From assembly GCF_004363245.1 (NCBI RefSeq), contig NZ_SNYV01000018.1:124001-188000 (forward strand): DNA of 64,000 nucleotides. Reading direction: 5' to 3'. Under the pieces are notes generated by a model that saw only the letters and a program-made list of their open reading frames with translations, was not told the DNA's origin and searched no databases. The stretch's first letter is position 1; every line of letters starts with the position of its first letter. Position numbers and translations under genes: made by a program. This document shows positions 1 to 64,000 of the stretch, one piece after another. The DNA comes from Sphingobacterium yanglingense. GTDB lineage: Bacteria > Bacteroidota > Bacteroidia > Sphingobacteriales > Sphingobacteriaceae.

Positions 1-1
1 C

Positions 2-655
2 TTGATTGAAGGCTCTCCGGCCGAAGCTCTTTTTGGTTATCGTTTTGCAGGCCTTAATGACCGCGGTCAGACACAGGTATACAATAAGGACGGTGAAAAG
101 ATACTCATCGCAAATGCAGAAATAAAAGATCTAATCTATCAAGGGACATTCCGTCCTAAATGGGATTTGGCTTTGACCAATAGAGTTAAATACCAGGACT
201 TCAACCTTTCTTTTATGTTTATTGCCAAACTGGGACATAAATATAGAAAAGACGCATTTCTAGGGTCAAATATTATGAATAGACATGTGAGTGAGCGCTG
301 GCGTAAACCTGGTGATGAAGCGAATACGATATATCCAGTGCTACAGGACTGGAACATGGATATGTTTGATTTTCCTTATATCGACAAGCTGGTAGGGAAT
401 GCGAGCTATGCCAAACTACGTGATGTGACGTTGTCTTATGACTTGAGCAAATTTACTAAACGCTTTAAGATAGCGAACGCACAGGTGTATGTACAGGGTA
501 GAAATCTATTGTTGATCACAGCAAAAGGAGTGGATATTGATCCTGAGACAGCAGAAGTAAACGAGACCGGTGGAGTTTCTTCGACTTCAGAGCAAGGATT
601 TACATCCCTACCTCGACCTCGAGAAATGTTTATCGGATTACGTGTCAATTTCTAA
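2..655 (+). CDS. SusC/RagA-family TonB-linked outer membrane protein, C-terminal part
   Basis: The frame is open at the left edge, so only the last 217 or so residues are present; the N-terminal plug and most of the barrel lie outside. What is visible is typical of the SusC C-terminus: a stretch reading YAKLRDVTLSYDLSK, then VYVQGRNLLLITAK and a DIDPET segment, and a final beta-strand ending in Phe (GLRVNF), the usual signal for barrel assembly. It would import a glycan or peptide ligand across the outer membrane using TonB energy. A SusD-family lipoprotein follows after 23 bp, which is the canonical pair. The substrate cannot be told from this fragment. Confidence 0.93.
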   Translation: MIEGSPAEALFGYRFAGLNDRGQTQVYNKDGEKILIANAEIKDLIYQGTFRPKWDLALTNRVKYQDFNLSFMFIAKLGHKYRKDAFLGSNIMNRHVSERWRKPGDEANTIYPVLQDWNMDMFDFPYIDKLVGNASYAKLRDVTLSYDLSKFTKRFKIANAQVYVQGRNLLLITAKGVDIDPETAEVNETGGVSSTSEQGFTSLPRPREMFIGLRVNF

Positions 656-678
656 TAGATAACTAAAGAACTTATTTT

Positions 679-2223
679 ATGAAACGGATAACATATATAT
701 TATTACTGAGCGGGTTGTTGAGCACTACCGGATGTAATAAGTTTTTAGATTTCAAACCCATCGGAAAACTAATACCAGAAAAAGTAGAGGACTTAGAGAA
801 TGTACTGAATAATCCAGGAACAGTAGACTTTCATTTCATGGATAATAACTTGGGGTGTTTTTATGCTTTCTTGGGTGATAATCTTCAGGTTTCTCCCAAT
901 CAGGAGAAATACTTGTATACCAGTACACATCCCAATGTAGACCGCTATGCGGCTTATGTTTATTATCATCCCTATATGAATCCAATAAATCCACAACATA
1001 CATGGGATTGGGGAATTTATAAAGCTACAGCTCTTCTTAATCTGGTTGTGGATGAGGTGAATAGTCTAGATGCGCAGAACAGTGATTTGGGAAAGATTTT
1101 AGTCGCTCAGGCGCGAGCAGGTCGTGCTTGGTCGTATATGGTAGGAGGTTTAGGATATGGCCCGATGTATGATCCAGCTTCAGCAAATGATCAGCGCGTG
1201 ATACCCTATCGGACTACGAGTTCTCCAGCTGCAGCTAACCCTGACTTGTCAACTACCAAAGAGCTGATGGATAAGGTAGAGGCGGACCTGTTGGGGGCAT
1301 TGGATGCGCCGATGAGTGTAGCACACCCGAGCAGGGCGAGCAGACCTGCCGTGCACGGACTATTGGCTCAACTCTATATGTATAAGAGAGACTGGATAAA
1401 GATGTCCGAACATGCAGAAGAAGGATGGAAGTTATCACTCGCTGCAAAAGGCGGCGTGAATAATATGATCTATAATCTTAATCAATTTTATTATAAACCC
1501 AATGTAGGAAGTAATCCTCCACCAGGAACAAGCCCTGAGATTGGTCTGGAACTAATTGGAACAGATAATTTAATCAAGCAAACGAATAACAAGGAGTCTT
1601 TGTTTTTTAGAACAGCAGCAACGAGTTGGAGCAATTATCCATCGGATGAGTTTTTGGATCTCTTTGATAAAACTGTAGACCGGAGATATATTTTGTTCGG
1701 CTTGAAGCGATTGGGCTATGCAGCTACAATAGGTGGCGTCAAACACGATGACGGTATCCGTACGTATTACTATAGAGATAATAAAATGACCGCGAATGCA
1801 GGGCTTACTTACCCGGATTTGTTATTGATGAAAGCAGAAGCCAATGCACGTTTGAATAAGCTGGCTGCCGCTCTTTCTGATTTGAATCTATTGCGCAAGT
1901 TCCGTTACGAAGGTACTAATACAGATCTGGGCAACGGTGGTGGTAAGAGCCAGGATCAACTTTTGGGAGAGATTCTAAAAGAACGTCGTCGTGAGATGCC
2001 TCTAGGTACATTCCAAAGGGTATTCGATATAAAGAGATTGGCTTTGGATACAGGAAAGCCTTGGTGTAAAACGAAAATATCGCATACACTGGATGGTAAA
2101 ACCTATTCTGCTGATGTAAAATCGAAATATTTTACATTGGAGATCAATAATCCAACAATACTATTAAATCCAAGTTGGGGGCTGAAAGAAAATAATACAC
2201 CTTATCTGCCTACAAAATATTAG
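679..2223 (+). CDS. SusD/RagB-family nutrient-binding outer membrane lipoprotein
   Basis: A 514-residue protein with a lipoprotein signal peptide: a hydrophobic stretch after MKR and a lipobox ending at Cys19 (STTGC). The body has SusD features: a helical TPR-like region (residues about 120-260, HTWDWGIYKATALLNLV, LVAQARAGRAWSY) and a C-terminal YPDLLLMKAEANARLNKLAAAL helix followed by LLGEILKERRREMPL, which is highly characteristic of RagB/SusD. It should form the lid over the SusC barrel encoded just upstream. Length is normal for the family. Neighbouring glycoside hydrolases are absent; a TlpA-like thioredoxin follows instead, as seen in SusCD loci not dedicated to polysaccharides. Confidence 0.94.
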   Translation: MKRITYILLLSGLLSTTGCNKFLDFKPIGKLIPEKVEDLENVLNNPGTVDFHFMDNNLGCFYAFLGDNLQVSPNQEKYLYTSTHPNVDRYAAYVYYHPYMNPINPQHTWDWGIYKATALLNLVVDEVNSLDAQNSDLGKILVAQARAGRAWSYMVGGLGYGPMYDPASANDQRVIPYRTTSSPAAANPDLSTTKELMDKVEADLLGALDAPMSVAHPSRASRPAVHGLLAQLYMYKRDWIKMSEHAEEGWKLSLAAKGGVNNMIYNLNQFYYKPNVGSNPPPGTSPEIGLELIGTDNLIKQTNNKESLFFRTAATSWSNYPSDEFLDLFDKTVDRRYILFGLKRLGYAATIGGVKHDDGIRTYYYRDNKMTANAGLTYPDLLLMKAEANARLNKLAAALSDLNLLRKFRYEGTNTDLGNGGGKSQDQLLGEILKERRREMPLGTFQRVFDIKRLALDTGKPWCKTKISHTLDGKTYSADVKSKYFTLEINNPTILLNPSWGLKENNTPYLPTKY

Positions 2224-2239
2224 TGTGTTTTTGTGTTTG

Positions 2240-2273
2240 AAGCTATCTGCGCAAAAACGGCAAAAGATAGCTT
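2240..2273 (+). terminator. Hairpin after susD-like gene
   Basis: AGCTATCT (2241-2248) pairs with AGATAGCT (2265-2272), with one more A-T pair outside, giving a 9-bp stem just downstream of the SusD stop codon. The U-run is weak (TTCTTCACTT), so it may terminate only partly and let some transcription pass into the thioredoxin-like gene. Confidence 0.5.
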
Positions 2274-2296
2274 CTTCACTTAATTAAATTATTTCA

Positions 2297-3412
2297 ATGA
2301 AAAAGACAATAATAACAATGTTGTTGGCTAGTCCTCTGGTGTTGCTGGCACAACAAAATAACTATAGCATAGAGGGAACGGTCAAGAATGGTAAAGGAAA
2401 AGAGAAAGTATACATGTCGTATCGTAATACAGAGGGGCATCAGCGAGATAGTGCCATGGTAAAGAACGGCAAATTTCAATTTAAAGGAATCATTAGTAGT
2501 CCTACAGTAATGACATTGAGTTTTCCTGCGGAGAAAGGAAGTTATTTCTCCGATAGTTATAGATTATTGCTAGACAAAGGGAAACATACCCTTGCTGTCA
2601 CAGATTCACTGAAGTATGCACAGCTTTCAGGTTCGCCTCTGTCTGTAGAGTATCTGAAATACAATGAACTTTTCGCTGTACAGGAAAAGACAATGGAAAA
2701 CCTGGAGAAGGAATGGGCTGCATCAAGTGAAGAGCAACGTAAGAATGGTTTTTCAAAATCACTTTCTGAAAAGTTTGATGTTTTAGAAAAGCAAAAAGAA
2801 ACGATACAGAAGACCTACATCTTACAGTATCCAAATTCCTATGTTAGTTTGTTAGCACTGCAGGAGATTACAGGATTGGACATGGATGGCTATACGGAAG
2901 AAAAGACTTTCCTTAAGTTTCCGGAATGGGTGAGACAGACCGAAGTAGGTCAGAGTTTTGCTAAACGTATCGAGTCCGCTAAAAAGACAGCTATAGGCGT
3001 TATGGCTCCTGATTTTACCCAAAATGATGTGAATGATAAGCCTATCAAATTATCGGATTTTAGAGGGCAATATGTTCTCTTGGATTTTTGGGCTTCCTGG
3101 TGTGGGCCTTGCCGGGCAGAAAATCCACATGTGGTAAAGGCTTATCATGCCTATAAAGACAAGAACTTTACCGTTCTAGGTGTATCATTGGATAACCCTG
3201 GTAAAAAAGATAATTGGTTGAAAGCAATTGCAGAAGACCAGCTAGAATGGACACAGGTTTCAGATCTGATGGGCTGGAAGAATGCCGCAGCGCAATTGTA
3301 TGGTGTACGTGGTATTCCTCAAAATTATTTGATAGGACCCGACGGAAAAATTGTCGCGGTTAATCTAAGAGGTGAAAAATTGGAGAAAAAGTTGGCCGAA
3401 GTGTTAGATTAA
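2297..3412 (+). CDS. TlpA-like thioredoxin-family protein with DUF4369-type N-terminus
   Basis: 371 residues with a signal peptide (MKKTIITMLLASPLVLLAQ). Residues about 22-110 (NYSIEGTVKNGKGKEKVYMSYR) resemble the DUF4369 domain common in Bacteroidota; residues about 110-225 are a helical linker; residues about 232-371 are an AhpC/TSA-thioredoxin fold with the active-site motif WASWCGPC, Cys269 and Cys272. It probably acts in the periplasm as a thiol-disulfide reductase. Such proteins commonly sit next to SusCD pairs, as here (73 bp after the SusD gene, with a hairpin between). The specific client is unknown. Confidence 0.9.
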   Translation: MKKTIITMLLASPLVLLAQQNNYSIEGTVKNGKGKEKVYMSYRNTEGHQRDSAMVKNGKFQFKGIISSPTVMTLSFPAEKGSYFSDSYRLLLDKGKHTLAVTDSLKYAQLSGSPLSVEYLKYNELFAVQEKTMENLEKEWAASSEEQRKNGFSKSLSEKFDVLEKQKETIQKTYILQYPNSYVSLLALQEITGLDMDGYTEEKTFLKFPEWVRQTEVGQSFAKRIESAKKTAIGVMAPDFTQNDVNDKPIKLSDFRGQYVLLDFWASWCGPCRAENPHVVKAYHAYKDKNFTVLGVSLDNPGKKDNWLKAIAEDQLEWTQVSDLMGWKNAAAQLYGVRGIPQNYLIGPDGKIVAVNLRGEKLEKKLAEVLD

Positions 3413-3488
3413 GATCGAGCATGAAGCTGTAATATAAGATGTTGAATGATGTCGTACGGTAGTGTAACGCCTGTCAGTTAATGACTAT

Positions 3489-3519
3489 AAAGGCTGGCTT
3501 TAGATTTAAGCCAGCCTTT
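3489..3519. terminator. Bidirectional terminator between convergent genes
   Basis: A perfect 12-bp stem: AAAGGCTGGCTT (3489-3500) and AAGCCAGCCTTT (3508-3519) with a 7-nt loop. It lies between the thioredoxin-like gene (+) and the mechanosensitive channel gene (-), and each side ends in an A/T tract, so it can serve both directions. Confidence 0.8.
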
Positions 3520-3537
3520 ATTTTCACAAGACTTTGA

Positions 3538-5385
3538 TCACTTCTCATCCGTAGGTAGCTTTTGCTGTACGACCTCCTGCATAGGGATAGCAAATGCAAT
3601 GTTTTTCTCCTCAAAAATACGTGCAATATCCGATATGACCGCACTTTTGACTTGTACGGTATCTTTGAAAGTTTTTGTCCAAAAATAAAGCTCTATATGT
3701 ACCGATTGTGCCGATACCTCTCCAAATAATACCCACGGTGATGGGCTAGGTAATACTTCTGTGTGATTGTTCAATAGCTCTGTGAGGATCTGTTTTGTCA
3801 AATCCAAGTCTGTACCATAACGTATAGCAAGGGGAAGATGGATTCGTTTTCTAAAGCCTCCCATGGTCCAGTTGATGACATGCGAATTGAGAAGATCACC
3901 GTTTGGTATCACCAAATCGGCTCCTTCTGGCGTAGCGATGACACTGCTTCTAAAACCTATGGATTTCACTTTGCCCGATTGTCCATTGATATCGATTAGA
4001 TCATCGACGTTGACGGGCTTTTCAAAGGCAATAATTAACCCGCTCACTAGGTTATTGACCAAGGTCTGGAGGCCAAAACCTATACCTACCCCAAGTGCCC
4101 CTACAATTAAGGTGATTTGTTGAAGAGGAATACCCACCGCCGCAAAGGCTATTAAGAAACCGAGTACGATGATGACGATACGGACGAGTAATATCCAACT
4201 CCCCAAATGGAATTTACGGTTATCTTTTCCCTCGCGGTTGCTGGATTGAGGGTCTGAGGCAAAAAAAGAAACAACCTTGGACAAGATCGTTGCGCCTAGC
4301 ATGATTAATACAAATACAAGCAGCGTATAGAGTGAAAATGAGAACCTGCCCAGGTTTTGCTGTGCGTAGAAGATGTCCCGTATAGGTTCCGATAATAGTT
4401 TGAATTCGTAGAAGTTTCGCCCCACTAAGACAAACCATCCGACGATTAAAATCGCATAGAAAAACGAGGGCGCTCGCTGCCCAACACGGTCATAATTGAT
4501 GTAAAATAGCCTGCGCTCCCGTTGTCTGTACATTGATGAAGCAAAACTAAGGCCTTCATTGACTAGACGTAGTACCCACAGAAAGATAATCGCCGCAATT
4601 ACATTAAGTACACCAGATACGACAAGAACTTTAGCAATGTTGAAACGTCCAAAGAGATTGAAAAATAAGGATAAGAGTGCCATGAAGGTCATTAACCCAA
4701 TAGGGTAGAGTATCCATTTTTCAAGAAGTTCATTATGCCTGCTTTTGTTGAGTAAGGTATACCCTCCTAAGAGAAAGCTGCAGCTAGAGATTAGTAAAAG
4801 TCCCCACCGTTCAGGACGGGAAGTTTGCAGGATCATGTTATCTAATGCGACCGTAATGTAGAGCACAAGCAATGCTAGCCAGATTGCCATCCAGTATTTG
4901 GAAGTAAAACCCTGTAATAATAAAGTCAATAAGATAGCGCAGCAGAGTAGTATTGTTGTGGAGAATATAAAAGGTGGGCTAGGGAATACAAATTGTCCTA
5001 AGCTGAGCCCAATCAGTAAACCAGATATAAGCGGCGTGCGGAGTATCATGCTTTTAGATAGATTGACTTTGCCTTCTAGCTTAACATCACGATGTAATGA
5101 ATAGATATATACCGTGACAATACTAACAGCAATCAATAGAAGTAATAGTCTACCCCAATATCCTCGGATATAGTAGCTAAATACCAATTTGGCCTTTACA
5201 ATTGAGAAGCTGAGTATTTCTTTAAATGGTCTGTCAAAAGCATTAGGCTCCCAGAGTTTAGGAAATTCCTGAGTCAATGTGCGTCCCGCTAGCTGTTGCT
5301 GATAGTAGCGTACCTCTTCAATCCCTGTTTCTAGATTCAACAGTTCTAAATTGACTTCATTCTGTAAGAGCTGTATATCATTCAT
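3538..5385 (-). CDS. MscS-family mechanosensitive ion channel, large form
   Basis: 615 residues. The N-terminal two thirds contain many hydrophobic segments (about ten), far more than the three of E. coli MscS, so this is a large MscS-like protein. The diagnostic core lies at residues about 410-530: a pore-lining helix rich in Gly/Ala (IVGALGVGIGFGLQTLVNNLVSG) followed by the beta domain (KPVNVDDLIDINGQSGKVKSIG; VIPNGDLLNSHVINWT). It would open on membrane tension to release osmolytes at hypo-osmotic shock. Its start codon overlaps the stop of the upstream gene by 8 bp, so the two are probably translated together. Confidence 0.92.
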   Translation of the reverse strand: MNDIQLLQNEVNLELLNLETGIEEVRYYQQQLAGRTLTQEFPKLWEPNAFDRPFKEILSFSIVKAKLVFSYYIRGYWGRLLLLLIAVSIVTVYIYSLHRDVKLEGKVNLSKSMILRTPLISGLLIGLSLGQFVFPSPPFIFSTTILLCCAILLTLLLQGFTSKYWMAIWLALLVLYITVALDNMILQTSRPERWGLLLISSCSFLLGGYTLLNKSRHNELLEKWILYPIGLMTFMALLSLFFNLFGRFNIAKVLVVSGVLNVIAAIIFLWVLRLVNEGLSFASSMYRQRERRLFYINYDRVGQRAPSFFYAILIVGWFVLVGRNFYEFKLLSEPIRDIFYAQQNLGRFSFSLYTLLVFVLIMLGATILSKVVSFFASDPQSSNREGKDNRKFHLGSWILLVRIVIIVLGFLIAFAAVGIPLQQITLIVGALGVGIGFGLQTLVNNLVSGLIIAFEKPVNVDDLIDINGQSGKVKSIGFRSSVIATPEGADLVIPNGDLLNSHVINWTMGGFRKRIHLPLAIRYGTDLDLTKQILTELLNNHTEVLPSPSPWVLFGEVSAQSVHIELYFWTKTFKDTVQVKSAVISDIARIFEEKNIAFAIPMQEVVQQKLPTDEK

Positions 5386-6028
5386 GCTCTTTTTTATCTG
5401 TTGTGTGATAGGAGCTTTCCAATGCCAGTACCTTCAGCTTGTGTACATAATTTTGGAGCTCTGCAGAGTCACGCGGAAAGATAAAAAGAGATCTATCGTT
5501 GCTTAGAGAATCAATCTGTAGCCGGTAATCGCTTAGGCGATCCTGATAATTGTCAATTCTCCGTTTGTAGGTTGATGTTTCGGTATACAGTGCTTTTAGA
5601 ATATGTGAGGTTGTAGTTAAGTTTCTGGACGTCTGATAGGAACCCTTGTTTTCAAAGACCCCCTCCTGGACAACACGATGCCATTGCACGATATGCTGTA
5701 AGTCAGCTTTTAATGCTAGCGTATCAAAGCCCTTCTTCAGAAATGAACGAGCTTGTCTGGATAATGCTTTTATCTCCTCCATTACTTGGCTTTGACGTAT
5801 GGCGGCCTTGTCGTTCTCGAGATCCTTCAAACTCTTTTTCGCAGACTCATTGAAAAACACTTCCATCCGGGAAACAAAATCATGGGGTAGACTATCTTGT
5901 TGGTTACGAGTTGAATCCAGTTGTATGGAGTTTGCATAAAGGGGGAAAGTACCAAAGCAGAAAGCAAGAACAATCAGGTAGCACAATGCAGGCTTTAAAT
6001 TCATAATACTATTTATTTGCGAGTACAA
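5378..6028 (-). CDS. Uncharacterised secreted protein co-transcribed with MscS-like channel
   Basis: 216 residues with an N-terminal hydrophobic signal segment (residues about 12-30, ALCYLIVLAFCFGTF). The remainder is charged and helical with likely coiled-coil stretches (KSLKDLENDKAAIRQSQVMEEIKALSRQ; YKRRIDNYQDRLSDYRLQIDSL). Large MscS channels such as MscK carry a periplasmic coiled-coil domain at their N-terminus. This small upstream protein may be a split-off equivalent; that is inference from position and composition. It overlaps the channel gene by 8 bp. No enzymatic motif is visible. Confidence 0.72.
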   Translation of the reverse strand: MYSQINSIMNLKPALCYLIVLAFCFGTFPLYANSIQLDSTRNQQDSLPHDFVSRMEVFFNESAKKSLKDLENDKAAIRQSQVMEEIKALSRQARSFLKKGFDTLALKADLQHIVQWHRVVQEGVFENKGSYQTSRNLTTTSHILKALYTETSTYKRRIDNYQDRLSDYRLQIDSLSNDRSLFIFPRDSAELQNYVHKLKVLALESSYHTTDKKEHE

Positions 6029-6140
6029 GGATTGTTTAAATTATAGGTGCTCCTCATACCCGATTTGGTTTTGATATATAAGATATACGTTATAATTTCC
6101 TTTTTGTTTTCTTAGTTTCGATGGTTTTAACTATTTTGTT

Positions 6141-6152
6141 CTATTATAATAG
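6141..6152. promoter_or_regulatory. 12-bp perfect palindrome upstream of M20 amidohydrolase
   Basis: CTATTATAATAG reads the same on both strands and ends 12 bp before the ATG at 6165. It may be an operator or simply part of an AT-rich promoter region; nothing else in the sequence decides this. Confidence 0.3.
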
Positions 6153-6164
6153 TATATACTGACC

Positions 6165-7364
6165 ATGAGCCAATTAGCAGATCAGATAAATAATAAGATA
6201 GAAGAGGTGTTTTCACAAGCTGTGTACGACCGAAGGTACCTTCATCAGCATCCAGAACTCTCTTTCAATGAGTTTGAAACAAGTGCGTACATACGAGGTC
6301 GATTGGATGCTATGAATATTCCTTTTCGGATTGTTGCCAAGACGGGAGTTGTAGCAGTGCTGGAAGGCGAATTGGAGGACAGCGATGATGTGGTCGTGAT
6401 ACGTGCAGATATTGATGCATTACCAATAGAGGAGAAGAATGCAGTTGATTATAGATCCGAACATAATGGTGTTATGCACGCGTGCGGACATGATTTTCAT
6501 ACCGCCAATTTGCTAGGGGTCGCATCTATAATCAACGGGTTACGGTCGTATTATTCCGGTAAAATTCTTTTGCTCTTCCAACCTGCTGAAGAGAAAATAC
6601 CCGGTGGAGCGATTCAGGTACTGGAGTCCGGTATTTTAGAATCATTTGGAGGGCGTATAAAAGCTGTCTTGGGATTACATGTGAGCCCAAGGTTATCGTT
6701 AGGTAAAATCGGGATTTGTGCGGGGCGTTTTATGGCTTCTAGCGATGAGTTCTATTTGACGATCAAAGGACGTGGCGGCCATGCTGCGGAGCCCCATCGA
6801 GCGGTAGACCCGATTATGATTGCAGTACAGCTTTTAAGTGCCTTGCAGCAGATTGTGAGTAGAAAGTCAGATCCTAATACACCGTCCGTCTTAACTTTCG
6901 GTCGTTTTGAGGGTAAAGGTGCGGCCAATGTGATTCCCGAGGAAGTGATTTTAGAAGGAACATTCAGAACTGTAGACGAAAAATGGCGGGCTGAAGCATT
7001 GCAACAGATAGAAGGATTGATTAATACACTTCCCAATTCTTTAGGTGCTTCGGTACAATTGGAGATACGTAGGGGATACCCTACGTTGTATAATGATCCC
7101 GAGTTGGCCGCCCGTTCAAAGGAACTTTGGACTAAGCTTTTAGGACAAGATCGGATTACGGATGTGGGGATATGGATGGCTGCTGAGGATTTTGCTTACT
7201 ATTCTCATAAGTATCCGTCTTTGTTCGTATTGGTTGGTACCGATAACGGTCGTTTAGAAACACAGTACGGATTACATAATGCACAGTTTAATCTGGACGA
7301 AGAGGCATTGCGGACATCAATCCCGGCTCTGGTACATTTGGTTTTTGATTTGTTGAAAGGGTAA
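6165..7364 (+). CDS. M20-family amidohydrolase (N-acyl-amino acid or hippurate hydrolase type)
   Basis: 399 residues, the usual length for the M20D aminoacylase/hippuricase group. The metal-binding motif is MHACGHDFHTAN (Cys107, His109), the catalytic LLFQPAEE is near residue 140, HVSP is around residue 172, and the dimerisation domain carries GRGGHAAEPHRAVDP. There is no signal peptide, so it acts in the cytoplasm. It would hydrolyse the amide bond of an N-acylated amino acid or a related compound; the exact substrate cannot be read from sequence. It is a single gene with its own promoter region and a strong terminator overlapping its stop codon. Confidence 0.92.
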   Translation: MSQLADQINNKIEEVFSQAVYDRRYLHQHPELSFNEFETSAYIRGRLDAMNIPFRIVAKTGVVAVLEGELEDSDDVVVIRADIDALPIEEKNAVDYRSEHNGVMHACGHDFHTANLLGVASIINGLRSYYSGKILLLFQPAEEKIPGGAIQVLESGILESFGGRIKAVLGLHVSPRLSLGKIGICAGRFMASSDEFYLTIKGRGGHAAEPHRAVDPIMIAVQLLSALQQIVSRKSDPNTPSVLTFGRFEGKGAANVIPEEVILEGTFRTVDEKWRAEALQQIEGLINTLPNSLGASVQLEIRRGYPTLYNDPELAARSKELWTKLLGQDRITDVGIWMAAEDFAYYSHKYPSLFVLVGTDNGRLETQYGLHNAQFNLDEEALRTSIPALVHLVFDLLKG

Positions 7365-7381
7365 ACTTTTTGTTTACCCTT
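7357..7381. terminator. Terminator overlapping the M20 gene stop codon
   Basis: AAGGGTAAAC (7357-7366), a TTTTT loop, and GTTTACCCTT (7372-7381) form a perfect 10-bp stem. The TAA stop of the amidohydrolase lies inside the left arm. The convergent DUF4230 gene ends 18 bp further on, so the hairpin may serve both. Confidence 0.75.
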
Positions 7382-7398
7382 ATAGAATAAAAAGCAGC

Positions 7399-7959
7399 TT
7401 ATTGGAAAGTTAAGTTTACTTTCTTAAAGCCAAGACCTTCTAATAGCGGTTGAAATACATGTATGGCATTGGATTGCGTCTGTGCCAATATGTCTGACTT
7501 TTGGACCTGTTTTGTAATCTCGCTCTCGGCGCTTTTAAATGCCTCATCTACCAAAGTCGCTTCTCTGAAGAAAGCCATTTTAGTATCATAGACTTTCGAG
7601 TCTTTATGATCTATCTTGACATAACATAATTCTGCTTTAGGTAGGACAATTGTTGCAGAATCTCCTGAGATGGTTACATCCTCAGGTTTTACCTTGCTCA
7701 GGTCGATGCAGCCTACAGCATCAGCTTTCACAATCAATAATACACTGGCTTCAGGTAGATAGTTACTGACGTCCTTGTGTTCTATAACATCACTGAATCT
7801 ATACTTTACCAATTCAAGTTTTCCCATAGCCTCAATACGTTCTACAAGAATTTGATGTTTACTTTCAGTTGTTCTCTTTGGGGTGTATTTGTCTTTTACT
7901 AACCATATAATGACTCCTATCAGCATGAGGGGAATAAGAAATCTTAGCAGTGTCTTCAT
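7399..7959 (-). CDS. DUF4230-domain protein
   Basis: 186 residues. One N-terminal membrane segment (FLIPLMLIGVIIWLV, residues about 7-21) is followed by a soluble domain beginning EAMGKLELVKYRFSDVIEHKD, the recognisable start of DUF4230. Family members are membrane-anchored with no assigned function. The C-terminal part contains a helical stretch (EATLVDEAFKSAESEITKQVQK) that recalls the DUF4230/stomatin-like organisation seen in other Bacteroidota. It is monocistronic; the next minus-strand gene upstream (thioredoxin) is separated by a terminator. Confidence 0.82.
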   Translation of the reverse strand: MKTLLRFLIPLMLIGVIIWLVKDKYTPKRTTESKHQILVERIEAMGKLELVKYRFSDVIEHKDVSNYLPEASVLLIVKADAVGCIDLSKVKPEDVTISGDSATIVLPKAELCYVKIDHKDSKVYDTKMAFFREATLVDEAFKSAESEITKQVQKSDILAQTQSNAIHVFQPLLEGLGFKKVNLTFQ

Positions 7960-8054
7960 GTGTTTTTTTATTTTATTATTTTATGGAATAGAACCGCGAC
8001 AGGGTAAAAAATACTTAACCGTGTTCGAGCATCCCACAGTATTGGACAAAAAAT

Positions 8055-8078
8055 AGACCACTTCGTTTAAAGTGGTCT
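8055..8078 (-). terminator. Terminator of the thioredoxin-like gene
   Basis: AGACCACTT (8055-8063) pairs perfectly with AAGTGGTCT (8070-8078), loop of six. Read on the minus strand it is followed by an AT-rich tract, and it lies 50 bp past the stop of the minus-strand thioredoxin gene. Confidence 0.72.
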
Positions 8079-8130
8079 GTAATATTTATAATGTAATACT
8101 GTCCTAGAGGTATCTACCTAGAGAGAGCGA

Positions 8131-8685
8131 CTAGCGTTTTATTTCGTTCTTACGGAAGACAGCAGCAATTTCTGATAACTGTGAATCGTTTAAGGAGGAA
8201 CTCTTCTTTAAGCAGTCAATGAAATGGGCTACTTCTGCTGCTGCAGCTGGGCAGCCAGCATTTTCCCCTTTGCTTGACAAAGGTGCACCCATAGGACGAA
8301 TCTGGGAATCGGCAATTAAATTTTTCTTACCGTCAAAGACCAGCCAGGTAGGCAGCCCTTGGTCAGCATTGTTATATTTTTTTAAGAGATCTGCAGCGCC
8401 AGGGTTTTCAAGATTCTCTTTGCCTTTGGTCTCGTATACGGTAAAGTCCGCAATTACATAATATTTATCGAAAAGAGGTTTTATACTAGGATCGTTAAGA
8501 CTAGCAGTCATTTTATGGCACCAGCCACACCATGAGGCATGAAAAATAGCCAATACGCTCTTATTCTCTTTTGCCGCTGTCTTTATAGCTGCATTCAGAA
8601 CATCTTCCGCAGGAGCAGGAGTCGATTGCGCCAATACGGTCTGTAAACCTAAGGCTAATACAAAGCCTAATAATATTGTTCTCAT
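8131..8685 (-). CDS. Periplasmic thioredoxin-fold protein (DUF255/thioredoxin_7-like)
   Basis: 184 residues with a clear signal peptide (MRTILLGFVLALGLQTVLAQ). The mature part starts with a helix, then SVLAIFHASWCGWCHKM, a thioredoxin-type CxxC motif with Gly-Trp between the cysteines, as in the thioredoxin_7 group rather than classical TrxA (CGPC). A cis-Pro equivalent is in GLPTWLVFDG. It is likely a periplasmic disulfide reductase or isomerase. It stands alone, divergent from the metal-efflux island that starts about 230 bp away; functional linkage to metal stress is possible but unproven. Confidence 0.88.
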   Translation of the reverse strand: MRTILLGFVLALGLQTVLAQSTPAPAEDVLNAAIKTAAKENKSVLAIFHASWCGWCHKMTASLNDPSIKPLFDKYYVIADFTVYETKGKENLENPGAADLLKKYNNADQGLPTWLVFDGKKNLIADSQIRPMGAPLSSKGENAGCPAAAAEVAHFIDCLKKSSSLNDSQLSEIAAVFRKNEIKR

Positions 8686-8875
8686 TTTTTGTCTTTTAAA
8701 ATGTTTTTATTGCCTTAAATAATCCGAAATAGGAACCTTTAAGGTTTGTTTTTTGATGTGAAAATAAGGAAATAATCTGTGCTTTTTGTGCTATCCCAAA
8801 TACTTTTTTATCCATTAATTATTGAACGTGAATCGGTTGAATGTCGTTGAAAAGCCACATGTAGAATATTTCCTA

Positions 8876-8907
8876 TTTGGAAAAGTGTTGGGAATAGTCT
8901 AATTTTG
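8876..8907 (+). promoter_or_regulatory. Bacteroidota-type promoter at the start of the metal-efflux island
   Basis: A TTTG (8876-8879) and a TAATTTTG box (8900-8907, matching TAnnTTTG) are separated by 20 bp, which fits the known -33/-7 promoter of Bacteroidota. The predicted transcription start falls within a few bases of the ATG at 8914, so the mRNA would have almost no leader. Confidence 0.6.
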
Positions 8908-8913
8908 TTATCA

Positions 8914-9240
8914 ATGAGATGGTTGATTTATATATTATCCCTTTATATATTGGTGCTGGCAGTGCTGCCTTGTACCGACCATCTTATAGCTCCAATACAA
9001 ATTGATTTAACACATCTGACTGTAGAATCTCATGACCATGATCAGGAGAATCGTGATACCTGTACTCCTTTGTGCGGTTGTTCTTGCTGTGGTGTGCACA
9101 TTAGCGAGGTCTCTTTCTTCTGGTACGAAACTCCTGAACAGCCAGTAGTCTATAAAGTTGTAAATCAGTTTTTCAAAAAGAATTTTCCTATCTCCGATTA
9201 TAACGGAAGTATTTGGCAGCCACCTAAGGCTACAGCTTAG
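8914..9240 (+). CDS. Small Cys/His-rich membrane-anchored protein (DUF6660-like)
   Basis: 108 residues from the ATG at 8914 (a TTG three codons upstream is possible but lies at the promoter box). One hydrophobic N-terminal segment is followed by a metal-ligand-rich stretch: HDHD, then CTPLCGCSCCGVHI (Cys at seven closely placed positions overall in the protein's middle). The family is regularly found just upstream of CusA/CzcA-type pumps in Sphingobacteriaceae. A role as a periplasmic metal sensor or chaperone is inferred from position and composition; no activity is known. It is the first gene of the efflux island. Confidence 0.72.
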   Translation: MRWLIYILSLYILVLAVLPCTDHLIAPIQIDLTHLTVESHDHDQENRDTCTPLCGCSCCGVHISEVSFFWYETPEQPVVYKVVNQFFKKNFPISDYNGSIWQPPKATA

Positions 9241-9362
9241 CCTTTGTTCAATCTTTTGTTGATACGTATAATCTTTCGTTAGATGTAGCGCAGGTAAATT
9301 TAGTATTTACTACCGCTAACAATACCCTCAATTATTTGTTGTAAAATAAAAGATTGTTATGG

Positions 9363-9380
9363 TTTTCTCTTTGGAGAAAA
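9363..9380 (+). other. Small hairpin between the Cys/His-rich gene and the RND pump
   Basis: TTTTCTC (9363-9369) pairs with GAGAAAA (9374-9380) around a 4-nt loop in the 200-bp gap before the pump. It could attenuate transcription into the pump or be a weak terminator; there is no U-run immediately after it. Confidence 0.35.
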
Positions 9381-9440
9381 TTGTATCAGGCTGCCTAATT
9401 ATCTTTTTAGAAAAAATTACAAACTTTAATTTAATGTATT

Positions 9441-12400
9441 GTGTTAGATAGTATTATAAGATTTAGCATCAAGAATAAGATCATTATAGGTTTGATGACC
9501 TTATTGCTTATCATTTGGGGGAGTTGGAGTGCTACCAAGCTCCCTATAGATGCTGTGCCGGATATTACCAATAATCAGGTACAGATATTTACTGCTGTTC
9601 CAACTCTTGCTGGACAAGAGGTAGAACAGTTAGTTACCTTTCCGATAGAACAGAGTATTGCGAATGTGCCCGATATCGAAGAGATCCGCAGTATATCCAG
9701 ATTCGGACTTTCGGTTGTAACTGTCGTTTTTAAAGAGGACGTTGATATCTATTTTGCCCGTCAATTGATTGGTGAAAAGCTCAAACAGGCCGTTGAAAAT
9801 ATGCCTCCCGGTATAGGAAGTCCTGAGATGGCTCCGGTTAGTACAGGGTTGGGTGAGGTATATCAATATATCATTCATCCGAAAAAAGGTAGTGAGAATA
9901 AATATAATGCAAAGGATCTGCGGGAGATGCAGGACTGGATTGTAGCACGACAACTTTACGGTACACCAGGTATCGCTGAGATTAATAGCTTTGGAGGTGA
10001 GCTTAAACAATATGAAGTTGCCGTAGACCCAGATAGACTCAAGGCTATGAATGTGAGCATTCCTGAGTTGTTTACGGCCCTGGAAAAGAACAACCAAAAC
10101 ACAGGAGGAGCTTATATCGACAAAAAGCCAAATGCCTATTTTATTAGAGGTATAGGTTTGGTCAGTTCGCTTGAAGATGTTGGAAACATAGCCGTCAAGA
10201 CTACGGGGACAGTGCCTATTTATGTTAAGGATATAGCCAATGTACGTTTGGGCAGTGCTGTACGGTATGGAGCTTTGACTTATAATGGAGAGGTAGATGC
10301 CGTGGGGGGAGTTGTGATGATGTTAAAAGGCGAAAATAGCAACGAAGTGGTAAACCGTGTTAAAGAAAAACTTCCCACCATACAAAAATCGTTACCAGAA
10401 GATGTTGTTATCGAGCCTTACCTGGATCGTACAGACCTCGTCGGACGTGCCATTCAGACAGTCGAAAAGAATCTAATTGAAGGGGCGTTGATCGTAATCT
10501 TTGTATTGGTTGTTTTCTTGGGAAATCTACGCGCAGGATTGATTGTAGCGTCTGCGATTCCATTATCATTGCTGTTTGCTTTGGGGATGATGAATGTATT
10601 TGGAGTCAGCGCCAATCTGATGAGTTTGGGTGCCATAGATTTTGGATTGATTGTCGATGGAGCGGTGATTGTTGTAGAAGCTACGCTCCATCATTTGGGG
10701 TTACGTAAGTCCACGGAACGTCTGACACAGGAGCAGATGGATCAAGAGGTCTTTGAATCAGCCTCCAAAATAAGAACCAGTGCCGCATTTGGTGAGATTA
10801 TCATCTTGATCGTATATATCCCTATCCTTACGTTAGTTGGGGTTGAAGGAAAAATGTTTACCCCAATGGCTAAAACGGTGGGATTTGCCATTCTTGGTGC
10901 TTTGATTCTTTCATTGACTTATATTCCAATGATGAGTGCCCTGTTTCTTCCAAAGAAAAATAGTGGAAAGGAGACTTTCAGTGATAAGATGATCGCCCGA
11001 TTACAACGAGGTTATAAGCCTTTGTTGGAAAAGATGATAAAGGTCAAATACATTGTGGTATCGCTTACAGTACTGGTTTTTGGAATAGCAGTATTCTTAT
11101 TCAGCAGAATGGGGGGAGAATTTATTCCGCAATTACAGGAAGGAGATTTTGCCTTCCATTGTATTCTACCGCAAGGAAGTTCTTTGAGCCAGAGTATAGA
11201 AACTTCCATGAAAGCATCCCGGATTATAAAGGAGTTTGATGAGGTGCGCATGGTCGTCGGTAAGACCGGTGCGGCCGAGGTACCTACGGATCCTATGCCT
11301 CCAGAGGCAACAGATATGATGGTTATATTAAAACCACAGAGCGAGTGGACTTCGGGCAGAACTTACGATGAACTGGGAGATGCCATACTGGAGAAACTGG
11401 AAGTTATCCCAGGGGTTTTCTTCGAAAAGAATCAACCTATACAGATGCGTTTTAATGAGTTAATGACAGGGATACGTCAAGATGTCGCTGTAAAGATATT
11501 CGGAGAGAATATGGATACCTTGGCAAATTATGCGACCAAAGTTGGAGCTGTTATACAGACAGTCCCTGGAGCAACGGCACCGCAGATCGAGCGCGTGAGC
11601 GGTCTGCCACAGATTAATATAGAATACGATCGGGTTCGAATAGCTAATTATGGTCTTACGATTCAGGATCTGAATGATATTGTCAGTACAGCCTTTGCCG
11701 GTAAGAGTACGGGGAGCGTATATGAAAATGAGCGAAGATTCGATATGGTCGTCCGTTTGGATAGCACACACCGAAGCGATATAGATGATGTTCGCAATCT
11801 ATTAGTGCCAATTCCAAGTGGAGCGCAGGTGCCTTTATTCCAGCTTGCAGATATTGATTACAAGTTGGGACCCGCTCAAATCAGTAGAGAGTCTGGTAAA
11901 CGTAGGATCGTAATTGGATTTAATGTTGCGGATAGAGATGTACAGTCTGTAGTCAAAGAGATTCAGCAGAAATTAGAGAATGTAAAACTCCCTTCAGGTT
12001 ATTATTTTACCTATGGTGGACAGTTTGAAAACTTGCAGAAAGCATCTGCCCGGCTGATGATTGCAGTGCCTATTGCCTTATTACTTATTTTTATGTTATT
12101 GTATTTTACATTCCACTCCTTCAAACAGGCCATACTCATATTCACCGCAATCCCAATGAGTGCTATTGGAGGAGTATTGGCACTTCTATTACGCGATATG
12201 CCTTTCAGTATTAGTGCGGGTATTGGTTTTATTGCACTATTTGGAGTTGCTGTTTTAAACGGTATAGTACTTATAGGTACATTCAATCAGCTCGAAAAAG
12301 AGGGGATTAAGGATGTGTTGCAGCGGGTAAGGGAAGGAACCATGATTCGTCTGAGACCTGTATTGATGACAGCTACAGTTGCCTCCTTAGGCTTTCTGCC

Positions 12401-13751
12401 GATGGCTATCAGTAGCAGTGCAGGGGCCGAGGTACAGAAGCCGCTAGCGACAGTAGTCATTGGGGGACTGGTAACGGCGACCTTCTTAACCCTGTTTGTC
12501 CTTCCTCTGCTTTATATTATTTTTAATTCAAAAATAAAGCCAGCTAAAGTCGATATTATGAAAACAACAATGATCATATTGTTTTTTGGAATGGGGAGCT
12601 TGTTTGCTACTGCCCAGAGTAGAGTTTCTGTCGAGAGTCTAATCGATAGTGCCTTAAAAAATAATCTTCAGTACCGTGTCAATCAGGCCCAGGTAGATGC
12701 GGCGGGTTATACGGTCAAGACCGCTGTTGATATAGCACCTTTCGGTGTTTCTGTGCAGAATGATGAGATGCAGCCGTCCAACAGAAAGGGAAGGCCTACG
12801 ATCGGGATATCGCAAGATATTGCCTGGCCCGGATTATATTCGGCGCGAAAAAAATACTTTAACGAGCAACTGAAGTTTACGGAACTGAACAGAGAGCTTC
12901 TCACGACAACTATAAAAAGAGATGTACGGTTAGCCTATTTTCAGTTATGGTATTTGCAGGATAAGCAGTCCTTGTTTGCACAGCTGGATAGCATTTATGC
13001 AAACCTATTTAAAGCGACAGATCTACGCGCCAGAACGGGAGATGTGGCTATGCTGGATCGTATTGCGGCAGAGGCTAAGTTGAATGAACTACGGGCTCAG
13101 ATTAAACAAAACACGAAAGAAATGACGGTGCAGCAGCAGCAGCTAATGCTGCTGACCAATCGTAATGAATGGATGTTGCCCATCGAGCGCGCAATGCACA
13201 AAATAGCAATGGAACAGTTGGAAGATAATCCTTCACATCCAATGTTGAATTTGCAACAGCAAAATGTAGCTATAGCCAATTCAAATGTACAGGTCGAACG
13301 TAATACTAATATGCCCGGTTTTTCAGGAGGGTTTTCTTCTCAACGGCTCTTAGGAATGAATGATCCCATTACAGGGTTCTCGGTAGGTGCTTCTTTTCCA
13401 CTATTTGGTATGTCTGCCGCCAAGAATAGAGTTAAAGCAGCTAAAGCGGAGGTGAAAGTCCAAGAAGAAACTCTAGCCTATAATAAGCAGCAGTTACAGA
13501 TAGATAGAGCGTCAGCAGTTACAGAGATTGAAAGAAATAATGTATTGCTGGAGTTTTATGAAAAATCAGGATTAAAACAGGCAGATGAGATTATAAAAGC
13601 CGCTACGCTCAGCTATAGGACCGGAGAGATTGGTTTCGCAGAACTTAGCCAATTTTTGGGACAGGCCATTGCTATTCGTCAGAATTATCTAGATGTGCTC
13701 AATCTGTACAATAAATCGGCCATACAGATTAACTACCTGAATAATAAATAA
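9441..13751 (+). CDS. CzcA/CusA-family heavy-metal RND pump fused to a TolC-like outer membrane factor
   Basis: 1436 residues from a GTG start (the ATG 7 bp upstream is out of frame). Residues 1 to about 1035 are a complete HME-RND pump with twelve membrane segments; the proton-relay helix reads AIDFGLIVDGAVIVVE, the DFG..D..E signature of divalent-cation (Zn/Co/Cd) pumps rather than Cu/Ag ones. At residue 1040 an internal Met begins MKTTMIILFFGMGSLFATAQ, which looks like the old signal peptide of a TolC-family protein, followed by an outer-membrane-factor domain of about 395 residues (DSALKNNLQYRVNQAQVDAA; LDVLNLYNKSAIQINYLN). No stop codon separates the halves. Fused forms are known in this phylum. 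The adaptor gene starts 22 bp later. Confidence 0.93.
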   Translation: MLDSIIRFSIKNKIIIGLMTLLLIIWGSWSATKLPIDAVPDITNNQVQIFTAVPTLAGQEVEQLVTFPIEQSIANVPDIEEIRSISRFGLSVVTVVFKEDVDIYFARQLIGEKLKQAVENMPPGIGSPEMAPVSTGLGEVYQYIIHPKKGSENKYNAKDLREMQDWIVARQLYGTPGIAEINSFGGELKQYEVAVDPDRLKAMNVSIPELFTALEKNNQNTGGAYIDKKPNAYFIRGIGLVSSLEDVGNIAVKTTGTVPIYVKDIANVRLGSAVRYGALTYNGEVDAVGGVVMMLKGENSNEVVNRVKEKLPTIQKSLPEDVVIEPYLDRTDLVGRAIQTVEKNLIEGALIVIFVLVVFLGNLRAGLIVASAIPLSLLFALGMMNVFGVSANLMSLGAIDFGLIVDGAVIVVEATLHHLGLRKSTERLTQEQMDQEVFESASKIRTSAAFGEIIILIVYIPILTLVGVEGKMFTPMAKTVGFAILGALILSLTYIPMMSALFLPKKNSGKETFSDKMIARLQRGYKPLLEKMIKVKYIVVSLTVLVFGIAVFLFSRMGGEFIPQLQEGDFAFHCILPQGSSLSQSIETSMKASRIIKEFDEVRMVVGKTGAAEVPTDPMPPEATDMMVILKPQSEWTSGRTYDELGDAILEKLEVIPGVFFEKNQPIQMRFNELMTGIRQDVAVKIFGENMDTLANYATKVGAVIQTVPGATAPQIERVSGLPQINIEYDRVRIANYGLTIQDLNDIVSTAFAGKSTGSVYENERRFDMVVRLDSTHRSDIDDVRNLLVPIPSGAQVPLFQLADIDYKLGPAQISRESGKRRIVIGFNVADRDVQSVVKEIQQKLENVKLPSGYYFTYGGQFENLQKASARLMIAVPIALLLIFMLLYFTFHSFKQAILIFTAIPMSAIGGVLALLLRDMPFSISAGIGFIALFGVAVLNGIVLIGTFNQLEKEGIKDVLQRVREGTMIRLRPVLMTATVASLGFLPMAISSSAGAEVQKPLATVVIGGLVTATFLTLFVLPLLYIIFNSKIKPAKVDIMKTTMIILFFGMGSLFATAQSRVSVESLIDSALKNNLQYRVNQAQVDAAGYTVKTAVDIAPFGVSVQNDEMQPSNRKGRPTIGISQDIAWPGLYSARKKYFNEQLKFTELNRELLTTTIKRDVRLAYFQLWYLQDKQSLFAQLDSIYANLFKATDLRARTGDVAMLDRIAAEAKLNELRAQIKQNTKEMTVQQQQLMLLTNRNEWMLPIERAMHKIAMEQLEDNPSHPMLNLQQQNVAIANSNVQVERNTNMPGFSGGFSSQRLLGMNDPITGFSVGASFPLFGMSAAKNRVKAAKAEVKVQEETLAYNKQQLQIDRASAVTEIERNNVLLEFYEKSGLKQADEIIKAATLSYRTGEIGFAELSQFLGQAIAIRQNYLDVLNLYNKSAIQINYLNNK

Positions 13752-13773
13752 CGTGTTTAAAAAAGAGACTATA

Positions 13774-15048
13774 ATGAAACTAAGCATAAAAACAATATTA
13801 CCGGTGATTACGATCTTACTATTGATAGTGGGCTGTAATAGTAATAAATCAAAAGAAGAAAGAGCTGCTGCTAAGGAAGCACATAGCGAGACAGAAGAAG
13901 AATCTACTACGATAGCTACTTTAAGCAAAGAACAGATAGCTTCTGTTGGTATCAGCTGGGGGAATATGGAATATAAAGACCTGATGGCTACCATTAAGGT
14001 GAATGGCCAGTTGAGTGTGCCCAATAATAACAAAGCAAATGCAACTTCCTTATATGGGGGTGTTATCAAGAGCTTATTGGTACAATTAGGGGATTATGTG
14101 CGGAAAGGACAGACAATAGCTACGATTACGAATCCTCAATATATACAATTGCAGGAAGAGTATCTAACCGTAACGAGTCAGATTGTACTAGCAGAGCAGG
14201 AGTTGGAACGTCAGCAAGAATTGAATGCCTCAAATGCCGGTACAGGTAAAAACCTACAGACAGCAAGGACGACAATGAATACATTGCGCACCCGTAAAGC
14301 ATCTCTACAGCAGCAAATCGCGTTGATGGGGATAGATATCAATAGCCTTACCGATTCCAATCTAAAGTCTGTCTTGGTGGTGAAAAGTCCCATAAATGGC
14401 ACGGTAAGTAATGTGTTTGCAAAGATAGGAAGTTATGTAGATGTATCGTCACCCGTAATAGAGGTGGTAGATAATAGTTTGATCCATTTAGATTTACAGG
14501 TTTTTGAAAAGGATCTACCTAAGGTTAAAATAGGACAGGTTATCGACTTTTCTTTAACCAATAATCCAGGTGTTACCTACAAAGCAAAGGTCTTTAGGAT
14601 AGGCGCTTCATTTGAGAATGAAAGCAAATCAATAGCGGTGCATTGTGATGTATTGGGCGATAAGCAAGGATTGATAGATGGCATGAATACAATCGGTTTA
14701 TTAGGAGTAGGAGATCGTAAAGCATTGGCTGTACCCAATGAGGCTATCGTAGATGCCGAAGGAAAGTCTTACATTTTTGTCGTGACGGACAAGGAAGGAG
14801 AAGCACATCATGATGAAGCAGGACACGAACACCAAGAAGGAGAAGGACATGAGCATCCGCATATAGATAGTAAGCCTGCTGAAGGACAAGTTAATTTTGA
14901 GAAGATTGAGATTGCGAAAGGTGTGAGTGAACTAGGCTATACTGCTATAACCCCGGTTCGCGAATTACCTAAGGAAACACAGATTGTAGTAAAAGGTGCT
15001 TTCTTTATCAACGCCAAATTGGGCAATACGGGTGGACACGATCATTAA
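13774..15048 (+). CDS. RND efflux periplasmic adaptor (membrane fusion protein), lipoprotein
   Basis: 424 residues from the ATG at 13774, chosen because it puts a clean lipobox after the signal peptide (ILLLIVGC); a GTG seven codons upstream would leave an unnatural extension. Typical CusB/CzcB order: barrel-sandwich strand YGGVIKSLLVQLGDYVRKGQTIATI, a coiled-coil hairpin (QLQEEYLTVTSQIVLAEQELERQ), then KSPINGTVSNVFAKIGSYVD. A His/Glu-rich insert (EAHHDEAGHEHQEGEGHEH) near residue 350 is a plausible metal-binding loop, and the protein ends GGHDH. It joins the pump and its outer-membrane domain across the periplasm. Confidence 0.93.
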   Translation: MKLSIKTILPVITILLLIVGCNSNKSKEERAAAKEAHSETEEESTTIATLSKEQIASVGISWGNMEYKDLMATIKVNGQLSVPNNNKANATSLYGGVIKSLLVQLGDYVRKGQTIATITNPQYIQLQEEYLTVTSQIVLAEQELERQQELNASNAGTGKNLQTARTTMNTLRTRKASLQQQIALMGIDINSLTDSNLKSVLVVKSPINGTVSNVFAKIGSYVDVSSPVIEVVDNSLIHLDLQVFEKDLPKVKIGQVIDFSLTNNPGVTYKAKVFRIGASFENESKSIAVHCDVLGDKQGLIDGMNTIGLLGVGDRKALAVPNEAIVDAEGKSYIFVVTDKEGEAHHDEAGHEHQEGEGHEHPHIDSKPAEGQVNFEKIEIAKGVSELGYTAITPVRELPKETQIVVKGAFFINAKLGNTGGHDH

Positions 15049-15071
15049 TTAAAAAATTGTATATTGTTACT

Positions 15072-17129
15072 ATGGAACATAAACATCGTTATGACGAACA
15101 GGGGAGGCAATTATGCTGTAACCAGACTGAAAAAATATATAGTAAGGCAGGCGCAACTGCTATGATCGGCGGTAGAAAAGAACAGGCAGCAGGTTGTTGT
15201 ACGCATGATACAGAGGAGCATTCCGACGATGATGGGCATGACCACAGTCACGATTTTGAGGGAGGTAGTTATCTCAAGCTGTTTATGCCCGCTATTATTA
15301 GTTTGGTTTTACTGCTGGTTGCACTGGGCATTGATAATTATTTTCCACAGGAGTGGTTTAAGGGGGCTATACGTATACTATGGTATGTAGTCGCCTATTT
15401 GCCTGTAGGACTTCCTGTACTTAAAGACGCTCTTGTCAGCATCCGCAAGGGAAATTTCTTTTCGGAGTTTTTTCTTATGGGGATTGCTACCTTGGGCGCA
15501 TTCGCTATAGGTGAATATCCAGAAGGTGTGGCTGTTATGCTTTTTTATGCTGTGGGAGAGAGTTTTCAGACACTGGCCGTATCCAGGGCAAAATCCAACA
15601 TCAAGGCGTTGTTAGACCAGCGCCCTGATGAAGCTACTGTGTTACGCGACAAGGTCGCTTCCGTAATCAAAGCAAAGGACGTACGCATTGACGATATTGT
15701 GCAACTCAAACCCGGAGAAAAACTAGGATTAGATGGGGTTCTCCTCAGTGATCAAGCCGTATTCAATACAGCAGCACTGACCGGAGAGAGTAAACCGGAT
15801 ACGAAATATGAAGGGGAGGTGGTGCTGGCAGGTATGATCAATCTGAATACACTGGCCAATGTTCGTATTACGACCGCTTATGCAGACAGTAAGTTGAGTA
15901 AGATTCTGGAGATGGTGCAACAAGCCAGTAGCAAAAAGGCTCCTACCGAGTTATTCATTTCTAAGTTTGCAAAGATTTATACACCTATCGTTGTCTTTTT
16001 AGCAATAGGTATTGCCTTGTTGCCCGCTTTATTTGTGTCGGATTATCAGTTTGTAACCTGGTTATACAGAGCCTTGATCTTTTTGGTTATCTCCTGTCCC
16101 TGTGCTTTGGTCATCTCTATACCTTTGGGGTATTTCGGTGGGATAGGTGCAGCAAGTCGAAATGGAATCTTGATCAAAGGTTCCAATTTCCTGGATATTT
16201 TAGCCGATATTCAAAATGTAGTTATGGATAAAACCGGAACTATGACCGAAGGGGTATTTGAGGTGCAGGACGTAAAGATTACCGCCGGGCTGGATAGACA
16301 GGAGATATTGGCTATGGTCAATATCTTGGAAAGCAAAAGTTCACACCCGGTCGCCACAGCAATACACGAGCATGTTGGTGAGTTGGACCATACAATTGTA
16401 TTAGAGGATGTGGAGGAGATTGCCGGTCATGGGTTGAAAGCTACGGTTAAAGGCAAAGAGCTATTGGTAGGTAACTTTCGGTTGATGGACAAATTTGGTA
16501 TTTCTTATGACGTCGATCCGGAGGCTATTGTATTTACCGTCATCGCAATAGCTTATGGAAGCCAGTTTGCAGGATACATTACTATTGCCGACCGTATTAA
16601 AGAAGATGCCTCGGAGACGATAAAGCGATTACATAGCAGCGGTATCAAGGCTACCATGCTCAGCGGGGATAAGGACTCTGTAGTGCAGTATGTAGCCCGA
16701 GAACTGGGTATAGACAATGCCTTTGGCGATTTACTGCCCGAAGATAAAGTAAAGCGGGTAGAGGAAATCAAAGCAAAAGGCGAATCAGTAGCCTTTGTCG
16801 GTGATGGTGTCAACGATGCACCTGTGGTCGCATTGAGTGATGTCGGTATAGCAATGGGAGGACTGGGAAGTGATGCTACGATAGAGACTGCCGATGTTGT
16901 GATACAGGATGATAAGCCGAGCAAAATACCGATGGCTATACGGATCGGAAAGAAGACAAAGCAGATTGTGTGGCAGAATATTACCCTTGCTTTTGTAGTA
17001 AAGGGTATTGTGTTGATATTGGGTGCAGGCGGGCTTGCTACCATGTGGGAGGCCGTATTTGCAGATGTAGGGGTAGCGCTTATCGCCATTCTGAATGCCG
17101 TACGGATTCAGCGCTCCAAGTTTGATTAA
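15072..17129 (+). CDS. P1B-type heavy-metal ATPase, Zn/Cd/Pb (ZntA/CadA) class
   Basis: 685 residues from the ATG at 15072 (a TTG five codons earlier is less likely). No ferredoxin-like HMA domain at the N-terminus; instead a short Cys/His-rich tail (LCCNQ; GCCTHDTEEHSDDDGHDHSHD). Transport motif CPC at 342-344, phosphorylated Asp386 in DKTGTMTEG, SSHPVA, and GDGVNDAPV. The penultimate helices carry a Lys (FVVKGIVLIL) and a D-x-G (FADVGVALIAILNA), which place it in subgroup P1B-2 (Zn, Cd, Pb). It would pump metal from cytoplasm to periplasm, where the RND system takes over. Last gene of the island, 23 bp after the adaptor. Confidence 0.93.
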   Translation: MEHKHRYDEQGRQLCCNQTEKIYSKAGATAMIGGRKEQAAGCCTHDTEEHSDDDGHDHSHDFEGGSYLKLFMPAIISLVLLLVALGIDNYFPQEWFKGAIRILWYVVAYLPVGLPVLKDALVSIRKGNFFSEFFLMGIATLGAFAIGEYPEGVAVMLFYAVGESFQTLAVSRAKSNIKALLDQRPDEATVLRDKVASVIKAKDVRIDDIVQLKPGEKLGLDGVLLSDQAVFNTAALTGESKPDTKYEGEVVLAGMINLNTLANVRITTAYADSKLSKILEMVQQASSKKAPTELFISKFAKIYTPIVVFLAIGIALLPALFVSDYQFVTWLYRALIFLVISCPCALVISIPLGYFGGIGAASRNGILIKGSNFLDILADIQNVVMDKTGTMTEGVFEVQDVKITAGLDRQEILAMVNILESKSSHPVATAIHEHVGELDHTIVLEDVEEIAGHGLKATVKGKELLVGNFRLMDKFGISYDVDPEAIVFTVIAIAYGSQFAGYITIADRIKEDASETIKRLHSSGIKATMLSGDKDSVVQYVARELGIDNAFGDLLPEDKVKRVEEIKAKGESVAFVGDGVNDAPVVALSDVGIAMGGLGSDATIETADVVIQDDKPSKIPMAIRIGKKTKQIVWQNITLAFVVKGIVLILGAGGLATMWEAVFADVGVALIAILNAVRIQRSKFD

Positions 17130-17146
17130 GAAAGCTTAACCGGAGA

Positions 17147-17701
17147 TTATCCAAGTTGAGATAGGATAAAATCGGCGCGCTGTGCTATGGATAGCTTGGG
17201 TATTTCAATTAAGGTATACCCCAAGCTGTCGTACACGGTATACATACACTCATAAGTCGCTTCTGCCTCTGCAAAAGATTGTTTTCGTTCTGTATCGTTA
17301 ACGTATATTTCCTTCCAGGGAGGGGTGATAAACACTTTGTTGAAATAGGGGAGGTTGTGGCAAGCCTCTTCTAGTTGTGGAGGGAGTGCGATACCACAGA
17401 GTAATAGATAGCCCATGATATCGGGTATCCCTCTGTCATAGAAGGTAAAGCCACCCGTTTGCCGACTTGTTGCATTTTTATAGTCAATTGTAGCTTGTTG
17501 AAGCATCTCCATGGCGAAGCCAAGCGGATCTACCCAAGGTAACTTGCTCCCCTGGGTACGCATTTGTTCAATGATGATCATACGTCCGACTTCAGGAATA
17601 CAATGGTAACCTAGCGACGTCATATGGGCAATGATGGAGGATTTGCCCATACCTGGTCCTCCAGTAATCACAATGTTTTGTGCTTGCTGTATTGTATACA
17701 T
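17147..17701 (-). CDS. P-loop AAA-family ATPase/kinase-like protein
   Basis: 184 residues, normal for the small AAA_28-type NTPases. Walker A is GGPGMGKSS near residue 14; FYDRGIPDIMGYLLL near residue 90 is a kinase-like Asp-Arg motif, and FITPPWKEIYVNDTERKQSF resembles the lid region of nucleotide-kinase folds. Members are thought to phosphorylate or bind a small molecule, but substrate and role are unknown. It is convergent with the metal ATPase (17 bp apart), so it is not part of that operon. Confidence 0.8.
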   Translation of the reverse strand: MYTIQQAQNIVITGGPGMGKSSIIAHMTSLGYHCIPEVGRMIIIEQMRTQGSKLPWVDPLGFAMEMLQQATIDYKNATSRQTGGFTFYDRGIPDIMGYLLLCGIALPPQLEEACHNLPYFNKVFITPPWKEIYVNDTERKQSFAEAEATYECMYTVYDSLGYTLIEIPKLSIAQRADFILSQLG

Positions 17702-17795
17702 AGTGATAATAAGTTAAGTGAATTAATTCTATAAGGATGAACTCAGTTTAAGGAACTGAAGTGCAATAAAGGTAAATAAGAAATAATGGGAATAC

Positions 17796-17833
17796 ATTGG
17801 TTCGGCCTTCTCTAATAGAATACCGAACCCAAT
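17796..17833 (-). terminator. Hairpin downstream of the EamA transporter gene
   Basis: ATTGGTTCGG (17796-17805) pairs with CCGAACCCAAT (17823-17833), one base bulged. It lies 8 bp past the stop of the minus-strand EamA gene and is the likely terminator. Confidence 0.55.
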
Positions 17834-17840
17834 ATAAGGA

Positions 17841-18689
17841 TTATTGTTTTGAATTGCTAAAAATTGTTGTACCCATGCTGGCTGCTACAACGCAGCATAT
17901 CGATATCCATTGCATAAAGGTGAGTGTCTCTTGAAGAAAAAGTAACCCGGAAAATGCTGCGAAGGCCGGTTGGAGACTGGTCAGGATACTGAAAGTCTTC
18001 GCGGGCAATCGCTTCAGTGCTACAAAGTCTAAAGAGAATGGAAGCGCACTGGAAAAAATGGCAACCCCGAGTCCTTTAAGCAATAATAGTGGCGTGACCT
18101 GAAAGATAGCTCCATCCCAAATAGAAAACGGAATGATGAGTAAAGTCGCGAACAGCATTCCCGTCGTCACGGCATCCTTACCTTCCATTACTTTGGATAC
18201 CTTACCTCCCATGACGATGTACATCGCCCAGAATGTTCCTGCCAACAAGGCAAGACCTAGTCCAATGAGGTCTATGTCATTGTTAGTCCATGGGACGATA
18301 AGCAATATCCCGGTGCAGGCCAATAAAGCCCAGACAACATCCAATAGTTTGCGGGATAATACCAGTGCCAGAAATAGTGGGCCAACAAATTCCACCGTAA
18401 CAGCCAGGCCTAAAGGAATACGTTGTATCGCAAGATAAAAAATAAGATTCATAGCTGCGATACCTATACCATATAGTGCCGCGTACCACCATTGTTGTTT
18501 TGTGAATTTAGAGAATTTAGGTCTATTGATTAATGTCAGTAGTATAGCGGATAGTCCTATACGTAGGGTACTCGTACCTACAGCACCTATAGCGGGGAAT
18601 AATTGCTTTGCGATCGATGCTCCTCCCTGTACACAGGCCATAGATAGAAGCGCCGCAGGGACAGCTATTTTCGTGTTTTTAGTTGACAT
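17841..18689 (-). CDS. EamA/DMT-superfamily exporter (RhtA-like)
   Basis: 282 residues made almost wholly of ten hydrophobic segments in two repeated halves, as expected for the drug/metabolite transporter superfamily. The sequence AYVVMGG-like segment (AMYIVMGGKVSKVMEGK), ALPFSLDFVALKRLPAKTFSILTSLQPAFAALSG-type motif and the short C-terminal tail match the RhtA (threonine/homoserine exporter) branch. It probably exports amino acids or related metabolites across the inner membrane. Monocistronic; divergent from the next gene on the plus strand. Confidence 0.88.
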   Translation of the reverse strand: MSTKNTKIAVPAALLSMACVQGGASIAKQLFPAIGAVGTSTLRIGLSAILLTLINRPKFSKFTKQQWWYAALYGIGIAAMNLIFYLAIQRIPLGLAVTVEFVGPLFLALVLSRKLLDVVWALLACTGILLIVPWTNNDIDLIGLGLALLAGTFWAMYIVMGGKVSKVMEGKDAVTTGMLFATLLIIPFSIWDGAIFQVTPLLLLKGLGVAIFSSALPFSLDFVALKRLPAKTFSILTSLQPAFAAFSGLLFLQETLTFMQWISICCVVAASMGTTIFSNSKQ

Positions 18690-18852
18690 AGTTGTTTTGT
18701 TCTGATAATAGACAGGCGATAAATCTACAAAAACTTATTGATACCATAGTTGCCGCTAATGGTTAATTATTCGCGTAGCGAGAGCGAATTTAAATTAGTT
18801 AAAAAAAAGTTAGATAGATGCACTATTTTTAACCCAACAAAACAGACTATAT

Positions 18853-19530
18853 ATGCAAAAAAAGCCTTTATTGGTGACCTTGGGACTCGTCCTTTTATTT
18901 ATTGTTGCAGTTCTTCATTTTCTCGTAGGTTGGCATCATATACCACACCATTTTCAGAGTCTGACTTCAAGTCTATTTAATACACAGACCGGTGAGCCAG
19001 CAATAGCAGAAGAACCAATAGGCATGGGTGGACAAGAAGCCGATACCCTGGCGGTTAGCATGGCCGTACGCGAACCTTTCGATACATTATATTGGGGAGA
19101 GCAGATTCGTAAAGGTGAGTTTATTCCGGATGATGTCAAAGAAGGATATACCTATTTTAAAAACCTAGATTTAAGTAATCTTAAAGAGACCGATAGTAAA
19201 CCTACAGACTTAGAGACCCAACAGGCTATTGTACATCGATACAAGCAAGATATGGTGGCTTTATTGAGAGAAAATGATGCTCATATCCGTATAGGAACAG
19301 CCTTCGAAGCCAAGTTGCAACCAGTCGACGATGATAATCCCGAGATAGCCCGTGTAACGGCTATGGTATGTGCTTTTGATAGTAAAGGTAACAATCTCGG
19401 CAACATTCAGGAGCCATTATACATCGTATACGATTTCGTTCGGTTTCAATCAGATCCGAATACATGGTACATAACGGATTTCTCACAGACTATACCTTAT
19501 GATTATACGCTTTTTAAAGGCAGGTTTTAG
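18853..19530 (+). CDS. Uncharacterised membrane-anchored protein
   Basis: 225 residues. One N-terminal membrane helix (VTLGLVLLFIVAVLHFLVGW) anchors a soluble domain with no motif that I recognise; the sequence is acidic and rich in beta-type segments near the end (PLYIVYDFVRFQSDPNTWYITDFSQ). It overlaps the next gene by 32 bp, so the two are translated from one transcript and probably act together in the envelope. I cannot assign a function. Confidence 0.68.
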   Translation: MQKKPLLVTLGLVLLFIVAVLHFLVGWHHIPHHFQSLTSSLFNTQTGEPAIAEEPIGMGGQEADTLAVSMAVREPFDTLYWGEQIRKGEFIPDDVKEGYTYFKNLDLSNLKETDSKPTDLETQQAIVHRYKQDMVALLRENDAHIRIGTAFEAKLQPVDDDNPEIARVTAMVCAFDSKGNNLGNIQEPLYIVYDFVRFQSDPNTWYITDFSQTIPYDYTLFKGRF

Positions 19531-20641
19531 TAAGAATCTTGTTGTAGCCCTATCGCTGTTGGTATCTCTTGAAGCTTGCCGTAGCGATAATCCTGAAGCT
19601 CAATTGACCCGGATGTTTGTTACAACAAATAGTGGAAGTCTTTATTGCTTGGATTTAGCCACGGATTCGCTACGTTGGCAGCAGGTGATGAGCGATTCCG
19701 ATATAGATGAACTGACCTATATGGCTATTTATAAGGAACAGCTTATAAAGGATTATCTAGATGGAACAATTGTTTCTTTTGATAAAACAACAGGCCATAA
19801 AAACTGGATATTCAAAGATAGTGTATCAAAAGATCAGGCCTTCTACGGTTATAATTTTGATGATGTTAGGTTTGTCCATTTTTATCAACGGCCTAGTCTC
19901 TATCAGGACCAGATGTTCTTCGCAAATAGCCATGGTGAAGTCAAGTCTATTTCCATTATGGATAGAATAGAAAAATGGAACTACCAGACTGGTGTCGTAT
20001 TGCTGTCAGAGCCATTAATAGCGCACAATGCTGTCTACCAGGTTACAGGCTATCAGGTGCTGAAGCTAGAGGCAGCCACAGGAAAAGAATTGGCAAAATT
20101 CAATCTCGAAGAAGGCTCTTCTTTTGCTGCAAAATCTGTTAATGGGCTATTGTATGTTCAGACGGAAAAAGGAAGGGTCTATTGTTTGGATCAAGAGCTC
20201 CAACTGAAGTGGACGTATACACCCGATGCAGAAGAGGGTTATGTACAGTCCGAACTGTTTGTTACCGACAATTCCGTTTTGCTCTCCTTTGATGGTTTGT
20301 GTGCTTTAGATTCCAAAACAGGAGAAATCCAATGGAAGGTGAAAAATCTAAATGAGATTAAAGGATTGGATTTGTTGGAGCGGGACCAGTATGTCATATT
20401 GACGAAGGATACACTATTGATTCTAGATAAAAAAGGAAAACTATTGCGTGAAAAAAGATGGTCTACGGATATCGGTCAACCATTGGCACTTACAGCGGCC
20501 AACTCGAGTATATACATGCTTACCTATGAAGGCGCATTGTATAAGGTATCTGCGGATCTGGATAAGATTAAACTGCTCAAGTCCGATCTGCTTCTAAACA
20601 ACGAAAGGGGCTTACAGGCTGCTTATTTTCTCAAAGAATAA
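19499..20641 (+). CDS. Lipoprotein with PQQ-type beta-propeller repeats
   Basis: 380 residues. The start at 19499 gives a lipobox ending LEAC near residue 27. The body is a run of PQQ/quinoprotein-like blades: GSLYCLDLATDSLRWQQ, GTIVSFDKTTGHKNWIFKD, GEVKSISIMDRIEKWNYQTG, GRVYCLDQELQLKWTYTP, DGLCALDSKTGEIQWKV, about six repeats of roughly 45 residues, each with the W-containing docking motif. BamB-like propellers act as protein-binding platforms; no quinone enzyme features are evident. It overlaps the upstream membrane-anchored protein by 32 bp. Confidence 0.78.
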   Translation: MIIRFLKAGFSKNLVVALSLLVSLEACRSDNPEAQLTRMFVTTNSGSLYCLDLATDSLRWQQVMSDSDIDELTYMAIYKEQLIKDYLDGTIVSFDKTTGHKNWIFKDSVSKDQAFYGYNFDDVRFVHFYQRPSLYQDQMFFANSHGEVKSISIMDRIEKWNYQTGVVLLSEPLIAHNAVYQVTGYQVLKLEAATGKELAKFNLEEGSSFAAKSVNGLLYVQTEKGRVYCLDQELQLKWTYTPDAEEGYVQSELFVTDNSVLLSFDGLCALDSKTGEIQWKVKNLNEIKGLDLLERDQYVILTKDTLLILDKKGKLLREKRWSTDIGQPLALTAANSSIYMLTYEGALYKVSADLDKIKLLKSDLLLNNERGLQAAYFLKE

Positions 20642-20647
20642 AGGTCC

Positions 20648-21295
20648 TTAATTGAAGATGTATTCAGGCAGCTTGTAGTCGCTACTGTCTTTGTAGTTTT
20701 TGAGGTACAACTGCTTGTCGATGTTATTTTTGATGCTATCATCCAATAGGGAGAACATCTCCGTAATGTATTGGGCCTTCGAAAGAGGTTCTCTGTAATA
20801 TAGGTCCTCTGGTTTGGGGGCTACGGCAGGCAGTTGCTCCGCGAGTATCAGCTGGGTTCCCAGAATAGGAGTAGAGCACCATAGCTTAATAATGCCTTTG
20901 TCTGCTATACCTAGTGTGAAAATAAGTTGTTCTTTCGTTTTGACGTATTTTCCCCAAGTTGAATCCGTTCGGTCCAGAGAAAGGGTACTGTTATAAAAAA
21001 CAGAATCTGTATAGGAAAAGTATTCAATATGTAAGCTGTCAGGTACATCGATGCGGTTGTTGTCAAAATATTGATCGACCTGTCCCCAAGCAAAATAATT
21101 AGGGTCAGCTTCGTAAAAATTACCATATTCCGTTGATCTCGTGTCCGTAAAAAAGACCTGACGTGTATGGATCGGGACAGCAGAAAAACAGCCTGCTCTA
21201 TAGTTTATTTTTTGATTCGAACGGTATACCAAGAATATCGAACTTGTTAGTAGGAGAATGATGAGTGCCGTGTAGATTTTATTGAGTATGTTCAT
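20648..21295 (-). CDS. Uncharacterised membrane-anchored protein
   Basis: 215 residues with one N-terminal membrane helix (IYTALIILLLTSSIFLVY). The rest is a soluble domain containing several Tyr/Asp-rich strands (FGNFYEADPNYFAWGQVDQYF-type); no known family recognised. One segment (LDRTDSTWGKYVKTKEQLIFTLGIADKGIIKLW) recalls DUF2931-type lipoproteins but the resemblance is weak. It starts 4 bp after the stop of the upstream small membrane protein gene, so the two form an operon. Confidence 0.65.
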   Translation of the reverse strand: MNILNKIYTALIILLLTSSIFLVYRSNQKINYRAGCFSAVPIHTRQVFFTDTRSTEYGNFYEADPNYFAWGQVDQYFDNNRIDVPDSLHIEYFSYTDSVFYNSTLSLDRTDSTWGKYVKTKEQLIFTLGIADKGIIKLWCSTPILGTQLILAEQLPAVAPKPEDLYYREPLSKAQYITEMFSLLDDSIKNNIDKQLYLKNYKDSSDYKLPEYIFN

Positions 21296-21299
21296 TGGG

Positions 21300-21620
21300 C
21301 TAGTGTTGGTATGCTGCCGCTAACCCTGTGATATAGATACTGAAAGCAACGAATAGAATAAGTAAGATGACGAAAAGTATTAAAACTGCAACTGGCCAGG
21401 ATTTGAAGGGGAACTTATAATAAATTACATAGCTGGATTGTAGGACAGTAACCACTGCAAAATAATATGCAGGGATGTAGAGCATGTCATTCTCTTTGGG
21501 AAATAAGAGCACAAGTAAGAAAAAAACAAGCGTATAGAGGGCTATAAGCAAAAAAAGGCTTCGCTGCTTCTCTCTTGCGTTATCTAATTCTGGGCTGTTT
21601 CTTTCCGATATTTTGTCCAT
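21300..21620 (-). CDS. Small three-helix membrane protein, uncharacterised
   Basis: 106 residues: a charged N-terminus (MDKISERNSPELDNAREKQR) followed by hydrophobic segments LFLLIALYTLVFFLLVLLF, MLYIPAYYFAVVTVLQSSYVIYY and VAVLILFVILLILFVAFSIYI. No family recognised. It precedes the 215-residue protein by 4 bp and follows the 55-residue membrane protein at 21698, giving a cluster of three small envelope genes on the minus strand. Confidence 0.62.
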   Translation of the reverse strand: MDKISERNSPELDNAREKQRSLFLLIALYTLVFFLLVLLFPKENDMLYIPAYYFAVVTVLQSSYVIYYKFPFKSWPVAVLILFVILLILFVAFSIYITGLAAAYQH

Positions 21621-21697
21621 CGGAATAAAGATAGGATAATAAACCTAAATCTTCTACTCTAATGTGTGCTGTTACAGTCTGTTTGTTCCAAATCGTA

Positions 21698-21865
21698 TTA
21701 CTTGTTCTTAACGCGTTGGGTATTGAGCAGAAGAGCTGTAAAGTTTAAAAGGATAGAAGCTCCCATTAGTGTAAACTTCATATAGGTTTCACTACTTGTC
21801 ATCCCAACAACCAACAATAGCATTGCTACAGGAACCAATGTCTGGTCTAATTTGAATTTTCTCAT
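21698..21865 (-). CDS. 55-residue putative membrane protein
   Basis: ATG at 21865, stop at 21698. It begins MRKFKLDQTLVPVAMLLLVV and ends RVKNK, with two hydrophobic segments (VPVAMLLLVVG and LMGASILLNFTALLL) joined by a short polar turn. The N- and C-termini are both positively charged, as expected for a two-helix inner-membrane protein with both ends in the cytoplasm. Reading frame, start and composition are good but no family is recognised. It is followed by the other small membrane proteins on the same strand. Confidence 0.55.
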   Translation of the reverse strand: MRKFKLDQTLVPVAMLLLVVGMTSSETYMKFTLMGASILLNFTALLLNTQRVKNK

Positions 21866-22005
21866 GTACTTTAGATTTATATAATAAGGAGACAGTATCA
21901 GAGCGATGCCTATCTCCTTATTACTAAAGGTACTTATGAATATTTAAAAAAACAAATAGCTTGTTGTTTTTTTTCTGAAAGTGTCTGTTTTCAGAGGCCA
22001 TCAAG

Positions 22006-22047
22006 AACTTTCATCTCTGTTGGCGATTCAATGGAATCATGAAAGTT
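22006..22047. terminator. Hairpin downstream of the S9 peptidase gene
   Basis: AACTTTCAT (22006-22014) pairs with ATGAAAGTT (22039-22047); inside it GATTC (22025-22029) pairs with GAATC (22034-22038). It ends 5 bp from the minus-strand peptidase stop. The T-run is on the plus side, so the direction of termination is unclear. Confidence 0.45.
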
Positions 22048-22051
22048 TTTT

Positions 22052-24226
22052 CTATTTGGCCCCCGGAGGACAGTGCTGTCTTAGGTATCGGGTGTATAGC
22101 CTAGCGAGGTGTTCCGATGTACCTTCCCCTTCATTGATAGAATGGCTGCGGTTAGGGTAAGCCATCATGTCGAAAGTAATACCGTGCTTGATAAGCTCGT
22201 TGATATACACCTCCGCATTCTGATAGTGTACATTATCATCTCCAGTACCATGGATGAGGAGGAGATTGCCGCGCACATTTTTAGCGTAGGTTAGGGCCGA
22301 TCCTTTCACAAAATCTGCTTTATTCTCCTGAGGAAGACCCATATAGCGCTCTTGATAGATGTTGTCGTAAAGGAGTTGGTTGGTGACCGGTGCTATGGAG
22401 ATTCCCGTTTGGTAAATATCCGGATATTGCCCCAATAGATTTAGGGTAGATGCTCCCCCTCCGGACCATCCCCATACCGCCACACGGTCTGTATCAATAA
22501 AGCCCCATTTGAATACTTCTTTGGCGCCCATCGCTTGGTCTCTGATATTAATTATACCGATGTTTCTGTATATAGATTTACGCCACTCGCGGCCTTTCGG
22601 TGCAGGAGCACCACGGTTTTCAAGCGATACATACACATAGCCATCTTCAGCCATATCACCGGCATACAAGAAGTTTTTACCAGCGTAGAAGTTGTCCGTT
22701 ACCGTTTGCGAAGCAGGCTCACCATAGACATAGAAGACTACTGGATATTTCTTCGTAGGATCAAAGTTTTTAGGTTTGACCATCCAACCATCCAGTGTGA
22801 CCCCATCGACGGTTGTCACCTGAAAAAACTCCGTTTGCGAGGTGGTTTTGTCAGCTTGCATCTCCCGGGTAGGAGGGACGAGCTGCGAATGATTCGGCAG
22901 CGATACTACGGATCCGCTGCTGTATGCTGTAGTACTGTTTTTAGTGAAGATAGCGAGCTTGCCATTAGGCGAAATAGTATAGCTGTTAGTTCCTTTGAGC
23001 TCGGCAGGAGTAATGCGCTTTGCTTTGCCTCCAGCAAATGATAACTGATAAAGGTGCTTTTGAGTTGCATCAACCGGAGACGCACTGAAATAAATGCTTT
23101 TAGAGATCGGGTCGATGCGGTCTATCTGTATAACATCAAAATCATCCTTGCTGAGTCTCGTTTCTTTACCCTGAAGATCTATTTTATAGATTTGTCTCCA
23201 TCCGGATTTCTCGGAGAGCCAAATAAATGCCTTTCCATTATCCATCCAATCCCATCCACTGGGATCGCCATCATTCCAGCGTGCCTTGATATCGATCCAT
23301 GCAGCATCAGCCTCCGTATGGATTGTACGGCTACTACCCGTACTTGCATCGCCAAGCATGATCTTACTCTCGTTTTGCTTACGGTTGAGCTGTTGTAATA
23401 TCACCGACTTCGCATCTAGCGTCCATTCCATGCGTGGGATATAATGTTGGCTGGGATCACCAGGGATATCCAGAGACTTGCTGTTATTATTATTTAGGTC
23501 GTATATCCAGATACTCGTGGCCGATGGCTTAAGGCCTACCTTGGGGTACTCCACCGGGATGATAAAAGAATACAGGCTATCCGTATTATTGATCATGTAA
23601 AAATGGCGCGTATCTTTAGCGTCCTGTTTCCAATAGGCTATCTTTTTGCTGTCAGGAGACCATCTAAAACCATCCTTAGTTCCAAATTCCTCTTCATAAG
23701 CCCAGTCAAACGTTCCGTTGATCATGCGGTCTGTACCGTCTGTTGTTATCTGATTGCGCTGTAGCGTATTGATGTCTTCTATATAGATATTATGTTTAGA
23801 GACATAAGCAACCTGTTTCCCATCTGGAGAGAATTTAGCAAACATCAGGGAAGATTCAGGCAGCCCTTTTCCCAATTGCGTCAATGTCTTGCCGTCAAGG
23901 CTGTACAGCCAGTAGTCGCCTCTTGTATTTTCGCGCCATACACGTTTGGTATTGGCAAATAATAGCAGTGTTTTCTTGTCTGGAGACAATTGAAAGCTTT
24001 GTACTTCGAGCGGCGATTGTTGGCCTAGGGGCGTTAGGTCTTTGGCTGCAAGAAAGACCTTTCGTTGGCCAGGATGTAGTAAATCGATGACTACGATTCC
24101 ATCCTTAGAGAAATCGTAATACCCATTACCATCTTCGGTCCATTGCGTCTGCGCTAGAGCAGGCAGTGACCATAAGAGCTGAACTGTAAATAAGGCGAGT
24201 AAAATACCTGTGATTCTATTGTACAT
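22052..24226 (-). CDS. S9 family peptidase (dipeptidyl peptidase IV type)
   Basis: 724 residues, the standard length for bacterial DPP IV. Signal peptide at residues about 1-25. The N-terminal beta-propeller (about 60-460) contains DWAYEEEFGTKDGFRWSPDSKKIAYW, with the paired Glu residues that bind the free N-terminus in true DPP IV. The C-terminal alpha/beta hydrolase has the nucleophile Ser588 in GWSGGG, the Asp in GTGDDNVHYQN and the His in NRSHSINEG. It should release X-Pro dipeptides in the periplasm. The start overlaps the end of the aminopeptidase P gene by 11 bp, and the two enzymes together would degrade proline-containing peptides. Confidence 0.95.
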   Translation of the reverse strand: MYNRITGILLALFTVQLLWSLPALAQTQWTEDGNGYYDFSKDGIVVIDLLHPGQRKVFLAAKDLTPLGQQSPLEVQSFQLSPDKKTLLLFANTKRVWRENTRGDYWLYSLDGKTLTQLGKGLPESSLMFAKFSPDGKQVAYVSKHNIYIEDINTLQRNQITTDGTDRMINGTFDWAYEEEFGTKDGFRWSPDSKKIAYWKQDAKDTRHFYMINNTDSLYSFIIPVEYPKVGLKPSATSIWIYDLNNNNSKSLDIPGDPSQHYIPRMEWTLDAKSVILQQLNRKQNESKIMLGDASTGSSRTIHTEADAAWIDIKARWNDGDPSGWDWMDNGKAFIWLSEKSGWRQIYKIDLQGKETRLSKDDFDVIQIDRIDPISKSIYFSASPVDATQKHLYQLSFAGGKAKRITPAELKGTNSYTISPNGKLAIFTKNSTTAYSSGSVVSLPNHSQLVPPTREMQADKTTSQTEFFQVTTVDGVTLDGWMVKPKNFDPTKKYPVVFYVYGEPASQTVTDNFYAGKNFLYAGDMAEDGYVYVSLENRGAPAPKGREWRKSIYRNIGIINIRDQAMGAKEVFKWGFIDTDRVAVWGWSGGGASTLNLLGQYPDIYQTGISIAPVTNQLLYDNIYQERYMGLPQENKADFVKGSALTYAKNVRGNLLLIHGTGDDNVHYQNAEVYINELIKHGITFDMMAYPNRSHSINEGEGTSEHLARLYTRYLRQHCPPGAK

Positions 24227-25610
24227 GATTGATTCTATAGTTTTCTATATCTTCTACTGATTTAATTAACTCCGGTCCCAACAGACGGAAGCCGTTGTCC
24301 GTAATCAAGAAATTATCTTCTATACGTATGCCACCAAAATCGCGATACGATTCCAGTACGTCATAGTTAATGAATTGGGAAAGCTTGTTCTCCTTCTTCC
24401 ATATATCGATGAGTTCCGGAATGATGTAGATGCCTGGTTCGACAGTCACGACAAATCCCGGCTGTAGTTCGCGTCCTAGGCGTAAAGACTTAAGCCCGAA
24501 TGTAGACGTGTCCTTAGGTTCATCCTCGGTATAACCGACATATTGTTCACCCAGATCCTCCATATCATGCACATCAAGCCCCATCATATGTCCTAGACCA
24601 CATTGAAAGAATAGCGTATGCGCATGAGCCTGTACAGCTTCTTCGGGGTTTCCTTTCATCAAGCCGACACCTATCAGTTCCTCGACAAGATGTCTGGCAG
24701 CGAGTAGGTGTATATCTTTAAATCTTACTCCGGGTTTCAGACTGTCTCTTGCAGCCTCAAACGCCTGTAGTACGACTTGGTATAATTCCCGCTGACGGGG
24801 GGTAAAACGACCTGAGACGGGAAAAGTTCGGGTGAGGTCTGCAGCATAGCCCATAGCGGTCTCTGCTCCCGAATCATTGAGTATCATATCCCCCTCTTTC
24901 AGCACGTTCTGCTGATAGGCATTATGCAGTATCTCGCCATGTATTGTGACAATAGGAGGGTAGGCAAAGCTACAGTTCTGATCGGAGGCATAGTGTTGGA
25001 TCGCAGCTGTAACATGACGCTCCTGCAGACCTATTTGGGCTGTACGCATAGCCAACAGATGCATTTCTGTAGAGACAGCCAATGCTTTTTCGATTTCTGC
25101 TATCTCTTGTGGCTCCTTGATGGACCGTTGGGCCACTACAGCTTTAATAAAGGATGCCGAGGGACTTATGTCTTTTGGATTGAGCTGTAACAATTCGCCA
25201 AGCAAGAGCTTGCTGCTGGATTGGTATGGTGGGAGATAGTGTATTGTTCTATTGTTGGCTTTAGCCTGTTGCAGGTATAGGGCCAATTGTTGGAAAGGAC
25301 GCGTATCCTGCACTCCACACTTTAAAGACTTCTCTTTTAGTGATTCCTGCTGTCCTGTCCAGACGATATCGTCTATGCTGAGCTCATTGCCGAAAACAAT
25401 GGTGTTATCGTTGTCGAGATCGATAAGGGCTGCTATATAAGGTGCGCTGATTCCGAAATAGTACAAAAAAGTACTGTCCTGACGAAATGGATACGTGTTA
25501 TGTTCGAAATTGATCGGATTTTCAATATTTCCTAAAAAAAGGAGAATGCCTTTGGAGACTCGTTTTTGAAGCTCTGATCTTCGGTTTTGATAAGTCTGTA
25601 CTGAGAACAT
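24216..25610 (-). CDS. M24 family aminopeptidase P (Xaa-Pro aminopeptidase)
   Basis: 464 residues with the N-terminal AMP_N domain (FEHNTYPFRQDSTFLYYFG) and the C-terminal pita-bread catalytic domain. Metal ligands are visible: Asp in NDSGAETAMGYAADLTRTF (two Asp), His in HMMGLDVHD, and Glu in VTVEPGIY and GGIRIEDN. No signal peptide, so cytoplasmic. It removes an N-terminal residue preceding proline. It is the upstream gene of a two-gene unit with the DPP IV-like peptidase (11-bp overlap). Confidence 0.95.
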   Translation of the reverse strand: MFSVQTYQNRRSELQKRVSKGILLFLGNIENPINFEHNTYPFRQDSTFLYYFGISAPYIAALIDLDNDNTIVFGNELSIDDIVWTGQQESLKEKSLKCGVQDTRPFQQLALYLQQAKANNRTIHYLPPYQSSSKLLLGELLQLNPKDISPSASFIKAVVAQRSIKEPQEIAEIEKALAVSTEMHLLAMRTAQIGLQERHVTAAIQHYASDQNCSFAYPPIVTIHGEILHNAYQQNVLKEGDMILNDSGAETAMGYAADLTRTFPVSGRFTPRQRELYQVVLQAFEAARDSLKPGVRFKDIHLLAARHLVEELIGVGLMKGNPEEAVQAHAHTLFFQCGLGHMMGLDVHDMEDLGEQYVGYTEDEPKDTSTFGLKSLRLGRELQPGFVVTVEPGIYIIPELIDIWKKENKLSQFINYDVLESYRDFGGIRIEDNFLITDNGFRLLGPELIKSVEDIENYRINHVQ

Positions 25611-25833
25611 GGTAATACCTAGATTAAGTGTATAAATTAATACCGGTAAAGTTTGGAAAAAAAAGTGAGACTTCTAGGGAGAGTGCCTTTTCTGTAATCA
25701 GCAATGTCTGCTTGTTATTTGGTCAAAAAAGTCTAATTTATTAACGGTCAATAACTATCTTAGAACAGTAGGGTAAAACCAAGCCCTTTTTTAGATTAGT
25801 GCGTTATATTTTCACTTGCTGTAATTTCTGACT

Positions 25834-26097
25834 TTAGCATCGCCTTATATTCTTTTTAGAAGCTTCATTTATTACAAATAGAAAGGCCTCGTAATGATCT
25901 TTGACCGTTAGGGAATGTGCCAACGGTTTTTCTTTTTTGGGGGATACTTGAGTGGTAAGTATATACTTAAATAAAATTAGTAGATATTCAGACAGGGCCT
26001 CTCTTAATTTTTTAAGGTCGTGGCCGTGTAGTTTCTCAAGATCAACCATTGGGCAAGGGAGGTTCCAAACCATCGCTTTTATACCGATATAAACCAA
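25834..26097 (-). CDS. Short hypothetical ORF, possible HEPN-like remnant
   Basis: 87 residues from a TTG start (an ATG at 26073 gives about 79). The segment KAMVWNLPCPMVDLEKLHGHDLKKLREALSEYL recalls the pattern of HEPN-type proteins, in which an AMxWNLA-type helix is followed by a HDLKKL motif, but the stretch between them is far too short. It may therefore be a deleted remnant. It stands alone beside the gene-poor repeat region, with AT-rich flanks. The resemblance is by eye only; it could equally be a chance ORF. Confidence 0.33.
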   Translation of the reverse strand: MVYIGIKAMVWNLPCPMVDLEKLHGHDLKKLREALSEYLLILFKYILTTQVSPKKEKPLAHSLTVKDHYEAFLFVINEASKKNIRRC

Positions 26098-26447
26098 TTA
26101 TTTTCGATAGCAGACGACTTAGGTATAGCGATAGAATTTAAATTATTTAATTTGCTGATAAATAGTGTTTAACGGTCTTGTTTCTAAAATGGGACTTTCA
26201 ATCTATTTGCCGCTAATATAGCTTAGATATGAAACATTGTTTTAGGGATGGAAGAGGTCTGCCTATGGGGCAGGGTGATGCCCTATCACAAATATCCCAT
26301 CATTACAATCGAAATGTAATGGAGAGAAGTAACCCTGCAGGGCTCATCGGAGATAATCTATTTGAAAGACTGCTTCTTCCGCTTGGGCGGAATCGCAGTG
26401 ACGAGCTGGAGCGCAATGACGATAATGACGAAGGTGTTGAAAGCCTT
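26098..26447. other. Gene-free left flank of the 11-bp array
   Basis: No credible gene. It holds AT-rich sequence to about 26230, a 10-bp palindrome CCCTGCAGGG (26333-26342), and from about 26371 a repeat resembling the scattered chromosomal repeats described below, including the hairpin TTCCGC-TTGG-GCGGAA (26377-26392) and CGAAGG/CCTTCG (26429-26434 / 26444-26449). Confidence 0.6.
26371..26433 (-). repeat. Interspersed palindromic repeat (CGTCATTGCG family), diverged copy
   Basis: Read on the minus strand it contains TCGTCATTGCG, TTCCGCCCAAGCGGAA and GAAGCAGTCTTT in order, the same arrangement as the copy at 36772-36800 (CGTCATTGCGAA...GAAGCAATCTC). It borders the left end of the 11-bp array. 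Confidence 0.5.
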
Positions 26448-27426
26448 CGTACTACGTTCGGACTGGCTTCGCCTTTGCTTCGGCCGTACATCACAGATTC
26501 ATCACGTATTCAACACAGATTTAACACCTCCGAATCGAGAATCGTCGATGAAAAGGTGATAGAAAGGTGTTCCGGAGGTAGTGAAACTCCGAAGCTGGTA
26601 CGGAGCAGGTACGAATCTGGTCAGGAGCAGGGCGGTTATGAAGCTCCCGGCTTGGCACCTACTGTGTACCAACTTAGTTCTGCCCAGGTTCTACCTTGGT
26701 TCAACCAAAAGTCTATCATTCCTCGGTGGTTTCTCGGTCGTTCTTCGATGGATACTCGGTCACAATCGTGTAACCATCGAGGCGTCACCGTGCGTTCATC
26801 GAGTAAAAGTGGGAGCAGGTCAGGTCTTGGGAGATACCAAGTAGGAACTTTGTCTACTTATTTACCGCCTTTTGCTCGTTATTTTATTGCCTCCGAGGCA
26901 ACGGATAGGCAAACAATAGGCAAAGAACAGGCAACGGATAGGCAGAGAACAGGCAAAGAAAAGGCAAACAAATACCAAGCGAAGCCCAAGCCAATCCCAG
27001 AGAAAGAGCAAGGAACAGATAGAGAACGGGTAGAGAATAAGCAGGGGATAACCGCTGTTTCTACTTTGGGGGTACTTAGGCAATACATTGCGGGGATAGT
27101 TCCCATAGGGATTAAGCGTATATATAGTAGGGGTATAGTATGTCTTACGCAGGCATTGTGTAAAGCTATAGACCTACATAATACCTACATAATACCTACA
27201 TTATACCTACATTATACCCGCATAATAGTCGCATTAGTGGTGTGCTTAAGAACCGAAAGGTTTCAACACTTCCTCTGAACTTGCTAAGAACCGTCTATGA
27301 ACCAGAAACACACATAAAGGGAACAGGGAACATGCATAAACGGTACATGCCCGACACATGTTTGACACCTATTCAACACAATAACGGTACATGTTTGACA
27401 CATCAACCTCACAAGGATGACACAAT
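26448..27426. repeat. Degenerate 11-bp tandem array, about 89 units in one continuous phase
   Basis: Cutting the sequence every 11 bp from 26448 gives units whose neighbours resemble each other all the way to 27426, without a phase slip. Examples: CGGACTGGCTT (26459) and CGCCTTTGCTT (26470); CACAGATTCAT (26492) and CACAGATTTAA (26514); TCGGTCGTTCT (26734) and TCGGTCACAAT (26756); CAACGGATAGG at 26899 and again at 26932; CTACATAATAC at 27174 and 27185, CTACATTATAC at 27196 and 27207; AACGGTACATG at 27339 and 27383. The consensus drifts slowly from one end to the other. Because 11 is not a multiple of 3, stop-free units leave several frames open, which explains the long but meaningless ORFs here. 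Not CRISPR-like. Function unknown. Confidence 0.85.
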
Positions 27427-27711
27427 AAAGTGCGGTAGTGAGGGAGAGGGAGATTGCTTCGGTGTAGTTCTTCTAGCGTGCAATGGCGTGGAGTTGGGAT
27501 GTGCTATCTCTTTCGATTTTAGCGTTTTTAAGGGATGCTGTGAGTCTCAAATAGCAAAAGGTATGTCTTTGTGTGTAAAAAGAAAAACAAGTCCTCCACT
27601 AGGGTTCCCGAAAGATTGGGGCATAGCGCAGTGACGTTCGTAACTTGGTCTATCGCTTGTGCTTGTCTTTGTATTGGGATAGATTGGGGATGGAATGGAA
27701 AGGGCTGACGC
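27427..27711. other. Gene-free right flank of the 11-bp array
   Basis: No credible gene; an open frame of 130 codons (27242-27634) starts inside the array and has no family features. The 11-bp phase is no longer clear after about 27437, though GGGATAGATTG (27676) is followed 11 bp later by GGGATGGAATG, suggesting a decayed tail. The region ends at the terminator of the outer-membrane protein gene. Confidence 0.5.
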
Positions 27712-27741
27712 AAAAGGGAGGCCTTAATCTGCCTCCCTTTT
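27712..27741 (-). terminator. Terminator of the outer membrane barrel gene
   Basis: AAAAGGGAGGC (27712-27722) and GCCTCCCTTTT (27731-27741) form a perfect 11-bp stem with an 8-nt loop, 5 bp past the stop codon of the minus-strand gene at 27746. The A/T pairs at the base give a short U-run. Confidence 0.8.
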
Positions 27742-27745
27742 GTAT

Positions 27746-28309
27746 TTAAAATCTGTAACCTACAGATAGCCCTAGGACTCTGTTATTAGCGTCAAGCTCT
27801 TTGCTCAGTTTGTTGATACCGTGGTTGTATTTCAGGTCGATGGAAAATTGTTTGATATCGGTTCCGATATTGATCAATCCATCGTAGGTTACTGTATTGA
27901 AATTATTGGTATATGCCTTGTTTTTCTTCAACTGATAGTTTAGTTGTGCTCCGATTGCTGTTCGCAAAGTGAGCTTGTCTGATTCTATCACACGATATCC
28001 CAATTGGACAGGCAAGTTTAACTGATAGAATTTTGGAGTGTATTGGGGATTGTCGATGCTGTAAGCAAATTTGTAGTAGGACATCCCTAGATCTACCTGA
28101 CCATAGAGACGCTCCTTGGTGCGTACAAAAGCGCCTGCCTCAAAGCCAATTTTTGAATCCGAGCCTTTTACCATGTTAGCCCCAAAAGATGGCATGTGGT
28201 ACTGACCACCGATTTTTACGCCAAAGTCAACCTCTTGTGCTTTTGTTTGCTGATTAAGACCGAATCCCATTGCTGCTAAAAGCAGGCCGTACGTTAATTG
28301 TTTTTTCAT
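27746..28309 (-). CDS. Outer membrane beta-barrel protein (porin/PorT-like)
   Basis: 187 residues with a signal peptide (KKQLTYGLLLAAMGFGLNQQTKAQ). The rest is alternating polar/hydrophobic strands typical of an eight-strand barrel (DFGVKIGGQYHMPSFGANM; LNLPVQLGYRVIESDKLTLRTAIGAQLNYQL) and it ends with an aromatic Phe (VLGLSVGYRF), the barrel-assembly signal. It matches the OMP_b-brl_2 group common in Bacteroidota. Specific function unknown. It is a single gene with its own terminator. Confidence 0.85.
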   Translation of the reverse strand: MKKQLTYGLLLAAMGFGLNQQTKAQEVDFGVKIGGQYHMPSFGANMVKGSDSKIGFEAGAFVRTKERLYGQVDLGMSYYKFAYSIDNPQYTPKFYQLNLPVQLGYRVIESDKLTLRTAIGAQLNYQLKKNKAYTNNFNTVTYDGLINIGTDIKQFSIDLKYNHGINKLSKELDANNRVLGLSVGYRF

Positions 28310-28391
28310 TGTTATTGTTTTAATATATATTTCTAGTTCCTTTATTACTATGATGGTCTAACTAAAGTATACCCTTAACTTTTTTTATTTT

Positions 28392-29159
28392 TTATTTCCA
28401 CCGTTTGTGAGACCATAGCCACCAGCTCGGATCCTGCTGTATGCTTTTCTCTAGTTTTCGGGTATAGGCGGTGGTGATATGCCCATCGGGACTATCTGTA
28501 GCGTGGTGGCAGATCGGTTGCAGGTGTGCCCTCCACTTGTGGTCACCTATGGCCTGTAGATCAACATAGGCTACATACGCGTCAAGACGCTTGGCAATGC
28601 GCTCTGGCCCCATAAACATATACGAGGGTTGTTTTAGAAAGTCAATGGCCAGGCCATTGGCCTGCCCCGGAAACTGGTCAGCGATGAATAGCGTGATAGA
28701 GGGGCTTGCTGTCTGCTCGAGCAATAGCTTGGCCGCCCGCTGGGCTGGGAGCAGGTGTAGTCCATATTGACCGCGTCTTTTTCTTAAAAAGCGGTCTACC
28801 CAGCGGTTTTTCTGTGGCTTATATAGGGATTGTATTGGTAGCCCTAATTGGAGCGGAAGCTTGCCCAGTATTTCCCAGTTGCCATAATGCCCTAGTAGTA
28901 GGATGACCTGCCGCTGCTCCTGATACTGTTGGTGCAGGGTGCGGTATAGCTCGGCCGAGAGGATGAGTTCCGGGCGGCTAGGTAGTAATAGCTCGACTAG
29001 CAATCGACACATATTACGGTAGAAGCGCTGATGATGCTGGGAGAGTTCGTTGTAATTTGACAGCGGAAAGGAACGTGCTAGGTTTTGTATCACCACCGCA
29101 CTACGGTACCGTAGTATGCTCCCGATCAGGAATCCGCCAAAGTTATATAGCTTGTTCAT
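28392..29159 (-). CDS. Lysophospholipid/lipid A-type acyltransferase (LpxL/HtrB family)
   Basis: 255 residues, slightly shorter than LpxL (about 300). The catalytic HX4E motif is HYGNWE (LLLGHYGNWEILG), followed by LYKPQKNRWVDRFLRKRRGQYG, and a second motif FIADQFPGQANGLAIDFL corresponds to the D-Q-(x)-G region of the family. It would transfer a fatty acyl chain from acyl-ACP onto lipid A or a related lipid at the inner membrane. The usual N-terminal membrane anchor is short here (LYNFGGFLIGSILRYRSA). A tiny membrane ORF precedes it by 7 bp. Confidence 0.88.
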   Translation of the reverse strand: MNKLYNFGGFLIGSILRYRSAVVIQNLARSFPLSNYNELSQHHQRFYRNMCRLLVELLLPSRPELILSAELYRTLHQQYQEQRQVILLLGHYGNWEILGKLPLQLGLPIQSLYKPQKNRWVDRFLRKRRGQYGLHLLPAQRAAKLLLEQTASPSITLFIADQFPGQANGLAIDFLKQPSYMFMGPERIAKRLDAYVAYVDLQAIGDHKWRAHLQPICHHATDSPDGHITTAYTRKLEKSIQQDPSWWLWSHKRWK

Positions 29160-29165
29160 ATCCCT

Positions 29166-29270
29166 TTAGTTTTCGCTAAATTCATGTACAGTACGGATCA
29201 ATAGCGTAAGAAGGTATGTCACCATCCCTATAGCGAGCAGTAGAATCGTAAGGAAGAAGAGTAGTAGCAT
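29166..29270 (-). CDS. 34-residue putative single-pass membrane peptide
   Basis: ATG at 29270, stop at 29166. It begins MLLLFFLTILLLAIGMVTYL and ends RTVHEFSEN: one hydrophobic helix of about 25 residues and a short charged tail. Its stop is 7 bp upstream of the acyltransferase start, so it would be co-transcribed as a leader peptide or a small partner protein. Support is position and composition only; there is no known family. Confidence 0.42.
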   Translation of the reverse strand: MLLLFFLTILLLAIGMVTYLLTLLIRTVHEFSEN

Positions 29271-29417
29271 AAGATTACTTTTTTATAGTTTTGACAATTA
29301 ATAACCGCTATACCCTTGCTCGGTTCTTAAAAAAAAGTGAAAAAATAATGAGGGGGTAAGCGCAAAAGACTGTCTTAGTTAGGTAAGTGGTACAAAATGA
29401 CTAATTAAATTGAATGT

Positions 29418-29951
29418 ATGTCTTTGGAGAAAGAAACAAAATTTGAGCAGGTATTTCGAGCGCACTTTAAGGCTTTGCATGGCTATGCCTACAAAATTCT
29501 TGAAGATTCGGATGCTGCTGAAGAAGCTGTACAACAGGTGTTTTTACGATTTTGGGAGCGGGACTGGGAGAATACGATCCATACTTCCGTAAAATCGTAT
29601 CTCTATAAATCGGTCTATTATGAATGCCTGAACGTGTTGAAGCGAGGGCAGCTCAAGCAGCGGTACGAAGCCTACCGGCAGCACAATGGAGATATGGAGG
29701 CGCATATAGATGGTACGGATACGGAGCTTAAGAAGCAATTGCATGTAGCGCTGGCCAAGCTGCCCGAGAAAAGTAGGGCCGTGTTTGAGATGAGCCGCTT
29801 TCAGGAACTCAAATACCATGAGATAGCCCAGGTTCTCGAGCTGTCGCTGAAGACCGTCGAAGGGCATATGACCAAGGCGCTACGTCACTTGAGGGTTCAT
29901 CTGGCAGATTATTTAAATGTTGTTGTCTTTTTATTAATCAATGGGTTATGA
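29418..29951 (+). CDS. ECF-type RNA polymerase sigma factor
   Basis: 177 residues. Region 2 (FEQVFRAHFKALHGYAYKILEDSDAAEEAVQQVFLRFWE) and region 4 (LPEKSRAVFEMSRFQELKYHEIAQVLELSLKTVEGHMTKALRHLR) are complete, with the helix-turn-helix at the end. This is the sigma-70 family form typical of Bacteroidota SusCD/FecR systems. Its stop overlaps the start of the FecR gene by 4 bp (ATGA), so sigma and anti-sigma are coupled. It would direct transcription of the operon or a target regulon when FecR receives an envelope signal. Confidence 0.94.
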   Translation: MSLEKETKFEQVFRAHFKALHGYAYKILEDSDAAEEAVQQVFLRFWERDWENTIHTSVKSYLYKSVYYECLNVLKRGQLKQRYEAYRQHNGDMEAHIDGTDTELKKQLHVALAKLPEKSRAVFEMSRFQELKYHEIAQVLELSLKTVEGHMTKALRHLRVHLADYLNVVVFLLINGL

Positions 29952-30916
29952 ATAAGGAAGAATTAGTGAAATATATAAGCGGTGATCTGCCTGTAGAGCA
30001 AAGGGAAGTTGTGGAGGCTTGGATCAGGGAGAGTGCCGAACACGAAAAGGAATATGAGGATATGAAAAAGATATGGGAGTGGAGCGGGGCTTCAGACGAA
30101 AGTCCGGAGGTGGACGTGGATCGTGCATGGGCTGATTTTAAAAAGCTCCGGGATACACAGCCGCAGCAGACCGTAGTAGTAAAAGAGATTAAGCGCTCCA
30201 GAAGCTGGAAGCCATGGACGGTGGCCGCAGCGATCATCACGTTGTTGCTGTCTTCTGCCGGTATCTTGCGATGGACACTATCTACAGATATGACGCTGGT
30301 CTCTAATGATGCGCTGCAGCAGGCTGGGCTTCCCGATGGTAGTACGGTATACCTCAATAAGCAGACCGCACTGGATTATAAGAAGGGCTGGCTGGCCAAA
30401 GAGCGCACAGTGGTTCTTAGCAAGGGGGAGGCTTTCTTTGATGTCAAGCGGGATACGACGCAGCCTTTTGTCATTCAGAGTGGTAATAGTAAGATTACGG
30501 TGCTGGGTACTAGTTTTCATGTGCGCAGAGCGGATGGTGAGACGGAGGTGATTGTTTCTTCTGGATCTGTACAGGTGGATCATGGGGAGAATAGCGTGCG
30601 CTTGAAGCCGAATGATAGGGTGCTGATTCAAGATACGGCACGTACGAAGGTTAAAGTGCATACCGTAGAGGATCAGCTATACAAGTATTATATCCATCAG
30701 GAGTTTATTTTTGAGAATACCCCTTTGAGCCGTGTTTTTGATGTGTTGGGTAAGGCTTTTGATAAAAAATTCGTAGTCGTAAATGACAAGGACAAGACGC
30801 TACGCTACACGGCATCATTCGAGCGGCAGACATTGAATGAAATGTTGGATGTGATATTGAAGACTTTTGAATTGAAAATTGAGAAAAAAGGTAATGTATA
30901 TTATATTAAAGGATAA
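29948..30916 (+). CDS. FecR-family anti-sigma factor
   Basis: 322 residues. Cytoplasmic anti-sigma region (residues about 1-85), one membrane helix (WTVAAAIITLLLSSAGILRW, about 87-107), and a periplasmic FecR domain (DGSTVYLNKQTALDYKKGW; EAFFDVKRDTTQPFVIQSGNSKITVLGTSFHVR) followed by DUF4974 (FENTPLSRVFDVLGKAFDKKFVV; TLNEMLDVILKTFELKIEKKGNVYYI). Length and order are standard. It would hold the ECF sigma factor inactive until a periplasmic signal arrives. Coupled to the sigma gene by 4-bp overlap. Confidence 0.94.
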   Translation: MNKEELVKYISGDLPVEQREVVEAWIRESAEHEKEYEDMKKIWEWSGASDESPEVDVDRAWADFKKLRDTQPQQTVVVKEIKRSRSWKPWTVAAAIITLLLSSAGILRWTLSTDMTLVSNDALQQAGLPDGSTVYLNKQTALDYKKGWLAKERTVVLSKGEAFFDVKRDTTQPFVIQSGNSKITVLGTSFHVRRADGETEVIVSSGSVQVDHGENSVRLKPNDRVLIQDTARTKVKVHTVEDQLYKYYIHQEFIFENTPLSRVFDVLGKAFDKKFVVVNDKDKTLRYTASFERQTLNEMLDVILKTFELKIEKKGNVYYIKG

Positions 30917-30923
30917 TGCTGTT

Positions 30924-32732
30924 ATGTACCAGCTTGTTAGAAGCTTTAAGATGATGGTTTATTTCATACGTAAAGCCAAGTTTTTTGTAGCACTGTCTAT
31001 CTTTATTTTCGTGCAGACAGATGTCATGTCGCAAACAAAATTGGCGCAGGAGGTGAAGATGCCTGCTTATGGTAAGCGTCCTGTAGGGGAGTTTCTAGAG
31101 ACTCTACAAAAGGACAAGGGGCTCTTGTTCTCTTATAACAGTCAATTGTTGGATGTCGATAGTCTGATTCAGGCCAATTCGTACAATGGAGTGCTGATCG
31201 GTTATCTGGAGAGCTGCTTGGGGCCGCGGTATTCATTCAAGGAGACAGCGACTCATATCATTATTAGCCGATCGGACTGGCGGATGGTGGTCGAGCAGGT
31301 GGATATTGATCTCAAACAGCAGAATAAAACCATGATCTCTGGATATGTCAGGGATTTGCGTAGTAATAAGCCGCTGTCTTTTGCCAGTGTGTACGATAAG
31401 GGAACTTATCTAGCTACATTGACAAACAAGGATGGTTTTTTTGAGCTAGATGTCAAGAAACCGGAGAATAGGGTCATTATAGGCCTCAATAAGGAAAATT
31501 ACAGGGATACGACATTGATTCTTTTGCTGCCGGTAGAGGTGGCCAAAGACAGTAAAGCCAAGAAAGTAGGCTACTACGTGCTGGAGGATTCGAGCCGTAA
31601 TATCTATAAAACGTTCTTAGGGGCAGCATTTAGCAGTACATCACAGCGTATTCAGAGTGCAAATCTGGGTGGTTTCTTTATCTACAGCCCGTATCAGATG
31701 TCATTGACTCCAGGGTTGAGTACACATGGTTTCTTTAATTCGCAGATTGTAAATAAGGTCTCGATAAATATACTGGGGGGATCTACGGCTGGGGTAGACG
31801 GTGTGGAGTTTGCTGGGGTTTTCAACCTTAACCAGTATAAAGTGCGTGGGCTGCAGATGGCCGGTGGAGTGAATGTGGTCGGTGGTGATGTATCGGGGGT
31901 ACAAATGGCTGGCTTGGGCAATGTGGTCTTGCGCAATGTGAACGGGGTACAGCTAGCAGGAGGCTGGAACAAGGTAGATACAACCGAGGGACTGCAGCTT
32001 GCTGGGGTGATCAATATGGCTAAGGAGGTACGTGGCGGACAGCTCGCTGGTGGGATCAATTATGTAAAGGATACGGTGCAGTATCAGCTGGCCGGTGTGA
32101 TGAATAGAGGTGCTGTTGTCAAAGGGGTGCAGCTGGCTGGAGGAATCAATATCGCTAAAGAGAATACCGGTAGTCAACTTGCTGGTGTGATTAATATTGC
32201 GAAGAAAGTCAAAGGAGTACAGGTGGCTTCTTTAATTAATATTGGAGATAGTAGTGACTACCCGATAGCGATTTTCAACTGGATTAAAAATGGGCGGCGG
32301 GAGCTGACATTGGCTATAGATGAAAGCAGTTACCTGGGCTTGAATTTTAAGTCGGGGGGTCGTGTATTGTATAGCTCGCTGGGGATCGGTACTTATTTAG
32401 ATCATGCTTCTTTTCGATATGGTGTAGAGGTGGGATTGGGGGCTAATCTGATCGATGGAAAGAGATTTGCGTTGTCTGCTGAACTGACGCAGCGTATGCA
32501 TATGGATAAAGACCTGGGATGGATGGACGCTTCCCGTTCTACCTTGCGCATCATGCCATCGTATGTATTCTCTAAACATTGGCGGGTATATGTAGCACCA
32601 TCGTTGAACTATACGCAGGCTGCTACTGTTGCGAATCAGGAGGGAAAAGCGGTTTGGCGATTCTGGAAAGGTGAAGCCGATCAGAATACCTTTCATGCTG
32701 GTGTAGCTGCTGGTTTATCGTATCGTTTTTAA
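30924..32732 (+). CDS. STN plus carboxypeptidase-regulatory-like domain protein with surface repeats
   Basis: 602 residues from the ATG at 30924 (8 bp after the FecR stop; an ATG at 30951 would give a tighter signal peptide). Order: signal peptide, an STN/secretin-like domain (residues about 45-130, PVGEFLETLQKDKGLLFSYNSQLLDVDSL), a carboxypeptidase-regulatory-like beta-sandwich (ISGYVRDLRSNKPLSFASVYDKGTY), then ten short repeats of about 15-16 residues with the core GVQLAGxINxAKxVK (residues about 285-450), recalling the leptospiral LA_2272-type surface repeats, and a C-terminal beta-rich region ending Phe. It occupies the position of a TonB receptor in FecR systems, but no TonB plug or barrel is present. 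Confidence 0.78.
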   Translation: MYQLVRSFKMMVYFIRKAKFFVALSIFIFVQTDVMSQTKLAQEVKMPAYGKRPVGEFLETLQKDKGLLFSYNSQLLDVDSLIQANSYNGVLIGYLESCLGPRYSFKETATHIIISRSDWRMVVEQVDIDLKQQNKTMISGYVRDLRSNKPLSFASVYDKGTYLATLTNKDGFFELDVKKPENRVIIGLNKENYRDTTLILLLPVEVAKDSKAKKVGYYVLEDSSRNIYKTFLGAAFSSTSQRIQSANLGGFFIYSPYQMSLTPGLSTHGFFNSQIVNKVSINILGGSTAGVDGVEFAGVFNLNQYKVRGLQMAGGVNVVGGDVSGVQMAGLGNVVLRNVNGVQLAGGWNKVDTTEGLQLAGVINMAKEVRGGQLAGGINYVKDTVQYQLAGVMNRGAVVKGVQLAGGINIAKENTGSQLAGVINIAKKVKGVQVASLINIGDSSDYPIAIFNWIKNGRRELTLAIDESSYLGLNFKSGGRVLYSSLGIGTYLDHASFRYGVEVGLGANLIDGKRFALSAELTQRMHMDKDLGWMDASRSTLRIMPSYVFSKHWRVYVAPSLNYTQAATVANQEGKAVWRFWKGEADQNTFHAGVAAGLSYRF

Positions 32733-32825
32733 TTGTTAATAATGAGATAATCATTTGGTATTGATGGGATTAAATTTGTATATTATCCGTTGAAAATACG
32801 GGCTGTCATAATACTCTTGTCCTTC

Positions 32826-32940
32826 GTCATTTCGATTGTAGCGTAGCGGAATAGAGAAATCTAAAAAGATGTAATTCAGTCTTTAGACCTATTCGACTTC
32901 TCCGCCAAATGGCGGCTTCGCTCAAGGTGACGGAAGTTAA
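32826..32940. repeat. Interspersed palindromic element (CGTCATTTCGA family)
   Basis: Left half: CGTCATTTCGA, then AGCGTAGCGGA and AGAGAAATCT. Right half: ATTCGACTTCTCCGCC, AAAT, GGCGGCTTCGCT, AGGTGACGGAAG. The halves are roughly inverted, so the whole about 115-nt element can fold into one long imperfect hairpin, with CCGCC-AAAT-GGCGG as a strong inner stem. The same core (TCGACCGAAGTGGAGAGATTT) occurs at 36717-36740. Confidence 0.6.
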
Positions 32941-32974
32941 TTGCATTCTAGACAGTTTCTATACGAATTAACAA

Positions 32975-33009
32975 GACTATACGCTAGTAGCTAGTACTGG
33001 CGTATAGTC
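32975..33009 (+). promoter_or_regulatory. Strong hairpin in the leader of prpB
   Basis: GACTATACGC (32975-32984) pairs perfectly with GCGTATAGTC (33000-33009). The 15-nt loop can form a smaller AGTA/TACT pairing. It ends 17 bp before the prpB ATG and has no U-run, so it looks like a leader regulatory structure or an operator rather than a terminator. Confidence 0.5.
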
Positions 33010-33026
33010 ATTCAATATCCAATTAT

Positions 33027-33905
33027 ATGATAAACTCTCCAGGGCTTCTTTTTAGAGAGGCTGTTAAAAAGGAAAAACCTTTACAGGTGGTCGGTGCGAT
33101 CAATGCCAACCATGCCCTGCTGGCTCAACAGGCAGGATTTCAAGCTATTTATTTATCGGGCGGTGGTGTTGCTGCCGGTTCATTGGGGATTCCTGATCTT
33201 GGGATTACCACATTACAAGATGTTCTTATTGATGTAGACCGTATTACGAATGTATGCGATCTACCACTTTTGGTGGATATCGACACAGGGTTCGGACCAT
33301 CAGCATTTAATGTCGCCCGTACAGTCAGGTCCCTGATCAAGGCGGGGGCGGCAGCGGTGCATATGGAGGATCAGGTCGGGGCTAAGCGCTGTGGGCACCG
33401 ACCAGGCAAAGAGCTGGTATCATCGTCCGAAATGTGTGATCGTATCAAGGCGGCCGTCGATGCGAGGACGCATGCGAATTTTGTAATAGGTGCCCGTACC
33501 GATGCTATCGCCTCGGAGGGTATACAGAGAGCAATAGAACGGGCGCTAGCTTATAAAGAGGCTGGAGCGGATTTTATTTTTGCGGAGGCCGTGGTCGATC
33601 TGGCCGATTACCAGTCTTTTGCTACCGCTACGGGCTTGCCGATATTAGCCAATATTACAGAATTCGGACAGACCCCGTTATTTACCGTTGGGCAGTTGTG
33701 CGATGCGGGGGTATCGATAGTACTGTATCCGCTATCTGCATTCCGCGCAGCCAACAAGGCAGCAACGCAGGTCTATACGCATATCCGTCAGGATGGGAGT
33801 CAGCAGGCGGTGCTGCAGGATATGCAGACACGGGAGGAGTTGTATCAGAGTATTGACTATTATGCTTATGAAAATCGATTAGATAACCTTTTCAAAACTA
33901 AATAG
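33027..33905 (+). CDS. prpB: Methylisocitrate lyase
   Basis: 292 residues, the normal size. The active-site loop [12 protein letters not shown] carries the catalytic Cys, and the isocitrate lyase/PEP mutase fold shows [29 protein letters not shown] and AAVHMEDQ. It cleaves 2-methylisocitrate to pyruvate and succinate in the last step of the 2-methylcitrate cycle. First gene of a prpB-prpC-prpD cluster; prpC starts after 1 bp. The dehydratase comes from prpD and no separate acnD is seen here. Confidence 0.95.
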
Positions 33906-33906
33906 G

Positions 33907-35058
33907 ATGAACGAGACTAACGAAACTGGATTTAAACCGAAGAAAAGTGTGGCGCTATCGGGGGTGGCGGCTGGTAATACAGCCCTTAGTACGGTAGGTA
34001 AAACGGGTAATGATCTTCACTACAGGGGCTATGATATCTTAGAGCTGGCGGATCGGGCTACTTTTGAGGAGGTGGCTTATCTACTGATCTATGGTGCGCT
34101 GCCGACACAGGCGCAGCTGAATACCTATCAGACGCAATTGCTCAGTCAACGGGGATTGCCTATCGCTATACAGAAGGTGCTCAAGCAGCTGCCGACGACC
34201 TCACATCCTATGGATGTCCTGCGTACCTATGTATCGGTATTTGGGAGTCTGCAACCAGAAAAGGAAAGCCATCCTTTGGCAGGTGCCCGCGACATCGCCA
34301 ATCGGCTGATGTCGTCGATGGGGTCGGCTTTGTTGTACTGGCACCATTTTAGCCAAAATGGACGCGAAATAGCGATCGAGACGGATGATGCGACGCAGGG
34401 TGGACATTTCTTACACCTGCTACACGGTACTGTACCTCCGGATTCTTGGGTGCGTGCGATGCAGATTTCGCTCAACCTATATGCCGAACATGAGTTTAAC
34501 GCTTCTACATTTACCGCAAGGGTGATTGCTGGTACCGGGTCGGATATCTATTCGTGTATAGCGGGGGCTATTGGCGCACTGCGTGGCCCTAAGCATGGCG
34601 GTGCCAATGAGGTGGCTTATGAGATACAGACGCGCTATGCGAATGCCGACGAGGCGGAAGCTGATATCCGTAAGCGGCTGGCGAATAAGGAGGTGATTAT
34701 TGGATTTGGCCACCCGGTATATACTATTGCTGATCCGCGCAATGAGGTAATCAAGAGGGTGGCGCGTGAACTGTCGGAAGAGGCTGGGGATATGACGCTA
34801 TACCTTATCGCCGAACGGTTGGAAAAGGTGATGTGGGAGGAGAAGCGTATGTTTCCGAATCTGGATTGGTACTCTGCGGTTTCTTATCATTTGATGGGAG
34901 TGCCTACGGAAATGTTTACGCCTCTATTTGTGCTGTCGCGGATTACGGGCTGGTCGGCTCATATCTTCGAACAGCGGCAGGACGGCAAGATTATAAGGCC
35001 TAGTGCCAATTATGTCGGCCCGGAGAATAGGCCTTTTGTTCCGTTGAACCAACGTTAA
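33907..35058 (+). CDS. prpC: 2-Methylcitrate synthase
   Basis: 383 residues of the citrate synthase fold. Conserved segments: [58 protein letters not shown] (active-site His) and [21 protein letters not shown] (second His and Asp). The short length and neighbours identify it as the methylcitrate synthase, condensing propionyl-CoA with oxaloacetate. It follows prpB by 1 bp, so the two are co-translated. It may also accept acetyl-CoA, as many PrpC enzymes do. Confidence 0.95.
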
Positions 35059-35136
35059 TTCTTATTTTAATTATTTTAGATGAGCTCGCAAGCTCTGTTT
35101 TTACTTTTTCACTCTTTAACTCTTTAACTTTTCAAT
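35059..35136. other. prpC-prpD spacer with small repeats
   Basis: The 78-bp spacer contains GAGCTCGCAAGCTC (35082-35095, a GAGCT/AGCTC hairpin also found at 36684-36697) and a direct tandem repeat of CTCTTTAA (35112-35119 and 35120-35127) in a T-rich leader that ends 9 bp before the prpD ATG. No promoter box is recognisable, so prpD is probably read from the prpB promoter. Confidence 0.5.
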
Positions 35137-36588
35137 ATGTCTTTATTATTATCCAATGAAAGGCCGCAGCCTGATCAGGTGCTGTGTGATATCGCTGATT
35201 ATGTACTCCAATATAAAATAACAAGTTCTGTAGCCCGTAAGACGGCATTTTACTGTTTCCTAGATACGATGGGCTGCGGTTTTGAAGCGCTGACCTACCC
35301 GGCTTGTACCAAGTTGATGGGGCCTGTAGTGGAAGGTACTATCGTACCTCGGGGGGCTAAGGTGCCGGGGACCAGCTATCAACTGGATCCTATACAGGCG
35401 GCTTTTAATATCGGTGCGATGATCCGTTGGCTGGATTTTAATGATACCTGGCTTGCAGCAGAGTGGGGCCATCCTTCGGACAATCTGGGGGGGATACTGG
35501 CGGTCGCAGATTGGATAAGCCGTACCAATGTGGCTAAGGGAAAGGCAGCACTGAAAGCGGATGTTGTGCTGGAAGCTATGGTGATGGCACACGAGATACA
35601 GGGGGTATTGGCTTTAGAAAATGCGTTTAATAGGGTAGGATTGGATCATGTGCTGTTGGTAAAGGTGGCTTCGACGGCTGTGGTAGGTAAGCTGTTGGGG
35701 CTTGATCGCGACGAACTGATCAACGCGGTGTCTTTGGCATTTGTGGATGGGCAAGCGTTGCGCACGTACAGGCATGCTCCGAATACCGGGAGTCGCAAGT
35801 CATGGGCTGCAGGAGATGCGACATCCCGTGCCGTACGCCTGGCTTTAATTGCCCAGACTGGGGAGATGGGTTATCCTTCGGTGCTTTCGGCTCCTGTCTG
35901 GGGCTTTTATGATGTGTCCTTTAAAGGGCAGCCGTTTAAGTTCCAACGGGCTTACGGTTCGTATGTTATGGAGAATATATTGTTCAAGATTTCATTCCCG
36001 GCTGAGTTTCATGCACAGACAGCGGTGGAGTGTGCTATGCAGCTGCATCGTGAGTTGCTGGCTAAGGGATATACGGCAGCGGATATCGCCCGTATTACCA
36101 TCCGTACGCATGAGGCAGCTATCCGTATTATCGATAAGAAAGGGCCGCTTCATAATCCTGCGGATAGGGATCACTGTATACAATATATGGTCGCTGTGCC
36201 TTTACTGTATGGACGCCTTACGGCAGAGGACTATGAAGATGCTGTAGCTTTAGATCCGAGGATAGATGTATTGCGCGATAAGATGACCTGTATAGAGGAT
36301 CCACAATTTACCAAGGATTATCACGATCCGGAGAAACGTGCTATCGCTAACGGTATTACGGTCGAGCTGAATGATGGAACCGTACTCGCTGAAGTATTGG
36401 TCGAATATCCTATTGGGCATCCACGACGTAGAGACGAGGGGATACCGAAGTTGATTGAGAAATATAAACGCAACCTGGCTCGTATCTTTTCGGAGAAACA
36501 ACAGCAGCAGATCTGTGAAGCTACTTTAGATTACGATACGTTTATCGCTATGGATGTCAATGATTTAGTAGATTTGATGATGAAGTAG
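35137..36588 (+). CDS. prpD: 2-Methylcitrate dehydratase (MmgE/PrpD family)
   Basis: 483 residues, full length for PrpD. Diagnostic stretches are [51 protein letters not shown], and [18 protein letters not shown]. It dehydrates 2-methylcitrate to 2-methylaconitate. Third gene of the prp cluster. With no acnD or prpF here, hydration to 2-methylisocitrate would rely on this enzyme or on a housekeeping aconitase elsewhere. A hairpin-containing repeat region follows its stop. Confidence 0.95.
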
Positions 36589-36601
36589 TTTTTTGTCGTC
36601 A

Positions 36602-36800
36602 TCGTGAATACAATGAAGCAATCTCCTTGTTGTAGGGGATTGCTTCGCTTTATGCTATTTTGCCAGCAATGATGGGTTACGGTGAGCTCGCAAGCTCGGT
36701 TTGGAAACTATGTCGTCCTCTCGACCGAAGTGGAGAGATTTAAAAGCTATAGCTGACTACTTTATCCTCGTCATTGCGAATGAAATGAAGCAATCTCTTC
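36602..36800. repeat. Cluster of interspersed repeats downstream of prpD
   Basis: Three elements lie side by side. First, CGTCATCGTGAA with GAAGCAATC (36615-36623) and GATTGCTTC (36638-36646) forming a 12-bp hairpin that may end prpD transcription. Second, GAGCTCGCAAGCTC (36684-36697). Third, CGTCCTCTCGACCGAAGTGGAGAGATTT (about 36717-36744) and CGTCATTGCGAATGAAATGAAGCAATCTC (about 36772-36800), which are diverged members of the families at 32826 and 26371. Confidence 0.65.
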
Positions 36801-36813
36801 ACCATCCTCACTT

Positions 36814-37977
36814 CTAAAACTTTCTCAACGATTCCGGAATCTCCCACTGCTCACCTTTGTCGGCAAACTGTTCACATTCGCGGACGAACTGCGGTAACCC
36901 GACTTGATCGATATGTCCGAAAACACCTCCTGTGTGCTGTGGGTATCCGATGCCGAGTAGTGCACCAGTATTACCATCACTTTGGTTGTCCAAAATGCCC
37001 TCTTCCAAGCAGCGATAGCTATCTAGCGCCATTACATGCAAGAGCCGCTTCGCGATAGTTCCTGATTCGTTCGCAGGTGCTGTAGCGGGTAATGTTGGGT
37101 CTAGCCATATCGTTTTCGATTCGCCATAGTTATAAAAACCTTTACCTGCTTTGCGTCCCGATCGGCCCTGTGCGACCAAAGTGTTTAAGTAGCGGTATGC
37201 CCGTTGCTGGCTTGCACTTAATGAAGGGAATTGATCATAGACGTGTAGCATCAGTGGTAGGGATATCTCGTCCAATACCGCAAGAGGGCTTGCGCCAAAG
37301 CCAGCTTGACGTGCCTCGGCTTCGATCTGTTCGGCAGGTATACCTTCCAGCAACATGCTGATGGCTTCAAGCAGGTAGTTGAAAAAGACACGGGAGGTAT
37401 AGAAGCCAGGTCCATCGTTGACAACGATAACGGTTTTGCCTAATGTTTGCGCCAACTGTCGTGCTTTTTCTACCGTCGCTGGACTGGTCTCTTTGCCACG
37501 TATGATTTCCACCAGTTTCATACGATCTACAGGTGAGAAAAAGTGCATACCGACAAAGGCTTCCGGAGCCTGACTTGACTTTGCTAGTTCACTGATCAGA
37601 AGGGAGGTGGTATTGGAGGCAAAAAAGCCTTCGGTCTGGAGGCCCGATTGAGCATTCTGAATGACAGTCTTCTTAAGTGTTAGGTCTTCAAATACGGCCT
37701 CGATAATGGTGTCGAGGTTCTGGAAGCTATCGTAATCAGTAACGGGGTGGATGTTGTCGAGCAGCGCTTCCATTTGCTCGGTATGCATCTTACCCTTTTC
37801 AATAAGTTTAAGGCATACACGTTGGGAATAAGCCTTGCCCTGCTGTGCCTGCTCGATAGTGACATCTTTTAGGAATACCTGAATACCGGCTTTTGCTGCC
37901 TCAAAGGCAATGCCGGCCCCCATCATGCCTGCGCCAATAATACCTATCCGGGAGAAATTAAATGCTGTATCTGACAT
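36814..37977 (-). CDS. 3-Hydroxyacyl-CoA dehydrogenase
   Basis: 387 residues from the ATG at 37977, chosen because it places the NAD-binding strand right at the N-terminus (ISRIGIIGAGMMGAGIAFEAAKAG, GxGxxG) and lies 4 bp from the stop of the upstream gene. Domain order is the Rossmann domain (about 1-190) with IVVNDGPGFYTSRVFFNYLLEAISML, then a 3HCDH C-terminal domain with two homologous halves. It oxidises L-3-hydroxyacyl-CoA in beta-oxidation. It shares an operon with the acyl-CoA dehydrogenase. There is no enoyl-CoA hydratase domain, so that activity must come from elsewhere. Confidence 0.93.
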   Translation of the reverse strand: MSDTAFNFSRIGIIGAGMMGAGIAFEAAKAGIQVFLKDVTIEQAQQGKAYSQRVCLKLIEKGKMHTEQMEALLDNIHPVTDYDSFQNLDTIIEAVFEDLTLKKTVIQNAQSGLQTEGFFASNTTSLLISELAKSSQAPEAFVGMHFFSPVDRMKLVEIIRGKETSPATVEKARQLAQTLGKTVIVVNDGPGFYTSRVFFNYLLEAISMLLEGIPAEQIEAEARQAGFGASPLAVLDEISLPLMLHVYDQFPSLSASQQRAYRYLNTLVAQGRSGRKAGKGFYNYGESKTIWLDPTLPATAPANESGTIAKRLLHVMALDSYRCLEEGILDNQSDGNTGALLGIGYPQHTGGVFGHIDQVGLPQFVRECEQFADKGEQWEIPESLRKF

Positions 37978-37981
37978 CGCG

Positions 37982-39154
37982 CTATTGATTGTTTTTCGGT
38001 TCGTATTGTATATCATCGATCGCTATTTTGGCTATGATTTCCAGCATGATCTCGGAGGTGCCTCCAATGATGGTCCCTACCCGTACATCTCGATATAGAC
38101 GTGCGATCTTGTAATCTTCGGTAAATCCGTATCCGCCAAATAACTGTAAACACTGGCTGACGACTGTGACAGCGAGCTCGCTGGCCTGTAGTTTGGCGAT
38201 GGAGCATTCTTTTACCGCATATTCGCCCTGCTGCTGCAGGTCACAGCAATGCTGTATAAAGGCTTTGACAGTGGTGATATCTGCTACAATCTGTGCTATA
38301 CGGTGTCGCAAGGCTTGAAAGTCTTGTAGTTTTCTGCCGAAGGCTTCCCGTTGGCGCATATAATCTAGCGTATATTCGAGCGCCGACTCTGCTGTGGCCA
38401 AGCTGTGTATGGCTGCGGTAAGCCGCTCCAACTGTAGGCCTCCCATGAGGTATTTAAAGCCTGCATCTTCCTCGCCAATGAGATGGGAGACGGGCACTTT
38501 GACCTGATCGAAGCCGAGCTCGGCCGTATCGGATGCTAACCATCCCATTTTGGAGATTTTAGTAGCGCTTACACCTGTTGCATTGCGATCGATAAGTAGT
38601 AGACTTATGCCTCGGTGCCCCTTTTCAGGGCTTGTCTTTACGGCTGTAATAAAGAAATCACCGTAATAGCCGTTGGTAATGAAGGTTTTGGAACCATTGA
38701 CGATGTAATAGTCGCCTTCTCTACGTGCGGTAGTTTTGATCTGTTGTACATCAGAACCAGCACCAGGTTCGGTAATAGCGACTGCACTGATGAGGTCTCC
38801 GCTCAATACAGGGCGCAGGTATTTTTGTTTCAGTTCTTCGGAAGCATGCTTCAACAAGTAGGGTGCAGACATGTACTGTGTAACTAAAGCTGCTATCGTG
38901 AATCCACCTGAAAAACAGTAGGACAGCTCTTCGCAGAGGATCATGGAAAAGTAAAAGTCAAGGTCCAGGCCACCATATTCTTCGGGGTAGTTAAGTGCCA
39001 TGAAGCCCATGTCGCCCATTTTTTTCCAGATCTCTCGATCGATTTGGCCTTGTTGCTCCCAACGGTCTACGTGGGGAAGAATCTCTTTACGTATGAAGGT
39101 ACGTAGTGTCTCTCGGAATGTCTCGTGTTCTGCAGTCAATATAGATGCACGCAT
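37982..39154 (-). CDS. Acyl-CoA dehydrogenase
   Basis: 390 residues in the usual three-part fold. Motifs: ITEPGAGSDVQQIKTTA (FAD/substrate loop), SKTFITNGYYGDFFITAVKT, QLFGGYGFTEDYKIARLYRDVRVGTIIGGTSEIMLEIIAK near the C-terminus, where GGTSEIM is the form found in long-chain/AcdA-like enzymes. It oxidises acyl-CoA to trans-2-enoyl-CoA. The gene lies 4 bp upstream of the 3-hydroxyacyl-CoA dehydrogenase and is divergent from the thiolase across a 220-bp region holding three TTGCTAAT boxes. Confidence 0.93.
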   Translation of the reverse strand: MRASILTAEHETFRETLRTFIRKEILPHVDRWEQQGQIDREIWKKMGDMGFMALNYPEEYGGLDLDFYFSMILCEELSYCFSGGFTIAALVTQYMSAPYLLKHASEELKQKYLRPVLSGDLISAVAITEPGAGSDVQQIKTTARREGDYYIVNGSKTFITNGYYGDFFITAVKTSPEKGHRGISLLLIDRNATGVSATKISKMGWLASDTAELGFDQVKVPVSHLIGEEDAGFKYLMGGLQLERLTAAIHSLATAESALEYTLDYMRQREAFGRKLQDFQALRHRIAQIVADITTVKAFIQHCCDLQQQGEYAVKECSIAKLQASELAVTVVSQCLQLFGGYGFTEDYKIARLYRDVRVGTIIGGTSEIMLEIIAKIAIDDIQYEPKNNQ

Positions 39155-39195
39155 ATACGTTTAAGTTTATTTGGTTATAACATCCCGATGTGGTT

Positions 39196-39321
39196 TTGCT
39201 AATTATTCGGGATAATTGCTAATTTAGCCAAAAAGGTTTTGTATTTCATATTTATTTTGATATTTAATACTAAATTTGTTGCTCATCACAATAGAGCGCT
39301 TCATTTGCTAATCGTGATTAG
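39196..39321. promoter_or_regulatory. Divergent regulatory region with repeated TTGCTAAT boxes
   Basis: TTGCTAATT occurs at 39196 and again at 39216, exactly 20 bp apart, and TTGCTAAT at 39305. A small inverted repeat CTAATC-GT-GATTAG (39308-39321) overlaps the third. A TAAATTTG box at 39271-39278 may be the -7 element for the thiolase. The pattern suggests a shared regulator of the acyl-CoA dehydrogenase operon and the thiolase. Confidence 0.4.
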
Positions 39322-39374
39322 GGGAGTAATCCCAATTATAAACTTTTAAATAATCATATATAGGGTTTTACGTT

Positions 39375-40553
39375 ATGTCAAGAAGAGTATTTATCGTCGC
39401 TGCACAGCGAACTGCAATAGGTGGTTTTGGTGGTGGATTGTCTAGTCTATCGGCAACAGATCTAGGGGCTAAAGTCGTCGAACAGATTTTAAAGGACACT
39501 CAGCTAGAGGTTACTGAGGTGGATGAGTTGTTGATGGGAAATGTTATTCAGGCCAATCTTGGACAGGCTCCTGCTAGACAGGTAGCCAAAAAAGGAGGAT
39601 TGCCCGATAATGTGCCTGCTACCACAATCAATAAGGTGTGTGCGAGTGGGATGAAAGCTGTGGCACTGGCAGCACAGGCGATTCGACTGGGAGATGCGGA
39701 TATGATATTGGCTGGGGGAATGGAGAGTATGAGTCAGGCGCCTTATTATGCGGCATCCAACCGATGGGGAGCTAAATTTGGCGATCAGGTATTGGTCGAT
39801 GGACTACAGAAGGACGGCCTTTCGGATGCTTATAGCCAGGAAGCTATGGGGGTATTTGCGGAGCTATGTGCAGATAAATATGCGATAAGCCGTGAGGCGC
39901 AGGATGCGTATGCTATCTCTTCGTACAAACGTAGTCAGGAGGCTTGGAATACGGGTAAGTTTGAGCAGGAGGTGGTCCCTGTAACGATACAAGGTCGTAA
40001 AGGGGATGTAACAGTGGCGCGTGATGAGGAGTTTGAACAGGTCAATTATGATAAGATACCGGGATTAAGACCTGCTTTTAAGAAGGACGGGACGGTAACG
40101 GCTGCAAATGCGTCGACAATCAGTGATGGAGCTGCGGTATTGCTATTGGCGAGTGAGGAAAAGGTAAATGCGCTAGGGCTAAAACCATTGGTGGAAATAA
40201 TCGCTTGTGCAGATGCTGAACAGGCACCAGAGTGGTTTACGACGACACCGAGTGTGGCGACGGAGAAAGTGCTGCAAAAGGCAGGACTGGCCCTTGCTGA
40301 TATTGATTTTTTTGAATTTAATGAGGCTTTCTCGGTGGTGGCTTTAGCAAATGCCAAAATCTTGAATCTGGATATGGGTAAGGTAAATGTGTACGGTGGA
40401 GCGGTATCTTTGGGACATCCACTGGGTTGCTCGGGCGCACGGATCCTGGTGACACTGAGTAGTGTGCTGGCGCAGGAGCAAGGGACCTATGGTCTGGCTG
40501 CTATCTGTAATGGCGGTGGTGGTGCCTCTGCCATGATCCTGAAGCGCGTTTAG
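39375..40553 (+). CDS. Acetyl-CoA C-acyltransferase (thiolase)
   Basis: 392 residues. Active-site Cys89 in INKVCASGMKA, NEAFSVVALA with the catalytic Asn/Glu region, GGAVSLGHPLGCSGARI with the catalytic His, and AICNGGGGASAM with the second Cys. The length and motifs fit the acetyl-CoA acetyltransferase/thiolase II group, which ends beta-oxidation or makes acetoacetyl-CoA. It is monocistronic and transcribed away from the acyl-CoA dehydrogenase operon. With those neighbours, a degradative role is more likely than a biosynthetic one. Confidence 0.94.
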   Translation: MSRRVFIVAAQRTAIGGFGGGLSSLSATDLGAKVVEQILKDTQLEVTEVDELLMGNVIQANLGQAPARQVAKKGGLPDNVPATTINKVCASGMKAVALAAQAIRLGDADMILAGGMESMSQAPYYAASNRWGAKFGDQVLVDGLQKDGLSDAYSQEAMGVFAELCADKYAISREAQDAYAISSYKRSQEAWNTGKFEQEVVPVTIQGRKGDVTVARDEEFEQVNYDKIPGLRPAFKKDGTVTAANASTISDGAAVLLLASEEKVNALGLKPLVEIIACADAEQAPEWFTTTPSVATEKVLQKAGLALADIDFFEFNEAFSVVALANAKILNLDMGKVNVYGGAVSLGHPLGCSGARILVTLSSVLAQEQGTYGLAAICNGGGGASAMILKRV

Positions 40554-40612
40554 CAGTAGTATAACCTCAGCCTCCTGCAGGATTCTCTACAGGGGCCTGA
40601 GGACGGTATAGT

Positions 40613-41269
40613 CTACCAAGCGGTCTTGTTGTAGGCCGCTTCCCAAAACTTAAATTCCATTCGGGAGGCTTTGACATAGGCTTCTAGCATCTGTGCTCTA
40701 ATGGCTTCGGTCGTGTTTTCTGCCATGGCGTTCACATAGTTTTCTGCTTTTTGGACCCCGATTGCAAATTCGGGACCGCTATAGGTATCAATCCAGTTTT
40801 TGTACGGATTGGCCTGGTTGGTCTGTGTGGCGATAATATAGTCTCCTACTTCTTTATAAATCACAAAGCAGGGAAGTACTGCCGCCATAGCGACTTCCAA
40901 GGGGTCGAATGCTGCTGTGCTTTTGAGAAAATGCACATAGTGATGGCATATAGGCTCGAGATCTGCTGTGTCGCTGTCTTCGTGGATGCCGAATTGTGAA
41001 AAATAGCTCTCGTGTAAAGCACGCTCGACAATCAATGCGTTTTTACCAAAATCAAAAAAGTCCAAAGCTTGGTCGTTGTCTCCGGTTTTGCTACCGAGGT
41101 AAGCGAGTACTCGACCATAATGCTCCAGATAGCGGGCATCTTGTTGCATGTAGAATTGGAACTTGTCCAACGGGAGTGTGCCATTCTTGAGTTGCTCGAT
41201 AAAGGGCATCGCTAGGATGTTGCTGTAAAGTGGCTGTATGTGTTGCCACGCTTGATCAGTCCATGTCAT
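40613..41269 (-). CDS. tenA: Aminopyrimidine aminohydrolase, TenA family
   Basis: 218 residues from the ATG at 41269, chosen because the upstream extension would run deep into thiD; this start overlaps thiD by 14 bp. The helical TenA fold shows FQFYMQQDARYLEHYGRVLAYL, ERALHESYF, MAAVLPCFVIYKEVGDYI (catalytic Cys) and NPYKNWIDTYSGPEF. TenA salvages the pyrimidine moiety of degraded thiamin. It is the last gene of the TPP-riboswitch operon thiM-thiE-thiD-tenA. Confidence 0.94.
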   Translation of the reverse strand: MTWTDQAWQHIQPLYSNILAMPFIEQLKNGTLPLDKFQFYMQQDARYLEHYGRVLAYLGSKTGDNDQALDFFDFGKNALIVERALHESYFSQFGIHEDSDTADLEPICHHYVHFLKSTAAFDPLEVAMAAVLPCFVIYKEVGDYIIATQTNQANPYKNWIDTYSGPEFAIGVQKAENYVNAMAENTTEAIRAQMLEAYVKASRMEFKFWEAAYNKTAW

Positions 41270-42089
41270 ATGTAATGAGTTTTTGTGGGTTATGAAAATG
41301 ATTGAGAGGGCCGTTGCCTCTGCCGATGAGTAGGTGTTGACTGCCTTGAATGGCTTTGTTGACATAGTCGAGCGCGTGGCCGACTGCCGTGCTGAACGCC
41401 TCGCCCCGTGCCATATAGCTCGCTATGGCTGAAGATAGGGTGCATCCTGAACCGTGTGTGTTAAGGGTATCGATTCTATCGGTGCTGAAGAGCTGGCTCC
41501 CCTTGTCGCTGAGCAATATAGAGGATAGGTCGGTGCCCGGGAGGTGGCCGCCTTTTACCAATACAGCTTGGGCTCCCAACTGAAGCAGTTTACTGCCTGC
41601 TTCCTGCATCTTGGGAAGGCTGTCTATCTGTTCGTTAATGAGGACTGCAACTTCATCCAGATTGGGGGTTATCAATGTAGCCAGTGGGAACAATCGCTCG
41701 ATGCACGCGTGTATGGTGTCATCTTCGATAAGCTTGTGGCCGGAGGTCGAGACCATGACGGGGTCGAAGATAATATGACCGGTATAGTCTTTCAGGAAAT
41801 CGGCTATCAACTCGACGAGTGCGGCATGGTGTACCATGCCAATCTTGACTGCGCTAGGGTATATATCTTCAAAGATGGTCTCCAGCTGGTCTTTGATGGC
41901 TTGGGTAGGTATATCATATATTTTTTTGACACCTTGTGTATTCTGCACGGGGAGAGCCGTGAGTACATTCATGGCGTAGCAGCCCAAAGCAGATATCGTC
42001 TTGGTATCGGCCTGTATGCCTGCGCCACCACTTCCGTCAAATCCTGCAATGGAGAGTACGGAAGCTACGGTATATTTGTTTTGTTCCAT
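41256..42089 (-). CDS. thiD: Hydroxymethylpyrimidine/phosphomethylpyrimidine kinase
   Basis: 277 residues of the ribokinase fold: SIAGFDGSGGAGIQADTKTISALGCYAMNVLTALPVQNTQGV at the N-terminus and the anion-hole/catalytic motif DTLNTHGSGCTLSSAIAS near residue 215. It phosphorylates HMP and HMP-P to HMP-PP. It overlaps thiE by one base at its start and tenA by 14 bp at its end, so translation is coupled. No fused ThiE or TenA domain is present. Confidence 0.95.
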   Translation of the reverse strand: MEQNKYTVASVLSIAGFDGSGGAGIQADTKTISALGCYAMNVLTALPVQNTQGVKKIYDIPTQAIKDQLETIFEDIYPSAVKIGMVHHAALVELIADFLKDYTGHIIFDPVMVSTSGHKLIEDDTIHACIERLFPLATLITPNLDEVAVLINEQIDSLPKMQEAGSKLLQLGAQAVLVKGGHLPGTDLSSILLSDKGSQLFSTDRIDTLNTHGSGCTLSSAIASYMARGEAFSTAVGHALDYVNKAIQGSQHLLIGRGNGPLNHFHNPQKLITYDMD

Positions 42090-42733
42090 TACTTTGTCGT
42101 GTTCTTAATGTTTTGTTTTAATTGAATTGCTGCCTCCCGCGGATTGGGACTATGGCATATAGCCGAAACAACCGCTAGACTGGATGCTCCGGCATGGTAT
42201 ACGTCACCGATGTTGGACGCGTTGATATGACCGATCGCTACGAGCGGAAGGTTTGTAAGGCTTTTTAGCTGTTGTAGCCCCTGCAGCCCCCACTCGGTAA
42301 TAGTGTCTGTTTTGGTGTCCGTGCGGAACACAGGGCTGACTCCCAGGTGCTGCACATTGGCTATTTCGGGAGAGTTCAGCTGATCGAGCTGCTCTATGGA
42401 CCAACCGATGTGGAACCGTCCACCGTAGTGGGCTACAATTTCGCTAGGGGCTGTGTCTTGTTGGCCTACATGTACCCCCCAGGCATTGACAGCTGCGGCT
42501 ACATCAACAGCATCGTTGATCACGAGCGGAATTTGATAGCGATCTGTGATTGATTTTAGGGTCTGCGCACGCTCCAAAAAGTCTTCATAGGGCAGCTGTT
42601 TCTCCCGGAGCTGGATGAGGTCTACTCCACCTAGGATGGCTTCTTCGGCAACTTCGAGCCAAGGACGATGTAGACAGTCCTTTTCTGATATAACGAGATA
42701 GAGCAGGTAAGGGAAGTTAGCTGTTTCGGGCAT
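42089..42733 (-). CDS. thiE: Thiamine-phosphate synthase
   Basis: 214 residues in the TIM-barrel form: GVDLIQLREKQLPYEDFLERAQ (diphosphate-binding RxK), VINDAVDVAAAVNAWGVHVGQQD and QHLGVSPVFRTDTKTD (the loop GVSPVFxTxTK). It joins HMP-PP and thiazole phosphate into thiamin phosphate. Its start overlaps the thiM stop by 17 bp, and its end touches the thiD start. Confidence 0.95.
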   Translation of the reverse strand: MPETANFPYLLYLVISEKDCLHRPWLEVAEEAILGGVDLIQLREKQLPYEDFLERAQTLKSITDRYQIPLVINDAVDVAAAVNAWGVHVGQQDTAPSEIVAHYGGRFHIGWSIEQLDQLNSPEIANVQHLGVSPVFRTDTKTDTITEWGLQGLQQLKSLTNLPLVAIGHINASNIGDVYHAGASSLAVVSAICHSPNPREAAIQLKQNIKNTTK

Positions 42734-43526
42734 AGCGTCTTATGTTGAGATTACTGTTTAGTGTTGCTGTATCCAGAGTATAGAGTGTGTCGAGGATTTG
42801 AAGTTGTAGGCTCCCCGGTCCTGGAGATACACAGGCAGCTAATTCGCCAGCTAAACTCAGGATGGCAACTCCGGCGACGGTCTCTTCTAATGGATTGTCG
42901 CGGAGGCCCAGAAAGGCTCCGACCAATGCCGATGAGGTACAGCCCAGTCCGGTTACTTTGGTCATCATAGGGGAGCCATTGTGAACCTCAATGATCTCGC
43001 TAGGTGAGATGATATAATCGACCTCACCAGAGATGCATATGATACTACCGTAGGTCGATTGTAGCTGCTGTGCGGCTTCTATTGCGGTGCTGCTGTGGGC
43101 TGTGCTGTCGACGCCTTTGGTGGTGGATTGGGTAAAATCGGCTAGCGCGAGTATCTCGGAAGCATTGCCGCGGATTACCGTAGGTGAAAGTGCAAGTAGC
43201 TTTTTTAAGGCGTTATTGCGGAGTGTGGAAATTCCTGCGCCTACAGGGTCTAATACCCAAGGACAGTTTTTGGAATGGGCGTGTGCCGCAGCCTGACACA
43301 TGGATTCCACCCATGCTTCGTTGAGGGTGCCAATATTGATTACCAGTGAATGTGAAATATCTACGACCTCCTTGATTTCGGCAGGACTGTGTGCCATGAC
43401 GGGGGATGCTCCTAATGCCAAAAGGGCATTGGCGGTATTGTTCATCACGACGAGGTTGGTAATGTTGTGTACGAGCGGGCTAAGTGTTCTTAGCGCTTTG
43501 AGTTGTCTGTCAATGGAATGTACCAT
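42717..43526 (-). CDS. thiM: Hydroxyethylthiazole kinase
   Basis: 269 residues of the ribokinase-like fold: PLVHNITNLVVMNNTANALLALGASPVMAHSPAEI (substrate site), WVLDPVGAGISTLRN, and the catalytic loop MTKVTGLGCTSSALVGAFLG. It phosphorylates the thiazole alcohol from thiamin breakdown. First gene of the operon, about 90 bp downstream of a TPP riboswitch. The absence of thiC, thiG and thiS here points to salvage rather than de novo synthesis within this operon. Confidence 0.95.
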   Translation of the reverse strand: MVHSIDRQLKALRTLSPLVHNITNLVVMNNTANALLALGASPVMAHSPAEIKEVVDISHSLVINIGTLNEAWVESMCQAAAHAHSKNCPWVLDPVGAGISTLRNNALKKLLALSPTVIRGNASEILALADFTQSTTKGVDSTAHSSTAIEAAQQLQSTYGSIICISGEVDYIISPSEIIEVHNGSPMMTKVTGLGCTSSALVGAFLGLRDNPLEETVAGVAILSLAGELAACVSPGPGSLQLQILDTLYTLDTATLNSNLNIRRYARNS

Positions 43527-43615
43527 GAAAAAAGCCTGATTAAAAAATTAAACATATGTACTAAGGCTTTTGGGAATTATATGCATCAGGAATATGGATA
43601 TATCCTGAACAGATA

Positions 43616-43705
43616 GGTTCTTGCTTTTCCCTACGACGGTATCAACCGTATCAGGTTCAAAGGGTCTATCTCAGTCCATCGTTACACGGACGCCCCTAAA
43701 GCCAA
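43616..43705 (-). promoter_or_regulatory. TPP riboswitch (THI box) upstream of thiM
   Basis: Read on the minus strand it shows, in order, AGGGGCGTCC, ACTGAGATAGACCC, TTTGAACCTGATACGGTT and CGTCGTAGGGAA, which match the conserved blocks of the THI element (AGGGG, CUGAGA, ACCCUUUGAACCUGAU, GUAGGGAA). It should switch off the thiMED-tenA operon when thiamin pyrophosphate is high. Confidence 0.95.
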
Positions 43706-43826
43706 TGTAAAGATAGCCTTTTTTCTATAAGGACATATAGACTGGATGGTCATATTTGGGTCAGTAAGCATAGGTTTTTTGGGGAATTCACTGGAAATGG
43801 GGATACATGGAATTACTATAAATAGT

Positions 43827-43834
43827 TACATTTG
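43827..43834 (+). promoter_or_regulatory. TAnnTTTG box immediately before the lipocalin-like gene
   Basis: TACATTTG matches the Bacteroidota -7 box and ends 6 bp before the ATG at 43841. A -33 TTTG is not evident at the expected distance, so this is tentative. Confidence 0.35.
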
Positions 43835-43840
43835 CCCTAT

Positions 43841-44347
43841 ATGAAATATATGTCCGCAGTTATATATAGCTTATTGCTATCGTTTGGATGTTGTAACCTC
43901 ACGTTGGCTCAAGAAACAGTGGCTGAACAATTGGTCGGTATCTGGAAGTTGGAAGAGTCGGGATTTATAACAGACGGAGAAGAGGTCATCAAGGACTTTA
44001 ATGCCTGTCGTTTATCTCAGAATTTTGTGTTCAAATCGGATGGTACCGTCGATTATACCTATTATGAGGGAGATTTAGATACCTGTTATGTTGCCGCTGT
44101 AGAAACGTATAATTGGGAACTTAAGCAGGATACTCTGGTGTTGGAATCAAGAGGGTATTGGGGATATTATCGCTTAACAATGGAGAAGGCTGGAGGATTG
44201 CGTTTGGAAGGAATCCAAGAGCAGCGGGAGTCTACTGGGGATGCCATGCTGGATAAATTGTTGAGTACAGTACATTTTGATGTTTATCGCAGACGATCTG
44301 CTCCTGTAAGTTGTGAGAACTGTAAAGTTGTTTTGGAGTTAAAATAA
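43841..44347 (+). CDS. Secreted lipocalin-like small protein
   Basis: 168 residues from the ATG at 43841 (a TTG three codons upstream is possible). Signal peptide MKYMSAVIYSLLLSFGCCNLTLAQ. The mature part, VAEQLVGIWKLEESGFITDGEEV, then YNWELKQDTLVLESRGYWGYYRLTMEK, has the G-x-W start and strand pattern of lipocalin-like (DUF4822/lipocalin_4-type) proteins. Function unknown, probably envelope or extracellular binding. It precedes the next secreted protein by 12 bp, so the two are one operon. Confidence 0.7.
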   Translation: MKYMSAVIYSLLLSFGCCNLTLAQETVAEQLVGIWKLEESGFITDGEEVIKDFNACRLSQNFVFKSDGTVDYTYYEGDLDTCYVAAVETYNWELKQDTLVLESRGYWGYYRLTMEKAGGLRLEGIQEQRESTGDAMLDKLLSTVHFDVYRRRSAPVSCENCKVVLELK

Positions 44348-44359
44348 ATATAAAAGGTA

Positions 44360-44929
44360 ATGGTTATAAAGAAGCTTTTCGTATACTCCATTTTGATGTG
44401 TATCACTGTTGTGTTGCGTGCGCAAAAAGTAGAAGTTAATATTGTGCAGGATGGAAAGGTGATAGAAGCTACAAATGATGTTTTTCGATTGAATCCTAAG
44501 ACCTTTTCTTTTCAGATTAGAGCTACAGGGGTAGAAGGATTCTTAATCGGAGTCACCGCAGATGAAGATATCTACAGATCTGCACTGGGAGATGCTGACC
44601 TGGAAGTGATGTGGTTTGATGAGACCGGAATGGCGGAGTCTTTTTTTAACGAAGATAAGGAGGTTTTTGTTAATGATGAAGCGCCTAGCTACTGGTATTT
44701 TTCATCAACCAAAGACCATCGTTTTGATTTGGGAGCGAATGGTAATGCTGATTCCTGGCAAGCTTTTCGAACAGTCAAGAGTTTCTATTTTATGAATACG
44801 GAAAAAACGGTCTCGGTCAGCAAAATGACAAAACCGCTGTATTTCTTTTTTTATCTACCAGTTTATGACGAGTCCTATAACTTGTTGGACAAAACCTGTG
44901 TTTTTAAGGCACAACTGCTGTGGAAATAA
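44360..44929 (+). CDS. Uncharacterised secreted protein
   Basis: 189 residues with a signal peptide (MVIKKLFVYSILMCITVVLRAQ). The mature protein is beta-rich (VEVNIVQDGKVIEATNDVFRLNPKTFSFQIRATGVEGFLIG) with no motif that I recognise. It lies 12 bp after the lipocalin-like gene and ends 3 bp before the convergent 67-residue ORF. Function unknown. Confidence 0.68.
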   Translation: MVIKKLFVYSILMCITVVLRAQKVEVNIVQDGKVIEATNDVFRLNPKTFSFQIRATGVEGFLIGVTADEDIYRSALGDADLEVMWFDETGMAESFFNEDKEVFVNDEAPSYWYFSSTKDHRFDLGANGNADSWQAFRTVKSFYFMNTEKTVSVSKMTKPLYFFFYLPVYDESYNLLDKTCVFKAQLLWK

Positions 44930-44932
44930 GTT

Positions 44933-45136
44933 TTACTCAGGAACGATAGGGAATAGGTTGCTTGATTTAGCTCCATAGTTCTGTATCGTCGTGTGGTGGC
45001 GCTGTTCTCCGATTGGACTAAGGTTAGCCAAATCGATTTTCAAGGATTTATTGTCGATTACATATACTCTTTTCTGTTCAGAAGCTGTTTCTCCATAAAT
45101 GGTTATTTTGAGAAGTGTATTTGTTTTTTCTGCCAT
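44933..45136 (-). CDS. 67-residue hypothetical protein
   Basis: Starts MAEKTNTLLKITIYGETASEQKR with a polar, beta-like composition and no signal peptide. The ORF is complete and packed tightly against the convergent gene (3 bp gap). The upstream region contains three CTACCCG boxes at 11-bp spacing (minus strand, 45192-45220), which suits regulated transcription. No family recognised. Confidence 0.5.
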   Translation of the reverse strand: MAEKTNTLLKITIYGETASEQKRVYVIDNKSLKIDLANLSPIGEQRHHTTIQNYGAKSSNLFPIVPE

Positions 45137-45464
45137 ACTGTAATTGCTTTGCTGCTGTGTGGCAAATATGACAAATATCTATATAAGGAGGCGGGTAGAA
45201 GACGGGTAGTGTTCGGGTAGTCGGACTATTTGTCCCTAATTGTCCCTTTTTTTGATTTGTTTACGTCACGGTAGGGCAGCAGGAAATTATTGAGATTTGG
45301 TCGTGGAAGGAAAGGTGAACAAAGAAATCGGTATGATTCTGTTTATTATGGAGAATAGGGTAAAGTACGAATCGAAGGCTACGTATGAATATATGGGGTA
45401 TCGACCGACGGTAAGCCTTGATAAAAAGCTTCTCGTCGATCTCTAAAATAGATTAATCCCAATA
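45137..45464. other. Intergenic region with three phased CGGGTAG boxes
   Basis: No gene seen. CGGGTAG occurs at 45192, 45203 and 45214, exactly 11 bp apart, the same spacing as in the large array at 26.4-27.4 kb. Nearer the response-regulator gene an ATCGAC/GTCGAT pairing (45400-45405 and 45435-45440) could act as its terminator. Confidence 0.5.
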
Positions 45465-46094
45465 CTAAGCACGCACTAAACCATACTCAATGGCTAATTT
45501 GATAGCCGAACTTAAGTTTGATGTTTTAAATTTTTCAATGAGATTTTTGCGATGACTTTCTACCGTATGTGGACTGATAAAAAGTTTTTCTGCAATTTGA
45601 ACGGTTGTGAGCCCGGTTGCCGCTTCAACTAGTATTTCCTTTTCCCTGCGTGTGAGCTTTGGTACGCTGCTAAGTCCATCTTTGGCTTTTTTGTCAATGA
45701 TTGTTTTAGTCTGTGAACAGGTAAAACGATTACCATACAAGACTGTCTTTATCCCTGTCAAAATCTCCTCTACACCGGCATTTTTCTGGATGTATCCTAG
45801 TGCCCCTTCTTGAAATGCGGTATTGATTACGGCATACTCGTTATGTACACTCAAAATAATGATCTGCATGGCAGGATACTGATTCCGTAAGGGTTTAATC
45901 AGATCTATGCCGTTACTGTCCGAAAGATTAATATCCAATAAGAGTACATCAACTGCGGCACTTTGTAAGCCGTTTTTTAAGGCGGTAGCGCTTTCGTAGC
46001 AACCTATGATTTGTAGATCTGCGTCTTGGGATAAAATGTTTTTTAACCCTTCTAGTAACAAGGGATGATCGTCGGTGATTGCGATTTTAATCAT
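45465..46094 (-). CDS. NarL/LuxR-family response regulator
   Basis: 209 residues. Receiver domain with Asp8, Asp9 and the phosphoacceptor Asp54 (VDVLLLDINLSDSNGIDL), then a LuxR helix-turn-helix (LTRREKEILVEAATGLTTVQIAEKLFISPHTVESHRKNLIEKF). It overlaps the sensor kinase gene by 8 bp, forming a two-component system on one transcript, kinase first. Target genes unknown. Confidence 0.94.
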   Translation of the reverse strand: MIKIAITDDHPLLLEGLKNILSQDADLQIIGCYESATALKNGLQSAAVDVLLLDINLSDSNGIDLIKPLRNQYPAMQIIILSVHNEYAVINTAFQEGALGYIQKNAGVEEILTGIKTVLYGNRFTCSQTKTIIDKKAKDGLSSVPKLTRREKEILVEAATGLTTVQIAEKLFISPHTVESHRKNLIEKFKTSNLSSAIKLAIEYGLVRA

Positions 46095-48351
46095 GTGTAG
46101 TCTGTTTAGGAAAATAGAATTCTATACTGGTACCTAATTCGATGCTTGATTGAATATGTAGATTGCCGTTCAAGAAGCGTATTCGAGAGTTGATGTTGTG
46201 CAATCCTGCACTGTTGTTATTTTTTAGTTTATCTATTTCAAAACCCTTGCCATCGTCTTCTACGGTAATACTGTAGCGTTCATCTTCCTCCACTACCTGT
46301 ATAATGATTTGGTGGGGAGAGGCATGCTTGATAGCATTATTTACCAACTCCTGGATGATTCGGTAAATAATTAATTCCTGTTCCTTGCTCATCGGGGAAG
46401 TGTAGTGAAGAAACTGTACATCGATTTCGATATTATCATTGGACATGCGGGAGGCATAATCTGTTAGGGCTTCTTCAAGGCCATAGTTCTGTAAGAGGTC
46501 AGGCATTAGATTGTGGGCTACTCGTCGTAACTCATCTACAGCGATATCGAGTTGGCTAATTGATTTCGAAAGCTGGCCTTTTAAGTCAGGCCCTGATTGC
46601 TCGGTCACATGGGATAGGTGGAGTTTTGTGCCAGAAAGGAGACCTCCCAGACCATCGTGTAAATCTCGTGCCAATCGTCCACGTTCTTGTTCCTGCCCAT
46701 CGAGCATAGCTGTTAAGGTAGCGATGTTGGATCTTTGTTTTTCTTTGTCTAACTCTAAGCTATGGAGTTTTTCCCGCTGCTTCATATGGCGGGTCCGTTG
46801 TCTGTAGGCGTAGAACAATACAAGGAGCAACAAAAAGGAAGCAATCATGAGTACCGTGTAAAAGCGATTTATATTTTCACGATAGGAGAGTTCTTTTCGA
46901 TAGTTCAATGCCTCATTAGCTCTTGTTTCACTTTCCAGCTTGGAGAGACGTAAAGCTTGTCGTTGTTGGTCACCCTCCATACGGGAAAGCTCCAGCCGTT
47001 TGAGATTGTTTTCGTCGCGGAGTCTTAGATTTTCTAAATCTTGACGCTGCTGCAGGTCAAGAACTTGCATTAATTGTAGTTTTTGCTCTTTCTTTTGGGC
47101 CTCTAATTGAAGGTTTTTGAGTTCCTGCATTTGCTTTTCTTTCTCGTATTGAGCCTCGAGGCGCTTGCTTAAACCTAATTTTTCCTTGTTATAAATATTT
47201 TGAAATGTCTCTACGTAGAGTTTGTAATACCGTAATGATTCATTGTAATCGTTGTCTCTTTCGCAGATATCGCTTAGATTTTCGTAGATGCTGAGCAGGA
47301 TGTGCTGATCTACAACAGGTTCGGTGTATATTTCGCTAAGAGAGGCAAGAAGGAAGGTTTTTGCCTTGAGAAAGTCGCCGTCTTGAATCGCTAATTCTGC
47401 TAGAATGCCGTAGGAAGAGGCAATGTGGTTGTGTTGTTCCGATTCTTGACCTTGCTTTTGAGCCAACTGGGCATAATATTTCACTTTATCTTTGTAAGAG
47501 CTCGGGTAGAAACGTAAGTATAGATTGGCTAAGTTATTGGCAACAAAAGACAAATTAGAAGCAATAGCAAAGGATTGTTTGTTTTTGTTGTAGAGGTCTA
47601 TTGCCTGTAGGTAATATTTTTCGGCTAAGTCTCTATGGTTCTGTAGATGGGGAGATTGGATGAACCGTTGTTCATGTATATACCCCATAGACATGTAAGC
47701 TTCAAAAATAGCTGTTGCATCTTTTTGCTTTAATGCGACTTGAAGTGATAGGGCACCATATTTTTCCTGTAACTCATACTCGTTCCAATTTGCGTAGATC
47801 GATGTCAGCTCTTTGTATACAGTTGACTTCCGAGCGTCTAACGAGGGCGAAGGAGGAGCTTTGTCGAAATATTGTGCGGCTTGTAAGAAGTTGCGTACAG
47901 CTTCTGCTTCTTTGTTGTTTCTTGCGGCGAGCCAGCCTTCACCATATTTGACATAACCTTTTGTCTCTAGGTCGGAGGTATTTGTCGCAAATAGTTTGGC
48001 TCTTTCGATACTGCTAGTGGAATTGCTGATACGCTCCAAAATACGGTTGTTGATTGCTAACACCGTATAAAGATAGGCTGCGTATTTTCCCTCAGCGAGT
48101 TTAGAGGCTTGTTTTACATTCTCCTCTAAGATCTCGATAGCTTTATCCTGCTCGTTGTTAAAGAAAAGGGCCTGGGCATATTTTCCTGTTAATTGGAAAC
48201 GTGGTATGCTCGCGACTTCTGTCTTATTGTAATCTGTTTTTAGTTGTTGTAACAAACCTTGGGCGTGGCCAGTATTGTGACAAAGAAGGTATGTAACACT
48301 AAAAATGTATGTAACGTACTTGAAAATATATCTTATCACTTTTTCTTCCAT
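46087..48351 (-). CDS. Sensor histidine kinase with TPR-type N-terminus (HisKA_3/NarX-type)
   Basis: 754 residues from the ATG at 48351 (a GTG four codons upstream is less likely). A signal segment at the N-terminus is followed by TPR-like repeats over residues about 30-390, a long coiled-coil (LEAQYEKEKQMQELKNLQLEAQ and further), one membrane helix (FYTVLMIASFLLLLVLFYAY), a HisKA_3 domain with His565 (LARDLHDGLGGLLSG) and a HATPase domain (QELVNNAIKHA; VEDDGKGFEI; GLHNINSRIRFLNG). This is a common Bacteroidota sensor form with a periplasmic TPR sensor. It would phosphorylate the response regulator that overlaps it by 8 bp. Confidence 0.92.
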   Translation of the reverse strand: MEEKVIRYIFKYVTYIFSVTYLLCHNTGHAQGLLQQLKTDYNKTEVASIPRFQLTGKYAQALFFNNEQDKAIEILEENVKQASKLAEGKYAAYLYTVLAINNRILERISNSTSSIERAKLFATNTSDLETKGYVKYGEGWLAARNNKEAEAVRNFLQAAQYFDKAPPSPSLDARKSTVYKELTSIYANWNEYELQEKYGALSLQVALKQKDATAIFEAYMSMGYIHEQRFIQSPHLQNHRDLAEKYYLQAIDLYNKNKQSFAIASNLSFVANNLANLYLRFYPSSYKDKVKYYAQLAQKQGQESEQHNHIASSYGILAELAIQDGDFLKAKTFLLASLSEIYTEPVVDQHILLSIYENLSDICERDNDYNESLRYYKLYVETFQNIYNKEKLGLSKRLEAQYEKEKQMQELKNLQLEAQKKEQKLQLMQVLDLQQRQDLENLRLRDENNLKRLELSRMEGDQQRQALRLSKLESETRANEALNYRKELSYRENINRFYTVLMIASFLLLLVLFYAYRQRTRHMKQREKLHSLELDKEKQRSNIATLTAMLDGQEQERGRLARDLHDGLGGLLSGTKLHLSHVTEQSGPDLKGQLSKSISQLDIAVDELRRVAHNLMPDLLQNYGLEEALTDYASRMSNDNIEIDVQFLHYTSPMSKEQELIIYRIIQELVNNAIKHASPHQIIIQVVEEDERYSITVEDDGKGFEIDKLKNNNSAGLHNINSRIRFLNGNLHIQSSIELGTSIEFYFPKQTTHD

Positions 48352-48503
48352 GCCAGATAGCACTTTTTTTAACAGGTCAACGAATATAAGCTTTCTATGG
48401 GAAATAGCGGTGTAGGTTTATGTTGGTCGGGTATGACCAGCTCCAAAGGATTCGTAGTAAGATTACTTCCATCCTGATGATAGGATGGAAGTAATAAAAC
48501 CAA

Positions 48504-49862
48504 CTAGTTTTGTGCTACATCGATACGTTGACCTTTCGTATTAATGTAGTATATATCTTCTGTTGCTTCGTCTTCTGCTACGGCAGCCATGTCTTCAGAA
48601 AAGGTGTTCGCGAATGTGAATTTAAAAGGAATAACTGTTTTCCCGTTTTCATCGATATAGCCGTATTTACCGTCTTTTTGAGCTAAGATAATATTACAAT
48701 CCAACGATAGTGAAAGAAAGTCAAAACCACCTATTACTTTTTTCTTCTGTGCTATACTGTTTAAAACATATTTTTCACCTTCTATTGTCGTGAAATTGTG
48801 CTTGTTGTATTCAAAGATGACATCATATTGGGCCGGAACTACTACTTTCTGATTTTGGTCGATCAAACCGCTTTTGTCATTCAGTGTGAACGTAGCATAT
48901 CCTTGATTGAAGAATGAAATCATATCGTACTTTGCAGGAACATAGACTTTTCCATCTTTATGGAGTAAACCGTATTTTTCGGTTTGGCCGAATAGGTATT
49001 GCTGTGTGCCCTCGTCATAGCTGAGGTAGTCATATTTGCACGGGACCAATATTTTGCCATTTTTGTCTATGGCTCCATATTTCTCCTTGTCGTCGATAAC
49101 GATGGACACATTATCCTCTGTAAATACACCGATATAGGTATATAATGGTTGAGTAATTGCATTACCTTCTTCGTCTCTTATCCCATATAATACACCCTCT
49201 TCATCAGCGTAGGCGAATCGGTCTTCGGAAAGCTGCTCATTCATACCATTCATGCCTTCGTCCTCCATTTCAGTATAATTGTCTGGTATTTCAAATAGGC
49301 TGTTGTCTACATTTTCTGATACAACGTTGGTTGCAACAAAACCATAGTCTCCCAGTTTTAAAGATAAAACGGCTCCTTTTAGTTGTTTGAAAAAGGAAAA
49401 TTCGCCCCAGTAAAGGCTAGGGATATCTTCGGTATACCAGATTTCGATGGTAGTGCTTTCATCCTCTCCTGTACCGTAATCTACTTTAACAGTTGCTAGT
49501 TTACAGTTGTAGCCTGCAATCTTTTTTTGTTTACCTGTTACCAATTCTACTGGTAAAGCATATTCTTCCTCATCGTTTTGCGTGCCATCTTCGGTAATTA
49601 CATATTCTTCGGAATCAGGTAACAAGGCGAAAGCTGAATTTTCAGTTTTGTTTCCAACATATATGATACTTCCCATCATTGCGTTATCAACCCGGAAATG
49701 AGTTTTGTTGACCCATGCTTTGATAAGAGATTCGTTGTTTTCTGCTGTAGAACCAGCGTCGGTCGTGACGCGATAATCAATCCGAAACGATTTTTGGGAT
49801 TGTGCCCAGATACTTGTACATAGTATAAGTACCATAAAAAGGGTTAATGTGAACTTTTTCAT
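48504..49862 (-). CDS. DUF4412-like plus WG-repeat protein
   Basis: 452 residues with a signal peptide (MKKFTLTLFMVLILCTSIWAQ). Residues about 24-200 match DUF4412 (RIDYRVTTDAGS...IWYTEDIPSLYWGEFSFFKQLKGAVLSLKLG). Residues about 215-450 hold WG repeats (KYGAIDKNGKILVPCKYDYLS; KYGLLHKDGKVYVPAKYDMIS; KSGLIDQNQKVVVPAQYDVIF; KYGYIDENGKTVIPFKFTFA), about seven units. Likely periplasmic or surface; function unknown. Monocistronic, divergent from the DUF3050 gene. Confidence 0.85.
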   Translation of the reverse strand: MKKFTLTLFMVLILCTSIWAQSQKSFRIDYRVTTDAGSTAENNESLIKAWVNKTHFRVDNAMMGSIIYVGNKTENSAFALLPDSEEYVITEDGTQNDEEEYALPVELVTGKQKKIAGYNCKLATVKVDYGTGEDESTTIEIWYTEDIPSLYWGEFSFFKQLKGAVLSLKLGDYGFVATNVVSENVDNSLFEIPDNYTEMEDEGMNGMNEQLSEDRFAYADEEGVLYGIRDEEGNAITQPLYTYIGVFTEDNVSIVIDDKEKYGAIDKNGKILVPCKYDYLSYDEGTQQYLFGQTEKYGLLHKDGKVYVPAKYDMISFFNQGYATFTLNDKSGLIDQNQKVVVPAQYDVIFEYNKHNFTTIEGEKYVLNSIAQKKKVIGGFDFLSLSLDCNIILAQKDGKYGYIDENGKTVIPFKFTFANTFSEDMAAVAEDEATEDIYYINTKGQRIDVAQN

Positions 49863-49922
49863 CTTTCTGTTAAATTACGAGGCAAATATGCTAATAGTTT
49901 CCCCTTTTTTCTATCCCCGATA

Positions 49923-49945
49923 ACAGGTAATTTTAATTTACCTGT
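49923..49945. promoter_or_regulatory. Inverted repeat, possible operator
   Basis: ACAGGTAA (49923-49930) and TTACCTGT (49938-49945) form an 8-bp inverted repeat with a 7-nt gap, placed between the divergent WG-repeat and DUF3050 genes, just upstream of the likely -33 region of the latter. Confidence 0.4.
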
Positions 49946-49949
49946 GTTT

Positions 49950-49986
49950 TTTGTTGAACGGATACAGTAATGAATACTTACTTTTG
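49950..49986 (+). promoter_or_regulatory. Candidate promoter of the DUF3050 gene
   Basis: TTTG/TTG at 49950-49956 and TACTTTTG (49979-49986) with about 22 bp between. The box ends 4 bp before the ATG, implying a near-leaderless mRNA. Confidence 0.45.
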
Positions 49987-49990
49987 TTGT

Positions 49991-50764
49991 ATGAATAAGA
50001 TTGAAGAGATTAATACCTACATTCATGAGGAACGGGAGCTACTTTTGACCCATCCTCTGTATTCCAAAATTAAAGATATAGCAGATCTGCGATTGTTTAC
50101 GGAGACGCATGTCTATGCTGTTTGGGATTTTATGTCGTTGTTGAAGAGTTTGCAACGCCGCTTGACCTGTGTGCGCATACCTTGGATTGCTTCGGATTAT
50201 CCGAATACGAGATATCTTATTAATGAGATTGTACTGGCAGAAGAATCGGATGAGTATATCGATGGTAGTAGGTTGAGTCACTACGAGATGTATTTGGATG
50301 CTATGCGGTCAATGGGAGCAGATACAAGTGTCATCGAACAATTTGTGTCAGTAATCAAAGATGGTACGAGAGTGGAAGATGCCATTCGTAAAATGGATGT
50401 AGATGCACGTATCAAAGATTTTTTGTTATACACTTTTGATGTGATTTTTAATGGAGGTGATCATGAGGTCGCTGCTGCATTTACCTTCGGGCGTGAGGAT
50501 TTGATACCAGGAATGTTCAACGCGATACTAAAGGAGATACAGCTACAGTTTCCCGATGCAGATCTGCAGAAGTTTATATATTATTTTGAGCGTCATATTG
50601 AGTTGGATGCCGATGAGCATGGACCGTTGGCGATGCAGATGATATTAGAGCTTGGTGGAACAGATGAATCTAGATGGGAGGCAATAAAAGCGGTATCAAA
50701 AGAAGCTTTGAAGAAGAGGATAGCTTTGTGGGATGCGATATACGATGCAATTGATAGGGGCTAA
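49991..50764 (+). CDS. DUF3050-domain protein
   Basis: 257 residues from the ATG at 49991 (the ATG 21 bp upstream precedes the promoter box and is less likely). Conserved DUF3050 features: HEERELLLTHPLYSKIKDIADLRLFTETHVYAVWDFMSLLKSLQRRLTCV and LISHYEMYLDAMRSMGA-type segments, then HVAAAFTFGREDLIPGMF and ELDADEHGPLAMQM with His/Asp/Glu residues that resemble a haem-oxygenase-like di-metal site. The family belongs to the haem-oxygenase-like helical fold; its activity is unknown. It is followed by a strong terminator. Confidence 0.88.
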   Translation: MNKIEEINTYIHEERELLLTHPLYSKIKDIADLRLFTETHVYAVWDFMSLLKSLQRRLTCVRIPWIASDYPNTRYLINEIVLAEESDEYIDGSRLSHYEMYLDAMRSMGADTSVIEQFVSVIKDGTRVEDAIRKMDVDARIKDFLLYTFDVIFNGGDHEVAAAFTFGREDLIPGMFNAILKEIQLQFPDADLQKFIYYFERHIELDADEHGPLAMQMILELGGTDESRWEAIKAVSKEALKKRIALWDAIYDAIDRG

Positions 50765-50776
50765 TGTATTAATGAA

Positions 50777-50811
50777 AAAAGGTTTTCAAGCGGGGAGAAT
50801 GAAAACCTTTT
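50777..50811 (+). terminator. Terminator after the DUF3050 gene
   Basis: AAAAGGTTTTCA (50777-50788) pairs perfectly with TGAAAACCTTTT (50800-50811), a 12-bp stem ending in a U-run. Confidence 0.85.
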
Positions 50812-50903
50812 GTAACCAATTATAAACCTAAATTATGATACTACAAATATAGGTGTAATATGTACACTAACCAAATGATTTGTGCTATTTTTTTTATAAT
50901 GAC

Positions 50904-51563
50904 ATGATGTTGACATTTTTTAATTTTAGAAGAGCCGTTTTATTGCTGTTGTTTTTTCTGTTTTATCAGGCTTTATCTTTCGGACAGACGAATCGGCTAT
51001 TGTTTAAAACGTCATTTGGTGATGTTAAAGTGGTACTTTATGATTTTACGCCCAATCATCGCGAGTTGATTTTGACAGCTATAAAAGACGGAACGTATGC
51101 GTCCTCATTTTTCAATAGGATAATATCCGGTTTTTTGGTGCAGGGAGGTGAGCATGATATCGATATTGAGAAACGCGAATCCGCTGACCCGCTACAGTCT
51201 AAACCTCGGTTGGCACCTGAGTTTGATCAACGTGCTTTTCATAAAGTTGGTGCTTTGGGAGCGGGACGTGATGACAATCCGGATAAAGCTTCGTTTCTGA
51301 ATCAGCTTTATTTTGTGGTAGGAAAGCCTGTCTCCGCTGTGGATCTGGATAGTTTGGAGGTCAAGAAAGGAATAAAATATACAGCCTCGCAGAGAGCTCA
51401 TTATTTAAAATCTGGAGGGCAGCCTCGGTTGGATGGTGACTATACGGTCTTTGGCGAAGTCTATGAAGGTTTGGATGTCCTACTGAAAATCAGTAAAGTG
51501 AAAACGGATAGTCTCGACTATCCGATAGTTCCAATTCAATTTACACTTACTGTCCTAGAGTAA
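50904..51563 (+). CDS. Secreted peptidyl-prolyl cis-trans isomerase (cyclophilin type)
   Basis: 219 residues from the ATG at 50904 (the upstream 50880 start gives an unlikely extension). Signal peptide (RAVLLLLFFLFYQALSFGQ). The cyclophilin fold shows TSFGDVKVVLYDFTPNHRELILTAIKDGTYASSFFNRIISGFLVQGGEHD and DYTVFGEVYEGLDVLLKISKVKTD, with an insert in the middle. It would catalyse prolyl isomerisation of exported proteins. Several of the usual active-site residues (for example the FMIQGGD Phe/Met/Gln set) are partly replaced (FLVQGGE), so activity may be reduced. Confidence 0.86.
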   Translation: MMLTFFNFRRAVLLLLFFLFYQALSFGQTNRLLFKTSFGDVKVVLYDFTPNHRELILTAIKDGTYASSFFNRIISGFLVQGGEHDIDIEKRESADPLQSKPRLAPEFDQRAFHKVGALGAGRDDNPDKASFLNQLYFVVGKPVSAVDLDSLEVKKGIKYTASQRAHYLKSGGQPRLDGDYTVFGEVYEGLDVLLKISKVKTDSLDYPIVPIQFTLTVLE

Positions 51564-51582
51564 CGTTTTATCCTTTTTCATA

Positions 51583-52404
51583 TCATCCGCTCAAAGCGAC
51601 ATCTAAGGTCATCATGATAACAAATCCCGCAATAAATCCTAATGTGGCCATGTCTGAGCCTTTATTTTGCTGGGCCTCAGGGATTACCTCTTCAACGACA
51701 ACAAATATCATGGCTCCAGCTGCAAAAGCTAATGCATAAGGGAGAATAGGGGTAAAGGCAGCCACAGCTATAGCTCCTACGACTCCCGCAATTGGTTCCA
51801 CAACTGCTGATAACTGTCCGTAGAAAAAGCTTTTTCTAGTACTCATTCCCATTCTTCTTAATGGCATGGCCACAGCGATTCCTTCAGGAAAATTCTGTAA
51901 TCCGATACCTATAGCTAATGCAATCGCACCACCTATGCTTGCCTCGGGTATGCCAGCGGCTACGCCGCCGAATAAGACTCCTACAGCCAAACCTTCCGGA
52001 ATATTGTGCAGTGTAATGGCTAAGACAAGAAGGGTTGTTTTTTGCCAAGGTGTCTTTATTCCTTCTACTTGCTTGAAGTTAACATGGAGATGGGGAAGTA
52101 CTTTGTCTAGTGCAAAAAGAAAAGCCGCTCCACCAAGAAAGCCTAATACTGCGGGGAGTACTTTCTGGAAACCTTCTCCTTCACTCATATCGATGGCTGG
52201 TATGAGTAGGCTCCAGATACTGGCTGCAACCATGACGCCTCCCGTAAAGCCGAGCATACTATCCATAAATCTCTTGTAGGTGTCCTTGGTAAAGAATACG
52301 AGGGATGCACCTAGTGCTGTTACGAGCCAGGTAAACATAGTGGCATAAAACGCGGCCCATACGGGATCTGTACGCTCTAAAAACGAAATGATGGGGTCAA
52401 ACAT
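51583..52404 (-). CDS. ZIP-family divalent metal transporter
   Basis: 273 residues, eight membrane segments. The two metal-site helices read LHNIPEGLAVGVLFGG and LQNFPEGIAVAMPLRR. The His/Asn-Pro-Glu-Gly signature matches the ZupT/GufA branch. It should import Zn, Mn or Fe. It is divergent from the DtxR-family regulator with a shared regulatory region containing a good inverted repeat, so it is a likely target of that regulator. A TATTTTTG box on the minus strand (52438-52445) may be its -7 element. Confidence 0.92.
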   Translation of the reverse strand: MFDPIISFLERTDPVWAAFYATMFTWLVTALGASLVFFTKDTYKRFMDSMLGFTGGVMVAASIWSLLIPAIDMSEGEGFQKVLPAVLGFLGGAAFLFALDKVLPHLHVNFKQVEGIKTPWQKTTLLVLAITLHNIPEGLAVGVLFGGVAAGIPEASIGGAIALAIGIGLQNFPEGIAVAMPLRRMGMSTRKSFFYGQLSAVVEPIAGVVGAIAVAAFTPILPYALAFAAGAMIFVVVEEVIPEAQQNKGSDMATLGFIAGFVIMMTLDVALSG

Positions 52405-52437
52405 ACAAGCTTATTAATGATAGATTCATTTATTCCA

Positions 52438-52445
52438 CAAAAATA
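52438..52445 (-). promoter_or_regulatory. TAnnTTTG box for the ZIP gene
   Basis: Minus-strand TATTTTTG, 33 bp upstream of the ZIP start. A -33 element at the standard spacing is not obvious. Confidence 0.4.
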
Positions 52446-52484
52446 GGGAGTTAGACAATATGAATAAAGTTTTTCTCAACAAAC

Positions 52485-52504
52485 ATATTAGTATGGTCTA
52501 ATAT
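52485..52504. promoter_or_regulatory. Putative DtxR/MntR operator between ZIP and regulator genes
   Basis: ATATTAG (52485-52491), a TATGGT spacer, CTAATAT (52498-52504): a perfect 7-bp inverted repeat with TTAG/CTAA half-sites like those of DtxR-family boxes. It lies just upstream of the regulator's TAGATTTG box and within reach of the ZIP promoter. Confidence 0.6.
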
Positions 52505-52508
52505 TTTG

Positions 52509-52516
52509 TAGATTTG
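52509..52516 (+). promoter_or_regulatory. TAnnTTTG box of the DtxR-family gene
   Basis: TAGATTTG ends 3 bp before the ATG at 52520, and the operator-like repeat occupies its -33 region. A near-leaderless mRNA is implied. Confidence 0.45.
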
Positions 52517-52519
52517 TGT

Positions 52520-53191
52520 ATGAACTCATCTGTAGAGGAAAATTACCTTAAGGCTCTATTTATGCTGTCTAGCACAAAAGGGGAGGCTACTGTCAACGAA
52601 GTTAGTCGTTTTTTAGATATAAAAATGCCTACTGTAAACAGTATGATGAAGCGACTTTCGGAAAAAGGTTTGGTGATTCATGAGAATTATAAACCACTTA
52701 AATTAACGGAGAAGGGGAGATTAGAGGCTGCCTTGGTTGTCAGAAAGCATCGGTTGACAGAAATGTACCTTGTAGAGAAGATGGGATTTGGATGGGAAGA
52801 GGTACACCATATTGCAGAGCAGATAGAGCATATCCATGCTCCAGAGTTTTTTAATAAGATGGATGAACTTTTAGGTTATCCAACCGTTGATCCACATGGT
52901 TCTCCGATACCGAGCGAAGAAGGAAAGATCGTTCTAAATCCATACCTCAAATTGAGTGAATGTATAGTTGGTGAACAAGTTGAGTTAATGGCGGTTGGTC
53001 AGTCTTCGGCATCGCTATTGAAATACCTAAATACACGTGAACTTGCCCTTGGTGTGGTTATCCATATAGAGGAAATTGAACCTTTTGATCGTAGTATGCA
53101 TGTGAGTTATTCGGGACGCACCTCGGTTGTACTGACCTCCTTGGTCTGTGACAGCCTTTTGGTTCGTAGATTGAATGAAGAAACCAAGTAA
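52520..53191 (+). CDS. DtxR/MntR-family metal-dependent transcriptional regulator
   Basis: 223 residues from the ATG at 52520. N-terminal winged helix (ENYLKALFMLSSTKGEATVNEVSRFLDIKMPTVNSMMKRLSEKGLVIHENYKPLKLTEKG), then the metal-binding/dimerisation domain (EMYLVEKMGFGWEEVHHIAEQIEHIHAPEFFNKMDELLGYPTVDPHGSPIP) containing the His/Glu ligands, and a C-terminal FeoA/SH3-like domain (LMAVGQSSASLLKYLNTRELALGVVIHIEEIEPFD). It should repress metal uptake genes when Mn or Fe is sufficient. Divergent from the ZIP transporter and followed by a strong terminator. Confidence 0.94.
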   Translation: MNSSVEENYLKALFMLSSTKGEATVNEVSRFLDIKMPTVNSMMKRLSEKGLVIHENYKPLKLTEKGRLEAALVVRKHRLTEMYLVEKMGFGWEEVHHIAEQIEHIHAPEFFNKMDELLGYPTVDPHGSPIPSEEGKIVLNPYLKLSECIVGEQVELMAVGQSSASLLKYLNTRELALGVVIHIEEIEPFDRSMHVSYSGRTSVVLTSLVCDSLLVRRLNEETK

Positions 53192-53216
53192 TTATCTTGA
53201 CAAATAGCCTTTTTCA

Positions 53217-53251
53217 CTAGCTCTCTTCCGTAGTGTAAGAGAGCTAGTGCT
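53217..53251 (+). terminator. Terminator after the DtxR-family gene
   Basis: CACTAGCTCTCTT (53217-53229) pairs perfectly with AAGAGAGCTAGTG (53239-53251), 13 bp, followed by CTACTTTTT. Confidence 0.88.
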
Positions 53252-53377
53252 ACTTTTTAACACTAAAATAACAATCGCCCTTAGCTTTATCCATTTATAT
53301 TGGATATGTTTGCCGGATTTAGCCGATTAATACGTGTTGTATTAAGAGGTTTTTTAGAAAGTGAACGAAATAGCGTC

Positions 53378-54502
53378 ATGATAGCAGATATTGAAGATAA
53401 AGAGGTAGGCGATCTCTATAAAACAGGTATTATTCAACAGACCGCATATTGGTCTACGGTTAAAAAACTTCAAGGCTTGCAATCGAAGGCTTTTAATTTT
53501 AAAACCAAGGTGTCAGATTTATACACCGATACGGATGATATGAGTTATTTTGTAGGGGACCTTTTGGTTATCCTACAGGCAGTGGATGAAGATCATTGTA
53601 TAGCCTATGTACCCTATGGGCCCGAAGTAGAACCATCAGAAGAAAATCAAGGATATTTCTTAGAGCAATTGTCCGAGAGTCTGCGTTCGCAACTACCGGT
53701 AAACTGTATTATGATTCGATATGATCTGTCTTGGGAGTCTCATTGGGCAAAAGATGACGATTGTTATGATCTGCATGGCAATTGGTTGGGTGTGCCTGAG
53801 CGTAGGATTCAAGAAATGCGACTCAATTTTAATACGGAGCATTGGAATCTGCACAAGTCAAATACCGATATTTTGCCCTCGAATACGATTTTTATGGACC
53901 TGAAGCGAGATGATGATATGTTGTTGGGTAGGATGAAAGCGAAAACCCGCTACAACATAAATCTTGCATCGCGCAAAGGTGTGCGTATACGTTCGTTGGG
54001 GCTAGAAAGCTTGGAAATATGGTATGACTTGTATAGACAGACAGCTGAGCGTAACAATTTTTTTCTACACGACATCAATAATTTTAGGATTATTCTTTCG
54101 GCTCGGGCTAATGATACACTTTCGCCAGCAGAGGTGTATCTGTTAGTGGCGGAAGTGGAGGATAAACCATTAGCTGCAATGTTTTTAGTCGTTTCTGCCA
54201 ATAGAGGAACTTATCTCTATGGAGCATCAGCTACTGAGAACCGGAATTATATGGCTACATATGCGTTACAGTGGAGAGCGATGCAGATCGCACGAGAGAA
54301 AGGTTGTACAGAGTATGATTTTTTTGGAGTAGCACCTCAGGCAGACCCTTCGCATCCTATGTATGGGCTTTATCGATTCAAGTCAGGTTTTGGTGGCGAT
54401 ATTTATCATCGCTTGGGATGCTGGGATTATCCTCTAGATAAGCAGAAGTATCAATATTATATTTCTATGGAATTTAAGAATCAAAGCTATCACTTGAGTT
54501 GA
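53378..54502 (+). CDS. FemABX-family peptidoglycan bridge-type aminoacyltransferase
   Basis: 374 residues from the ATG at 53378. An ATG at 53306 would add 24 residues, but it overlaps a TATGTTTG box (53305-53312), and the shorter form starts as FemX proteins usually do (MIADIEDKEVGDLYKTGIIQQTAYWSTVKKL). The two GNAT-like halves show FMDLKRDDDMLLGRMKAKTRYNINLASRKGVRIR and ATYALQWRAMQIAREKGCTEYDFFGVAPQADPSHPMYGLYRFKSGFGGD. Family members add amino acids to lipid II or related precursors, using aminoacyl-tRNA. The exact substrate here is unknown, and cell-wall cross-bridges are unusual in this phylum. Confidence 0.85.
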   Translation: MIADIEDKEVGDLYKTGIIQQTAYWSTVKKLQGLQSKAFNFKTKVSDLYTDTDDMSYFVGDLLVILQAVDEDHCIAYVPYGPEVEPSEENQGYFLEQLSESLRSQLPVNCIMIRYDLSWESHWAKDDDCYDLHGNWLGVPERRIQEMRLNFNTEHWNLHKSNTDILPSNTIFMDLKRDDDMLLGRMKAKTRYNINLASRKGVRIRSLGLESLEIWYDLYRQTAERNNFFLHDINNFRIILSARANDTLSPAEVYLLVAEVEDKPLAAMFLVVSANRGTYLYGASATENRNYMATYALQWRAMQIAREKGCTEYDFFGVAPQADPSHPMYGLYRFKSGFGGDIYHRLGCWDYPLDKQKYQYYISMEFKNQSYHLS

Positions 54503-54572
54503 TATTCGAAGAGGGCATCATTGGTGCCTTAGAATATAGCGTCGCATCAATAATACATGCAGTTTCAGAAAA

Positions 54573-54601
54573 AATGCCTGCGGTAAGTTACTGCAGGCAT
54601 T
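54573..54601. terminator. Bidirectional terminator between convergent genes
   Basis: AATGCCTGC (54573-54581) pairs with GCAGGCATT (54593-54601), with GTAA/TTAC continuing inside. It lies between the FemABX gene (+) and the acyl-CoA dehydrogenase-like gene (-). Confidence 0.72.
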
Positions 54602-54629
54602 CTTGATTTAAAGTAGTGTGATTTTGTGC

Positions 54630-56153
54630 TTATTGGTGTATGAAGTTGGACCAGTCACTGCCCTCTTCATAATTCATCATTGCATCCGCTTGTACTCCAG
54701 CAGACCACTGTCCTGCTAACATGCTTAGATCCATTTGCATATGTTGACGCGTTATTTCTGTCATTTCATTGTTGAAACCAAGATGGTTAGACTGTATTAC
54801 GAACTGAAAACAAACTACACGTGCAATCATTCTTCCTAACGTAACCATCTGCCGCTGCTTAGGTTGGTCTGGTAGATTAAAGTTTAGTGTTGCGCCAAAT
54901 ACTTCTGCAGCATGTTTGGTGAGCTCATAGCTCTTTAGGTATTCCAAGAGATTATTAACTTTTGTTTTGCGCATCACACGAGCGATTGAATCTGCTACTT
55001 GTGAATATAGCATTTCATTAGATCCCTCGAAAATCTGGAAAGGTCTACTATCGACTACACTGCGGCCTGCAATATGGTCTAAGCGGTATCCATTGGCACC
55101 AGCCAATTGTAACGCAATCTGAGCAGATTCCTGCATTAAATCAGTTACTAATGCCTTGACACTATTTGCATCGACTGCATTTCCAAATAAATCGGCTGAT
55201 ATAGAACTCATGCCGCTACTGTATGAACACATAGCCGAGCATATCGTGAATGCAGCCTGGATACGAGATAGTTGAAATTTGACAGCATCTATTTCACTCA
55301 GTGGTTGCCCTGAAACACGTCTGTTGTTGCAGTGAAGCAACGATTCATCTAATAGTCGTTTTATAAAGCCCATTCCCATTCCCGGGAATTGTAATCTGCT
55401 ACGGTGTAAAGTGTCCAGCATCAATTTGATACCCGTACTTTCTGCAATTAATTTCTGCGCAGCTGGTACTTTGATGTCAATATCATTCAACCCATAAGGT
55501 ATGGCATATAAGCCCAAGTTGTTGAATTTCTTTTGGACGATAATCTTTTGTTCTTCAATCGAGTTGTCTGTTACGAAGAAATCGATATCTCTCGCTAGTT
55601 CCCCATTTGCTACTGTTTTTCGTGCGGTAACTAACCAAAAGTCTGCTGCGCCTGTCAATCCTTGCCAATGCTTTTGGCCTTTAATGCTATACGTATCACC
55701 TTGGAGTTCATGAGCTGTACGCATATTGAGTGCATCACTACCATATCCAGGCTCAGTAATCATCAATCCGCCCATTGCTTTGTCTTTCAAAAAACGGTTG
55801 AAGACGCTTGGGTGTAAAGAAGTATCCGCATATTTGGCAAAAGGCTCTAAAAATAAAGCGATGTTGATACCAAACATCAATGAGAGTGATAGGGATTCGT
55901 AAGAAGCAGCAGCTAGTACGCCCAAGCATTCTTTGACATGCACACCTCTGCCACCATGTTCTTCGGGGATAGCTACCGACAAAGGATTCATCGCCATAAT
56001 CTCACTCAAGAATGTAGGAGGTAGGCCTCTAGACAAACTTATTGAGTTGTAATCGTATTCAGTATTGAACAGGCTAGCTAACCGCTCCTTGAAGGATGCT
56101 ATATACACATTGAAATCTTGATGTACACCGGTTTGCTCTAAAAGATTAAGCAT
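54630..56153 (-). CDS. Acyl-CoA dehydrogenase-like flavoprotein, long form
   Basis: 507 residues, about 120 longer than classical acyl-CoA dehydrogenases. Core motifs: VAIPEEHGGRGVHVKECLGVLAAASYESLSLS, ITEPGYGSDALNMRTAHELQGDTYSIKGQKHWQGLTGAADFWLV, and AGANGYRLDHIAGRSVVDSRPFQIFEGSNEMLYSQVADSI. The C-terminal extra part is helical (KSYELTKHAAEVFGATLNF...). The substrate is unknown; longer ACADs often act on branched or acyl-protein substrates. An AraC regulator is encoded 208 bp upstream on the same strand and is a candidate controller. Confidence 0.85.
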   Translation of the reverse strand: MLNLLEQTGVHQDFNVYIASFKERLASLFNTEYDYNSISLSRGLPPTFLSEIMAMNPLSVAIPEEHGGRGVHVKECLGVLAAASYESLSLSLMFGINIALFLEPFAKYADTSLHPSVFNRFLKDKAMGGLMITEPGYGSDALNMRTAHELQGDTYSIKGQKHWQGLTGAADFWLVTARKTVANGELARDIDFFVTDNSIEEQKIIVQKKFNNLGLYAIPYGLNDIDIKVPAAQKLIAESTGIKLMLDTLHRSRLQFPGMGMGFIKRLLDESLLHCNNRRVSGQPLSEIDAVKFQLSRIQAAFTICSAMCSYSSGMSSISADLFGNAVDANSVKALVTDLMQESAQIALQLAGANGYRLDHIAGRSVVDSRPFQIFEGSNEMLYSQVADSIARVMRKTKVNNLLEYLKSYELTKHAAEVFGATLNFNLPDQPKQRQMVTLGRMIARVVCFQFVIQSNHLGFNNEMTEITRQHMQMDLSMLAGQWSAGVQADAMMNYEEGSDWSNFIHQ

Positions 56154-56361
56154 AACAAACGTTTTTTAATTGAAAATATGAAGGGGTAAACAGAAATGTG
56201 AGTCTAGCACAAAATCAAACACTGTTTTTTGCGTGATTTTAACGCGTGGACACATAAACTACTTGTGTGATGTCCCTTTGATACAAAAGTAGGTATTTTA
56301 TGATGATGCATGTATCTAATCCTGTATTAATACTAGGACAAATCGTGCATCTTTGGGTTTT

Positions 56362-57234
56362 CTACTTTGCGCTATTACGGTATTCTGTAGGGGATAGGCC
56401 TACCAGTTTTTTAAACACGCGTGAGAAATAGGAAGGATCGGAGAAATCGAGTTCGTAGCAGATATCCGAAATGCTTTTATTGGATTCAAAGAGAAGGAGC
56501 TGACTGTGCATGATACATATTTCAAGGATTACTTCTTTTGACGACTGACTGAACACGGAAAATACACATCGATTCAGGTAATTGGTGGATACGGCTAGCT
56601 TATCTGCATAGAAACCGATATGCTTGTGCTTTTTAAAGTTTTTGTGAACTAAGTGCTTGAACATCATCGCGATTTCCTGTCTTCTGCTCAGTAATTTGTC
56701 TGAAGAAGATAGCTTGATAACTTTTAAAAGTATGGATTTTAATAGGCTGTCATTTAGCTCTTTGTAAGAGTCTTCAGCATAAAGCTCTTTGTAAAGTAGC
56801 TTGCATAGCTGATGGATGCCGATACTGTCTTCTCGCGGAAGGTTGATAAGTGGGGAAATACTGAAAATATTTAGGATTTCCTGTGCTCTGAATATAGAGG
56901 TCATAGCGGCTTCGTTGATTAAAATGCAATGTCCTCTGACGGATTTGTCTGCGGTTTTTACTGCAGAAATATTCCCATAACTGCTGATAAGAATAGCTGG
57001 AGCCTGTACGCTATATTCTTTAGGGCCAATTTGATAGATGAAATAGCCTTCAGTAAGATGAATGACCAAGTTGTAGGCTAAAAAGATGGGAGGAGTAGGG
57101 AATTTTATGAAAGGGGCAATTTCGCTAAGTTGGAATACCTTAACCGGGAATTGTTTGTATTTTAAGTGCTCTTGGCTGCCGACCATGAATCGCTCTACAA
57201 ATTCATCAGCATTTACCTTTTTTTCCATTGTCAT
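56362..57234 (-). CDS. AraC-family transcriptional regulator
   Basis: 290 residues. N-terminal cupin-like sensing domain (residues about 20-160; IYQIGPKEYSVQAPAILISSYGNISAVK) and a C-terminal AraC DNA-binding domain with two helix-turn-helix units (YADKLAVSTNYLNRCVFSVFSQSSKEVILEICIMHSQLLLFESNKSISDICYELDFSDPSYFSRVFKKLVGLSPTEYR). It lies upstream of the ACAD-like gene on the same strand, 208 bp away. Inducer unknown. Confidence 0.92.
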   Translation of the reverse strand: MTMEKKVNADEFVERFMVGSQEHLKYKQFPVKVFQLSEIAPFIKFPTPPIFLAYNLVIHLTEGYFIYQIGPKEYSVQAPAILISSYGNISAVKTADKSVRGHCILINEAAMTSIFRAQEILNIFSISPLINLPREDSIGIHQLCKLLYKELYAEDSYKELNDSLLKSILLKVIKLSSSDKLLSRRQEIAMMFKHLVHKNFKKHKHIGFYADKLAVSTNYLNRCVFSVFSQSSKEVILEICIMHSQLLLFESNKSISDICYELDFSDPSYFSRVFKKLVGLSPTEYRNSAK

Positions 57235-57404
57235 ATCGCTCCTGTATAATCTGTCAGCTCAGTAGCTAAAGCTAAAAAATCTTTCTGATATATAAGGTAT
57301 ATGATGTAGCACTAAATGGGCTAGAGGTTTTCTTTGGTTTTTATTGGGAACGTGGTTGTCAAAAAAAAGAGGTTAATTTGCATCTCTAAAGATGGTATTG
57401 ATTG

Positions 57405-59306
57405 ATGGATTATTTTAAGAATTTAGCCGGTTTGTTGGAGCTGGAGTTGGCGCACGATAGGGCGCAACATGAGTTGCTCTTGTCGTCGCGTACGCTATCA
57501 GAGCGCAAAGAGTTGGGGGTGACATGGTATCCCATACAGATCTCCGATAGTGAGCTTGGTAGGGGGGATTACCTGACAGTTACATTCCATAAGACTAATG
57601 ATCTTGAAAATGGTCATCGATTTCGTTTTGGCATGCCCATCAGCTTATTTTCAAATTATTCCCCTCAAGAAGACAAAATCCAAGGTACTATAGCTTTTGT
57701 AAATCAAAACCTGATGAAAGTATCTTTTCGAACAGAAGAGCTTCCGGAATGGAGCCGAAAGGGGAAATTAGGATTGGATCTTTTGTTTGATGAAAACTCG
57801 TATCGTGAAATGAAAGCAGCTCTATTGGAGGCAGAGCGTGGGATAGAAGATCCGCAGAAAGGTAAGCTAACCCGAAAGCTATTGGGATTAGAGCCCTTGA
57901 CTGTTGGTCATGGTCAAGATGATTTTGATGATGTTACACTTAATCAAAGTCAAAATCAGGCTGTTCGACATATTTTGGGCGAAGGTGATTTGGCTATTTT
58001 GCATGGTCCTCCGGGTACTGGTAAAACGACGACTTTGATTAAGGCGATATCTGTAGCTATAGAGCGCTCGGGCGAGCAGGTACTGATTGTTGCACCAAGT
58101 AACACGGCTGTGGATGTTTTGGCCGAACGACTTGATCGCTTAGGATTGAATGTCTTACGTATAGGGAACCCGGTAAAGGTATCAGCGCATTTGCTGGCAT
58201 TGACGCTGGATGAGAAGGCGAGTAAGCATGCTGGTTATAAAGAGGTAAAGGGATTGGAGAAACAAGCCCGTGCCTACACGGATATGGCACGCAAGTACAA
58301 GCGTAATTTTGGACGTTCGGAATATGAACAGCGTAAGGCATTATTGAATGAGGCCCGGAAAATAAGAAAGGATATCGATCGTATCCAAGATTACGTAATA
58401 GAAGATCTATTGGATAAAGCACAAGTTATCGCGGCTACGTTGGTCGGTGCCAATCACCCTCATATTCGTGATAGACGCTTTCATACTGTGGTTATAGATG
58501 AAGCAGCTCAGGGGCTCGAGCCTGCTTGTTGGATTCCTATTTTAAAAGCCGACCGTCTGCTATTGGCCGGTGACCATTGTCAATTGCCCCCAACAATAAA
58601 ATCGGAAGAAAAGGAGAGTAGACAACTCTTTAATACATTGTTTGAAAAGCTGGTGAAGAAATATCCGGACTCGGTCTCTTTTTTGGATACCCAATACAGG
58701 ATGAATAGTCAGATAATGAGCTATCCTTCAATGACGATGTATGATGGGATGCTCAAAGCTGCACCGTCGGCCGCGGAGTGGCGTTTGACAGGCGATTGTC
58801 AACCTCTTGTTTTCATTGATACGGCAGGTGCTGGCTTTGAAGAAAAGGAAGATGAAGGAGCATTGTCAAATAAAGAGGAAGCGGATTTTCTGATAAATCA
58901 CCTGACTACACTAATAACTCAGTTGGAGGGGGAATATAACGAAGGACTATTGCCTACGATTGGAATCATTACTCCTTATCGGGGACAGGCGAATCGGTTG
59001 AAGACATTATTGTCCGATATGGTAGGTCTATCCGATATTGATCTTCAGGTGAGTACCGTAGATGGTTTTCAGGGACAGGAAAAAGATATTATCTATATTA
59101 GTTTAGTGCGTAGTAATACAGACGGAAACATTGGTTTTTTATCGGATGTACGACGTATAAACGTAGCTTTGACACGAGCTAAGAAAAAACTCATCGTGAT
59201 AGGTGATAGCAGCACTATCGGGCAACACGCATTTTATAAGGGATTTTTAGATTATGTGGAATCTGTGAATGGGTATCATAGTGTATGGGAGTGGGATATC
59301 ATATAA
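57405..59306 (+). CDS. SF1B helicase of the Upf1/IGHMBP2-like family (AAA_12)
   Basis: 633 residues from the ATG at 57405. Superfamily 1 helicase motifs in order: Walker A HGPPGTGKTTTL (I), VAPSNTAVDVLAERL (Ia), VVIDEAAQGLEPACW (II, DEAA), LLAGDHCQLPPTIKS (III), LDTQYRMNSQIMSYPSM (IV/V region), STVDGFQGQEKDIIYISLVRSN (V) and NVALTRAKKKLIVIGD (VI). The N-terminal beta-barrel region precedes it as in IGHMBP2. Bacterial members are thought to act on RNA or DNA ends, but their role is not established. Monocistronic, convergent with the histidine kinase gene. Confidence 0.92.
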   Translation: MDYFKNLAGLLELELAHDRAQHELLLSSRTLSERKELGVTWYPIQISDSELGRGDYLTVTFHKTNDLENGHRFRFGMPISLFSNYSPQEDKIQGTIAFVNQNLMKVSFRTEELPEWSRKGKLGLDLLFDENSYREMKAALLEAERGIEDPQKGKLTRKLLGLEPLTVGHGQDDFDDVTLNQSQNQAVRHILGEGDLAILHGPPGTGKTTTLIKAISVAIERSGEQVLIVAPSNTAVDVLAERLDRLGLNVLRIGNPVKVSAHLLALTLDEKASKHAGYKEVKGLEKQARAYTDMARKYKRNFGRSEYEQRKALLNEARKIRKDIDRIQDYVIEDLLDKAQVIAATLVGANHPHIRDRRFHTVVIDEAAQGLEPACWIPILKADRLLLAGDHCQLPPTIKSEEKESRQLFNTLFEKLVKKYPDSVSFLDTQYRMNSQIMSYPSMTMYDGMLKAAPSAAEWRLTGDCQPLVFIDTAGAGFEEKEDEGALSNKEEADFLINHLTTLITQLEGEYNEGLLPTIGIITPYRGQANRLKTLLSDMVGLSDIDLQVSTVDGFQGQEKDIIYISLVRSNTDGNIGFLSDVRRINVALTRAKKKLIVIGDSSTIGQHAFYKGFLDYVESVNGYHSVWEWDII

Positions 59307-59334
59307 TAGCAGACTATTTGGATTGTGGAGTCAC

Positions 59335-60696
59335 CTAGATGATTTTCTCTACCGCTCCTTTTGGTAGAGGGATATCTTTTGTTATAGAAGTTTCTAGTAC
59401 TCCTTGGTTCGAATTTAGCTCTCCTTTAAGGTGGGTCGGTAACCCCACTGTGAATACAGAACCTTTGTTAGGTGTGCTCTGTATATGTACAATGCCTTGA
59501 TTTCTTTCGATCAAGTCTTTACATAGAATCAAACCTACACCTGCACCAGGCTCATCTCCTGTGCCAAGAGATTTGCGCTGAATCTCATTAAACAGGAGTG
59601 CTGACTTAGAAGGGTTAATTCCAATACCTTGATCTTTGATATGTATGAAGGTAAATTCTTTTTCTGTTGAGGTAAAAATGTGTATTTCACCTGTAACATA
59701 GCTGAATTTGATTGCGTTACTTATAAAATTACGTAAAATAATGGTCAAGTGATCTTTGTTCACAAGCACCTGCTCTTCTTCAGGAATGCTGATTTTGAGG
59801 TTTAGTTGTTTTACGAGAATCTGTTCTTCAAATGTAATTAAAATATCATTTACAATAGGTTTGATCATTAGCGGAGTGGGCGCATTTGCAATCCCCCGCA
59901 GACTGCTGCTGCCCCATTGGAGGAGGTCATCGAGTACTTGGTTCTGTTGTACTATCCGTAACCTCAATTGACGCATGAAGTCGGGGGATATGCTGTCATT
60001 GAGCACTTGTTGTTCTAGTGCCACAGCCATTGTTTCTAAGGTTGCAAAAGGGCTCTTGATGTCATGTGCTATAATCGAAAAAATCTTTTCTTTGTCCTTG
60101 TTGATAGCGTGCAGACTACGGCGTTGATCCTCTATTTTCTTCATATTGCTGTAGATAATCTGCAAGAAGAAATTAACAGAAACAACAATAAAGATAATTG
60201 AACAGATTATATTGTATAACACCCGAGCTACAGGGACAGGTTGTTCGAAGGTATTTATATTTGGAGAGGTGTAAATAAATACCATGGCTATTGTGACTGC
60301 TAAAGCAAAAAGCAGGTGTATACGGCGGTCGTCATAGAGCAAAGTGGAAGAGATTAGGATACAGAGTAGAAAATACTCAGCTCCATTCTGGTAGAGTATG
60401 GCTCCCGCAAAAAAGAAAATAAAGTTACTCGACAATAACGTCAATTTAGCATAGTGATGTTTGCGACGATATTGAAGAAGAAGAACGACAAGGTCGCATA
60501 AGCCATTTGAGAAATTAATCAGGGCAAGAAGTGGACGTTGTTCGAAAAGGTTGGTGATGGAAAAGTAAACTGTAGGGAGAATACATAATAACGCAATCAT
60601 ATTGACCATGTGCGCTCGCTTAAAATCCATGTAAGACATAGACGCATCGGTACCGATATGTGTTAGGGTTTCCCAATAATTTCGAATACGTTTCAT
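59335..60696 (-). CDS. Membrane sensor histidine kinase
   Basis: 453 residues from the ATG at 60696 (a TTG five codons upstream is less likely). Six hydrophobic segments in the N-terminal half, a HisKA domain with His211 (KIFSIIAHDIKSPFATLETMAVALEQQ) and an HATPase_c domain (LTIILRNFISNAIKFSYVTGEIHIF; IKDQGIGINPSKSALLF; GAGVGLILCKDLIERNQG). No response regulator gene is adjacent, so it is an orphan kinase. The sensed signal is unknown. Confidence 0.92.
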   Translation of the reverse strand: MKRIRNYWETLTHIGTDASMSYMDFKRAHMVNMIALLCILPTVYFSITNLFEQRPLLALINFSNGLCDLVVLLLQYRRKHHYAKLTLLSSNFIFFFAGAILYQNGAEYFLLCILISSTLLYDDRRIHLLFALAVTIAMVFIYTSPNINTFEQPVPVARVLYNIICSIIFIVVSVNFFLQIIYSNMKKIEDQRRSLHAINKDKEKIFSIIAHDIKSPFATLETMAVALEQQVLNDSISPDFMRQLRLRIVQQNQVLDDLLQWGSSSLRGIANAPTPLMIKPIVNDILITFEEQILVKQLNLKISIPEEEQVLVNKDHLTIILRNFISNAIKFSYVTGEIHIFTSTEKEFTFIHIKDQGIGINPSKSALLFNEIQRKSLGTGDEPGAGVGLILCKDLIERNQGIVHIQSTPNKGSVFTVGLPTHLKGELNSNQGVLETSITKDIPLPKGAVEKII

Positions 60697-60916
60697 AGGT
60701 CTGCTCTTCAACTCGCTCTGGTAAATATAAAAAAGTAATTACATTTTTTGTTTTTTCTATTTAGGAGCTTTTGTAGTTGATATCTGTTTAGTTAAAATTT
60801 GGCAAAGACATAAAGTGTGTTGTTAATTTTTCTAATTTAGAGTATCTGCTTTACCAAAGATAAGCAGTGGACAGGACATTAGTAAGGAAAAAATAATTTA
60901 AAAGACGGTATCTGAT

Positions 60917-61279
60917 ATGAACACTTCTGAAGCTCACAACGAACGTATCGCAAAGATGATATTTGCATCGGTTTATCCCCATTATGTAGCAAAAGTAGAG
61001 AAGAAAGGGCGGACTGAGTCCGATTTGCATCAGGTCATCACTTGGTTGACCGGATTTAACGAAGATGACCTACAGCAATTAATAGCCGACAGAGTTACTT
61101 TTGAGGAGTTTTTTAAGAGAGCGACCATTAATCCGAATGCGGGGCTGATTACAGGTGTTATTTGCGGATATCGGGTAGAAGAGATCGAGAATCCGTTGAC
61201 ACAGAAAGCCAGATACCTGGATAAATTGGTTGATGAGCTGGCCAAGGGTAAGAAGATGGAAAAGATTTTGCGGAGTTAA
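60917..61279 (+). CDS. DUF2200-domain protein
   Basis: 120 residues, normal for DUF2200: EAHNERIAKMIFASVYPHYVAKVEKKGRTESDLHQVITWLTGFNEDDLQQLIADRVTFEEFFKRATINPNAGLITGVICGYRVEEIENPLTQKARYLDKLVDELAKGKKMEKIL. The family is widespread and its function is unknown. It precedes the HEAT-repeat protein by 27 bp, so they probably form one operon. Confidence 0.9.
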   Translation: MNTSEAHNERIAKMIFASVYPHYVAKVEKKGRTESDLHQVITWLTGFNEDDLQQLIADRVTFEEFFKRATINPNAGLITGVICGYRVEEIENPLTQKARYLDKLVDELAKGKKMEKILRS

Positions 61280-61306
61280 ATTTTTCGATACTTTGTAATT
61301 GTTTAG

Positions 61307-61825
61307 ATGACTATAGAAGAAGTTTTTCGGGACAAGTCCATTAAAGCCAAAGGCAAGGTAGCTATGATTGCCGAATGGCTCTTGCAGCGTGAATTGCCCC
61401 TAGATGAATTAATGGGATTCGCCGAGCGGCAAAAGGCTATAGATAAAGCAACCTGCATCGAAGCCATAGAATATGCTACAAAAAAGGATCCCAGCATATC
61501 GGATGATTATCTTATGGCATATGTTATAAAGACGCTAGCTGACGATGAGCCTAGAGTCAAGTGGGAGAGTGCTAAAGTAATTGGGAACATTGTCCAATAC
61601 TACCCAGAGCAGATAGGTGCGGCTATCGATGCCCTACTTCTAAATATACCTGGAGGTGGTACTGTTGTACGCTGGGCTGGTGCTTATGCCCTGGCCGAGA
61701 TCCTCAAGCTGGCGACCGATCATAATAAACTGTTGGTCCCCAAGGTCAAGGAGCTTTGTGAACGGGAAGAAGATAATGGGGTTAGGAACAAGTATCTAGC
61801 AGCTTTCAAAAAACTGAAAATTTAA
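61307..61825 (+). CDS. HEAT-repeat protein
   Basis: 172 residues, all helical. Repeat-like helices include DDYLMAYVIKTLADDEPRVKWESAKVIGNIVQYYPEQ and VVRWAGAYALAEILKLATDHNKLLVPKVKELCEREEDNGVRNKYLAAFKKL. HEAT proteins are protein- or nucleic-acid-binding scaffolds; the specific role here is unknown. It lies 27 bp after the DUF2200 gene. Confidence 0.82.
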   Translation: MTIEEVFRDKSIKAKGKVAMIAEWLLQRELPLDELMGFAERQKAIDKATCIEAIEYATKKDPSISDDYLMAYVIKTLADDEPRVKWESAKVIGNIVQYYPEQIGAAIDALLLNIPGGGTVVRWAGAYALAEILKLATDHNKLLVPKVKELCEREEDNGVRNKYLAAFKKLKI

Positions 61826-61852
61826 CCTTTGTTCACCGTACATAAAGTTACC

Positions 61853-62194
61853 CTATTTATTACTAGGATTACCATAAGCCTTGATATGTGTGCTTACTTT
61901 TTCAAATCCTCCCAAACTACAATTGAATAATAATTTCTTTTTACTGTCGAATATGAAAATTAATTTCCCATCCTTGAATTCCAGATCGATATTCCTTATG
62001 GGCACCATTCCTTTAAAGAAAGATGGGCCAATAATATTAAAATTTATTTTTTCCGAAATGAAATCAATAGTGCCACTCGGCTTGTTGTCCGATATAATGT
62101 TAAGTCGCAGGTAGTCCGCGTTAATATCGTCTAGCGATATAATTGTCATATTTTCCATTGGGTTTGTGAAAATTTTTAGTTTTATATTATTCAC
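61853..62194 (-). CDS. Hypothetical protein, low-GC
   Basis: 113 residues from a GTG start (an ATG at 62158 would give 101). Beta-rich sequence (SGTIDFISEKINFNIIGPSFFKG; DLEFKDGKLIFIFDSKKKLLFNCSLGGFEKV) with no recognised motif. The gene is more AT-rich than its neighbours. Convergent with the HEAT-repeat gene. Function unknown. Confidence 0.55.
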   Translation of the reverse strand: MNNIKLKIFTNPMENMTIISLDDINADYLRLNIISDNKPSGTIDFISEKINFNIIGPSFFKGMVPIRNIDLEFKDGKLIFIFDSKKKLLFNCSLGGFEKVSTHIKAYGNPSNK

Positions 62195-62303
62195 TTTGTT
62201 TTACCGTACGATACCTCTTAAATCTCTCTCCCCTGATCACCCGATGTTGTGTTGAAGTAAGTAACCTCTGTCAACTCCTTTTTCTATTGTACTCATTTTG
62301 CTT

Positions 62304-62837
62304 TCATTTCTTTTCCCAAAGACCTCTCTTTTTTAAACTGTCCAGCTGGCGACGATCAGAATTTATTTCAATATAGAGGCTGTCGGCTGTTTCCTTGCTT
62401 ATCTGTATAGTATATCCCCGGTCATATCCCGTTTTTGAGTCCGGATCGAAAAAGATATCAGATTTTTTCCTTGCGATTACCCTTTCTGCAAAATTATAAT
62501 GCTTGACTATCCAATAGCTGTGGGGTGTGACTCGAATGGCATATTCGCTGCTTTTTATTAAGGAACCACCAAAGAAACCATCTTTTGTCAGGTTGGAATA
62601 AATCAACACCAAGCCGCTGAGAATCGCTAAAAGTACCCCGATAAAAAGCTTCTTTTTCCGAAAAAAGACCAACAGACTAATGAACCCTATTCCCACAAAA
62701 GGGAGAATCAACAGTCCAATCTCCAAACTGATATCAAACAACAAGCGCAGCAATAGATCTGCAAACATGATGCCCAGAATGAGTATAAGCAGACCGAGCA
62801 ATGTTTTTTGCAGTAGGGGCAGCGGTTTTCTTTTCAT
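62304..62837 (-). CDS. Uncharacterised membrane protein
   Basis: 177 residues from the ATG at 62837. Three N-terminal hydrophobic segments (LLGLLILILGIMFADLLLRLLF; IGLLILPFVGIGFISLLVFF; FIGVLLAILSGLVLIYS) followed by a soluble C-terminal domain (EYAIRVTPHSYWIVKHYNFAERVIARKKSDIFFDPDS). No family recognised. It is followed on the minus strand by the 113-residue hypothetical gene. Confidence 0.62.
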   Translation of the reverse strand: MKRKPLPLLQKTLLGLLILILGIMFADLLLRLLFDISLEIGLLILPFVGIGFISLLVFFRKKKLFIGVLLAILSGLVLIYSNLTKDGFFGGSLIKSSEYAIRVTPHSYWIVKHYNFAERVIARKKSDIFFDPDSKTGYDRGYTIQISKETADSLYIEINSDRRQLDSLKKRGLWEKK

Positions 62838-63074
62838 GAACAAGGTTCTATACGCTATTTATTTAGCAAAGTATGTTCCAAAAAAGAAGTGCTCGTCCCA
62901 ATTTAGGAATTGGAGGATAGCGCTGCTTTGTCCTGGACCAAGATGAGGGCGCGTTATAGAAGATAATTTACTTTTTGATTTTTCCACGATTGGAGCCTTG
63001 GTACAGGAATTGCTGCAAAAATCATCAGAAGTTCCTTCCGATAAACCGAGGTAGGTACGGATAAAAGCGAACAT

Positions 63075-63692
63075 ATGCAAAAAGTATTAATAGCACTGAC
63101 GGTAACAGGATGCTTAGGCCTCCTATCCTGCAACAATGGTGGGAAACAGCAGGCAGCAACGGCAAAAGAGCCCCATACGGAATTAACTAAAACTGATAGT
63201 TCGGAAGGAGTTCGGGAGCAGACTGTAGACAAAAGCAATGATAGTAAGGAGGACGATGTCTTAAAAAAGCTTCCAATTAGAAACTTTGTAATCACCGATT
63301 CGACTAATTTTGATAATTATCATGCACAAGGAATAGCAGACGATATTTTCATCAAAAAGATAAAATTTAAAACTTCAAACAACACAGCAGAGGATTTTAA
63401 GTTAAGATATAAAGTGCCTTTCTCCGAGAATTTCAGTGCCGTCGTTATTACCTATAGAGATGGCGAACACGAACTCTATACCACTTTAGTTACCCTAGAT
63501 AAAAACGGGAGTATCATCGATCAGCTAGATATTGCCTATGATGAGATAGCCGAATCTGCATTTAGTAAAATCGGAAAGCTGGAGAAGGATCGGATCAGCA
63601 TTCAGAGTTGGAATTATATGAGCGAAGTACCTACCCACGAAGAATCCATATTCACAGTGTTGGAGACTGGTCGATTTAAACTATTAAAATAG
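63075..63692 (+). CDS. Uncharacterised lipoprotein
   Basis: 205 residues. Lipoprotein signal peptide with lipobox LLSC (Cys19 in GCLGLLSCNNGGKQQ), followed by a polar, low-complexity linker (EPHTELTKTDSSEGVREQTVDKSNDSKEDD) and a beta-rich C-terminal domain (FSENFSAVVITYRDGEHELYTTLVTLDKNGSIIDQLD). It would sit on the outer membrane. Function unknown. Confidence 0.7.
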   Translation: MQKVLIALTVTGCLGLLSCNNGGKQQAATAKEPHTELTKTDSSEGVREQTVDKSNDSKEDDVLKKLPIRNFVITDSTNFDNYHAQGIADDIFIKKIKFKTSNNTAEDFKLRYKVPFSENFSAVVITYRDGEHELYTTLVTLDKNGSIIDQLDIAYDEIAESAFSKIGKLEKDRISIQSWNYMSEVPTHEESIFTVLETGRFKLLK

Positions 63693-63834
63693 TTCTTCTG
63701 GAGGTATGGCTTTTTCCGAAAGTGTGCGGTCCTTTCCGATACGGTCTCATTTCTTGCCTTAGGACAATTCAAAACAGGAGCAATTCAACCATCTTTGCGT
63801 ATAATTCTATAAACAAAACTAATACCTATATAAA

Positions 63835-64000
63835 ATGGCAAAACAAATTTTTATCAATTTAGCCGTTGCAGACGTCCAGCGATCGATGGATTTCTACAGC
63901 GCAATCGGTTTTACAAATAATCCTCAGTTTTCAGACGAATCGGGCAAATGCATGGTTTGGAGCGAAAATATCTATGTTATGCTTTTATCCCATGACAAAT
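63835..64000 (+). CDS. VOC-family (glyoxalase-like) protein, N-terminal part
   Basis: Starts at the ATG at 63835 and runs off the right edge; 55 codons are visible: MAKQIFINLAVADVQRSM, then DFYSAIGFTNNPQFSDE and MVWSENIYVMLLS. The F-I-N-L-A-V-A-D start and FYSAIGF helix are typical of vicinal-oxygen-chelate/PhnB-type proteins. The rest of the metal site is not in the window, so the reaction cannot be assigned. Confidence 0.85.
   Translation, partial: MAKQIFINLAVADVQRSMDFYSAIGFTNNPQFSDESGKCMVWSENIYVMLLSHDK

Follow-up and report, generated by a model that had tools for sequence, protein, structure and literature searches.

In-frame palindromic elements are already known. Rickettsia palindromic elements (RPEs) are palindromic repeats that are inserted in frame within coding genes and are found outside genes as well (PMC10969869). 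CGTC REPs were reported in Bacteroidetes without a dedicated transposase and, according to the accessible part of that description, may sit inside ORFs, with intragenic REP clusters encoding 43–82 aa (PMC3733652). PARCELs, found in membrane-targeted proteins, are coding repeats that vary in number and whose DNA shows dyad symmetry; shuffling within and between genomes was suggested for them (PMC2996958).

Here, we describe an array of 11-bp units in a 64-kb stretch of Sphingobacterium yanglingense DNA (the whole stretch that was analysed, hereafter the window). Judging from sequence comparisons, we consider it fairly likely that the array is a translated pre-signal-peptide leader of a SusC/RagA-type receptor that was repeatedly filled with spreading palindromic DNA, and that the copy in the window is an orphan remnant of such a leader.

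Period and extent of the array

Lag-11 identity across positions 26448–27426 was 0.494 by autocorrelation, compared with 0.273 in local shuffles (z = 15.7), and identity was also raised at lags 22 (0.450, z = 13.2), 33 (0.374, z = 8.0) and 44 (0.324, z = 4.7); the null consisted of shuffles inside 50-bp blocks, with means of 0.26–0.27. Lags 10 and 12 were at or below chance over the same interval, and neither ever replaced lag 11 in 66-bp windows. In such windows the signal rose at ~26421 and ended at ~27420 on the forward strand, and no second period-11 array was found at the same threshold elsewhere in the 64-kb window. The first-pass annotation had expected peaks at 11, 22 and 33 confined to ~26448–27437, and on both counts the array is real. 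When units were cut as it described, the identities that it had counted by eye were recovered (8 of 11 for 26492/26503 and 9 of 11 for 26547/26558), and a recount found the pairs 26899/26932, 27174/27185, 27196/27207 and 27339/27383 to be identical. TRF detected only the best blocks of the array. We also concur that it is not a CRISPR, an attC site or a minisatellite with a single consensus. The unbroken phase under a drifting consensus stood only in part: one phase is kept within blocks, but what looks like drift is a succession of blocks, of which several are palindromic, and the phase between blocks of differing consensus is undefined.

Arrays in the leaders of SusC/RagA-type receptors

In a related long copy (L009), the array is part of a single open frame of at least 1308 aa. 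This frame begins with MKHFFRGG, passes through the array and continues into a pre-signal segment (NDLRMNRLILRSFRSLCEDFRAKMESMVVKENRGRQIALKQA), a signal-like hydrophobic stretch, a CarboxypepD_reg-like region and a TonB Plug domain, the layout of a SusC/RagA-type receptor. Past the ~600-aa leader, Pfam matched Plug, with CarbopepD_reg-like just below the cut-off. Open frames from array to SusC were also present in L016 (1275 aa), L017 (1118 aa) and L010 (1054 aa), and in-frame SusC fusions were found in L282, L285, L286, L288, L289 and L298. The initial view that the array is not coding must therefore be given up, since homologous arrays share a single open frame with SusC receptors, a homologous protein thus aligning in one frame, and the window itself holds a frame that is open from 26217 to 27275.

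In 13 long arrays the receptor frame contained zero stops in 702–1461 nt each, where shuffles expect 13–27 each, and the other two forward frames contained 8–39 stops. As these 13 frames had been selected as long open frames, a separate count of SusC-adjacent arrays that does not depend on that choice was made, covering 44 Sphingobacterium arrays with a peak score ≥ 0.5 and accepting a SusC match ≤ 1.5 kb downstream. A downstream SusC was found for 19 of the 44 (L017 and L288 each supplying two array segments), and 16 of the 19 were stop-free from array to receptor over 112–551 codons, placing the array in the Plug/CarbopepD_reg frame. The three exceptions were L290, a frame-broken decayed copy, and L023 and L025, in which the SusC match, at a distance of ~1 kb, is probably part of an adjacent gene; the L023 array shares its open frame with a thioredoxin-like protein. 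In a blind check, SusC paralogues of four genomes (G007, G010, G013 and G014), chosen by receptor similarity and a long open frame and not by array DNA similarity, had 11-bp arrays in their leaders (L326–L329).

The hosts seen were SusC plus two thioredoxin-like (TlpA-type) exported proteins, which the array leader precedes in L296 and L023; because these two genes carry the same type of leader, it is not tied to SusC. The leader arrays of L010 (2533–3340) and L017 (3360–4210) were interrupted by the same two-ORF module, in which one array ORF ends ...YNYDVxRRxQENRKT... and is followed by a 134–139-aa protein (...LEKNFHLILPFEM...) with no Pfam match above cut-off. The genome of the window also has a second class of arrays, short, degenerate and apparently of 8-bp period (TTAACNNG / TTATCAAG; L043, L046, L047, L048 and L053), which adjoin or sit inside SusC leaders.

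Leader length varies widely between paralogues with the same start. Short-leader SusC paralogues in the genome of the window and in G009 share the start M[KR][QH]FFRGGR.LP.GQ with array-bearing ones, and the start codon context is conserved and A-rich (AAAAATG; AAAAATGA) in both. The distance from the start to STGYQ was 142–183 aa in the short paralogues versus 240–728 aa in the array-bearing ones; the far shorter leaders found behind this shared start mark the array-bearing version as an expansion. The true receptor start could lie further downstream than the shared ATG; no downstream Met was common to all copies (for example, L016 has EKRLIL where L009 has MNRLIL). Short leaders already hold REP-encoded peptides, such as RLLHFVRNDE. 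Between aligned leaders pN/pS was 0.45–1.18, mostly 0.7–0.9, and differences were near-equal over the codon positions, so that the amino acids are nearly free. The leader peptide is thus hardly under selection; the openness of its frame is.

The window copy keeps much of this organisation on the forward strand. Its leader ORF (26229–27278, 349 aa, MKHCFRDGRG...) is a homologue of the leader that precedes the signal peptide in SusC-type receptors, has a start motif in common with the MKHFFRGG and MRQFFRGG paralogues, and shares the DNA upstream of its ATG with L009. At the left edge of the array, a CGTC-REP-like stem-loop, GACTGCTTC...CGCAGTGACG (26368–26403), encodes RLLLPLGRNRSDE; the same element occurs alone at three loci of the same genome (L042, L045 and L052). 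It is followed by two hairpins identified by palindrome scan and covariation, both ungapped imperfect palindromes: H1 (26457–26626, centre 26541.5, arms of 85 nt) and H2 (26666–26848, centre 26757, arms of 91 nt). Next come the block most widely shared between species, GGCAACGGATA/GGCAAAGAACA (26896–26978), which is mostly identical to L009, and hairpin H3 (27111–27226), a CTACATAATAC block found by palindrome scan with its centre at 27168.5 and arms of 58 nt that are 69% complementary.

In translation, H3 uses the frame that it has in L289, a SusC-linked copy, and the next block, LPLNLLRTVYEPET, falls in another (27182–27631), so that the leader frame is lost over 27229–27262. A second open frame (27182–27634) carries the remaining leader (LPLNLLRTVYEPET..., FSVFKGCCESQIAKGMSLCVKRK), which is recognisable to ~27600 before a stop ends it, and the right edge is marked by a decayed REP-like stem-loop, GATTGCTTCGG...GCAATGGCG (27452–27488), recognised by comparison with L009, L010 and L016. 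No receptor follows the window leader; instead, an outer-membrane beta-barrel gene lies on the other strand (27746–28309). Because the start and leader are kept, the frame is lost at ~27229–27262 and the receptor body is absent, we read the window copy as probably an orphan remnant leader that lost its receptor. Elsewhere in the window, an ORF at 30879–32732 contains 45- and 48-bp coding repeats (QLAGV.N motifs, 31700–32200) and lies downstream of genes for an ECF sigma factor (29418–29951) and a FecR anti-sigma factor (29948–30916).

Spread, palindromes and rival explanations

DNA searches found arrays of the same kind in the genome of the window at C1:510.7–512.0 kb, C1:35.0–37.2 kb, C1:251 kb and C1:774 kb, on C6 and C14, and at other places, and matches in 18 of 93 same-genus genomes (E ≤ 1e-5). 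A 400-kb sample of stretches from the same genome, on which the estimate of array density rests, contained two more arrays at lag 11. Long copies at separate loci share blocks at 70–98% identity and differ in block content, and gapped pairwise alignments of whole arrays come out too fragmented for indels to be scored modulo 11; other long copies cut every 11 bp show the same phased blocks with other sequences, e.g. (TCGAAGNNNNN)n and (AAAGGTACTNN)n. A scan for TCGAAG occurring three times at 11-bp spacing across 84,980 species genomes gave at least 117 stretches, and 82 of those listed came from Bacteroidota, as judged by record titles. Among the matches listed were S. paucimobilis HER1398, S. 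wenxiniae, Olivibacter, Parapedobacter, Paraflavisolibacter, Breznakibacter and Bacteroidales.

Similar 11-bp palindromic arrays across Bacteroidota were mostly intergenic, and many of those in other Bacteroidota consist of a single palindrome with a left arm (CTTCGANNNNN)n and a right arm (NNNNNTCGAAG)n. Their neighbours in other genomes, assigned with a crude ORF caller, were arranged in tandem in 32 cases, convergently in 10 and divergently in 8; this shows no clear preference of orientation, and a 3'-end or terminator-like placement was rejected. In Bacteroidales RUG737 (L060, L072, L083, L109, L114 and L115) many pattern matches were placed at or near contig ends, which looks as if 11-bp palindromic arrays break assembly. 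A scan of viral contigs with three copies of GCAAAG gave short stretches that are perhaps merely the motif.

Each long array contains several ungapped imperfect palindromes in series. Those in the window scored 18.4 (centre 26541.5), 19.0 (26757) and 25.6 (27168.5), compared with a maximum of 16.0 in ten column-permuted controls, which preserve period and composition, and the first two recur in register in L009 (centres 2858 and 3079). The chief rival to filling by palindromic repeats starts from these structures: the array would be a functional mRNA leader in which serial hairpins adjust translation, mRNA lifetime or the amount of receptor, the open frame lets ribosomes pass, and each 11-bp unit makes one A-form RNA helical turn. 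We regard this as possible but doubtful. It would account for the near-neutral amino acids and for the folding of long-array RNAs, which beat shuffles with z-scores of −3 to −10 (8 shuffles per long array), but both strands fold about equally well. It would also explain the kept pairing: 16 of 46 pairs in H1 carried double substitutions with pairing intact (shuffle mean 8.6, 0 of 500 as high; slid controls 3–5), as did 12 of 42 in H2 (shuffle mean 8.2, 5 of 500 as high; slid controls 2–8), counts that lean towards the tested structures because these were predicted on the same alignments; with the ungapped palindrome as the structure, which is free of that bias, 18 and 10 pairs were still doubly changed.

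Selection on mRNA structure, as opposed to correction of palindromes, could account for such covariation. Among pairs with a Watson-Crick consensus, GU occurred in 45 and AC in 23, an excess that favours sense RNA, whereas the raw palindromes of 13 leaders had GU in 200 versus AC in 172, near the composition expectation, leaving these counts ambiguous between mRNA-hairpin selection and DNA-level palindrome correction. No Rfam family reached its gathering score for the array, and the two sub-threshold matches were to microRNAs only. A dedicated mRNA function also has to contend with the existence of the same palindromic arrays without SusC, and in these genomes the majority of SusC paralogues have no array. 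A broader formulation is equally tentative: the arrays may form an undescribed Bacteroidota class of 11-bp-phased palindromic arrays with one unit per A-form turn, in which pairing is kept by selection or palindrome-templated repair, and which in Sphingobacterium would serve as a translated mRNA leader, common to SusC and thioredoxin-like genes, that carries receptor expression via serial hairpins.

It is unlikely that the leader is phase-variable or hypervariable, such that adding or dropping a single 11-bp unit changes the frame and toggles the receptor, the window copy and L290 being off or worn-out states. The array does occupy the 5' end of an ORF for a surface receptor, a step of 11 is not divisible by 3, some adjacent units are identical (27174/27185 and 27196/27207) and two related copies are frame-broken (window and L290), but most units, at only ~50% identity, have diverged too far to slip often, 16 of the 19 copies have kept their frame, and the window frame breaks between blocks and outside the identical units. 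We find it highly improbable that the peptide itself functions as a hendecad (11-residue) repeat domain of the receptor leader: although some blocks give an 11-aa repeat (SRRxVEAxSNS...) from 11-bp DNA repeats, the DNA period is 11 and not only 33, the leader precedes the signal peptide, and a peptide domain was rejected on a pN/pS near 1 and the lack of a Pfam domain in the leader, which showed neither the low pN/pS nor the third-position excess of a protein-constrained repeat domain. A protein-loading or structural DNA site with an incidental open frame has very little probability: it fits the strict 11-bp phase and the Bacteroidota-wide occurrence of 11-bp palindromic arrays, but 16 of 19 frames open over 112–551 codons cannot be chance, and the consensus varies between blocks and copies. 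The B-DNA turn is 10.5 bp and 11-bp units slip half a base per unit; because of this drift, and because same-period arrays elsewhere differ in sequence, the earlier proposal that a bound protein meets its sites on one face of the DNA is weak and unsupported.

Under the explanation we favour, filling of a receptor leader with palindromic repeats, palindromic DNA akin in style to CGTC REPs would have entered a permissive stretch that separates the start codon from the signal peptide, giving a CGTC-REP-like stem-loop at either edge and a middle chain of ~100–180-bp imperfect palindromes, with arms made up of 11-bp direct repeats. The palindromes may have spread as non-autonomous elements, as RPEs do, and may have grown in 11-bp steps by slippage plus strand-switching at palindromes, with the receptor frame merely filtering out stops and net frameshifts. 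The templated amplification suggested by the first-pass annotation may be the origin of the array, because strand-switching and slippage yield palindromes plus in-phase repeats. No mobilising enzyme was found for the arrays.

Comparison with described palindromic elements

Literature searches on 11-bp Bacteroidota repeats, SusC leader repeats and the exact motifs found nothing, most subscription journals lying outside the search; within the searchable literature, no description was found of the strict phase of 11 bp, of lengths reaching ~500 codons or of the site before the SusC signal peptide. Palindromic repeat DNA here occupies hundreds of codons of a surface receptor with the frame unbroken. 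The occurrence of short and long receptor versions side by side makes it directly testable whether such leaders are tolerated or regulatory, and period-11 arrays across Bacteroidota raise the question of which enzyme or structure sets the step of 11.

REP/BIME elements with RAYTs resemble the arrays as dispersed palindromes that, in other species, are mostly intergenic. A GTAG REP mobilised by a RAYT was rejected because the Y1 transposase (PF01797) had 0 matches in both array-rich genomes tested, that of the window (G000) and G009, an absence that agrees with the lack of a dedicated transposase reported in the accessible text on CGTC REPs (PMC3733652). A same-genus genome (G002) had twelve PF01797 matches, many of them truncated.

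What PARCELs share with the arrays is a variable number of coding repeats in DNA with dyad symmetry (PMC2996958), but their unit is a 25-residue repeat with conserved hydrophobic residues; the array has an 11-bp DNA unit and nearly unconstrained amino acids, and its DNA period is not that of a 25-residue unit.

The likeness to CGTC REPs lies at the array edges, where the stem-loops end in CGTCACTGCG / CGTCATTGCG. As far as the description in PMC3733652 is accessible, the tag of the left-edge stem-loop fits it, and a 20–40-bp stem-loop with a CGTC tag at one end and many copies is found at 26368–26403 and other loci. The whole element is not a CGTC stem-loop or a cluster of them: its 1-kb middle is an 11-bp-periodic chain of longer palindromes, and such a chain between the edges, of up to ~500 codons, is absent from the accessible part of that description. 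The leader arrays far exceed the 20–82 residues reported for intragenic REPs.

RPEs work in the same way as in-frame palindromic DNA (PMC10969869), a likeness drawn by description, and the palindromes, open frame and presence of short and expanded SusC paralogues in one genome are those of an RPE-like in-frame insertion. They differ in that RPEs are ~150 bp long and sit in many unrelated metabolic genes, whereas the arrays reach up to 1.4 kb, keep an 11-bp phase and occupy the pre-signal leader of one receptor family and of two thioredoxin-like exported proteins.
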